Part shown: in pieces, positions 1 through 34,781 of the stretch
How the letters are laid out: each line of letters opens with the position of its first letter
How positions within the stretch are numbered: the first letter of the stretch is position 1
Virus record (IMG/VR): IMGVR_UViG_3300020182_000099
Span: 1-34,781 of that record
Direction: 5' to 3' (one strand)
Length of the DNA: 34,781 bases
Source: a virus
The notes under the pieces: model-generated
What the model was told of the DNA's origin: nothing
The model's database searches: none
Seen by the model: only the letters and a program-made list of their open reading frames with translations
Translations under genes and position numbers: made by a program

Positions 1-2
1 CC

Positions 3-140
3 ATCGGCACAGGGGGCTTTATCGCTACCATCGAACTGGGGCATATTAACGAACTTCTAGGACTAGTCGTGGGTCTTGCTACTCTAGTCTATATGACTGC
101 ATCCGCAGTCAAGGTAATCAAGGAACTCAAGGATAAATAA
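3..140 (+). CDS. Partial small membrane protein, holin-like (3' end only)
   Basis: The open frame enters from the left edge and stops at TAA 138-140, so only the last 45 residues are visible. They contain one hydrophobic helix of about 20 residues (LLGLVVGLATLVYMT) followed by a basic tail ending KVIKELKDK. A single membrane helix with a charged C-terminus is usual for small phage holins and related lysis-accessory membrane proteins. The next gene, also membrane-bound, starts 4 nt downstream, which suggests a lysis-type pair. The N-terminus is missing, so topology and exact family cannot be assigned. Other small phage membrane proteins would look the same. Confidence 0.5.
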   Translation: MGTGGFIATIELGHINELLGLVVGLATLVYMTASAVKVIKELKDK

Positions 141-143
141 CCT

Positions 144-539
144 ATGACACCAGAACTGATAGCAATGCTAGGAGGCGGCGTAAGCGGCTTTGTAATGAAG
201 ATGATTGCGGCACAGGCCGACAATCAGGCTCGTCTCTTTGAGCGTATGATTGCTCGTCAGACTGTAGCGGATGAATCAGCGGATAAGGCAGCAGCTCGTG
301 GTGGTGTCTATATGCGTCGTGCTATTACTGCGGCAGTTATCTTTGCCATTGTAATAGCCCCATTTGTCTTTGCATTCACGGACATAGGTGTTAGTATCCA
401 ATCAGAATCCAAAGGCTTTCTAGGGCTATTCAAGCGTCTAGAATGGTCCACTGTACAGGGGTTTGTGATACTACCAGAGATCCGCCAAACAGCTTTAGCC
501 ATCGTAGGGTTCTACTTTGGTTCCTCCCAAGTCAAATAA
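144..539 (+). CDS. Holin-like membrane protein (GTA-holin 3TM-like)
   Basis: This 131-residue protein has a strong hydrophobic helix at about residues 59-79 (AITAAVIFAIVIAPFVFAF). A weaker one lies near 112-127 (QTALAIVGFYFG) and a short glycine-rich apolar stretch at 8-22. A charged amphipathic region at 25-55 lies between. The layout, with an ending like ILPEIR...GFYFG, resembles the GTA_holin_3TM type found in many marine phages; I recognise the pattern from memory only. Role inferred: membrane permeabilisation for release. It follows another membrane-protein gene by 4 nt. The lysozyme lies far away in the head operon. No clear Shine-Dalgarno precedes the ATG. Confidence 0.6.
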   Translation: MTPELIAMLGGGVSGFVMKMIAAQADNQARLFERMIARQTVADESADKAAARGGVYMRRAITAAVIFAIVIAPFVFAFTDIGVSIQSESKGFLGLFKRLEWSTVQGFVILPEIRQTALAIVGFYFGSSQVK

Positions 540-550
540 CCAATAATATT

Positions 551-622
551 ATGTACGGAAGAAAAACAAAAAATGCTGGCAAAGGATCCTGTGGTGAACG
601 TGGGGGAAAGAAGGGCAAGTAG
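551..622 (+). CDS. Very small basic Gly/Lys-rich peptide (23 aa)
   Basis: This frame encodes 23 residues, beginning MYGRKTKNAG and ending GGKKGK. It is rich in Lys, Arg and Gly, with a single Cys. Its stop (TAG) shares its final G with the GTG start of the next gene. That tight coupling is the main reason to consider it real. Tiny Gly/Lys-rich peptides occur next to structural genes in many aquatic phage genomes; their function is unknown. It could instead be untranslated spacer. Confidence 0.4.
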   Translation: MYGRKTKNAGKGSCGERGGKKGK

Positions 623-867
623 TGCCTGACAAATCCAAGATGAAGTGCAACGTACCCCGCCGTGAAGTACAAGGCGGGAAGAAGTTCGTCGTGAAAGCCT
701 GCCAGGGTGGGACGGAAAAACTCGTACGATTCGGGGATGCTAATATGAGCATCAAGAAGGATCAACCAAAACGGAAGAAAAGCTACTGCGCTCGCAGTGG
801 TGGGATCAAAGGTAAGACAAACAAACTCTCAGCTAACTATTGGAGCCGTAAGGCTTGGGACTGCTAA
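622..867 (+). CDS. Small basic Cys-containing protein (DUF6321-like)
   Basis: This 81-residue, strongly basic protein has the pattern KLVRFGDANMSIKK...KRKKSYCARSGG...YWSRKAW. I recognise this as the conserved signature of a small phage protein of unknown function (DUF6321-like: KLVRFGDpnM.IKK....KSFRARH...YWSCKAW). Three cysteines and many Lys/Arg suggest a nucleic-acid-binding or metal-binding mini-domain, but this is inference. The GTG start overlaps the preceding stop by one base. Its own stop forms TAATG with the next start, so it sits in a translationally coupled virion-gene run. No enzyme motif is visible. Confidence 0.6.
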   Translation: MPDKSKMKCNVPRREVQGGKKFVVKACQGGTEKLVRFGDANMSIKKDQPKRKKSYCARSGGIKGKTNKLSANYWSRKAWDC

Positions 868-1466
868 TGGCTATATCAACAAACTACCACAACGGAACAC
901 CCTGCTTTGTAGTGAGCGGGGTGACTTCGTATGAACTACCCAAGTGTGAATCCTCTGAGCCACGATATATTCGCAGCATCGGACCGGATATACTGGTTGT
1001 GTCCGCCAAGGCTGGACAGACCATCAATGGCTCCGCCTCCGTAAGCCTTTCTCCAAATGACTGTATGCTGATTAACCCAATCAAAAATGACTGGGTGGTT
1101 ATAATGCAACCAACGGATACACTCGCAGTTAATCAGATTGGATACACTAGCGGTTCCGGTGGATCAGTACAGCAGCTAGTTAGTTCAAATGCTACAGTTA
1201 CTCTGAATAAACCCTGTGGGAAAATTACTATGTTCCCGCACGATTTTACCAATAATGACATTCAGGCATTCACAATGATTAATAGTTTCATTGGAATCAA
1301 TGATGTTGTTATTACCAGTTTACGTACAGGAGATGCCAAGCTGTACAGCCAAGTTACCATTACACAGGATGGCTCCTGTCAGCTTACTGTAGGCGATGCC
1401 CACAACCAGTCCACGGGTGTAGTTACTGTCGAGTTAAATTTTGCAATTATAAAAGGAGATAGCTAA
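867..1466 (+). CDS. Putative virion beta-rich protein (decoration or fibre-head-like)
   Basis: I choose the ATG at 867 (MAISTNYHNG), which forms TAATG with the preceding stop; an in-frame ATG lies 12 nt upstream. The 199 residues are rich in Thr, Ser, Val and Asn, with no charged clusters or membrane segment. The C-terminal ~90 residues follow a pattern of alternating short beta strands (VTLNKPCGKITM..., FTMINSFIGINDVVITS..., LTVGDAH..., VELNFAIIKGD). I associate this pattern with small beta-sandwich domains in virion appendage proteins of aquatic phages. The next gene, a very long repeat fibre-like protein, is joined by TAATG, consistent with a role at the fibre or adhesin. Exact role unknown. 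Confidence 0.5.
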   Translation: MAISTNYHNGTPCFVVSGVTSYELPKCESSEPRYIRSIGPDILVVSAKAGQTINGSASVSLSPNDCMLINPIKNDWVVIMQPTDTLAVNQIGYTSGSGGSVQQLVSSNATVTLNKPCGKITMFPHDFTNNDIQAFTMINSFIGINDVVITSLRTGDAKLYSQVTITQDGSCQLTVGDAHNQSTGVVTVELNFAIIKGDS

Positions 1467-4400
1467 TGTCAATTTCGCACCGCACCAATCGACTTAAACT
1501 CGCAGGTCAACCATCGGTTGAGCAATTGCAGAATGGCCGCTATCGGCTTACTGTAACTTGTTCTACGATAAATAGTCGTGAGGATTGGTACAGTGCAAAT
1601 AAAGATCGTATCTTCCCGGACTTCGGTAGTCTGCAATCAGCCGAGATGTCCATTGATGGGCTGGCTCCACGTGAAGGAGAAGCGTATACTGATATGCGGC
1701 TTACTAAGGTTGAGTCCGGTAACCGTTCAGGTATGGGTGCGGTAGGGGACTACAACGTAGAACTAACATATGAAACCCTTGGGTCTGCGTTCGTCCAAGT
1801 AAAGGATGACACTACTGACTACGAGTTAAATGGTCTTCGCCGTGTTACACGTACGAGCATCGCCGAGGCTGGAACTGATTACACTAAGACGGTAGGTACT
1901 TCCTTCATTGATCATCAGATCAACAATGAGACCGCTGTACGCTGCTACTTGGCTTCTTACTCAGTGGATGATACTGATAGCTTTAGGCAGGTACAGGAAG
2001 TCTATGTTGAAGCAGGAACACTATCGGAGACACTGGACAATGTGGGCTCACAGAAGGCCAAGGTCATTGAGACCATAGGTGCTGACCCCGTTACGCCCGA
2101 TGGGTACTTACTGGCTAGCAAGAAAGAGAGTGACTTTGAGGGATTCCAGACAAATCAATTTACTTTCCTTAAGCCATCCATCTTATCCAGAAACATCGAT
2201 ACTCGAAATCAGGGTAACCTTAAAATTGAAACAGTTGAATCCTTTGACTTAGATCCAACCAGCACTATTAACGGTGTATTAATATCAGAGAAGGTCAGCG
2301 ATGTAGAGGGCATACCGACAAATCAGAACGTATACGCTGAAGGATCTGGTGAAGTGTCACGCACCATTGAAACACGTAATAATGGTGCACTTACGATTAC
2401 TACAGTTGAATCACTTGGTGAGGCTGGTAATGCGGATGGCATAGAAATTGAAGAAACTACCCGTGAACAAGATGGATACACTTTATTTCGCAATATTTTT
2501 GCAGATGGTGACGGAGAAGTGTCTCGTACTACTGAAAAACGAAACCAAGGCAAGCTTACTGTAACTACAGTTGAGGCCTTGGGTAGTGCAGGTACTGCAA
2601 CAGGTGTAGAGATAGAAGCTACGACTCGTGAACAGGACGGTTACACTTTATTTCGTAATGTATTCGCCAATGGCACTGGCGAGGTTTCTCGTACTGTAGA
2701 AACCAGAAATCAAGGTAAACTTACTATTACTACGGTGGAAGCGTTGGGTTCCGCTGGTAGTGCTATAGGAGTTGAAATAGAATCAACAACAAGGGAGCAA
2801 GATGGATATACCCTTTTCCGTAATGTATTCGCTGATGGACAAGGTGAAGTGTCACGTACTGTAGAAAAACGAATAGAAAATGTACTAACAATCACGACAG
2901 TTGAAGCACTTGGCAGTGCTGGTTCCGCAACGGGTATTGAAATTGAGGCTACAACAAGAGAACAAGATGGTTATACCTTGTTTCGCAATGTATTCGCCGA
3001 TGGTAAGGGGGAGATATCTCGCAGTGAAGATAATGTGGGCAGTCAACTTGCTATTACAACAGAAGTATTTAATCCAGAGAGTGACCCGATAGAAGATGGT
3101 TATTCTATAGCACGTATTGAGTTTTCTAATGTAAGCGGTATTCCTACTAAACGGTTCACCTTCCTAAAGAATGACGTAGAGCTATCTCGATCAGAGGACA
3201 AGGTTGGTAGCCAGCTAGCAATTGTCACTGAAGTATTTAATCCAGAGAGTGACCCTCAGGAGGATGGTTATTCTTTGGCACGCATCGAGGTGTCAGACGT
3301 AGATGGTATTCCGACTAAGCGTTACACCTTCCTTAAGGATGACGTAGAGCTTGCCAGAAGTGAAGACTTAGTAGGTAGTCAAAAGGCTATTGTTACAGAG
3401 GTATTTAAACCCGAAGCAGACCCTCAGGAGGATGGCTACTCTGTAGCACGTACCGAAGTGTCAGACGTAGATGGCATTCCAACGAAGCGATTTACATTCC
3501 TAAAGGATAACGTAAAGCTTAGTGAGACAGAAGACAGAGTTGGTAGTCAGCTAGCTAAGGTTGAAGAGTGGTTTAATCCAACGGATGATCCAGTAATTGA
3601 CTTATACGTTATTGCTAATATACAGGTGTCTGATTTTGGTGGGATACCCACTAAGCGTTTCACCTTCTTAAAGGAAAATGTAGAACTGTCCCGCAATGAA
3701 GATCTTGTAGGGTCACAGTTATCTATTACTACTGAAGTATTTAAACCCGAATCTGATCCTGAGGAGCCCGATTACTCTGTGGCTCGCAAAGAAGAGTCTG
3801 ATGTAGAAGGAATACCAACAAAACGGTTTACGCTCCTGAAAAACGATGCAGAGCTATCAAGGAGTAAAGACTTATTGGGCAGTCAACTTGCTATTGTTAC
3901 GGAAGTATTTAATCCAGAAATTGACCCGACAGAAGATAATTATTCATTAGCACGCACTGACATATCCGATGTAGATGGCATTCCTACGAAGCGTTATACA
4001 TTCCTAAAGGATAATGTCGAAATATCTCGCAGTGAAGACAAGGTAGGTAGCCAGCTAGCTATTACCACTGAAGTATTCAACCCAGAAGCAGACCCAGAGG
4101 AGTCGGGTTATTCTGTTGCACGTATTGAAGAGTCGGACGTAGAGGGTATACCTACTAAGCGTTTCACCCTCTTAAAGGACAATGCGGAGCTATCTCGAAG
4201 CGAGGATCTTGTGGGTAGTCAACTTGCTATTGTTACGGAGATATTTAAGCCAGAAGCAGATCCAGAGGAACCAGATTACTCTGTAGCACGTATTGAATTC
4301 TCAGACGTTGACGGAATACCAACAAAGAGGTTTACCTTACTTAAGGATAACGTAGAGCTGTCCCGCAGTGAAGACAAGGTAGGGTCACAGTTAGCTATCA

Positions 4401-5461
4401 CGACAGAAGTATTCAACCCAGAAGTAGACCCAGAGGAACCAGATTACATTATAGCACGCAAAGAAGAGTCGGATGTAGATGGCATTCCTACCAAGAGGTT
4501 CACTTTCCTTAAGGAAGATGTCGAGTTGTTTCACACCGAGGACATTGAGGGAGGGTTAAATGAAATAGTGGAAGAATGGTTCAAGCCAACTGAAAGAGAG
4601 GATAAACCAGAATACGTTTTAATTGAAAAAACACAAAGCGACTTAGGCGGCATACCCACAGAAAGATATACCTTCTGGAAGGAAAAGGGGCTCATCGATG
4701 AATCCTACGTTAATGAATCCGAGGGAGTTATACGAACAACTCAAGTATTTTTCAGCGAAGTTGACGATGATCTCGTAAAGGGTCCAATTGTGTCCAAGGA
4801 TACTAAAAACATAGACGGCATTCCTACCATTACAGTCACAACGCTTCAGGGGGCAAATGGAATTAGCATAATTGAAGGTGGTGAGAGGTTAGCTAACAGC
4901 TACGATCAATTGGTTAGCTTTACATATCCAGGCATATTAGACATTGCAAATCAACCCACTGGGGGCTTTACTTCGTATTCGTGGAGATTATCAGCACCTG
5001 TTCAAAGTTTAGTTACGGCAACTACGTATGTTATTTTTCAAGATACTAATACAATTAGCAATTCAGATTTTACATACGGTAATGCGAGTGGTTTATGGAA
5101 TCCAACCGAATGGGCAAAGGGTCAGTCTTATGGTGTTGGTTACTCCTATAGGCCCTTTGCGGAAAGCAAGGGATTTAGGGGTTATCGTGCTGACGCAGAT
5201 GTCGTTCAAGTAACTGAAACCGTAGACAATCAGTTCCTCATTAACGGAAATTTACTATTTGAGGATACTACTGGTGGACTAAATGTTTATGGAGGACCAG
5301 AGGATCCAAACGGAAAAACATATGTTCTTGATGTAAAAATTACCCCAGCCTTTGTTGACATAGAGGGAGCTACTAGCTATAAAAAAGTTATTATAGTGGC
5401 AAATATTCCAGTACAGGAAAACACAGAACCTGCTCCTCCGACAGAGGAAGAGGTCCCTTAG
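1466..5461 (+). CDS. Giant repeat-built tail fibre-like protein
   Basis: The product is 1331 residues, largely made of two in-register repeat arrays. The N-terminal ~200 residues are non-repetitive and likely the attachment domain. Next come four units of 55 residues (REQDGYTLFRN...GEVSRT...), whose key Arg codons start at 2462, 2627, 2792 and 2957. Then about nine to ten units of 56 residues (GIPTKRFTFLK...VGSQ...) start every 168 nt from 3137 to 4649. The C-terminal ~240 residues are unique and could be the receptor-binding tip. The protein is acidic and Thr/Glu/Val-rich, as expected for extended beta-structured fibres. A Shine-Dalgarno (AAGGAG) lies 10 nt before the ATG. Host recognition is inferred from size, repeats and position. 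No reverse transcriptase is nearby, so this is not a diversity-generating retroelement target. Confidence 0.7.
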   Translation: MSISHRTNRLKLAGQPSVEQLQNGRYRLTVTCSTINSREDWYSANKDRIFPDFGSLQSAEMSIDGLAPREGEAYTDMRLTKVESGNRSGMGAVGDYNVELTYETLGSAFVQVKDDTTDYELNGLRRVTRTSIAEAGTDYTKTVGTSFIDHQINNETAVRCYLASYSVDDTDSFRQVQEVYVEAGTLSETLDNVGSQKAKVIETIGADPVTPDGYLLASKKESDFEGFQTNQFTFLKPSILSRNIDTRNQGNLKIETVESFDLDPTSTINGVLISEKVSDVEGIPTNQNVYAEGSGEVSRTIETRNNGALTITTVESLGEAGNADGIEIEETTREQDGYTLFRNIFADGDGEVSRTTEKRNQGKLTVTTVEALGSAGTATGVEIEATTREQDGYTLFRNVFANGTGEVSRTVETRNQGKLTITTVEALGSAGSAIGVEIESTTREQDGYTLFRNVFADGQGEVSRTVEKRIENVLTITTVEALGSAGSATGIEIEATTREQDGYTLFRNVFADGKGEISRSEDNVGSQLAITTEVFNPESDPIEDGYSIARIEFSNVSGIPTKRFTFLKNDVELSRSEDKVGSQLAIVTEVFNPESDPQEDGYSLARIEVSDVDGIPTKRYTFLKDDVELARSEDLVGSQKAIVTEVFKPEADPQEDGYSVARTEVSDVDGIPTKRFTFLKDNVKLSETEDRVGSQLAKVEEWFNPTDDPVIDLYVIANIQVSDFGGIPTKRFTFLKENVELSRNEDLVGSQLSITTEVFKPESDPEEPDYSVARKEESDVEGIPTKRFTLLKNDAELSRSKDLLGSQLAIVTEVFNPEIDPTEDNYSLARTDISDVDGIPTKRYTFLKDNVEISRSEDKVGSQLAITTEVFNPEADPEESGYSVARIEESDVEGIPTKRFTLLKDNAELSRSEDLVGSQLAIVTEIFKPEADPEEPDYSVARIEFSDVDGIPTKRFTLLKDNVELSRSEDKVGSQLAITTEVFNPEVDPEEPDYIIARKEESDVDGIPTKRFTFLKEDVELFHTEDIEGGLNEIVEEWFKPTEREDKPEYVLIEKTQSDLGGIPTERYTFWKEKGLIDESYVNESEGVIRTTQVFFSEVDDDLVKGPIVSKDTKNIDGIPTITVTTLQGANGISIIEGGERLANSYDQLVSFTYPGILDIANQPTGGFTSYSWRLSAPVQSLVTATTYVIFQDTNTISNSDFTYGNASGLWNPTEWAKGQSYGVGYSYRPFAESKGFRGYRADADVVQVTETVDNQFLINGNLLFEDTTGGLNVYGGPEDPNGKTYVLDVKITPAFVDIEGATSYKKVIIVANIPVQENTEPAPPTEEEVP
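2462..3010 (+). repeat. Tandem 165-nt coding repeats (55-aa units) in the fibre gene
   Basis: Codons for the REQDGYTLFRN segment recur at 2462, 2627, 2792 and 2957, exactly 165 nt apart, with substitutions but no indels. A more diverged unit precedes them near 2297. The array then switches to the 168-nt family. Confidence 0.85.
3137..4690 (+). repeat. Tandem 168-nt coding repeats (56-aa units) in the fibre gene
   Basis: The GIPT segment begins at 3137, 3305, 3473, 3641, 3809, 3977, 4145, 4313, 4481 and 4649, every 168 nt without a single indel. Units differ at many codons, often synonymously, so this is an old array with strict length selection rather than a fresh duplication. Confidence 0.9.
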
Positions 5462-5486
5462 CCACGTGCCTAGGAAGTAAAATCAT

Positions 5487-5888
5487 ATGCCATCATTTGA
5501 AGAAAATAAAATTAACAACGCTGACTCCAAATCAAACGTTGGAGCTGCTAAATTAATTCGCGATAGGTCCAAGGCTATCAAGGCCGAAAGGAAGGCTAGG
5601 ATTGATAGAGCCCAATCCCTAAATGCTGGCACAAAGGTTATTCGTGAAATTAAATCCGAATACTCCAGAAATAATAGCGGAATATATGACTTGAGCACCA
5701 CTGGGTCTGAAAGGCAAAACCTAGATGGTCAAAACGACACCATACAGGACAACAGTGTTGACAATGCTTTTGATAAATCTGGTGGTGGTGGTGGTGGTGG
5801 TGGTGAATTGCCGCCAACAATTGATATTTTAGTTTGCAATAGTGGAACTGGAGTATCCGAAACGCTGACAATTTATTACCAAGAATAA
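5487..5888 (+). CDS. Hypothetical protein with polyglycine hinge
   Basis: This 133-residue protein has a basic, helical N-terminal half (KLIRDRSKAIKAERKARIDRAQS). An Asn/Asp-rich linker follows, then a run of eight to nine glycines at about residue 99. The C-terminus is short and apolar (TIDILVCNSGTGVSETLTIYYQE). The glycine run looks like a flexible hinge between a docking helix and a small beta domain, which would suit a virion appendage. It lies between the fibre-like gene and a Cys-rich protein, on the same strand. AGGAAG upstream of the ATG at 5487 is a plausible ribosome binding site. I do not recognise the family. Confidence 0.6.
   Translation: MPSFEENKINNADSKSNVGAAKLIRDRSKAIKAERKARIDRAQSLNAGTKVIREIKSEYSRNNSGIYDLSTTGSERQNLDGQNDTIQDNSVDNAFDKSGGGGGGGGELPPTIDILVCNSGTGVSETLTIYYQE
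5781..5804 (+). repeat. GGT trinucleotide run (8 copies)
   Basis: Eight uninterrupted GGT triplets encode the polyglycine hinge. Copy-number slippage here would change linker length without breaking the frame. Confidence 0.9.
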
Positions 5889-5896
5889 TAATAGTA

Positions 5897-7204
5897 ATGC
5901 CTTATCCAGATAATCAATTGCGATGGCTAAACACTTGTTGCCCAGACTGGGAAGGTGGATTCTCGATGAACCCCTGCTGTCCCGTCAGCGTCAGTGCGTG
6001 TGTAAGTCTAAGCAAGGTTGCCGATCTCTGCGGGGTAATTGATCCAGATGATGATCCAGATGTAAAGTGGCCAACAGTTTACAAAAATACAGTCACGGAT
6101 GCTTCTACAGCTTCGCAGGAAAATACTGCATTGACTGAATACGAAAGAGATACCACGACTGGTGATTGCTCGGCCACTGTATGCCTCGGCCCCATCTATT
6201 TTGATGACGAAGGAATAGGCTACACTGGCAAAACGACTACCACCACTACAGTTGGCAGTGAAAACGAAACCACGGGGGATTGCACTGAGGACCCCCTTGG
6301 CGTAATCATAACATCAGTCATCGATTACACCTCCAGTGACATTGTGGTAGCCCCAGACATTACCACCACCACCGCAAGTGTTTGCTCGCCACCAGAGGGA
6401 TCAGTATCATATTCTGGAAGCTTTGAGGGAAGCAAAGTTTTCAGTGAATGCGAATCTGAAGAAGTAACGACTCAAACCTGTTCAGCCAGCAGAGATTCAT
6501 CTACGGGGGATTGGTCTGGCGAAGACGGCTCTGTATGGTGTCCCGTCCCAGAGTTTTGCTATACTTTTGGCCCATTTGCAAACGATGGATGTGCCAGCGA
6601 TGGGGTTCCTAGCGAAACTACTGTCACTACTGAATATGGTAACCCAGTTCCAATTTACTCCGATGCAGATACTGAATCAGCAGCTCTTTCAGCTGCCACC
6701 GAGACACAAGGGGCAAGTTGCACTTCTTCCAATTACAGGACAGGCCGCGACAGTCCTAACGACAAACTTGCAGTCAGCAAAACAACAGTAAAGCACGAAG
6801 CCGTCGTCACTGGACTGGTGATTGGTTTTTGTTATGAGGGTGTCATACCAATTGAACGGGCATTGATTAATTTTGATGAACAGGGCAATCGGATTTCGCC
6901 AGAGCCAGAGGATTGGTTGCCATTTTCGCTAACGGCAATCGATTTTTTTAAGGCAGAGGAAGTCTTCCAAACCTTCGGTCAAGGAACTTTAAATGTCTCC
7001 GATGGCGATTTCATTAACGAAAACTTTAGTTTAGATCCATACAGTTACCCGTCATACTTTCCAGTGGATCCAGAGACTGGCATCCTAATAGACCCAGATG
7101 CGCTGGTGCTGACTCCGTTCAGTGATTTGCCAACTTCTAAGTTATATGACTATCGTGTGCTGCCAGCTATAATGCGGAGAGTGGAGTGCGAAGAAGAAGA
7201 ATAA
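5897..7204 (+). CDS. Cysteine-rich putative virion protein
   Basis: The product is 435 residues with about 18 cysteines. Six fall in the first 50 residues, in CC and CxxxC-like spacing (LNTCCPDW, NPCCPVSVSACVS, ADLCGV). It is acidic and Thr/Ser/Asp-rich, with several TTTTT-type stretches in the middle. There is no signal peptide or membrane helix. Paired cysteines in an otherwise beta-like, Thr-rich protein fit a disulfide- or metal-stabilised virion appendage, but this is inference. It sits between other presumed virion genes. No Shine-Dalgarno precedes the ATG, which follows an A/T-rich run. Family not recognised. Confidence 0.6.
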   Translation: MPYPDNQLRWLNTCCPDWEGGFSMNPCCPVSVSACVSLSKVADLCGVIDPDDDPDVKWPTVYKNTVTDASTASQENTALTEYERDTTTGDCSATVCLGPIYFDDEGIGYTGKTTTTTTVGSENETTGDCTEDPLGVIITSVIDYTSSDIVVAPDITTTTASVCSPPEGSVSYSGSFEGSKVFSECESEEVTTQTCSASRDSSTGDWSGEDGSVWCPVPEFCYTFGPFANDGCASDGVPSETTVTTEYGNPVPIYSDADTESAALSAATETQGASCTSSNYRTGRDSPNDKLAVSKTTVKHEAVVTGLVIGFCYEGVIPIERALINFDEQGNRISPEPEDWLPFSLTAIDFFKAEEVFQTFGQGTLNVSDGDFINENFSLDPYSYPSYFPVDPETGILIDPDALVLTPFSDLPTSKLYDYRVLPAIMRRVECEEEE

Positions 7205-7206
7205 AT

Positions 7207-7440
7207 ATGAAATCATTACCACTCGGAAAAACAATTGTCATCAACCCCAACAGGGAACCAGATGCACCAGAGCCAATAGAGATTGTGAAGAAGAAAATAA
7301 CTGGCATTGGCGATGTCGTGCACAAGATTGCACAGCCCATAGCCAAGTCAATTGATTCGATTGCTGGAACCAATATCCAAGGATGCGGAGCCTGTCAGAA
7401 ACGCAAAGAATACCTTAACAAAAAATTTCCAATAACCTAA
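7207..7440 (+). CDS. Small protein with C-terminal GCGACQKRKEYLNKKF motif
   Basis: I use the ATG at 7207, just after the preceding stop, rather than an in-frame ATG at 7186 that would overlap the previous gene. The 77-residue product has a basic N-terminus (MKSLPLGKTIVINPNRE) and a hydrophobic-amphipathic middle (KIAQPIAKSIDSIAGTN). It ends with a compact GCGxCxKRxxxLNK motif that I have seen at the ends of other small phage proteins. The CxxC could bind metal or form a disulfide. GA-rich sequence before the ATG may act as ribosome binding site. Function unknown. Confidence 0.6.
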   Translation: MKSLPLGKTIVINPNREPDAPEPIEIVKKKITGIGDVVHKIAQPIAKSIDSIAGTNIQGCGACQKRKEYLNKKFPIT

Positions 7441-7448
7441 ACCCCTTA

Positions 7449-7457
7449 TGATACAAT
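7449..7457 (+). promoter_or_regulatory. Extended -10 promoter (TGATACAAT) predicting leaderless mRNA
   Basis: TG at 7449-7450, one spacer base, then TACAAT at 7452-7457. Six bases separate it from the ATG at 7464, so the expected +1 is the A of the start codon. No good -35 is seen, as is usual for extended -10 promoters. The same element recurs at 27865 and, as TGATATAAT, at 34234. Confidence 0.6.
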
Positions 7458-7463
7458 AGCGAT

Positions 7464-9197
7464 ATGACTCCAGAAGAAATAGAAGCAGAGCTCCTGCGCC
7501 AAGAACAACTATCTAACCCTATGATGCAGCCCACTGACCTAATGGGTCAGCAGGGTCAACAGGAGCCCGTGATGGATACCAATCCTCTTGCCCTCGCTGA
7601 ACTAGTAAATGCGGATCGAGCACAAGCAGCATCGGCAAAGGATCTAATAGGAGGAGATACTTCCGTAGAACCATTGGACTTTGCGGGTGAAATACAAAAT
7701 AACTCAACGCCGTATTCCAGTCTGGTGGACAACAGCCCGTTCACTGCATTGGGTGGCACTCCTGTAGAGGAAAACCAATATACGGTTGCACGGGCTGGGT
7801 TGACACCAGAAGAACGCGCTAGAATCGAAACTCGACTTGCGCGGACAAATGCTGACATCCTTGCCGAAAATACACCAGAAGAGTACAGGCCTATTGGCGG
7901 AGGCTTCTCATTCGGGGGAGACATACCGATTCCACGAGACACTCCAGAGGGGGCAACATTTATGGGAGATGTTAGTAAACTTTTAGCTCCGTTCACCGCA
8001 CACTCTCAAAAGGTTGGTGGGTTCCCAGCACCAACTCTAGATACGGCTTTAGCTGAACAAGGTACAACTCCAGCTTTAGCTGAACAAGGTAGCCCTCAAG
8101 CTATCTTTGAGGGGATGAGAGCTAAGGGTCCTTTGAGTCCAGAGCTTATTGCAGCGGGTCAGAAACGGGCTGCGCTTCTGGGTACAACCTTTGATCCAGA
8201 AACAGGTTTCTCTAGGGATCCATTCCTACAATTCCAACAAGCTCAACAGGCTCAACAAGCCGAGCGGGGAGCCTTAGCTAACCGTCCTGGGTACGGTTAT
8301 GGTGGTGCAGTCAATGATCAATATCAGAGTGCAGATTTTGATACAATCTCACAGGGAGTATTCGATACGCCAATGACTGGTATGCGACCAATCAATTCAG
8401 AAACTGGTGAACCCCTATCGCAGGGTGTTATTGATGCTGCTGCTCGTGCTGGCCTAGAACTACCAATGGGATCAGTGCCGCTACCGAAAGCACCAGTGAA
8501 TTCGATACCTATGGGACAGGATGAAACCCGTGCTCGACTTGGCGGTATGACACTCAATCAATACCTCAATGCCCCCGATGGAGCTGTCTCTGGTTTACGT
8601 ACTGACCCACAGGGTCGTATGATTCCGGGTGGATTTGATAATCGTGCTGATGCCTATGGTCAGTACGAGGATGAAGTGTCACAAGCTTACCAACGCCAGT
8701 CCGAGCGGATGCAGCAACTAGCTGATCAACGTGACGGAACTGCTGGCCCCCGTACCTACGGTGGTTACACAACATCACAGCTTCGTGGTATGGTCGGCGG
8801 AGGAGACAACCTAAGAGCCGCTCAGATGCGAGCAGAGGCTGGACTCAATCCAGTTACAGGCAACCGTGAATCCACTGAAGAACAAAACCAACTTCAAACA
8901 GAAGTATTGAAAGCTCGACTAACTAAATTAAAAGAGCAAGACCCAGACAAGCTATCAAAAGCTGAATCATACGCCGACAGGCTCAAACTACAAGGTGATG
9001 CTAGAACAGCATTCATCTTCTCTCAGATGGGAACAGCGATGGATGACGTATTCGGTCTTGAGGGTACTGGTGCAGGTGGTGGCGGTGGCTCTTTTACGGA
9101 GGCACAACAATCCAGTATCTCTAAGGTGATGGCCGCAAACCCTGGGTCCAGCCGCGAACAAATTATTGCTGAAATGAAAAAGCAAGGTAAACTATAA
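7464..9197 (+). CDS. Low-complexity Gln/Ala/Gly-rich virion candidate (577 aa)
   Basis: The product is 577 residues, rich in Gln, Ala, Gly and Pro. It has short internal repeats: ALAEQGTTP/ALAEQGSPQ near residue 195 and QQAQQAQQAE near 265. A coiled-coil-prone segment lies at about 470-510 and a GAGGGGGS linker near residue 545. There is no transmembrane helix and no catalytic motif. Position directly before the 1141-aa internal protein, with which it shares a TAATG junction, suggests a virion or ejection-accessory protein. It appears to have its own extended -10 promoter with no 5' leader. Family not recognised. Confidence 0.6.
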   Translation: MTPEEIEAELLRQEQLSNPMMQPTDLMGQQGQQEPVMDTNPLALAELVNADRAQAASAKDLIGGDTSVEPLDFAGEIQNNSTPYSSLVDNSPFTALGGTPVEENQYTVARAGLTPEERARIETRLARTNADILAENTPEEYRPIGGGFSFGGDIPIPRDTPEGATFMGDVSKLLAPFTAHSQKVGGFPAPTLDTALAEQGTTPALAEQGSPQAIFEGMRAKGPLSPELIAAGQKRAALLGTTFDPETGFSRDPFLQFQQAQQAQQAERGALANRPGYGYGGAVNDQYQSADFDTISQGVFDTPMTGMRPINSETGEPLSQGVIDAAARAGLELPMGSVPLPKAPVNSIPMGQDETRARLGGMTLNQYLNAPDGAVSGLRTDPQGRMIPGGFDNRADAYGQYEDEVSQAYQRQSERMQQLADQRDGTAGPRTYGGYTTSQLRGMVGGGDNLRAAQMRAEAGLNPVTGNRESTEEQNQLQTEVLKARLTKLKEQDPDKLSKAESYADRLKLQGDARTAFIFSQMGTAMDDVFGLEGTGAGGGGGSFTEAQQSSISKVMAANPGSSREQIIAEMKKQGKL

Positions 9198-12100
9198 TGG
9201 CCATTGATCTATCGGTTCTCGACGAAGCCCCATCTAGTATTGACTTGTCAGTTCTTGACGCGCCTAAAAGCGGCATTGACCTATCAGTCCTTGATAATGA
9301 ACAAAGTGGCATTGATCTGTCAGTTCTTGATGAGGAGGAACCCGGCATCGGGAAGACAGTAGCTGGCCTTGGTGCTGAGGTTGCTGTCGGCGAGGGTGCT
9401 AAGTACGCTGGTGCTGCTGCTGGATTTGCCTTAGGTGGACCAGTAGGTGCAGTCATTGGCTATGGTGTTGGTGCATTGGCTGGTGGCGTGGGTGGTTCAT
9501 TACTAGCTCAAGAGATCGAGGGACGTGATGAAGCAAGCTGGGGCCGTGTAACGGCTGACACAGCCCTTAACCTTATTCCCGGTGGTCTAGGCAAGGCTTC
9601 CAAGGGAGCACGTCTCCTACCACGTCTAGCGAAGGAAGGAACTAAACGTGCAGCAGGTGGTGCTCTTATATCAACTGCTGGTGCTCAGATCGAGAAGGGT
9701 GTCGAGCAGGGTGAGTTACTTACTCCTGATGAACTCGGTAACGCTGTACTCGTCGGTGGTGGTCTAGGTCTAGGTCTAGGTGCTGCTGGTGAGTTAATGA
9801 AGAAAGCTTATCCTAGGTTCGGCGGTAAGAGTGGCGAGTACCTCAATGAGGCTTACGATAAGGGTGATCTCGATGCAGCACAAATTACGGAGACATTGGC
9901 TGGTGAGAATCCTGTAGGTATGGGTTCACGGTTTATGCGATCCTTGTACCGGAACGTCATACCATCTAAGCTTGTTGGTAGGAATGCTACAATGGATTTA
10001 CTCCGAGCTAAGAATGAATCAGAAGCTGCGACCGACCTAGCTGCCAATGTTCGTAATATTATAGATAGTGCGACTAAGAAGGCATCCAAAGCTGAGACCG
10101 ATGCGCTCAATGACTACGTGGCTGGGAACAGCAATAGTCTGCCGGAATCCTTTACTGGAATTAAAAGCACTCTGGACGATGCTCGTGTCAAGATTGACCA
10201 GTACCAGAATACTATCTATGCTCTTTACAAGTCCGGGGACCTGGACCTTGATCCACGGATAGCAGCGAAGATTAAGAAAAGTATTGATTCTAAGAATTAC
10301 TTTACCCGTGAGTACAGGTTCTATGAGGACAGCAAATATCGTCCATCTGCTAATGTGGAAAACAAGCTTCGGATGGAACTGAAGCAACAGGGGCAAAGTG
10401 ACGATGAGATAAATCAATTCCTCCAGAATTTACAGGATAGTCGCTCGGACTCCCTCAAGCTGATGAATACCATTGCTGGTAACAAACGTGTATTCAAGAG
10501 GAAGAACGAGGATCTTACTGAAACAATGCGTGAGTACCTTGGTGAGTACACAGAATCAGGGGAGAGACTTTTCGGAACAATTTCTCGTCTCGGAAGATTG
10601 GCTTCATACGAAGCTGGTAACCGACGTATAGCTGACGATATGTTGAAGGCAAGGATTGGGCAGACCTTTTCGCCAGGTCAAGTTCCTGAGGGCTTTGAGC
10701 CACTTGTTGTGCGTGGACGTGCTATGCGATCCGGCGATACACGTGTTCCCCGAAAGGTAAAAGTACCCGTAACGGAGGAGAACCCGACGGGATACGTTCA
10801 ATCCAGTAAGCTTCAGAAGGGTGATATTATATACGTACCCAAGGAGGCTAATGAAGCACTCAATGAGTTATACGGAAGTGGAGTAGTAAAGGATACTGGC
10901 CCTTGGCTTGCCCGTGTTGTTGGCGGCGCACTCAAGACTACAACTGCTGCCGCAAAGTTTGTGCGAGTCCCATTGAATCTAGCTTCTTATCCAGTGCAGC
11001 TTGTAGGACAAGCGATGCTAGTTGCTGGACAGGGACTCAACCCGGGGAGAGGTTACGGCAAGGGTATGCGTGTAGCTATCAATGAAGCTCTACCCCAAAG
11101 ATTTAAGACGGGTCAGGTTTCCTTGCTAGAACTTAACCGACTCAAGGAGTTAGGGCTAGTGGACAAGGGAGTTACAGCATCCGACATCCGCGATGGTTTC
11201 AAGAATGGTATTGCACCTAAACTATTTCAACGTTCGATCAACGGTGTGGGCAAAGCCTATAATAGTTTCGATACGGCGCAGCGAATATCCGTGTACGAGA
11301 ACTACAAGAAGTTCCTTGGTGACATTATACCTGAGGCTGACATCAAGCGTATGGGTACACGTGAGTTTGAACAACTTGCCGGTGATCTTACGAATAATAC
11401 CTATACGAACTATGACCGAATCAATAAGGGCCTACGTTCTTTATCTCGATACGGCATCCTTAATGAGTTCGGCGCATTTAACTTTGAACTTGTCAGGACC
11501 ACATTCAATCAAGCAAAACTAGCCAAGCAAATGACCGATGGTACATTCTCTCAGATGTTGCAGGAGAGGTACGGTGTTCAGATGAATGATGATACGTTGC
11601 GCAGAATCAAGAATGAAGGGTTCAAGCGTATGGCTGCACTGAGTGCTATTCTCTCGGCTGGATCTACTATACCGATGGTGCTAAACCGGGAGGGTGGCAT
11701 TGATGAAGAGCAGGAGAAAGCAATGCGTGAGACGGTTCTAGCTCCGTGGGAAGAAAATGTAGCACTTCATATCCGTAAGGATGGCGACAAAATTAGAATA
11801 GCTAACTTCGGGTATCAGATTCCAACCGCTGAACTATCATCAGTTGTTGGTTCAGCACTACGTGGCGACAACTTTATGGATGCAGCGGGTCGATCAATTG
11901 ATTCAATGTGGAGTAAGTTCGGTGGTGACCTTACTATCAATATGAAGAATATGGTGGCCGCAATAAACAATATGGATGCCAACGGTCGCCGCATCTCGGA
12001 CAAGGTTGACGGCCTATCTAAGAACCTTGACCTTGTAAGCTGGTATATGGGTGAGAATTTTACCCCTGGTACTTACTCCGATTTAAAGAAACTAGATGAG

Positions 12101-12622
12101 CGCACCACAATGGACAATGCCCTTAGGTATACTCTGGGTTATCGCGTTCGCAATCTAGGTATGATAGAGGGTGCTGAGAATAAGTTCCGGGATATGAAGA
12201 AAAGCTTTGCTGGTATCAGATCTAAATATTCAGCATCCAGTTACCGTGACAATGATATGTCAGGTGCTTATCAAGAATTGAATAGGACTTACCAATCACA
12301 GATGGAGCAGGGCATACGTCACGTAAATAACCTGCGCACACTGGATGCGTCGGAAGAGGCAATCAAGCAAAGTCTAAGGAAAACATTTACTAAGTCAGAG
12401 GTTCAAAACCTAATGACTGGTACGGTCCCCGATATGCCTATATCAACTAGTGTTCCTTCCAATCGCATTGATAAGAGAGCACGTTATGTACAGCTAGCTG
12501 GCAAGATGCCGGAAGAGATGGCAATGAAGATGCTACGGGATGACTACGAGGCTGGCAAGCTCAAGCGCAGTGACGTACAGGCCGTCATACGTAGAATGCA
12601 AATGCAGCAGTACCCAAGGTAA
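9197..12622 (+). CDS. Large internal virion / DNA-ejection protein candidate
   Basis: The 1141-residue protein starts with four 12-residue repeats (IDLSVLD plus five variable residues) at residues 3-50. A long glycine/alanine-rich apolar segment follows at about 55-110 (GAAAGFALGGPVGAVIGYG...), with glycine-zipper spacing. The remaining ~1000 residues are mainly helical and charged. Large proteins with a glycine-zipper segment near the tail-gene end of podovirus-like genomes are typical internal or ejection proteins that line the DNA channel through the envelope; the function here is inferred from that. The repeats look like docking tags. It is the last rightward gene before the convergent junction and overlaps the previous stop as TAATG. 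Confidence 0.65.
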   Translation: MAIDLSVLDEAPSSIDLSVLDAPKSGIDLSVLDNEQSGIDLSVLDEEEPGIGKTVAGLGAEVAVGEGAKYAGAAAGFALGGPVGAVIGYGVGALAGGVGGSLLAQEIEGRDEASWGRVTADTALNLIPGGLGKASKGARLLPRLAKEGTKRAAGGALISTAGAQIEKGVEQGELLTPDELGNAVLVGGGLGLGLGAAGELMKKAYPRFGGKSGEYLNEAYDKGDLDAAQITETLAGENPVGMGSRFMRSLYRNVIPSKLVGRNATMDLLRAKNESEAATDLAANVRNIIDSATKKASKAETDALNDYVAGNSNSLPESFTGIKSTLDDARVKIDQYQNTIYALYKSGDLDLDPRIAAKIKKSIDSKNYFTREYRFYEDSKYRPSANVENKLRMELKQQGQSDDEINQFLQNLQDSRSDSLKLMNTIAGNKRVFKRKNEDLTETMREYLGEYTESGERLFGTISRLGRLASYEAGNRRIADDMLKARIGQTFSPGQVPEGFEPLVVRGRAMRSGDTRVPRKVKVPVTEENPTGYVQSSKLQKGDIIYVPKEANEALNELYGSGVVKDTGPWLARVVGGALKTTTAAAKFVRVPLNLASYPVQLVGQAMLVAGQGLNPGRGYGKGMRVAINEALPQRFKTGQVSLLELNRLKELGLVDKGVTASDIRDGFKNGIAPKLFQRSINGVGKAYNSFDTAQRISVYENYKKFLGDIIPEADIKRMGTREFEQLAGDLTNNTYTNYDRINKGLRSLSRYGILNEFGAFNFELVRTTFNQAKLAKQMTDGTFSQMLQERYGVQMNDDTLRRIKNEGFKRMAALSAILSAGSTIPMVLNREGGIDEEQEKAMRETVLAPWEENVALHIRKDGDKIRIANFGYQIPTAELSSVVGSALRGDNFMDAAGRSIDSMWSKFGGDLTINMKNMVAAINNMDANGRRISDKVDGLSKNLDLVSWYMGENFTPGTYSDLKKLDERTTMDNALRYTLGYRVRNLGMIEGAENKFRDMKKSFAGIRSKYSASSYRDNDMSGAYQELNRTYQSQMEQGIRHVNNLRTLDASEEAIKQSLRKTFTKSEVQNLMTGTVPDMPISTSVPSNRIDKRARYVQLAGKMPEEMAMKMLRDDYEAGKLKRSDVQAVIRRMQMQQYPR
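9203..9346 (+). repeat. Four 36-nt coding repeats (IDLSVLD tags)
   Basis: Four consecutive 36-nt units each encode IDLSVLD plus five variable residues (EAPSS, APKSG, NEQSG, EEEPG). The core is strictly conserved at protein level while third codon positions vary, indicating selection on the peptide. Confidence 0.9.
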
Positions 12623-12623
12623 C

Positions 12624-12765
12624 GAAAAGCCCCGTCCTCCACATAAAAAGGACGGGGCTACCGTAACGAAACAAGGAATTAAATAGGACATAAACCGATC
12701 CCGCTGCGGATTACTCCAACAGCTTACCTTGTTATTTCAGTGAGAACAAGGAAGCAAACTCACTG
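12624..12765 (-). ncRNA. Candidate structured small RNA at the convergent junction
   Basis: A TATAAT box on the minus strand (12777-12772) lies just past the end of the last leftward gene and predicts a start near 12765. The terminator at 12625-12659 would end a transcript of about 140 nt with no good ORF. Within it, CAGTGAG (12738-12744) pairs with CTCACTG (12759-12765). The sequence CCTTGTT inside that loop can instead pair with AACAAGG downstream, so the two hairpins exclude each other. A second CCTTGTT copy lies near 12670-12676. A third hairpin has a GUAA tetraloop (GGA GTAA TCC, extended by GCTG/CAGC). It could also be just a structured 3' UTR of the leftward operon. Confidence 0.45.
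12625..12659 (-). terminator. Rho-independent terminator for leftward transcription
   Basis: A perfect 10-bp stem (AGCCCCGTCC at 12628-12637, GGACGGGGCT at 12650-12659) has a 12-nt loop. On the minus strand it is followed by TTTT, so it ends leftward transcripts. No T-tract follows on the plus strand, although the hairpin could also slow rightward polymerase leaving the 9197-12622 gene. Confidence 0.85.
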
Positions 12766-12779
12766 ATAAGTATTATACA

Positions 12780-13511
12780 CTATGGGTTCTTATATTTAGT
12801 AAGTAAATCTTTTAGGTTGCGCTTCTCATCCTGGAGTTCCTTTCGCTGCTCGGTCATACGATCAATGCGGTAGGATAGGAGCCGGGATTCCTGACGAATC
12901 ATATCGATCTGGGTCTGGATTCTTTCGATGTTTTCTTCGGTGTCTTGCATCCTCTTAACTTGTGCGGAAGCCTTCTCCTTGTCAACAAATAACTCGGGAA
13001 AATTTAACCCTTCTAGAGGATAATTTAACTCCTCGTAGCAGAAGGTATCACGGGCGATAGCGGCCTCCTTCTCGTCGTCAAAGTAGCCAAGTTCGTACCG
13101 CTTAGTGCTCCCGCCATTTACACAATTAATAATTGTGACCCGGCACTTTTTTCGACCAGTTGGCCAGAATACTCCCCGGTACTGGCATTTACCTCGAACC
13201 TTCTGATGTCCTCTGAGGTTTTCGGATCGTGTCGCGTACCGTAGGTTGGACGGTCTATTGTCCGTCCTGTTTCCGTTAATGTGATCAACGTCATAGTTGT
13301 CTGGCTTTGACCCCAGAAAAGCCTTTGCGATCAACTCGTGAACCTTAAATGTAGGGGAACCGACACGCTGTCTTTGATATCCCAGTCCATTGTCGTAGCC
13401 AAATGACCGACCTCTGCCCAACTTACTGTGGACCTCTACACTGCCATCCGAGTAGCAGGTTACTCTTATTCCGTTTACGCTTATATCCTTTGATGTTTCT
13501 GTAGCTATCAT
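12780..13511 (-). CDS. HNH endonuclease with AP2-like DNA-binding domain
   Basis: The 243-residue protein carries an HNH_3-type core at about residues 58-91 (H58, then DVDHINGNRTDNRPSNLR with H77, N85 and N89). An AP2-like segment follows at about 105-155 (YRGVFWP...LGYFDDEKEAAIARD). A C-terminal coiled coil spans roughly 175-240. HNH plus AP2 is the standard build of free-standing phage homing endonucleases, which cut DNA lacking the gene and spread by repair. The coiled-coil tail is less usual and may mediate dimerisation. Its ATG overlaps the upstream stop (ATGA), so it is part of the leftward operon and its last gene. It could instead serve as a phage nicking or packaging nuclease. Confidence 0.85.
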   Translation of the reverse strand: MIATETSKDISVNGIRVTCYSDGSVEVHSKLGRGRSFGYDNGLGYQRQRVGSPTFKVHELIAKAFLGSKPDNYDVDHINGNRTDNRPSNLRYATRSENLRGHQKVRGKCQYRGVFWPTGRKKCRVTIINCVNGGSTKRYELGYFDDEKEAAIARDTFCYEELNYPLEGLNFPELFVDKEKASAQVKRMQDTEENIERIQTQIDMIRQESRLLSYRIDRMTEQRKELQDEKRNLKDLLTKYKNP

Positions 13512-13918
13512 AGTTCTTGTGTGTTGATGGTATGTGCGCTGCGATTGTATAGGTAACCGGTACGCTTGGTTATTATTTGTACTGCTTCAAAGTCCGTAGT
13601 CCAAGGCATCTCACGATCCTCGAACCCGAAGTCGTAGTCATCCCGGATTAGCTTAGAGATATTCCAGACATACAGAAGATGTTGGTATCCATTGACATAG
13701 ATAAAGTCCTTCTTTACTGATTCAGCTATACCGATATTGGTATCAAGCTTTAGCTGCTCAATAATCCAGGGATCATATGCCTTTCGGCGTACCTTGATTT
13801 CAACTAAGTAATCAATGCTCTCGTAATCAAAAGGACTGAACTCGTCCTCGGCTTTGATCAGCTTATTCATTTTAGGAAAAGCCAACATTATATTTTGTGC
13901 TACTTGTTCTTCTGTCAT
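13508..13918 (-). CDS. PD-(D/E)XK-like nuclease, small
   Basis: The 136-residue protein has FSPFDYESIDYLVEIKVRRKAYD at about residues 27-49. This reads as the D...ExK core of a PD-(D/E)XK nuclease, with the acidic pair and Lys in a strand. The C-terminal half has WNIS...PWTTDFE, seen in phage relatives from memory. It lies directly downstream of the replicative helicase gene and overlaps it by one base, and it overlaps the HNH gene on the other side. A role in trimming or resolving replication intermediates is plausible. Which acidic residues are catalytic cannot be settled by eye. Confidence 0.6.
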   Translation of the reverse strand: MTEEQVAQNIMLAFPKMNKLIKAEDEFSPFDYESIDYLVEIKVRRKAYDPWIIEQLKLDTNIGIAESVKKDFIYVNGYQHLLYVWNISKLIRDDYDFGFEDREMPWTTDFEAVQIITKRTGYLYNRSAHTINTQEL

Positions 13919-15252
13919 TATCCGAACCTCCCTGTGCAGTGATAGAATTTAAACGTACCTCCGATGTCGCGCTCACCTTCACGGTTCTTAGCTATCTCGT
14001 AGGTTAGACGGGTGAAACCTCCACGGGCATCTTTATCCTTAGAGGATTCAACATCTCCGTTTGAGGGATACATAAGCAGAACAACGTCGGCATCATTCTC
14101 GATGTCCCCGGAATCCTTTAGGTCATACAATTTAAGTCGGCCATTCTTGGCTCCCTCTCGGTTGACCTGTGCTAGTAGGATAATGGCGATATTGAGATCA
14201 ATAGCCATCTGCTTAATTTTGTGAGAGATACTGGCGATGCCCTCGGCCTTACCCATCTTGGAAGAGAATGGTATAAGCTGTAAGTAATCAATGACCAGTA
14301 GCTTTACGCCGTGCTTGTTAACGAACTGTCGGGTCTGGCTGTATAGATCATCGGCACTTTTGACTGAGTGCGAGGTGTACACGGGCATTGTCTTTAGATC
14401 AGAGATAGTCTCGTGAACCCGCTTGACCTGCTCTGGCTGGGCTATGTTGTCCTCCACGCTGCGAAGGTTAACACCTGAGATAACCTGCGTCAGTCTCTTG
14501 GTAAGCTGCTTCTGTGGCATCTCCAAGGAGAAGACTCCACAGGCGTGACCATCCTTTGCTACAGCCTGGGATACAATATACAGGGCCAGTGCTGACTTAC
14601 CACAGGAGGTAGGTGCAGCTACAGTCATTACTTCACCCGCGGCTATGCCCCGATTGCCAAGCTCACTATCCAAGTTATTGGTATGCGTCTTAACAACGTC
14701 GGGTACGTAGTCACCTGCTTGCATCCTAGCGATGTCCTCCAGTAGCTCGTCGGCGGACGAACCGATCCCGGATTTATTCTGGCTGAATAAGGGACGTGCA
14801 GTAATCTCGGCCTCAAGGGTGCTGCGTATCTCGTCATAGCTAAGAGCCTCGGACTCCACATTCTCGACAGCAATCCGGCAGGACTTCATAATCTCACGAA
14901 GCCTTGCCTTCTCTGCTACGATGTTCGCATAGAACTTGGCTGTGAGTTCGCTGTAAACGCCGTCAGCTACCGATAGTATACCTGCTATACCCCCGACCTC
15001 GTCAAGCCCTCTGAGGGACTTCAGGTGCTCTGCAATGGACACCTCGTCAATAGGCTTACTCAGTTGAGCAAGTTCACCTATGGCTTGGTATAGTAATTTA
15101 AATCTTAGTACGTAAAAATCCTCGGCCTCCAGTAAAGGACGGACCATATCATATACGGATGCGTCACCTGGGAATAGGCAGGATGCTATTAATTTTCTTT
15201 CAGCCTCGGCACTATGTGGCTGGTTCGTCGTCAGTAGGTTTGTTTCGTTCAT
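13918..15252 (-). CDS. dnaB: Replicative DNA helicase, DnaB family
   Basis: I take the ATG at 15252 (MNETNLL); a TTG two codons earlier is also in frame. The 444-residue protein has an N-terminal helical DnaB domain (residues 15-120) and a linker. The RecA-like motor domain shows Walker A (AAPTSCGKS, about 212-220), Walker B (LLVIDYLQL, about 318-326), the AQVNRE motif near 361 and LKDSGDIENDAD near 378. NREGER carries the arginine finger near 423. It unwinds DNA at the fork as a hexamer. Length is typical for the family. No primase or DNA polymerase is visible in the window, so it presumably works with host enzymes. It overlaps the upstream gene by about 40 nt. Confidence 0.97.
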   Translation of the reverse strand: MNETNLLTTNQPHSAEAERKLIASCLFPGDASVYDMVRPLLEAEDFYVLRFKLLYQAIGELAQLSKPIDEVSIAEHLKSLRGLDEVGGIAGILSVADGVYSELTAKFYANIVAEKARLREIMKSCRIAVENVESEALSYDEIRSTLEAEITARPLFSQNKSGIGSSADELLEDIARMQAGDYVPDVVKTHTNNLDSELGNRGIAAGEVMTVAAPTSCGKSALALYIVSQAVAKDGHACGVFSLEMPQKQLTKRLTQVISGVNLRSVEDNIAQPEQVKRVHETISDLKTMPVYTSHSVKSADDLYSQTRQFVNKHGVKLLVIDYLQLIPFSSKMGKAEGIASISHKIKQMAIDLNIAIILLAQVNREGAKNGRLKLYDLKDSGDIENDADVVLLMYPSNGDVESSKDKDARGGFTRLTYEIAKNREGERDIGGTFKFYHCTGRFG

Positions 15253-15424
15253 TATCAAGTAATTCTACCAGAGAACGAAGGACTTGTCCAAGGGACTTAT
15301 GAGCTACACGATTCACTTCCGGCAACCTATAACTATCAATTGAATTATAGATGGAGAGAGATACTTCGGCGGCTTCTTTTATTTTAGTCATTTCGTTGCG
15401 GTCTATTTTATTATATTGAGTCAT
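15212..15424 (-). CDS. Small hypothetical protein upstream of helicase
   Basis: This 70-residue, mostly helical protein starts MTQYNKIDRNEM and ends KPTDDEPAT, with no Cys and no membrane segment. Its 3' end overlaps the DnaB start by about 40 nt, which argues for translational coupling. A helicase loader or small regulator would fit this position, but no loader motif is visible and the protein is much shorter than DnaC-like loaders. Function unknown. Confidence 0.6.
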   Translation of the reverse strand: MTQYNKIDRNEMTKIKEAAEVSLSIYNSIDSYRLPEVNRVAHKSLGQVLRSLVELLDNERNKPTDDEPAT

Positions 15425-15479
15425 AAGAATTACTTGCCCCCTACCGAATTGTAAGGGGCAAGCATCTTAGCACAGGGAC

Positions 15480-15821
15480 TTACTCCGACTCTGCTCTTTC
15501 GAGCATCCCTATGGCTATCAACGAGTAGCCAATTAGGTCGCGGAATATGTCCTTGGATTGGTCGCCATTAGTAACTACTTTTAGCTGACCGTCGTTACAG
15601 AAAGCCTTCGCTCTCTGGAATTTGTCCTGCATCCGAATGCAAACACCTGTTAAGGGATGAACACCGAACTCGGAGGAAGCATCGAAGTTTGCGAAGGGGT
15701 TATCGCAGCTTTCGCCTCCTGTGTAATCCGAGCATTTGTGAGCGGTTAGTTCCAAAATAGAACTGACCTCAGCACGCCGGAATGTTTCCCACCAGATCTT
15801 ATCGAATGAAGATGAGGACAT
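15480..15821 (-). CDS. DUF1599/Nmad-like, MazG-type nucleotide-metabolism protein
   Basis: The 113-residue helical protein contains KCSDYTG...NPFANFDASSEFGVHPLTGVCIRMQDKFQRAKAF and ends with DIFRDLIGYSLIAIGMLERAE. The order (NF, then RM.DK..R, then D..DLIGYS.IA) is that of the DUF1599 / nucleotide-modification-associated family, related to all-alpha MazG-like NTP pyrophosphatases. The Asp/Glu residues in RMQDKFQR and DIFRDLIGY would be the metal ligands. In phages this family is linked to nucleotide pool control or modified bases; here that is inference. It sits between the helicase block and the SSB-like gene, 2 nt from the latter. Confidence 0.65.
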   Translation of the reverse strand: MSSSSFDKIWWETFRRAEVSSILELTAHKCSDYTGGESCDNPFANFDASSEFGVHPLTGVCIRMQDKFQRAKAFCNDGQLKVVTNGDQSKDIFRDLIGYSLIAIGMLERAESE

Positions 15822-15823
15822 CC

Positions 15824-16078
15824 TTAGAATGGGGTGTTGTCATTGGTTGGCGCACTTGCAGCTTTTGGCTCAGATGAGCTACCTGCGGGTGCTGCGTCCA
15901 CTGGATTCAATGCCAGGGAGAGGAAGTTCGTACCGCTCTTGGCCGTCTTCTTCCAGCCCTTGAGGTAGTACTCCTTACCCTCGACATTAATCTTCCCGCT
16001 GTAGTCAGGATGATTTGGTTTTTCTTTACGGTCATTGACGAAGAATGTACCGGAGTTAGTGTTATCGTATTGTGACAT
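15824..16078 (-). CDS. Putative single-stranded DNA-binding protein
   Basis: The 84-residue protein contains FFVNDRKEKPNHPDYSGKINVEG, then YYLKGWKKTAKSGTNFLSLALNP. This is a short OB-fold-like pattern common in phage replication modules. An Ala/Pro/Ser-rich linker follows, and the last residues are NDNTPF. That ending closely matches the acidic-hydrophobic tip of bacterial SSB (DDDIPF), which recruits partner proteins. The gene lies between nucleotide-metabolism, helicase and ERF genes, where an SSB is expected. No other SSB is visible. It is shorter than E. coli SSB, so the assignment rests on motif and context. Confidence 0.65.
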   Translation of the reverse strand: MSQYDNTNSGTFFVNDRKEKPNHPDYSGKINVEGKEYYLKGWKKTAKSGTNFLSLALNPVDAAPAGSSSEPKAASAPTNDNTPF

Positions 16079-16104
16079 AATATGACTTTCGTTATTGGTT
16101 ATGA

Positions 16105-16350
16105 TTAGGCGACATCTTCATCCAGCTTTACAGCACGGATGGTTGTGTCAGGTTGTTCTAGCTTGACGCCCAAGTGTTTAGCAAGTGCGTCGATCTTCTG
16201 ATCAAGCAATTCATTATGCTCGATCAAGAAAGTATTTTCACCTCGTAGGTATTCCATCTTGTCACTCATCTCCCCGATGATAGTTTCGTAGTGGTTGTCC
16301 AGCATTTGAATGCTTGAGATGACATCTATGATTTCGTTTCGTAAGTCCAT
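16105..16350 (-). CDS. Coiled-coil small protein (81 aa)
   Basis: I take the ATG at 16350 (MDLRNEIIDVI) because it lies just after the ERF stop; a longer frame would overlap ERF. The product has heptad-like hydrophobic spacing through residues 5-60 (MEYLRGENTFLIEHNELLDQKIDALAKHLG), so it is a coiled coil. The tail is acidic (KLDEDVA). A similar small coiled-coil gene lies at 17912-18073 (YLRNENLRLQEENNQL), suggesting distant paralogy. A structural or regulatory adaptor of the recombination module is possible. No Shine-Dalgarno is visible. Confidence 0.55.
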   Translation of the reverse strand: MDLRNEIIDVISSIQMLDNHYETIIGEMSDKMEYLRGENTFLIEHNELLDQKIDALAKHLGVKLEQPDTTIRAVKLDEDVA

Positions 16351-16378
16351 ATTATTTGTGCGCAACAGAATGTTTCGC

Positions 16379-16855
16379 TTAGAATCCTTGTGATTGTTTG
16401 GTTGTAGGTTTAGGTAGTTTGCTGCCGTGGTCATTAGTAGCATCCGGATCTTTGGTATCGTCAATAGCAAAGAGGCCATTCAGTGCATATTTTCTGGCGT
16501 AGGATGAGGCACTGCCAGTAATCTGGGCATCGTCCATACCTTTCTTTGTCTCAGCCTCACGAGCGTAGGCATTAACGTGAATCGAGCTATCACTGCTATC
16601 ATCTGTGGATGCAATAACGGCGGTTGACTTAACGTATACCCGGCCACCGACCTCAACCATTTCATCGGTGATGACTAAGGTGCAGGCCCACTCAGCCAGC
16701 AATGGCTTAACGGATGTAAGGATGTCCTCAGCGGAACGGTAGCGGTAACCACCGAACTTATTAGTCTGACCCTTCGGTGCTTTCAAAGAGGACTGAATCC
16801 CCTGGAGTTTCTTATGTATGTTCATCGTGATTACTGTGGTTTTGTTATTACTCAT
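16379..16855 (-). CDS. erf: ERF-family single-strand annealing recombinase
   Basis: The 158-residue protein has the ERF core. The N-terminal part is NIHKKLQGIQSSLKAPKG; near residues 107-140 come DAQITGSASSYARKYALNG and LFAIDDTKDPDA, the hallmark of the ERF superfamily. It anneals complementary single strands during recombination and probably concatemer or circle formation. Its partner exonuclease is likely the RecB-like protein at 18645-19406. Length is short but within range for compact phage ERFs. The first 18 coding bases and the leader are nearly identical to those of the next gene upstream (start 17119), so the annotated MSNNKT start may be a recombined 5' end; MNIHKK is an alternative start. 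Confidence 0.93.
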   Translation of the reverse strand: MSNNKTTVITMNIHKKLQGIQSSLKAPKGQTNKFGGYRYRSAEDILTSVKPLLAEWACTLVITDEMVEVGGRVYVKSTAVIASTDDSSDSSIHVNAYAREAETKKGMDDAQITGSASSYARKYALNGLFAIDDTKDPDATNDHGSKLPKPTTKQSQGF

Positions 16856-16867
16856 ATGTTTTATGTG

Positions 16868-17119
16868 TTAGTTGAATTCAATGCTAGGGATTTTATTACC
16901 AATGTTGATGGTAGCTGTGCTACACGGATGCTCTAGCATTAACTGAAAAGCCTCGTTGAAGGTCCCTACTCCGCAGTATTCAGTTCCTTCTCCTTGCTCA
17001 ATCTTAATTAGATAAGAGTATGAAGGGTCATCGGTCAATGGTGCTACATTGAATGTGGCGTGCTGCTGTTTTAGTTCCTGCATTGTGTTATTTGTTTGGT
17101 TGGTTTTGTTATTACTCAT
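16868..17119 (-). CDS. Hypothetical protein sharing its 5' end with ERF
   Basis: The 83-residue product begins MSNNKTNQTNN, then runs MQELKQQHATFNVAP and ends IGNKIPSIEFN. The start region (from about 8 nt before the ATG to codon 6) is almost identical to that of ERF, while the rest differs. It has no membrane segment or recognisable motif. It lies 12 nt upstream of ERF and overlaps the endonuclease VII-like gene by 8 nt, so all are co-transcribed. Function unknown. Confidence 0.6.
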   Translation of the reverse strand: MSNNKTNQTNNTMQELKQQHATFNVAPLTDDPSYSYLIKIEQGEGTEYCGVGTFNEAFQLMLEHPCSTATINIGNKIPSIEFN

Positions 17120-17558
17120 ATGTTTTTTTGGTTAGTTTACGGAACAGCTCTTTGCGCTGCTTTTGATTTTTACAAGAAGCAAGATCACCTTCACTTGCCC
17201 CTAGGTCTTTTAACTCTGTGACTTGTTCAGAGGATGTCAAGGAATTTGCGAATCTAATTGTAAGTTGTGTAAGTCCTACGGGATGAAGGACATCGGTCAT
17301 ATCCTGCTCCAAGTAAGCGGCCATTGCCTCTAAAGTATTTGGCAAATCTTCCTTCTGGCCCTTGCACATCTTGAGATAAAAGTTCTCAACCTTTCCGAGG
17401 AGACTGTTGGCCTGGCGAGAGATTACACCGCGGACCATTCCGGTCTGGTGGTCGTGATCCAGCACCCAGTCCTTTGTCTTAATGTCCAAGATGGGACAGG
17501 AGATTGGCTTGTTAGCCTCCCGGAACTCCTTGATTTGGTTTTGTGATAAGTAAGTCAT
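17112..17558 (-). CDS. Endonuclease VII-like Holliday junction resolvase, zinc ligands replaced
   Basis: The 148-residue protein contains WVLDHDHQTGMVRGVISRQANSLLGKVENFY at about residues 31-61. This is the signature of the recombination endonuclease VII family (LDHDHxTGxxRGxLCxxCNxxLG), with the HNH-type catalytic His and Asn in place. The zinc-binding cysteines of T4 endonuclease VII are not conserved: the LCxxCN position reads ISRQAN. This variant is known in other phages, so activity without zinc is plausible. It would resolve branched DNA before packaging. No Shine-Dalgarno precedes the ATG at 17558; the leader is A/T-rich. Confidence 0.85.
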   Translation of the reverse strand: MTYLSQNQIKEFREANKPISCPILDIKTKDWVLDHDHQTGMVRGVISRQANSLLGKVENFYLKMCKGQKEDLPNTLEAMAAYLEQDMTDVLHPVGLTQLTIRFANSLTSSEQVTELKDLGASEGDLASCKNQKQRKELFRKLTKKTYE

Positions 17559-17605
17559 AGTTTTTAATACGGAATCAAAGATAGAAATATACGCTGTTTA
17601 CCCGA

Positions 17606-17611
17606 TATAAT
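17606..17611 (+). promoter_or_regulatory. TATAAT box for the isolated rightward gene
   Basis: A consensus TATAAT preceded by CGA, one base off the extended TGA form used elsewhere, lies 29 nt before the ATG at 17641. Expected +1 is near 17618. No convincing -35 is seen. It sits in the divergent gap between the 17112-17558 and 17641-17907 genes. Confidence 0.5.
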
Positions 17612-17640
17612 TTTTCCTTGAGTTGAGTTATGATTGGTGG

Positions 17641-17907
17641 ATGAAAATGCTCTGCCTATTCTTCCTGCTTGTTTCCAATTCACTTATCGCCTCACCAGCA
17701 GCGATCGAGGTCCTGTCCGCCAGTGGCCTTACGCATTCGATTGCCCAAGCTAGGACTATGTATGCCGACATTGGTGACAGCGTATTCTTCAAGCAAGTTG
17801 AGCCATCCGAGGGTATGCTGCTGCTGACTGATGATGGAGTCATAAAGTTCAAGCCGGGTGCTGAAAGTAATCGTGTGGTATTTGCGGTGGTAAAGAATTA
17901 TTCATAG
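17641..17907 (+). CDS. Small exported protein, inverted within the early operon (moron-like)
   Basis: The 88-residue product begins MKMLCLFFLLVSNSLIASPAA. That is a clear signal peptide: a basic start, a hydrophobic core and small residues for cleavage near position 18-21. The mature ~67 residues (AIEVLSASGLTHSIAQ...GMLLLTDDGVIKFKPG...) look like a small soluble periplasmic or surface domain. It is the only rightward gene between 12780 and 23494 and has its own TATAAT box. An independently promoted, exported small protein is the classic profile of a phage moron (for example superinfection exclusion), but function is not shown. A TTG at 17623 would add six residues. The cysteine near residue 5 is not followed by a lipobox. 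Confidence 0.6.
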   Translation: MKMLCLFFLLVSNSLIASPAAIEVLSASGLTHSIAQARTMYADIGDSVFFKQVEPSEGMLLLTDDGVIKFKPGAESNRVVFAVVKNYS

Positions 17908-17911
17908 CGCA

Positions 17912-18073
17912 TCATAATGAATTAGTAGCCTCACCCTTGATGGCAGCGATTGCCTGCTTGAGTTGATTGTTCTCCTCCTGTAACCGGAGGTTCTCATTCC
18001 GTAGGTAGATGAAGTTCTCCCTTACATCCATAATGATGTCCGCGAGTGGTGGTTCGTCTAGGTTATCTGTCAT
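17912..18073 (-). CDS. Small leucine-rich coiled-coil protein (53 aa)
   Basis: I start at the ATG 18073 (MTDNLDEPPLADII), which overlaps the preceding HTH gene by 11 nt. The 53 residues include YLRNENLRLQEENNQLKQAI, a good leucine-zipper-like heptad pattern. It may dimerise or pair with the HTH protein encoded directly upstream. It resembles the coiled-coil protein at 16105-16350 in layout. It ends only 4 nt from the stop of the convergent exported-protein gene. Confidence 0.55.
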   Translation of the reverse strand: MTDNLDEPPLADIIMDVRENFIYLRNENLRLQEENNQLKQAIAAIKGEATNSL

Positions 18074-18416
18074 AATGTTTTTGAGTTGTTTCCATTTTGG
18101 AAATAGTTGGTAGTTGATAATTAGGTATCTTGAACTGCCGCCTCCAGAGCGCATAGGTTGAGCGATGGATACCGGACTGAGTGACTGCGGTATCAAGAGA
18201 TACACCCTTGTCCCGCATTGAGTCAATCTTTTTCACAACCTCGGCCTTCTCCTCGGTGCTGAGTCGATGGGTAGGTCGGTTGCAGTTACTACCAGGTATA
18301 AAGTTCCGTGTCCCCGCTGCCGCCTCAATCCTCTCATTGTCCTCAACCTCCTTGGCAATCCGGGCTGCTGCCCATTCCATAAAGCTGCTGTTTGATTCTG
18401 CTGTTGTTTCGTACAT
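18063..18416 (-). CDS. Helix-turn-helix protein
   Basis: The 117-residue protein has a basic central segment. A helix-turn-helix-like stretch follows at about residues 66-97 (MRDKGVSLDTAVTQSGIHRSTYALWRRQF), of the kind seen in transposase-type and phage HTH domains where a Trp follows the recognition helix. It is a candidate regulator of the palindromic sites in the control regions. It overlaps the next small coiled-coil gene by 11 nt. No catalytic residues of a transposase are present and the protein is too short to be one. Confidence 0.6.
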   Translation of the reverse strand: MYETTAESNSSFMEWAAARIAKEVEDNERIEAAAGTRNFIPGSNCNRPTHRLSTEEKAEVVKKIDSMRDKGVSLDTAVTQSGIHRSTYALWRRQFKIPNYQLPTISKMETTQKHYDR

Positions 18417-18451
18417 TCTTCTTATTTAGTTAATTCCTTTGTGCGCACTAT

Positions 18452-18643
18452 CTACGATAGGGCTTTTGTTGATAATATTTTTCCTGTGCCTCCTCGCTTG
18501 AAGACACATACTCCTGTCTTGTCCGGCATCTTCTTGAGAAGCAGGCGCACTGCTCCTTGTTCATCGTGCGCCCACTTGTAAGTCCTGCCGACGTAGCCCT
18601 CCGGCATATCGTCGTGGCGTGTTAGGATCTCGTACTCAGTCAT
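18452..18643 (-). CDS. Small hypothetical protein (63 aa)
   Basis: The product starts MTEYEILTRHDDMPEGYVGRTY and continues KWAHDEQGAVRLLLKKMPD. This is a compact alpha/beta pattern I have seen in small phage proteins without known role. It follows the RecB-like exonuclease gene, whose stop lies directly before this ATG (TAA, one base, ATG), so the two are coupled. It could be a small partner of the nuclease; nothing in the sequence proves it. Confidence 0.55.
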   Translation of the reverse strand: MTEYEILTRHDDMPEGYVGRTYKWAHDEQGAVRLLLKKMPDKTGVCVFKRGGTGKILSTKALS

Positions 18644-18644
18644 A

Positions 18645-19406
18645 TTACATTCTCAAGAGCCAGTACAGCTCAGCGCATTTCTTCGCTACCTTGATACCCT
18701 TGTCAAGCTCCTTGTCATTCCACACCTTGTGGTAGTGCTTCTTGGTATCGCAGTCAATGATCACGGAGATACAGCCCGGAAGGTAGTCCAGCTTGCGCTC
18801 CTTCATTAGCATATAAGCTTCGATGCCTAGCTGCTGGCAGTCCTTGTCATAGCACTTGGCCTTGCCCTTGGTATTGGTGCGGCACTTGTAGTCCGCCAGG
18901 AATAGCTTATCGTCGCTGTCGTAGCCAATGAAGTCCACGCTGCCAGCGATCTTGATGCGACTGCTTGCAATGATATGCTCACAGGATACAGGCTTTACGC
19001 CCTCCTCGTGAACCCAATCCACAAATGGCATAGCCCATTCATTCCAGACGCTATCATCCGGCGCACTGCCCTCGGCGAGGTAGTTATGATTAATGAAGTC
19101 CTCGATTACCTTGTGGACTGTCGTACCGAACTCCGAGGACTCAATAGTTTCACCCGTAGCCGGATGCTCCCTTGTGCCATAGGTAAGACGCTCTAACTCC
19201 TGCCAAGCTAGGCTAGGGTACGCCCTCGCTAGTTGAGCCATCATACGGGGCTTATAGATGCTATCAAGGAACGCATCCTTGACGATGCCAAGCACAGTCG
19301 TAACAGAAGGGTACACCTTCGCTACTTTCCGCGCTTGTGCGGGTGTCATTATGTCGGCCTCGAACTCAGGGTTCAGGACATCGTTGCAATTATAGAAGTG
19401 GCTCAT
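18645..19406 (-). CDS. RecB-like PD-(D/E)XK exonuclease
   Basis: The 253-residue protein carries the ordered RecB-type nuclease motifs. These are SEFGTTVHKVIEDF (about residues 92-105, with the structural His), KIAGSVDFIGYD (near 152-163), LFLADYKCR (near 168-176, the catalytic D and K) and QQLGIEAYMLM (near 190-200). It probably resects double-stranded ends to give single strands for ERF, encoded about 2 kb downstream in the same operon. Cas4-like iron-sulfur cysteines are not arranged as in Cas4. The ATG overlaps the upstream stop (ATGA). Confidence 0.88.
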   Translation of the reverse strand: MSHFYNCNDVLNPEFEADIMTPAQARKVAKVYPSVTTVLGIVKDAFLDSIYKPRMMAQLARAYPSLAWQELERLTYGTREHPATGETIESSEFGTTVHKVIEDFINHNYLAEGSAPDDSVWNEWAMPFVDWVHEEGVKPVSCEHIIASSRIKIAGSVDFIGYDSDDKLFLADYKCRTNTKGKAKCYDKDCQQLGIEAYMLMKERKLDYLPGCISVIIDCDTKKHYHKVWNDKELDKGIKVAKKCAELYWLLRM

Positions 19407-19591
19407 TTTCTTTTCTTTCCGTATGTTGGGTACGATGCGCGTCCCGTTTTGGTACGCCGTGCATCCTTGATTAGACCTAGCTGCCGGAAGTGGTCAACCG
19501 CCTGGCGACCCTCCTCCATTAGCTTGCGATTCCGCATTGCTGATTCGTACAGATCAGCGAACTTGTTTGCTAGTTGACTTGCGTTACTCAT
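19403..19591 (-). CDS. Small basic hypothetical protein (62 aa)
   Basis: The 62 residues are helical and basic, starting MSNASQLANKFADLY and ending with a Lys/Arg-rich tail (KTGRASYPTYGKKRK). A winged-helix-like stretch (EGRQAVDHFRQLGLIKDARR) hints at DNA binding. It overlaps its neighbours on both sides, by ATGA with the nuclease and one base with the upstream gene, so it is firmly in the operon. No named family recognised. Confidence 0.55.
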   Translation of the reverse strand: MSNASQLANKFADLYESAMRNRKLMEEGRQAVDHFRQLGLIKDARRTKTGRASYPTYGKKRK

Positions 19592-19857
19592 TACAGCTCC
19601 TCTTGGTCCATAATGAACTCCACACCTTCGCGGAGGATGTCGATGCGCTGCTCTGATTCCGCAAAGTAACGGCCAGCGTACAGCTCAATATTCTCTTGGT
19701 CAATAATGATTAGAGTATCCTGTCCGAGTGTACTTTGGTCGGATTCCGGTATCATTGCACCTACCCAAATGAAACGCAGTTGCTCCTCCGCGATGAAGTG
19801 AAGGAGGTCATCGGAACTCCGGCGTAATGTTTCTAGTTCTGTTTTTTCTGTATCCAT
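19591..19857 (-). CDS. Hypothetical acidic protein (88 aa)
   Basis: I choose the ATG at 19857 (MDTEKTELETLRR), since the longer frame begins with TTG and would overlap the upstream membrane-protein gene. The product is acidic, with a helical start, a beta-like middle (RFIWVGAMI, TLIIIDQ) and an acidic end (EFIMDQEEL). No motif recognised. Gene spacing indicates co-transcription. Confidence 0.5.
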   Translation of the reverse strand: MDTEKTELETLRRSSDDLLHFIAEEQLRFIWVGAMIPESDQSTLGQDTLIIIDQENIELYAGRYFAESEQRIDILREGVEFIMDQEEL

Positions 19858-19867
19858 TGTATTGTCT

Positions 19868-20011
19868 TTAGAATTTAGCAATCAGGGCTGCGACCAGTAG
19901 CATAATGCTGCCGCCTAGACAGCAGGCCAGCACCACACAGGCGGAGTAAAAGACCTTCTCGCCGCCTTTGACGAGATGATCGAGGTTAGTATTTTCTTTA
20001 CGGTTTTTCAT
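19868..20011 (-). CDS. Small single-pass membrane protein (47 aa)
   Basis: From the ATG at 20011 the product has a basic N-terminus (MKNRKENTNLDHLVKGG) and one strong transmembrane helix (FYSACVVLACCLGGSIMLLVAALIA). An upstream in-frame ATG at 20110 would add 33 residues with no obvious function. Small early membrane proteins of this kind can act as antiholins or host-membrane modifiers; no evidence picks one. Three cysteines lie in the helix. Confidence 0.5.
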   Translation of the reverse strand: MKNRKENTNLDHLVKGGEKVFYSACVVLACCLGGSIMLLVAALIAKF

Positions 20012-20134
20012 TTTTATTGCGTTCTTATCGGTGTTTAGGTATATCAAGGCTTGACATACTTTTTGATGTGATGTGTACCTTAAGACAGTCAGCCCCTGGT
20101 AGTCAATCATTAATTAATATAAAAAAGGGAGTCA

Positions 20135-20164
20135 ATGACTGACAGTCATATGACTGACAGCCAT
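20135..20164. promoter_or_regulatory. Tandem 15-bp palindromes, operator-like
   Basis: ATGACTGACAGTCAT (20135-20149) is a perfect palindrome with 7-bp arms around a central A. It is followed without gap by ATGACTGACAGCCAT (20150-20164), with one changed base. A related half-site, GACAGTCA, lies at 20085-20092. The pair sits between the 20174-20449 gene and the downstream membrane-protein gene, where a repressor could act. Confidence 0.55.
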
Positions 20165-20173
20165 ATGGTGGGC

Positions 20174-20449
20174 TTAGATTAGGTCCAGGGTCTCCTGAAA
20201 GATGGTCGCCCTGTCATCGTGGCTAAGTGACTCAATCGGTAGCTCACGGGGTGTCTCGCTGTCAGTCCAGTAGACTAGTTTCACGATCTCGAACCCGTCA
20301 AGGTCGCGCTCCTCCCAAGCTTCTGTGACTTGGGACTCCCCGGCTTCGCTGCTGCTCTCGCAATGAGTTGTCACGGCCTCCGCTTCGACTGTTATGTCAA
20401 AGTATTTGTTGGGCCGTAGCTCGATGCCTTCTAGTTGTATAGTTTTCAT
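20174..20449 (-). CDS. Hypothetical acidic protein (91 aa) with duplicated N-terminus
   Basis: The 91-residue acidic protein begins MKTIQLEGIELRPNKYF. Its first ten residues are almost the same as those of the 59-aa protein starting at 21317 (MQTIQLEGIE), with near-identical DNA, while the remainder differs. No motif or membrane helix is visible. It lies downstream of the TGT-like gene in the same operon. Confidence 0.55.
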   Translation of the reverse strand: MKTIQLEGIELRPNKYFDITVEAEAVTTHCESSSEAGESQVTEAWEERDLDGFEIVKLVYWTDSETPRELPIESLSHDDRATIFQETLDLI

Positions 20450-20481
20450 TATGCGAATGTGATTTGGTTTTTATCTTTTGG

Positions 20482-21147
20482 CTACTGGCAGGTAAAGTCC
20501 GAGAGGTAGTCAGTTGACGCAATAGCCTTCTGCCGCGCCCACATTTCGAGTCCTTTGGCCTGCCAGTAGCCGCGGTTCCAGCCTGTGCCATCGCACGATT
20601 CAATGCCCATCGCCTCTAGCTCGTAGAGTTTCTCCGGCGAATTGCAGCGCAGCACGTGAACCCTAGGAAAGGCCCTTGCCCACATCTCTACTGTCTGCCA
20701 CTTCCATTCTGTCGTGCCGCCAATGGCAATAACTTCGGGACGCGGAAATAATGAGCGCACGTCGTCGCGTGTCATACCATCCTGTACGGCCACCGCCAAG
20801 GGTATGCCGCAGGACTGGATGATCGGCGCGTAGGTGCTCCACTGCTCGATGGTGGCAGCTCCGTCACCAATGACGTCGGGGACGATGGCCCATCGCGCTT
20901 GTGTCTTTTGGGACTGCGACCAAACGAGCAAACGCCTCCACTCATCTTCTTTTTTCGCCCACTTGTCGTGGTCAAAGCAGTTAGCTCGCATATCCCAACA
21001 GCTAAACGCCCCATTATCGAGTGCGTACGGAAACCAGGGCCAAGGGCCGCGCTGCGCCCCCGGTGAAAACAAATGGCCGATGCGCCCAGTCTCACGACCA
21101 AGGCAATGCCAGAACCATCCAGTAGAGTTTGCAGGCATTACCAGCAT
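20482..21147 (-). CDS. Compact TGT/DpdA-like base-exchange enzyme candidate
   Basis: The 221-residue protein has TIM-barrel-type motifs matching the tRNA/DNA guanine transglycosylase superfamily. ALDNGAF (about residue 42) corresponds to the DSGGF active-site Asp. VPDVIGD is near 112 and AVAVQDGM near 144. VIAIGGTTEWKW (near 163) corresponds to the base-pocket GG, and ESCDGTGWNRG (near 206) to the nucleophile Asp of DCVxPTR. Phage DpdA proteins of this superfamily put 7-deazaguanine into DNA to evade restriction; that role is inferred here. The protein is shorter than usual and lacks the C-terminal CxCxxC zinc site. No preQ0 synthesis genes are visible. An ATG at 21138 (TAATG with the upstream stop) is an alternative start. 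Confidence 0.65.
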   Translation of the reverse strand: MLVMPANSTGWFWHCLGRETGRIGHLFSPGAQRGPWPWFPYALDNGAFSCWDMRANCFDHDKWAKKEDEWRRLLVWSQSQKTQARWAIVPDVIGDGAATIEQWSTYAPIIQSCGIPLAVAVQDGMTRDDVRSLFPRPEVIAIGGTTEWKWQTVEMWARAFPRVHVLRCNSPEKLYELEAMGIESCDGTGWNRGYWQAKGLEMWARQKAIASTDYLSDFTCQ

Positions 21148-21317
21148 CGTATTGGCCTTTCTAAGCGACCCTCACGGATCAGTGCTAGCATTAATACTTC
21201 AGCCTCGTAAAGGGTATACATTCCCTCATCAATCATAAATGCCTCGACGTGGTCAAGCCACTCAGCGCGTGATAATCCCGGCACAGTTTCGATGCCTTCT
21301 AGTTGTATTGTTTGCAT
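21138..21317 (-). CDS. Small hypothetical protein (59 aa) with duplicated N-terminus
   Basis: The frame encodes MQTIQLEGIETVPGLS followed by a helical acidic segment (RAEWLDHVEAFMIDEGMYTL...) and ends RPIRCW. Its first ten codons nearly repeat those of the gene starting at 20449. Its stop overlaps the start of the TGT-like gene. Coupling on both sides supports it as real. Function unknown. Confidence 0.55.
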   Translation of the reverse strand: MQTIQLEGIETVPGLSRAEWLDHVEAFMIDEGMYTLYEAEVLMLALIREGRLERPIRCW

Positions 21318-21318
21318 A

Positions 21319-21474
21319 TTAATCAGCGTTTAATTGTTCAAGTGTCCGGCATCCTGTCCGTACGAACAGAATATCTAGGTAAGTTTCCTCGCTGTTGCCA
21401 TTGATTGACGTAACAAGGGAAATTTCCTCTTCGGTTGCTATGTTCATTTCTATTAGTGTTTCGTATGTGTCCAT
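21319..21474 (-). CDS. Small acidic hypothetical protein (51 aa)
   Basis: The product starts MDTYETLIEMNIATEEE and ends LEQLNAD, acidic and mostly helical. A good Shine-Dalgarno (AAAGGA) precedes the ATG. The 20-nt leader containing it is identical to the leader of the next upstream gene (start 21778). Stop and next start are separated by one base. Function unknown. Confidence 0.5.
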   Translation of the reverse strand: MDTYETLIEMNIATEEEISLVTSINGNSEETYLDILFVRTGCRTLEQLNAD

Positions 21475-21493
21475 TGTTTTCCTTTCTTATGTG

Positions 21494-21778
21494 TTATCTG
21501 TTTACCCAAGTTTCCCAATCACAAAGCATATCCGCCGGAGCGCATTCTGTGAATATAATAAACCTATCGAGTAGCTCCAAAGGAGCTTCCGTGTCAAGGG
21601 TTTGCTTGAACTTCAAGCGTATAGGTTTGAGCCAGCGTTCGTGAACCAGTAGCGAATTCCAATCGCAAGCGGGTAAAAGCCTTTTGAAAAGCTCCCATTC
21701 CGGCTTTGGTTCTACTAGATCATCCCAAGCTTTCAGCCTATCCTGAGAGAATGTTTTTAATGCAGTTTCTATTTTCAT
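21494..21778 (-). CDS. Hypothetical protein (94 aa), first gene after the leftward promoter
   Basis: The 94-residue protein is Trp- and Leu-rich (KAWDDLVEPKPEWELFKRLLPACDW...DMLCDWETWVNR) with no recognisable domain. It is the first gene downstream of the TTGACA promoter at 21859-21887, and a stem-loop lies in its leader. AAAGGA precedes the ATG. Being first in the early operon, it could be a host-takeover protein, but only position suggests this. Confidence 0.55.
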   Translation of the reverse strand: MKIETALKTFSQDRLKAWDDLVEPKPEWELFKRLLPACDWNSLLVHERWLKPIRLKFKQTLDTEAPLELLDRFIIFTECAPADMLCDWETWVNR

Positions 21779-21802
21779 TTTTTTCCTTTCTTATGTGTTA
21801 AA

Positions 21803-21821
21803 GCTTAATCTTCGATTAAGC
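21803..21821 (-). promoter_or_regulatory. 8-bp stem-loop in the early-operon leader
   Basis: GCTTAATC and GATTAAGC form a perfect 8-bp inverted repeat around 3 nt, 25 nt upstream of the ATG at 21778 and downstream of the promoter. No T-run follows on the minus strand, so a terminator is unlikely. An operator or leader hairpin is more likely. Confidence 0.5.
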
Positions 21822-21858
21822 GCGATATGCAGCGGGCTTTTTCCGTGCTTCAATTACT

Positions 21859-21887
21859 GTTAAAGTCCCTTGTTTACTACGTGTCAA
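21859..21887 (-). promoter_or_regulatory. Leftward sigma70-like promoter with AT-rich UP-like element
   Basis: On the minus strand, a perfect TTGACA (21887-21882) is followed after exactly 17 bp by TTTAAC (21864-21859). Directly upstream is an A/T-only block of about 20 bp (21888-21907), as in UP elements. It points into the 21494-21778 gene and the rest of the leftward early operon. Confidence 0.65.
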
Positions 21888-21904
21888 ATATATTTTTAAA
21901 ATAT

Positions 21905-22019
21905 TTTCCCCTTGCTTCCCCTGCTTCCCTTCCCTTGCTTGCCTTGCCTTGCTTCCCTTGCTTCCCTTGCTTCCCTTCCCGGCCTTCCCTTGCCTTGCTT
22001 CCCTCGCTTGCCTTCCCTA
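21905..22019. repeat. Pyrimidine-rich 9-nt repeat tract (G4-capable complement)
   Basis: About 115 bp of CTTCCCTTG-type 9-mers. On the minus strand it is purine-rich (AAGGGAAGC units) with GGG runs opposite 21955-57, 21964-66, 21973-75, 21978-80 and 21987-89. Those runs satisfy a G-quadruplex pattern with loops of 2-6 nt. It lies between a terminator and the leftward promoter. No credible ORF on either strand. Confidence 0.8.
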
Positions 22020-22064
22020 GCTCGCCGGCGCCTTGCCCTAGTCCTTACCCTCGCCACAAATTAA

Positions 22065-22117
22065 AAGGCCTTGTGCGGCCTTATAGATGGAAAACCTTGT
22101 GCGCTGGAGGGGTTTCC
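22065..22117. repeat. Two neighbouring hairpins sharing a CCTTGTGCG segment
   Basis: AAGGCC-TTGTGC-GGCCTT (22065-22082) is a 6-bp stem. The next inverted pair, GGAAAACC...GGTTTCC (22089-22117), is imperfect. Both place CCTTGTGCG at the start of the loop. The purpose is unknown; no gene covers it. Confidence 0.45.
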
Positions 22118-22118
22118 G

Positions 22119-22143
22119 GCTTGCCTTGCTTGCCTTGCTTGCC
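22119..22143. repeat. Second 9-nt repeat tract (CTTGCCTTG)
   Basis: Nearly three copies of CTTGCCTTG in tandem, with the same 9-nt period as the tract at 21905-22019 and a related sequence. Non-coding. Confidence 0.75.
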
Positions 22144-22161
22144 AGACTTATGAGTAGATAC

Positions 22162-22187
22162 AAAAAAAGCGCACGCTTTCACGTGCA
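22162..22187 (-). terminator. Rho-independent terminator after the 44-aa gene
   Basis: GCACG (22171-22175) and CGTGC (22182-22186) enclose a 6-nt loop. On the minus strand the stem is followed by GC and seven T. It lies 17 nt past the stop of the leftward 44-aa gene. Confidence 0.7.
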
Positions 22188-22203
22188 CCGATTTGTTTTA
22201 CTC

Positions 22204-22338
22204 TTATTTGCCCTCTGTGGCTTTTAACCTAGCATTTAAGGCCTTTACCTTTTCCGGTGTGTACCTTGCCCTTATGGCAGCACGTAGCTCGATCAATTGC
22301 CTATTGGACAAGTTTAAACCCTCAATAATTACATTCAT
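22204..22338 (-). CDS. Small basic helical protein (44 aa)
   Basis: The 44 codons start MNVIIEGLNLSNRQLIEL and end LNARLKATEGK. The protein is helical and basic, with no Cys. It has its own flanking terminators: a bidirectional one upstream (22361-22400) and a leftward one just downstream. That brackets it as a separate transcription unit or a read-through gene of the Gp88-like cassette. Clean coding potential and the exact terminator placement support it as real. Function unknown. Confidence 0.55.
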   Translation of the reverse strand: MNVIIEGLNLSNRQLIELRAAIRARYTPEKVKALNARLKATEGK

Positions 22339-22360
22339 ATTTACCCTTGTTTATTGTTAT

Positions 22361-22400
22361 AAAAAAAGCCGGCCTTTGACGGCCGGCCTTCTCTTTTTTT
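22361..22400. terminator. Bidirectional rho-independent terminator
   Basis: GCCGGCC (22368-22374) and GGCCGGC (22381-22387) form a 7-bp all-GC stem with loop TTTGAC. An A7 run on the left serves as T7 for leftward transcription, and a T-rich run on the right (22394-22400) serves rightward. The stop of the leftward Gp88-like gene lies at its right edge. Confidence 0.85.
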
Positions 22401-23280
22401 AGTGGATACCGATACCGATCGCAACACCGGCGAAGTCTTTTGAGCCACAAGCGTGCCGGCCTTGTGGTAAACAATTGCCGCAATTACCGGGACAAGCGAA
22501 GGCCTTACTTTTTATTTGTTTGAGCTTTGCTAAAACATCTCGCCGGTATTCTTTAGACCCGGCCTTTGTCTTGTCTTGATATGCTCGTTTGCTTATATGC
22601 GCTTTATCGACTTTGACGGCTAAAAAATCACCGCGTACCACCGGCAAGCCTAGAAAAGCATTTGCAAGGCCAGTGCGCTCGTGCCGGCTGCCGGAAGATG
22701 CATTTGTAAGATAATTTGACGGCCATTTATAGCCGGTTGCATCAAGCTTTACGAATTCGAACCAGCTTTTAGAGTACCCATATACCTTAAGATCAGGCCG
22801 CGCTTTACATAGTTCCATAAACATTTTAAGCGTTGCAACGTCTTTAAAGTCACCGTCGACGAATAACCGAACGGTGCGGCCGGTCTTTAGGCTTAAAAAA
22901 GCCTTTTCTATTACTTCCGGTTTGAGTCGCATTAATAAGCTGTTTTGCAATTGTCTAAAGAAGGCAGCAGGATATCGCCAAGCGCGAAGCGAATAACAAA
23001 AGTTAACGCAATCACCTTTGCCGGGACAGTCCGCCAAAGCTAAAGAAGAAAAGGCCGCGAACGGTAATTTTTTATTTCCCTTTTCCGCGAATATTGAAAA
23101 AGGCGGAATTCCTGACAAATCACTTTCTAAATAAGAAAGCATTTTTTCCGCGTAATATTGCCAAGTCCCGCGCTTTTCTAAAGATTCCGGCGACTCATTT
23201 ATGCAATCAGTTAAAAGGCTTTTGATGGCCGTTATGTCATTGATTGCGCGGACTACGTTTATGCATTGTTTACGATTCAT
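22399..23280 (-). CDS. Gp88-like cysteine-cluster protein
   Basis: The 293-residue protein has ADCPGKGDCVNFCYSLRAWRYP at about residues 83-104. RLFVDGDFKD follows at 138-147 and DLKVYGYSKSWFEF at 163-176. A C-terminal cluster reads FACPGNCGNCLPQGRHACG, near 262-280. This order (CPG..C...CY.....Y, then a GDF motif, then Y.YSKSW, then more Cys) is that of the mycobacteriophage-type Gene 88 family, found in phages and plasmids, with unknown function. The clustered cysteines suggest an iron-sulfur or zinc centre. Base usage is richer in CCGG than neighbouring genes. It sits in a small cassette with its own terminator. A nucleic-acid-modifying role beside the TGT-like gene is speculation. Confidence 0.7.
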   Translation of the reverse strand: MNRKQCINVVRAINDITAIKSLLTDCINESPESLEKRGTWQYYAEKMLSYLESDLSGIPPFSIFAEKGNKKLPFAAFSSLALADCPGKGDCVNFCYSLRAWRYPAAFFRQLQNSLLMRLKPEVIEKAFLSLKTGRTVRLFVDGDFKDVATLKMFMELCKARPDLKVYGYSKSWFEFVKLDATGYKWPSNYLTNASSGSRHERTGLANAFLGLPVVRGDFLAVKVDKAHISKRAYQDKTKAGSKEYRRDVLAKLKQIKSKAFACPGNCGNCLPQGRHACGSKDFAGVAIGIGIH

Positions 23281-23326
23281 TATTAAAAGCGGTTTTACAG
23301 ATCCGCAAACTGATTTGATTTTAGAT

Positions 23327-23494
23327 TTACCCCAATAGAATTGCCGGCATAATAATTAATTCAGGGTTCTTTTGCCCATAATCTTTGCCATCAATTAGGT
23401 CACTGTAAGCCGGATATTTGATGTAGGTTTTTCCGTCAATAATTACAGTTTGCGCGTTTGCCTTTGCCTCTTTGTATGTTTTGTATGCTTTCAT
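23327..23494 (-). CDS. Small hypothetical protein (55 aa)
   Basis: Translation gives MKAYKTYKEAKANAQTVIID, then GKTYIKYPAYSDL, ending MPAILLG. This is a small alpha/beta pattern rich in Tyr and Lys. It is the first gene of the leftward Gp88-like cassette, about 50 nt upstream of it. I recall similar small proteins before Gp88-type genes in other phages, but cannot check. Function unknown. Confidence 0.55.
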   Translation of the reverse strand: MKAYKTYKEAKANAQTVIIDGKTYIKYPAYSDLIDGKDYGQKNPELIIMPAILLG

Positions 23495-23595
23495 ATTGTT
23501 TATTCTTTATTAGTTATAGTTAAGAGTGAGACGCTATCAATGCAGCTAAAACAAAGTAAGTCAAGTATATATTTAAAAAAGATTAAATTCCCTAT

Positions 23596-23610
23596 TTAGA
23601 ATCATTCTAA
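23596..23610. promoter_or_regulatory. 15-bp palindrome, operator-like
   Basis: TTAGAAT-C-ATTCTAA is perfect, with 7-bp arms. It lies about 100 nt upstream of the leftward 55-aa gene, near a weak TTGACT box on the minus strand at about 23570. Confidence 0.5.
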
Positions 23611-23672
23611 TTAAGAATCGTACCAGGTACGCACTTTTACCCGTCAAAGCCTTCCACTATATGCAAAGCCAT

Positions 23673-23719
23673 AGCCGGTGGAATAACAGCCGGGTGAATC
23701 AATTAATAGCCGGGTGAAT
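23673..23719. repeat. Iteron-like direct repeats AGCCGGGTGAAT
   Basis: Two identical 12-mers (23688-23699, 23708-23719) lie 20 nt apart, with a degenerate third (AGCCGGTGGAAT, 23673-23684). Further GGTGAAC and GATGAAC words follow at about 23790-23835. Non-coding; resembles initiator-binding iterons. Confidence 0.55.
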
Positions 23720-23877
23720 GCATCCCATCTCCACAAAACAAAAAAACCCTTCACGCAACCGGCGACCGGCAGTCAAGATCCGGCAGCACCAGGTGAACAC
23801 TTGTGCAGTAGTGAACGGATGAACAGGGGAGGAGGGGGTTGAGTTGAGTCGCGCCGTCAGTATATATATACATATAC

Positions 23878-23910
23878 AGCCCCTTAAAAAAATTACCCAC
23901 TCAAGGGGCT
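23878..23910. other. 8-bp stem-loop AGCCCCTT/AAGGGGCT
   Basis: The arms at 23878-23885 and 23903-23910 pair perfectly around a 17-nt A-rich loop. No T-tract follows on either strand, so it is a weak terminator at best. A TATATATA run lies immediately to the left. Confidence 0.5.
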
Positions 23911-24194
23911 TCTACCACGGACAGGAATCCAATAACATAGAAATCAACGTGAATTACCTTTAATCCTATGAAAGTTAGCAAACCAGAGCGCATTCATAGT
24001 TAATCCAATATCTTTTCACTGTGTACCATAAGATGTCAGTTTATGACTTCTCTTTTATGATTCCCTTTATTTTATATTCATTAAAGGAATTACGTTTAGG
24101 ACTTAACTGCCTTATGAAGTTGCTGCCTTATGGTACGCAGAGTATAACACGAAATCTGGGAATGTATACGTATATACTGAACTTTCTTTTATGT

Positions 24195-24209
24195 ATTAGC
24201 AATGCTAAT
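24195..24209. promoter_or_regulatory. 15-bp palindrome upstream of the packaging promoter
   Basis: ATTAGCA-A-TGCTAAT is a perfect palindrome with 7-bp arms. It ends 11 bp before the -35 box of the promoter at 24221-24249, a usual place for an activator or repressor site. Confidence 0.55.
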
Positions 24210-24220
24210 AGTATATTAAC

Positions 24221-24249
24221 TTGACAAGTAGTAAAACTAATGATAAGGT
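24221..24249 (+). promoter_or_regulatory. Promoter TTGACA-17-TAAGGT with TG extension; leaderless start
   Basis: A perfect TTGACA (24221-24226), exactly 17 bp, then TAAGGT (24244-24249) preceded by TGA. The ATG at 24256 lies 6 nt after the -10, so +1 should be the A of the start codon. No Shine-Dalgarno is possible on such a transcript. The -10 is weak, consistent with the palindrome 11 bp upstream being an activator site. Confidence 0.65.
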
Positions 24250-24255
24250 ACTGGT

Positions 24256-24840
24256 ATGGAAGATAGAGAAATGAATGCTACTGAGAAGGAGAAGGAGGCT
24301 TTGCTGAGCGAGATCCAGCAGAGTATCCACGAGGTGGCTAATGAGAAGCGGGGTTTAAAGCTCAAGTGCTTGAGCGTCTATGATCCCGCGAAGGTGGCTA
24401 AGTTGCTTTATCTGTACAGTACAGGGAGCAGCCAGACTAGGCTGGTACGTCACTATGGTTTCGAGCGAGATACTGTGATTAGTGTACTGGCGGACTACGC
24501 GGACCATATGGGGACTTTTAAGGAGTTAAGTGGTCGTATAGCGGCCAAGAACTATCTGAACCTCAGTAGCCTAGAGGAGGATTTAATCGATAAGGTACGC
24601 GATCGCTTGGAGAATGATCCGGAGATGGAGGTCGGGTTCAAGGACATCAAGGAGTTATCCATAGCTAAGTCCAATGCTTCCAGAGAGGCTATGACAGCTA
24701 GAGGGGAAGCTACGCATATTACAGAGGACCGAAAGGTGTACACACAGGATGACTACGAGGCGACTATAGCTGCTGCTAGGAAGAGGATCGAGCAGGCTAA
24801 GGTAGCTGATATAATAGAGATAGAGGAGGATGTCGGGTAA
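24256..24840 (+). CDS. Putative small terminase subunit / HTH DNA-binding protein
   Basis: The 194-residue charged, helical protein has a helix-turn-helix-like stretch at about residues 45-75 (VAKLLYLYSTGSSQTRLVRHYGFERDTVISVLADYADH). A coiled-coil middle (SSLEEDLIDKVRDRLENDPE) and an acidic tail (DIIEIEEDVG) follow. An HTH plus helical oligomerisation region at the start of a packaging operon, four small genes before the large terminase, is the usual position and build of a small terminase that recognises phage DNA. Transcription appears to start at its ATG. A transcriptional regulator is the alternative. Confidence 0.6.
   Translation: MEDREMNATEKEKEALLSEIQQSIHEVANEKRGLKLKCLSVYDPAKVAKLLYLYSTGSSQTRLVRHYGFERDTVISVLADYADHMGTFKELSGRIAAKNYLNLSSLEEDLIDKVRDRLENDPEMEVGFKDIKELSIAKSNASREAMTARGEATHITEDRKVYTQDDYEATIAAARKRIEQAKVADIIEIEEDVG
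24807..24815 (+). promoter_or_regulatory. Possible internal extended -10 (TGATATAAT)
   Basis: The same 9-mer as at 34234 occurs near the 3' end of the preceding gene, about 95 nt before the 24911 start. It overlaps coding sequence, so chance is possible. Confidence 0.3.
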
Positions 24841-24910
24841 ACGTACCTTTATCCGACACATCAACCCTATATGCTTACATTTTCTAATTACATAAACATT
24901 TCTTGATATT

Positions 24911-25138
24911 ATGAATAAACACCACGAAGCACAGAACGAATGGCAGCTGGTCACTGACCATTGGGTAGAGTTGACCCTTAAGAAGTATCACGACCGGGAC
25001 TCCGATGACCTCACTCAAGTCTTTATGCGTGGACCCTTTGCTGGCTGGAGCGAGCGTATGGTTCTAGAGTTAGCAATGAATATGGATAAAGCCAATAAGG
25101 ACGTACCCAGACATAAAGTAGATGAAGATAACAATTAA
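24911..25138 (+). CDS. Small hypothetical protein (75 aa)
   Basis: The product starts MNKHHEAQNEWQLVTDHW and carries WVELTLKKYHDRDSDDL and FAGWSERMVLELAMNM, a helical, charged small protein with an acidic end. A 70-nt A/T-rich gap precedes it with no hairpin. It overlaps the next gene by 17 nt. It belongs to the run of small genes before the large terminase. Not recognised. Confidence 0.55.
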   Translation: MNKHHEAQNEWQLVTDHWVELTLKKYHDRDSDDLTQVFMRGPFAGWSERMVLELAMNMDKANKDVPRHKVDEDNN

Positions 25139-25316
25139 TAGCAACGACGAGGAGGTATCAATTGATACTAAGCGCGATGACCTTACTGCTAATCAAGTAG
25201 CTGAGCTTATGTTTCGTATTAGCTTAGCTAATGGTTACCATCAACAAAACGTAGCTGAAGCATTCTATGAAGTCGGTAAAGCACAGATAGAACTGGAGGA
25301 ATACTTTGAGCACTAA
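25122..25316 (+). CDS. Small hypothetical protein (64 aa)
   Basis: The product starts MKITINSNDEEVSIDTKRDD and continues LTANQVAELMFRISLANGYH; beta start, helical end, acidic. It overlaps both neighbours (17 nt with the previous, 11 nt with the next). Coupled expression in the packaging operon. Function unknown. Confidence 0.55.
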   Translation: MKITINSNDEEVSIDTKRDDLTANQVAELMFRISLANGYHQQNVAEAFYEVGKAQIELEEYFEH

Positions 25317-25434
25317 AGGAAGCGGCCCCCGTAAGGGACACAACGCTGAGAAGCAGCGTAAGAACTACGACGATATTGATTGGTCCAAGAAACCCTTGGC
25401 TCCTAAAACCGAACAACCAAAGGGTAGCAAATGA
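25306..25434 (+). CDS. Small basic peptide (42 aa), TTG start
   Basis: A TTG at 25306 has an excellent Shine-Dalgarno (GGAGGA, 7 nt upstream) and opens a frame of 42 residues beginning STKGSGPRKGHNAEKQRKN after the initiator. It ends in ATGA, shared with the next start. The peptide is basic and Gly/Lys-rich. The ribosome site and overlap decide the unusual start. Confidence 0.55.
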   Translation: MSTKGSGPRKGHNAEKQRKNYDDIDWSKKPLAPKTEQPKGSK

Positions 25435-25697
25435 AGAATAAAACACCTGGAATTGATCCGGATATTGCTTTTAACCACGTCCGTCGAATGCTTGCAGATA
25501 TTTCGCCTAACTTTGCCTTTGTGGTAATGGATGAGGACGGGGATTTATTCTATGATTACACGAACTATCGTATTGGCAGAATGCTTATGACTGAGGCTTT
25601 GGATGATATGGACTCAGATTTCGGTGACTTTGACTGGGATAATTCAATTGAGGATGTCGAGGACGAGGACGACGACGACGAGGATTACATATTTTAA
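25431..25697 (+). CDS. Small protein with very acidic C-terminus (88 aa)
   Basis: The N-terminal 50 residues form a compact alpha/beta domain (AFNHVRRMLADISPNFAFVVMDEDGDLFYDYTNYRIGRMLM). The last ~30 residues are almost all Asp and Glu (EDVEDEDDDDEDYIF). Such acidic tails mimic DNA or hold metal or partner proteins. Directly before the large terminase, it may regulate packaging or inhibit a DNA-binding protein; this is inference. The start overlaps the preceding stop (ATGA). Confidence 0.6.
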   Translation: MKNKTPGIDPDIAFNHVRRMLADISPNFAFVVMDEDGDLFYDYTNYRIGRMLMTEALDDMDSDFGDFDWDNSIEDVEDEDDDDEDYIF

Positions 25698-25699
25698 GT

Positions 25700-27370
25700 A
25701 TGCTTGATTTCACAGAGCACCCAATCCTCAAGCCGCCCACGGACGAGGAGATTGTCCTTCTAGGAGAAGCTGACCCCAAGCTACTAGAGGAACTACACAG
25801 GGCGCACGAGGGTAGAATCCGAGCAGCTACGGATGATCCTATCCGCTATGGGTTCGACCTACCGGGCTGGGAGCGTATGTCGGATTCCTTCAGGGAGTAC
25901 AATGAGGTACTAGCACTAGGTGGGAATCGTAGTGGCAAAACAACGGGCTGTGCGAAGCGCATAATGGAAGCTGTGAGTTCTAACTTCGATGGACACATAG
26001 TATGCTTTTCTCAGAATGCGGATACTTCTATTAAGGTACAGCAGCCAGCTATCTGGGAGATGATGCCCAAGGAGTTCAGGAAGAAGACCAAGAGCATTGA
26101 CGGGTACATTAACTATTCAATGCAGAATGGCTTTACTGGGAGTTCGTTTGTATTCCCCGACACTAGGACGCGAGTGGACTTCAAGACTTATACACAGTTC
26201 AGTAATAACTCCACTATCCTTGAGGGTTTCGAGTTCGGGTTCAAGAAGGGTAGTATCAAGTCCGGGAATGAATCAAATATCGGAGCCTGGCTGGACGAGT
26301 ACCTAGGTGACGCTGCTTTGGTAAATACCCTACGGTTCCGCCTAGCTACACGGGATTCAAAGATGGTGATTGGGTTCACCCCGATTGACGGGTATACACC
26401 TTTTATATCTGACTATTTAAAGGGAGCAGAGACCCTTGAGACTAGACCTGCCGCCCTGTTACGGGGCAAGGAGGTTCCTACTAAGCAGTACAGTCCAAGC
26501 CGTGATGCGGCTGTGATCTACCTGCATTCGGACGAGAACCCATTCGGGGGTTACGAGCGAATTGCAAAGGATCTAGCCGGGCGACCAGAGGATGAGATAA
26601 AGGTCCGTGCGTACGGATTACCCGTGAAGTCAGCCAATGCTCTGCTCCCTTACTTTAATACTGAGGTAAACGTGCTCAATGAGAATCCAAACAAATACAA
26701 GATGACGTTCCCCGACATTTCCGATAAGTCGCAGTTCACCTGCTACCAGGTAGTTGACCCCGCTGGTGCAAGGAACTATACTTGTATCTGGGCTGGGGTT
26801 AACAAAGATGGCGAGGTATACATCCGCAGGGAGTGGCCGGACCGCAACACGTACGGCGAGTGGGCTATGTTCGGGGACCCGAAATGGAAGTACGGCCCAG
26901 CAGCCAAGAAGATTGGTCTAAATGTTGAGGGGTACTGCGAGTTATTTGAGGAGATTGAGGATGACCTAGGTATTGAGGTAATCGAGAGAATTGGGGACTC
27001 GCGTTTCTTTGCTAGAGAGAATGAGAACAATGACGATCTCTTTACATCATTTTATGACTTCGGTCTAAGCTTTTTACCATCCGACGGTAAGATGGAAGAA
27101 CAAGGCATCACAGCTCTGGATGACTGGTTTAACTACAATCCTAATGTAGACATTGACCAAGCCAATAGACCAAGATGCTACATTCACGAGGACTGCGGTA
27201 ATCTTATCGATAGCCTTATTAACTACAATGCAGGTGGTAAGCCAGAGGAAGCCCTAAAGGATTTCTTTGACGTTATACGCTATTTGCGGATGTCAAACGG
27301 TGGAGAAGGTCCTGACTTTCTTTCATCTAATGATATGATCACTACTAAACCCCGCAAGGGAGGATACTAA
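25700..27370 (+). CDS. terL: Terminase large subunit
   Basis: The 556-residue protein has an N-terminal ATPase. Walker A is GGNRSGKTT (about residues 74-82), Walker B with catalytic acid is NIGAWLDE (193-200), and the coupling motif is IGFTP (224-228). The C-terminal RNase H-like nuclease has VVDPAGAR (Asp near 353), IGDSR (Asp near 433) and DFFDVIRYLR (acidic residues near 521-524). It cuts and pumps phage DNA into the prohead through the portal. Length and motif order are complete. The start lies 2 nt after the preceding stop; the stop overlaps the next start. Confidence 0.97.
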   Translation: MLDFTEHPILKPPTDEEIVLLGEADPKLLEELHRAHEGRIRAATDDPIRYGFDLPGWERMSDSFREYNEVLALGGNRSGKTTGCAKRIMEAVSSNFDGHIVCFSQNADTSIKVQQPAIWEMMPKEFRKKTKSIDGYINYSMQNGFTGSSFVFPDTRTRVDFKTYTQFSNNSTILEGFEFGFKKGSIKSGNESNIGAWLDEYLGDAALVNTLRFRLATRDSKMVIGFTPIDGYTPFISDYLKGAETLETRPAALLRGKEVPTKQYSPSRDAAVIYLHSDENPFGGYERIAKDLAGRPEDEIKVRAYGLPVKSANALLPYFNTEVNVLNENPNKYKMTFPDISDKSQFTCYQVVDPAGARNYTCIWAGVNKDGEVYIRREWPDRNTYGEWAMFGDPKWKYGPAAKKIGLNVEGYCELFEEIEDDLGIEVIERIGDSRFFARENENNDDLFTSFYDFGLSFLPSDGKMEEQGITALDDWFNYNPNVDIDQANRPRCYIHEDCGNLIDSLINYNAGGKPEEALKDFFDVIRYLRMSNGGEGPDFLSSNDMITTKPRKGGY

Positions 27371-27744
27371 TGCCAAAGAAAAGATTAATAAAAATTGCAG
27401 AAGAACAAGAAGTTGAGTTCGATGAAGCCCTCAAGATAGCAACTGAAAAACTTCCGAGTGGCTCAGTAACCGGCAAGGGGAGAAATACTTGGGTAACCGA
27501 GGAGGGTGCAAAAATCCTAGAGGATTCATTTATGATTGCTGAGATTATCCCTAAGCACTTCACGGGAACTGTTATTGCGGAATGCCCTAACCCGAAGTAC
27601 AATGTTGTCTTCAGCAAAGAAATCGGTAAGAGAGCCAATGTGTTACTTCCCCGAAAGTGGCAAGGTAAGCTTATGAAAAAAATAATTACCTTTGAGGCTA
27701 TTGAGGATAACAAGGGTGTCAGCTATCGTTATGTCGGCAAATAA
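27370..27744 (+). CDS. Basic conserved hypothetical protein (124 aa)
   Basis: The N-terminus (MPKKRLIKIAEEQEVEFDEALKIATEKL) followed by VTGKGRNTWV resembles the small N-terminal helical domain of translation factor IF2 and some phage proteins with the same layout. The rest is beta-like and basic (KYNVVFSKEIGKRANVLLPRKWQGK). A nucleic-acid-binding accessory of packaging is plausible. It lies between terminase and portal genes and has a GGAGGAT ribosome site. Confidence 0.6.
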   Translation: MPKKRLIKIAEEQEVEFDEALKIATEKLPSGSVTGKGRNTWVTEEGAKILEDSFMIAEIIPKHFTGTVIAECPNPKYNVVFSKEIGKRANVLLPRKWQGKLMKKIITFEAIEDNKGVSYRYVGK

Positions 27745-27949
27745 AAACATAACCCTTGATAGGGATTGGTGCAGGGAGCAATCCGACAGATTCGCTAGTT
27801 GGGAAATACTTCGCAGGTATGTGCTGCACGAAAGTGGAGTATCAATGACAAATGGTGACCTATGTGATACAATAGGCGTATCATCGACTTACACTGTCCG
27901 ATTGCTTAAATCCATACAAAAACGACTCGCAGAAAAAAATGCTGAATGA
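27731..27949 (+). CDS. Small HTH-like protein (72 aa)
   Basis: I use the ATG at 27731 (MSANKNITLDRDW), which overlaps the previous gene by 14 nt. The segment MTNGDLCDTIGVSSTYTVRLLKSIQKRL at about residues 39-66 reads as a winged-helix or HTH unit. It overlaps the portal start by 11 nt. A small DNA-binding regulator or packaging accessory is possible. An extended -10 element lies inside it. Confidence 0.55.
   Translation: MSANKNITLDRDWCREQSDRFASWEILRRYVLHESGVSMTNGDLCDTIGVSSTYTVRLLKSIQKRLAEKNAE
27865..27873 (+). promoter_or_regulatory. Internal extended -10 (TGATACAAT) ahead of portal
   Basis: The 9-mer and its flank (TGATACAATAGgCGTAT) nearly match the element at 7449 (TGATACAATAGCGATAT). 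Expected +1 is near 27880, about 60 nt before the portal ATG. It lies within coding sequence. Confidence 0.45.
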
Positions 27950-30023
27950 ATCAATTGCCGAGTCCTTGACATACGTCCAGGACGAACCCGACATCAAGAC
28001 CCTACGTTACGCCTACGACCAGACGGTAACTGAGCTTGATGGTTACTTTGACCTATGCCGTACTAGTTACGATGATCGTCGCAACTGGTGGCCTGGAAAA
28101 AGCCGTGACCATCGCAAGCACGGGGCTGATGCTTTTCCGTGGGAGGGTGCGTCCGATATGGAGTGCCACCTAATTGATGAGCGTATTACTCGGTTAGTAT
28201 CACTTTTTATGGCATCGTTGAATCGAGCCAATGTCCGTGCATTTCCTGTTGAGAGTGGAGATATTGGTCGAAGCCGAATTGTATCCGGTTTCTTAAAGTG
28301 GATGGTAAGTTCGGGGTACATCCCACGCTTCTATCGCGAGATGGAACTCGGTGCTAACTATTTGCTTGAGCGGGGTATACTGATCACGTATGTCGGATGG
28401 CATCGTGAGGATCGACGGTTCCTGCAGGAACTGGACATTAACCAGATTGCACAGGTCAGCCCGGAAGTAGCAGTTGCTATTCAGGACGGGAATGATGACG
28501 ATGAGTTAATTGCCCTGCTACAAGCTACCTTTGAGGGAACAACTAAGAAGCGAGCAAGGAAGGCACTTAAATCCTTGCGTAAGGACGGCGTAGCAGAACT
28601 TCCAGTAGTTCGTAGACAAGTCAATGCTCCTGAAGTTAAGACACTAGCACCTGACGGTGATTTCTTTTTTCCTCCTTATGTAACGGATCCGCAGCGAGCA
28701 CCTTACTGCTTCTGGAGAACTTACTATACACCACAAGAATTAGAAAACAAGGTTACAACAGATGGATGGGACCAGGACTTCGTTGATCACGTTATTGAGA
28801 AATATCGTGGCGTTAATATTGATTCCATTGAGCGCGAGCAGGAAGGTCGTCGCAGTATTAGCCTTACTGACACTGCTTATGAGGCCAATGAACTCATTGA
28901 AATCTGTTACGGATACCAGCGGTTAATTGACCAAGAGGATGGTGCTGAGGGAATTTACTGCACAGTATTCCATCGCGAGTTCAGTGGTGATGAAATAACT
29001 CCAGGGTACGCGAAATATGAACTACTCAATGGGTACGAGGACTATCCAGTTGTAGTAACAAAACTATCAGAGGACAGCAAGCGACTATATGATACGCTGA
29101 CTGTACCATCAATTCTTCGTGGTCTACAGAATCAAGTAAAGATTGAACGTGATTCTCGTACTGACCGCAATAGCTTATCTACCCTGCCTCCTATCCTGCA
29201 CCCAGTTGGTCAAGCACCTACTGATTGGGGTCCAGGTCGTATGATTCCTTATCGCCGAAAGGGAGATTTGGATTTCGCTCCTACACCTCCGCCACCTACC
29301 GGCTCAATTGAAATGGAGTCAACATTGCTTGACCTAGCTGACCGATTAGTTGGATTAGATGACGAGGGTAGCATTAGCCAGATTCGCCAGCAGTTCCTTG
29401 TTGATAAGTTCCTTAGCCACACAGCAGAGGTTCTGCGTATGGCTTTTAAGTGTTTCCAACGCTTTGGACCTGACGAAATCTTTTTCCGTGTTACCGGTGT
29501 CCCAGATCCTCAGACCTTTGACAAGGGTAGTGCTGAGGAGAACTTTGACATTATGATTAACTTCGACGTGCAGAATACTGACCCTCAGACAGTCGAGGCA
29601 AAGACTCAGCAGTTCGTAGCACTCAATCAGTTGAACTCAAACAACCGTCTTAATGTAGATGCCCTATTGGATGTCATCGCAACTAGCATTGACCCAGTAA
29701 TGGCTGATGCAATTCTACAGCCAGTTGAGACAGCGCAGGAGGAAGTGGTCAAGCAGGTCACTGATGACTTATCTAAGATTTTTGCAGGTATCGAGATGCC
29801 AGCACGTCCAGCGGGAGCACAGATTGCACTACAGGTAATCCAGCAGTACACCCAGCAGCCGGACGTTGCACAACGCGCTCAGACTGATCAAGCCTTTGCC
29901 GCTCGACTACAAAAGTACGTAGGTCAGTACACCTTCCAAATGCAACAAGCACAGAATGCTCAGATTGGTCGCGTGGGTACAGCCCCCGCACAAATGGGCG
30001 AAATCGATACACAAAACTTATAA
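27939..30023 (+). CDS. Portal protein
   Basis: The 694-residue protein follows the terminase block and precedes scaffold and capsid genes. Near the N-terminus it has WWPGKSRDHRKHGADAFPWEGASDM and a helical IDERITRLVSLF segment, the usual opening of long podovirus-type portals. The core is alpha/beta, and the C-terminal ~80 residues are Gln/Ala-rich and helical (barrel-like). Portals form the 12-subunit ring through which DNA is packed and ejected. The size favours a podovirus-like virion. The end overlaps the lysozyme start as TAATG. Confidence 0.88.
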   Translation: MLNESIAESLTYVQDEPDIKTLRYAYDQTVTELDGYFDLCRTSYDDRRNWWPGKSRDHRKHGADAFPWEGASDMECHLIDERITRLVSLFMASLNRANVRAFPVESGDIGRSRIVSGFLKWMVSSGYIPRFYREMELGANYLLERGILITYVGWHREDRRFLQELDINQIAQVSPEVAVAIQDGNDDDELIALLQATFEGTTKKRARKALKSLRKDGVAELPVVRRQVNAPEVKTLAPDGDFFFPPYVTDPQRAPYCFWRTYYTPQELENKVTTDGWDQDFVDHVIEKYRGVNIDSIEREQEGRRSISLTDTAYEANELIEICYGYQRLIDQEDGAEGIYCTVFHREFSGDEITPGYAKYELLNGYEDYPVVVTKLSEDSKRLYDTLTVPSILRGLQNQVKIERDSRTDRNSLSTLPPILHPVGQAPTDWGPGRMIPYRRKGDLDFAPTPPPPTGSIEMESTLLDLADRLVGLDDEGSISQIRQQFLVDKFLSHTAEVLRMAFKCFQRFGPDEIFFRVTGVPDPQTFDKGSAEENFDIMINFDVQNTDPQTVEAKTQQFVALNQLNSNNRLNVDALLDVIATSIDPVMADAILQPVETAQEEVVKQVTDDLSKIFAGIEMPARPAGAQIALQVIQQYTQQPDVAQRAQTDQAFAARLQKYVGQYTFQMQQAQNAQIGRVGTAPAQMGEIDTQNL

Positions 30024-30532
30024 TGCCAGACAATATATCAGTAGCAGAGCAAGGCAATCGCCGAGCTAAACAAATCAATTCCAGCAATCGAGAAAAAGCC
30101 TTCAAGGAATACTTGATGAAATTTGAGGGGTTCGATGAAGTTGCCCGTAAGGGTACTGGGGAGACGAACTATACAATTGGCCACGGACACGCCAGCCCAA
30201 GTGTAAAGAAGGGTCAGCGTATCACACGTGAAGAGGCTTCATTGCTACTGGATAAAGATATTAAGGAACGGATCCCTGAAGTTCAAAACTTAATTCCAAA
30301 GTTTGATTCCTTTCCCAGCTCCGCCCAGACAGCTATCTTTGGTGAGTACTACCGTGGATCAGTTGGCGGAAGCCCAGATACCGTTAAGGCTATCAATGCA
30401 GGGGAGTATGAGAAGGCGGCAAAGGAGTTCCTGGATAATGACGAGTACAGGCAGAGAGTTGCACTTAACCGAGCTGGCATTGGCCCACGTATGGAAAGAG
30501 TTTCCAGCGAGCTAATGAAGATGTCAAAATAG
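30023..30532 (+). CDS. T4-type (GH24) lysozyme inside the head operon
   Basis: The 169-residue protein has MKFEGFDEVARKGTGETNYTIGHGH at residues 32-56, the GH24 active-site region. Glu35 is the acid and Thr51 (YTIGHGH) the third triad residue. ITREEASLLLDKDI follows. The middle triad residue, Asp or Cys in classic enzymes, falls in RKGTGE and reads Gly or Thr, so activity may be altered. A ~25-residue basic N-terminal extension has no signal peptide. Its place between portal and scaffold suggests a virion-associated murein hydrolase that opens the wall at entry, rather than only a lysis enzyme; that is inference. No other endolysin is visible. Confidence 0.8.
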   Translation: MPDNISVAEQGNRRAKQINSSNREKAFKEYLMKFEGFDEVARKGTGETNYTIGHGHASPSVKKGQRITREEASLLLDKDIKERIPEVQNLIPKFDSFPSSAQTAIFGEYYRGSVGGSPDTVKAINAGEYEKAAKEFLDNDEYRQRVALNRAGIGPRMERVSSELMKMSK

Positions 30533-30533
30533 T

Positions 30534-30752
30534 ATGAATATACAAGACGACATCAATAGCTTGCACAGCTATGAATCCTTTGCTCGGTTTATTAAGATGG
30601 TTCACGAACTCCGGGAGGAGACCATCAGTGAAATGCACGAAGCATCCAGTGAGACCATCCAACAGATTTCTGGTAGAATTATTACGTACGATCAGATCCT
30701 TCAAATGTCAGGTTGGGATAAACTCCAACTAAAGCATTCGGATCGGATGTAA
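30534..30752 (+). CDS. Small helical hypothetical protein (72 aa)
   Basis: The product starts MNIQDDINSLHSYESFARF and continues IKMVHELREETISEMHEA. It contains ISGRIITYDQIL and ends GWDKLQLKHSDRM. I recall similar proteins next to portal or capsid genes in aquatic phages, without a known function. It is helical and charged. The start lies one base after the lysozyme stop. Confidence 0.6.
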   Translation: MNIQDDINSLHSYESFARFIKMVHELREETISEMHEASSETIQQISGRIITYDQILQMSGWDKLQLKHSDRM

Positions 30753-30758
30753 TACGTA

Positions 30759-30767
30759 TGTTATAAT
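30759..30767 (+). promoter_or_regulatory. Extended -10 promoter (TGTTATAAT) before scaffold
   Basis: TG at 30759-30760, one base, then consensus TATAAT at 30762-30767, in the short gap between genes. Expected +1 is near 30774, giving a leader of about 20 nt to the ATG at 30794 or 35 nt to the alternative start at 30809. Confidence 0.65.
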
Positions 30768-30793
30768 GCGACCATCGCCATCGCTCGGCGTTA

Positions 30794-31900
30794 ATGAGTG
30801 GTAATAATATGACAGACGAAATCGAAACTGCTAACGCTGAGGCAGACCAAAGTTCAGTGGACAATAATAACTTATCCGTTGAGGATTTTGCAATGCGAAG
30901 GATCGGGCAACTGACCCCTGAGGCTGAAGAGCCAAAGGAGGAAGAGGCCGGAGAAACCGAGGAGCAGGAAACCGAGGAAGTAACTGAGGAGGAAACTGAG
31001 GAATCAGTTGAGACTGAGGAAGCTACTGAGGAGACCGAGGAATCCGACAATGTTCTTTCACAGTTGGACTTGGACGATATGTCCGAGGAGGATTTGCGGG
31101 AACTAGCTGACAAGCTAGGTAGCCGTGCTGTAGCTCGATTCGGTGAATTGACTGCTAAGCGCAAAGCTGCCGAAGAACGTCTAGCTAGTCTAGAAGCTAA
31201 ACTCAAGGAAAAACCTAACCCACTCGAAACAAAGAAGGTCGAAAATAACCCCTACAGTAACCTCGATTCTGTCGAAAAGTTACAGGACAAAGCAGGGGAA
31301 GTCGATCAAGTTGTTGAGTGGGCTGAGGATATTCTGTTCGAGAGTGATGGCTATTCTGCTGATGACATAGTAACCGAAATCGAAGGTAAGGAGTGGACAA
31401 AGAAGGATGTGCGACAGGCTTTATTAAAAGCCCGTAAAGCTCAGAAAACTTTTCTCCCCGATCAACTCAAGAAGGTTCAGGCACAAATCGAAGGGGAGCA
31501 GCTTGCTGATTCTTTCTCGGAACGTGCCAGAAAAGAACTGACTTGGTTGGAAGGTGAGGACAATGACTTACGAAAACAATTTGAAGCCACTGTAGGTGAT
31601 GCACGTTTTAAGCAACTCAAGAAAGTTGTTAAGCGCGAAGCACCAGAGGTAGCCGCACAATTGGATTATTGGTTCGCTCACGCTACTAACAGTATTTACG
31701 GACGTAAGCCCGTAACTGAGCGTAAGACATCCGCAGTATTAAATCCTCCTAAATCAGCCAGTCCATCTGCATCCAAACCCGAAAAGGGAATGGGAAGAAC
31801 AGCCAAGGCCCTAAAAGAATTAGAGGCTCGGTTTAAAGAAACGGGTAGCGCAAGCGATTTCGCCAACCTTAGGAAACTCAAAATGGCATCACGCCATTAA
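30794..31900 (+). CDS. Scaffold-like protein (acidic, coiled-coil)
   Basis: The 368-residue protein is extremely acidic from about residue 50 to 85 (runs of ETEE/ETEEAT). Coiled-coil-prone segments follow (AAEERLASLEAKLKE near 118-135; DQLKKVQAQIEGEQ near 220). The C-terminus is basic (PKSASPSASKPEKGMGRTAKALKELEARFKE, and ending KLKMASRH). Acidic start, helical middle and basic capsid-contacting tail, directly before the capsid gene, are the hallmarks of phage scaffolds that guide prohead assembly. MSGNNM and MTDEIE are alternative starts five codons apart. Confidence 0.78.
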   Translation: MSGNNMTDEIETANAEADQSSVDNNNLSVEDFAMRRIGQLTPEAEEPKEEEAGETEEQETEEVTEEETEESVETEEATEETEESDNVLSQLDLDDMSEEDLRELADKLGSRAVARFGELTAKRKAAEERLASLEAKLKEKPNPLETKKVENNPYSNLDSVEKLQDKAGEVDQVVEWAEDILFESDGYSADDIVTEIEGKEWTKKDVRQALLKARKAQKTFLPDQLKKVQAQIEGEQLADSFSERARKELTWLEGEDNDLRKQFEATVGDARFKQLKKVVKREAPEVAAQLDYWFAHATNSIYGRKPVTERKTSAVLNPPKSASPSASKPEKGMGRTAKALKELEARFKETGSASDFANLRKLKMASRH

Positions 31901-31935
31901 CCAATTCATTAACAACTATAAATACATAAAATATT

Positions 31936-32934
31936 ATGGCATTCTCAAATACATTCGACACTACAAACCAAGGTTCTGGTGTCTCTAATCGTGAAGACCT
32001 CACTGACGTCTTGACAATTCTCGCTCCAGAAGAAACACCTATTCTTTCTTCTGCTAACAAAAAGGGCGCATCCGCAACTAAGGTTGAATGGACTGTTGAC
32101 TCTCTCTCGGCTCCCAGCACTGCTGGTATTGCTGAAGGTGCTGATGTTACAGCATTCACTGACCAATTCGCTGGACGTGCTCGCCTCGGCAATCGCGTTC
32201 AAAAGTTCCGCCGGGACTATATGGTTTCCGATCTGCAAGAAGCAGTCGATTCCGTTGGCCCAGCTAAGATTGCTCAAGCAGAAGCTAAAGCAATTCGTGA
32301 ACTCAAGCGCGACATCGAAGCAAGTCTTGCTTCAGCTAACACTCAGACAACCGAAGATGGTGCTGGTGTAGTTAATCGCCTTGGTGGTCTTGGTGACTGG
32401 ATTCAAAATGCTGCTGGTTCGGGTAACGTTCCTGCTCCATTCCAAACTCCAGCTGCAAGCATCGCTGACGTAACTGATGCCAATTTCGCAGAAAGCGAAT
32501 TGAACTCTCTTATCTCTTCGATCTTCAAGGTTACTGGTACATCCAACAACCTTATGCTCGTTGCTGATACAGCACTCCGTCAAGACATCAGCGACTTCGC
32601 TCGCATCGGTGGCGTATCGGGTGACTCGGTTCGTGCAGTTAACTACAACGGCGAAAGCGGCACTATCAAGCTTTCCGTTGATCTCTATCAAAGCGATCAC
32701 GGTATCGTCTCTGTTGTAAACGCTAACCCTGACTGTATGCCAGTACAAGCTGGTACTGCTGGAATGGCTGGTTACTTGGTGAATCCTGAGTACTACGGTG
32801 TTCACGAGCTTATCCCTATGGGTAGCAGCCGCCTTCCAAATCTTGGTGGTGGTGACCGTGGCTTCGTTGATTGCGCTTTGACCCTCGGTGTATACCACCC
32901 TGGTGCTCACGGCAAGATTGTCAGCACAAGCTAA
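31936..32934 (+). CDS. Major capsid protein (SU10/DUF5309-like)
   Basis: The 332-residue protein opens with TFDTTNQGSGVSNREDL, then TDVLTILAPEETPILSS and KVEWTVDSLSAP. This matches the N-terminus of the SU10-type major head protein family (DUF5309), an HK97-fold capsid protein. Later segments (LMLVADTALRQDISDF, YLVNPEYYGVHELIPMG) fit the same family. It is preceded by a scaffold-like gene and followed by a strong terminator, as expected for the most abundant protein. Codon use is even and rich in preferred codons. A TATAAA box lies 13 nt before the ATG. Confidence 0.88.
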   Translation: MAFSNTFDTTNQGSGVSNREDLTDVLTILAPEETPILSSANKKGASATKVEWTVDSLSAPSTAGIAEGADVTAFTDQFAGRARLGNRVQKFRRDYMVSDLQEAVDSVGPAKIAQAEAKAIRELKRDIEASLASANTQTTEDGAGVVNRLGGLGDWIQNAAGSGNVPAPFQTPAASIADVTDANFAESELNSLISSIFKVTGTSNNLMLVADTALRQDISDFARIGGVSGDSVRAVNYNGESGTIKLSVDLYQSDHGIVSVVNANPDCMPVQAGTAGMAGYLVNPEYYGVHELIPMGSSRLPNLGGGDRGFVDCALTLGVYHPGAHGKIVSTS

Positions 32935-32947
32935 ATAAATTCTGGTT

Positions 32948-32977
32948 GGGGGGCGCAAGCCCCCCTGCCTTTTTTTT
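32948..32977 (+). terminator. Rho-independent terminator after the capsid gene
   Basis: G6-C-GCAA-G-C6 (32948-32965) is a 7-bp GC stem closed by a GNRA-type GCAA loop, followed by TGCC and eight T. The T-run ends exactly at the next ATG (32978). It should give high capsid mRNA and partial read-through to tail genes. Confidence 0.92.
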
Positions 32978-33286
32978 ATGGATATTATTAAGCCCAATTC
33001 AAAGACTTACTCCGACGAGGAGATTGATCGCGCTCTAATCCAAGAGATTCAGAATAGTCTTCACTTGGAACAGGCGACCGAACAGGTTCGTCACCAACAA
33101 GCAGCCAAAGAAGCGCATCAACTTAAAGGAACTATTCATCCCACATTGGGACGACCAGTTGCTACAATGCCAGCACGAGAATTTTTTCGACTGGTAAAGA
33201 AGTACGGTCAAGAGACCGTGCATTCTAAAGAATTTTTAAAGTACTACAATAAGAAGTTTCCGGAACTTAGCCCCAACAAAATATAA
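32978..33286 (+). CDS. Hypothetical protein after the capsid gene (102 aa)
   Basis: The product starts MDIIKPNSKTYSDEEIDRAL and is helical through about residue 50 (QEIQNSLHLEQATEQVRHQQAAKEAHQL). A conserved-looking segment follows (HPTLGRPVATMPAREFFRLVKKYGQE), ending KKFPELSPNKI. Similar proteins sit just after capsid genes in other phages; role unknown, perhaps head-completion. No Shine-Dalgarno is possible, since the terminator T-run abuts the ATG. Its stop overlaps the next start (TAATG). Confidence 0.65.
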   Translation: MDIIKPNSKTYSDEEIDRALIQEIQNSLHLEQATEQVRHQQAAKEAHQLKGTIHPTLGRPVATMPAREFFRLVKKYGQETVHSKEFLKYYNKKFPELSPNKI

Positions 33287-34224
33287 TGCAGACCAGAACT
33301 TACGGCGATCTTTTCAAACTAGCCTCCGCTCTTATCGGGACAGGCGGGGAACTATCCACTAGTGAACAGGATCAACTGAGTCATTTTATTAACCGTAGGT
33401 TCTCCGAGATCTTCAATGCAAGCCCAAGCTGGCCTCGGTACATTACTGTAGGTGATCCACGACCTATTGGGACTAATCAAATTATTTCAACCCAGGGTGG
33501 CAACGTTGGTGTATACGGGGCCGGAACCGCCGCAGTCAATGGACTGTATGTAAGAAATGGGAACAGCATAGACGGTAACCCTGCATTTACGCTTTACGAT
33601 ACGGATGGAACTACTGCTTTATATAATCTATGGAGCGACTCATTAAATGCTTGGTATATTACCTCACAGGGAATTGATGACCCATCGCTCGCCGAAGTCG
33701 GCGATGCTCTTTACCTAGCTTCAGTCCCACAAGTTCCGGGCGATCCACCATCATCTGGATGGTATGTATGTCCAACTTGCACAGGTGAAGAGCCAGCTCC
33801 TAAAGCTAACAATTTGTCAAGCATTGGTGAGTTCGTCCGTATTCACAACACTCAACCACTACTGAACCGATCAGCGCGTGAGTACGAGTTCTATGTATCA
33901 TTTGCTGGAGCGCACATCCTTAACATAGAATCAACTACGAATGACACCGCCTGGGTAACTTACAAGAGTGAGTTTACTCCATTTGATGTAACCGTTGATT
34001 ATTATACTTCTACAGTAGAAGTACCAGCGGAGTTCTTTAACTTTATTAGCCACGCAGTTTATGCTGACTTCCTCCGGGTGCAGAACAAGCAAGAGGAAGC
34101 ACTCGCAGAGGAGCAAGCTGCCCAAACCTTTCTAGCACTTGAGCTGGAGAAGATCGACCTACGTTCTAACAACAACACAATTAACAAGAAGTTTTCAACT
34201 TACGTAAATCGTCAAGCACGATAA
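33286..34224 (+). CDS. Head-tail connector / neck protein candidate
   Basis: The 312-residue protein starts MQTRTYGDLFKLASALIGTGG and continues ELSTSEQDQLSHFINRRFSE, then INRRFSEIFNASPSWPRYITVGDPR. This helical opening with FINRR and WPRY is a pattern I associate with phage neck or adaptor proteins that follow the capsid gene. The middle (residues 65-165) is a beta-rich insertion with two Cys (WYVCPTCTG). The C-terminal third is again conserved-looking (EFFNFISHAVYADFLRVQNKQEEALAEEQ). It would seal the portal to the tail. Function inferred from position and pattern. Confidence 0.65.
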   Translation: MQTRTYGDLFKLASALIGTGGELSTSEQDQLSHFINRRFSEIFNASPSWPRYITVGDPRPIGTNQIISTQGGNVGVYGAGTAAVNGLYVRNGNSIDGNPAFTLYDTDGTTALYNLWSDSLNAWYITSQGIDDPSLAEVGDALYLASVPQVPGDPPSSGWYVCPTCTGEEPAPKANNLSSIGEFVRIHNTQPLLNRSAREYEFYVSFAGAHILNIESTTNDTAWVTYKSEFTPFDVTVDYYTSTVEVPAEFFNFISHAVYADFLRVQNKQEEALAEEQAAQTFLALELEKIDLRSNNNTINKKFSTYVNRQAR

Positions 34225-34233
34225 CAACCCCTG

Positions 34234-34242
34234 TGATATAAT
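34234..34242 (+). promoter_or_regulatory. Extended -10 promoter (TGATATAAT) predicting leaderless mRNA
   Basis: TG at 34234-34235, then TATAAT at 34237-34242. Exactly 6 nt separate it from the ATG at 34249, so the expected +1 is the A of ATG. It fills the 24-nt gap between two genes. Confidence 0.65.
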
Positions 34243-34248
34243 AAAATT

Positions 34249-34506
34249 ATGGCTAACTCAAAAAATAACGCACTGGAATTTTCCTCCGCTGGATCGGAGA
34301 TCCTTGAAGCTGCTGATGCAGTAACAGGTAAACGCTATGGAGCGTTGCAAATCTTAAATAACACTGTGTTCAGTGCTTTGACTGCATCCAGCATTGACGG
34401 TACAGCTAAGCTAGTTGGACCAACCTTTGCTGCTGGAACAATCATTTATGGAGCATTCAGCGAAGTAACAGTAACTTCTGGTCTCGTAGCAGCGCACAAG
34501 TACTAG
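34249..34506 (+). CDS. Small beta-rich virion candidate (85 aa)
   Basis: The product starts MANSKNNALEFSSAGSEILE and is rich in Ala, Thr and Val (RYGALQILNNTVFSALTASS, then GPTFAAGTIIYGAFSEVTVTSG). This is a short beta-domain pattern found in many aquatic phages next to tail genes. It probably packs in the virion as a decoration or tail-accessory protein; this is inference. The promoter right before it lacks room for a ribosome site. Confidence 0.6.
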   Translation: MANSKNNALEFSSAGSEILEAADAVTGKRYGALQILNNTVFSALTASSIDGTAKLVGPTFAAGTIIYGAFSEVTVTSGLVAAHKY

Positions 34507-34507
34507 T

Positions 34508-34781
34508 ATGCACTTGAGCCTAAATAATAGCTTAGGCAAATGGATATTGCCAGCACCGTTCTCACCAGAGGCAACAAACTACTTCAGCCGCTTGGACGCA
34601 GCAGGTGACACTACCTACGTTGACTACAAGCAACCACTAGCTAACTACATTGATAGTCTAGTATCGCTGGGCGGTGCTTACTGGGACGATATGCTGACCT
34701 CTGCATCATTCGTTGGTGTAGGTATACAGGGGATTACGGTTCCGCTACGTGATGGAATGACTGCCCTGACAAACAACAACT
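34508..34781 (+). CDS. Partial tail/virion protein (5' end only)
   Basis: The frame opens at the ATG one base after the previous stop and runs off the right edge, giving 91 residues. It starts MHLSLNNSLGKWILPAPFSP and contains SRLDAAGDTTYVDYKQPLA, then GGAYWDDMLTSASFVGVG. I associate the pattern (R.D.AG..TY..YK.PLANYI..LV.LGG.YW) with tail-region proteins of aquatic phages. The C-terminal part, likely most of it, is missing. Confidence 0.6.
   Translation, partial: MHLSLNNSLGKWILPAPFSPEATNYFSRLDAAGDTTYVDYKQPLANYIDSLVSLGGAYWDDMLTSASFVGVGIQGITVPLRDGMTALTNNN

Follow-up and report, generated by a model that had tools for sequence, protein, structure and literature searches.

Gene Layout of the Window

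The window, i.e., the whole stretch of DNA analyzed, is a virus record of 34,781 bases with 46% G+C (IMG/VR IMGVR_UViG_3300020182_000099, positions 1-34,781). A leftward and a rightward gene cluster are separated by about 760 nt without a convincing gene (23495-24255). A DnaB-like helicase is encoded on the leftward strand. The window also contains a match to the large terminase (25700-27370; TerL, phrog_2); a major head protein match lies at 31936-32934. The first gene after the separating region (24256-24840, forward strand) encodes a 194-aa protein that is probably the small terminase subunit, an assignment based only on its position upstream of the large terminase gene. Two further forward genes are predicted to be leaderless ORFs: one encodes a 577-aa late protein (7464-9197) that showed no match in PHROGs or Pfam, and the other an 85-aa protein (34249-34506) that belongs to the structural module and consists mostly of beta strands, whose structural model is of moderate quality and whose PDB matches are weak, many of them being cupin or cyclic-nucleotide-binding type folds.

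A megablast search against named phages gave no match, and protein searches against them yielded a single near relative, C75C1 (OQ984151). Near 24149 there is a leftward promoter-like site followed by CATAAGGCAG-type repeats, and relatives repeatedly show a TACC-TAAG motif downstream of the corresponding site. A terminator-like hairpin (GGGGGGCGCAAGCCCCCC) with a T run (32948-32978) adjoins the ATG at 32978, and C75C1 has a similar hairpin and T run before the ATG at 31026.

Boxes Six Nucleotides Upstream of Three Start Codons

The original prediction placed TGn-N6 extended -10 elements exactly 6 nt before the ATG codons at 7464, 24256, and 34249, and all its coordinates and gaps were confirmed, each element having the form TGn-TAnnnT: TGATACAAT (7449-7457), TGATAAGGT (24241-24249), and TGATATAAT (34234-34242) are each separated from the respective ATG by 6 nt. 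At the 7464 site, the putative promoter cassette (7441-7463, forward strand) consists of the extended -10 element TTATGA-TACAAT (7447-7457) and 6 nt, with a predicted +1 at A7464, and fills the 23-nt gap left by the upstream gene, whose stop codon ends at 7440. The 34249 cassette (34225-34248, forward strand) is built in the same way, with TGTGA-TATAAT (34232-34242), 6 nt, and a predicted +1 at A34249, and fills the 24-nt gap after a stop codon that ends at 34224. Neither cassette has a -35 element, there being no TTGACA at that position of the 7449 and 34234 sites. At both genes, the TGA within the box is an in-frame stop, and thus no start can lie between it and the ATG at 7464.

The TGnTAnnnT motif occurs 96 times on both strands of the window. 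For its 46 gene starts, 0.063 matches are expected per spacing and three were seen at gap 6 (gap being the number of bases between box and ATG), a count that base shuffling of the upstream regions never produced in 2000 trials; the expectation falls to 0.022 for TGATAnnnT, again with three seen at gap 6, and none of 5000 shuffles gave that many, all these shuffle figures being optimistic because motif and spacing were picked after the data had been seen. In our reading, it is the conservation in relatives that removes the doubt about the 7464 and 34249 sites.

Conservation of the Box-to-ATG Distance at 34249 and 7464

The comparison set for the 34249 gene comprised 80 IMG/VR loci retrieved through an 11-member protein alignment, and the related loci read TG[AC]TATAAT, six variable bases, and ATG. 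The TGnTATAAT box was found at gap 6 in 65 of the 80 relatives (64 perfect, one with a single mismatch) and at gap 7 in eight (seven perfect, one with two mismatches), which makes 73/80, and no box was found at any other distance among them; the remaining seven lack it. A relative fetched outside this set (G010) has the box at gap 8. Across the 21 distinct gap-6 sites, T-17, T-15, G-14, T-12, A-11, A-9, A-8, T-7, and A-6 are invariant, position -10 is T in 20, and position -16 is always G or A, i.e., TRTG. Positions -5, -4, and -2 are variable, so that spacers such as AAAATT, ACAATT, ATCACT, and ACCGAT differ in their bases at a fixed distance, while base -1 is T in 20 sites and C in one, and +1 is A. 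Insertions and deletions occur immediately upstream of the box, and this variation in length indicates that the fixed distance is the one to the ATG and not to the upstream gene. On contig L149, the same cassette precedes another N-terminal sequence, again at gap 6. The seven relatives without the box suggest that the gene can also be expressed from an upstream transcript without a Shine-Dalgarno (SD) site. C75C1 has no box at its homologues of the 34249 and 24256 genes.

For the 7464 site, IMG/VR was scanned for AACCCYTTATGNTATAAT, a pattern that does not include the start codon, and 72 stretches were returned. The first ORF-opening ATG lies at gap 6 in 23 of them, at gap 7 in 18, and at gap 8 in one (42/72; 41/72 for gaps 6-7), and among the 72 matches none was found at gaps 0-5 or 9-15; the others have an ATG at 16 or more, or no ORF nearby. 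The 42 close-gap matches were assigned to this phage group from their base composition, the N-termini they share, and the length of the gene, and not from a tree. In relatives G002-G006, gap 6 is kept at the 7464 site in all cases. The test that had been set beforehand, i.e., that the 9-mer and its 6-nt spacing should be kept in relatives, was thus strongly passed at both 34249 and 7464.

In other phages, the same box is followed by leaders of 20-34 nt, often with AGGA-type ribosome sites; some contigs combine TTGACA upstream of the box with such a ribosome site ahead of an ATG that is 22-34 nt away. These leadered matches constitute a natural control, since they show the box in combination with a leader outside this group. 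In other, mostly low-GC phages (L350, L365, L370, L371, L377, and L385), (a)gggttgacaannTCAACCC-TTATGNTATAAT was observed as a recurrent promoter; its inverted repeats overlap the -35 and the spacer, and it precedes short ORFs with AGGA-type leaders.

A group-wide check covered 247 loci with 104 distinct TGnTATAAT contexts; these loci came from searches with the same families, and the check therefore overlaps the evidence from 34249 and 7464. Within 45 nt of an ORF start, the box was found at gap 6 in 36 contexts, at gap 7 in nine, at gap 8 in six, at gap 11 in two, at gap 0 in two, and at gaps of at least 26 in 14 (mainly the 30759 site described below); no case was found at gaps 1-5 or 12-25 in the 247 loci. 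Some of the gap-8 and gap-11 cases correspond to a box at 24807, inside the coding sequence of the 24256 gene.

The relatives with gap 7 or 8 bear on the precise point of initiation. The promoters might be real and initiation might be scattered or occur mostly 2-5 nt upstream of the ATG, yielding short leaders and near-leaderless messages; purines at spacer position 5 (AGCGAT, ACCGAT) would indeed permit starts 1-3 nt upstream. However, a pyrimidine (T or C) almost always precedes the ATG, with an A at +1, and in ACACCCT-ATG the sole purine within reach is the A of the ATG, which makes this alternative improbable.

The Promoter Upstream of the Probable Small Terminase Gene

The 24256 site is different. 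Its putative promoter (24221-24255, forward strand) comprises TTGACA (24221-24226), a 17-nt spacer, TAAGGT (24244-24249), and 6 nt before the ATG, with a predicted +1 at or near A24256. The comparison retained 80 relatives that were 66-99% identical. TTGACA stands 35 nt ahead of the start codon in the window and its close relatives, and at 34-38 nt in nearly all relatives when the start matching the N-terminus of the window protein is taken; the exceptions are L063, with 42 nt, and two loci for which the start chosen by the script gave no usable distance. The -10 is weak and not conserved: close relatives read TGAGGT where the window has TAAGGT, losing the key position 2, and the whole box is TGATGAGGT instead of TGATAAGGT. 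Thus, the predicted conservation of spacing stands here for the -35-to-ATG distance and fails for the -10. The former argues that transcription starts on the ATG or close to it, whereas the -10 evidence does not. Tentatively, and with less certainty than at the other two sites, this gene would probably be leaderless too, from a -35-driven promoter.

The 24807 box lies at gap 8 before an MKITIN start in relatives. It was considered as a gap-8 promoter and rejected, since it is coding sequence of the 24256 gene.

Related Elements With Leaders

The original prediction also proposed longer leaders for related elements at 30759 and 27865, and for the former a leader of about 35 nt is likely. There, the predicted extended -10 promoter TGTTATAAT (30759-30767) precedes a leader (the whole spanning 30759-30808, forward strand) with a conserved RNA element from 30774: six variable bases separate the box from the conserved element ATCGCCATCGCTCGGCG. 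A 28-nt conserved leader element, ATCGCCATCGCTCGGCGTTAATGAGTGG, was noted at 30759-30809, ahead of a 363-aa gene. The distance from TATAAT to the ATCG of the element is 6 nt in 47 and 7 nt in four of the 51 distinct contexts, from a scan pattern that admitted gaps of 3-9 only. This site would calibrate the start point, because the first base of the element falls where initiation of transcription is expected. The gene downstream probably starts at 30809 and not at the ATG at 30794, as the latter is directly followed by a stop in several relatives and a conserved start follows the variable spacer.

A CGCC/GGCG hairpin in this leader shows a few compensatory changes, with C-G replaced by G-C at two pairs; the two outermost pairs were already set by the pattern used for the search. 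The leader folds no better than shuffled sequences (z -0.47), the single-sequence fold favors another hairpin, and an Rfam search gave no match; structure in the leader is suggestive only.

As regards 27865, the element (TGATACAAT, 27865-27873, forward strand) lies within conserved coding sequence. A 17-nt distance separates its TACAAT from an upstream ATGACA, and the surrounding DNA is nearly unchanged across relatives. Possibly it drives the portal-like gene (27939) as a promoter with a leader; otherwise, it reflects coding conservation. Boxes that fall in conserved coding sequence, such as those at 27865 and 24807, illustrate how chance or coding constraint might account for the whole pattern. 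This is extremely improbable, as the boxes at 7449 and 34234 lie between genes and keep a fixed spacing over many divergent relatives, which refutes the explanation for two of the three sites.

The 30759 site also bears on the possibility that TGnTATAAT-N6-ATG is an RNA element within a longer upstream transcript, where it would act as an A/U-rich translation signal replacing the SD site. An SD-like motif was found in 27% of the ORFs of this genome, and this low use, together with the seven relatives that keep the 34249 gene without a box, is consistent with such an element. Against it, the conserved letters match an extended -10 promoter, including the TRTG one base upstream, the same box and offset at 30759 precede a leader and not an ATG, and unrelated phages use the same box with a -35 and SD leaders, so we consider this explanation very unlikely. 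As many genes lack an SD site anyway, leader loss is not needed to explain the missing ones.

Predicted Leaderless Late Messages and Known Systems

We consider it likely, with a probability of roughly 0.8, that -35-less extended -10 promoters yield late mRNAs that are leaderless or carry at most one or two leader bases. Promoter activity, exact start point, and leaderless translation are all inferred from position and conservation. The boxes at 7449 and 34234 would be extended -10 promoters recognized without a -35 by the host sigma-70-type RNA polymerase, both of them packed into the 23-24 nt gaps between late genes. The usual distance from box to start is 7-8 nt, so the message would begin on the A of the ATG; i.e., transcription would start 7 (sometimes 8) nt past the box, and the ribosome would have to recognize a 5'-terminal AUG without an SD site. 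A gap of 23-24 nt has room for such a promoter but would be too short for a leader that includes a ribosome site. Promoters of this class bypass the -35, and their consensus includes TRTG (PMC7403470); here, TRTGn precedes TATAAT with T-17, T-15, and G-14 invariant and no -35.

These sites offer a case, based on sequence only, of promoter-to-ATG spacing under selection in phages, with 30759 as a built-in calibrator and the same box with leaders in other phages as available natural controls. The model makes exact predictions of 5' ends, open to confirmation in metatranscriptomes, fixes gene starts, and suggests that leaderless messages arise in part from the packing of promoters between late genes.

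In lambda, the leaderless message is that of the cI repressor, a lysogeny gene, and not of late genes. Leaderless initiation was first found in this phage of E. coli (PMC3160421). The claim in the original prediction that phages have seldom been described as using leaderless transcription repeatedly for late genes needs tempering, because most middle and late mRNAs of the Thermus phage phiYS40 have no leader (PMC3594737). Our phage would share with phiYS40 leaderless late expression as a repeated design, but host and phage are different, and the case concerns an uncultured marine group, sequence conservation only, and two or three late promoters, with a leader at 30759, whereas the phiYS40 programme extends to most middle and late transcripts. 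In Actinobacteria and Deinococcus-Thermus, leaderless genes carry a TANNNT some 12 bp ahead of their start (PMC3160421, PMC12340547). The likeness lies in the constrained spacing of a -10 box that immediately precedes the ORF; however, those are cellular genes, while here we deal with phage late operons and a fuller extended -10 (TRTGnTATAAT). The Thermus phage P23-45, which has gp39, uses extended -10 middle and late promoters able to work without a -35 (PMC7403470), and thus its late promoters are of the same class. In a gp39-type switch, a phage factor displaces sigma region 4. No gp39-like factor was found among ten proteins of the leftward cluster, whose small early proteins have no informative PHROGs match; a novel factor may nonetheless be encoded. 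A search of the literature on leaderless phage promoters found no account of this phage group, which is no proof of absence. Thus, leaderless late phage mRNAs are already known, and their use by this phage group appears to be undescribed.

Possible Host

The only genome-contig match for the portal protein (74%) is a contig in an Opitutae MAG, which may be mis-binned. A portal match was found in 8 of 384 Opitutae genomes, including the MAG itself, the others being at 26-38%, and no control class was compared. Opitutae (Verrucomicrobiota) are thus possibly the host, a weak lead. In a broader scenario, which we regard as tentative and rather doubtful, a group of uncultured marine phages that is widespread and may infect Opitutae would express late genes from -35-less extended -10 promoters in 23-24 nt gaps, two late mRNAs starting with AUG and a third with a structured leader, and a phage factor may disable -35-dependent host promoters at the switch. 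The stretches of the Opitutae MAG show low SD use (11%), and low use in both MAG and phage would fit a host that tolerates initiation without SD sites. In the same MAG, TANNNT is modestly in excess at gaps 5 and 6, with 11 and 16 of 371 ORFs vs. about 5.
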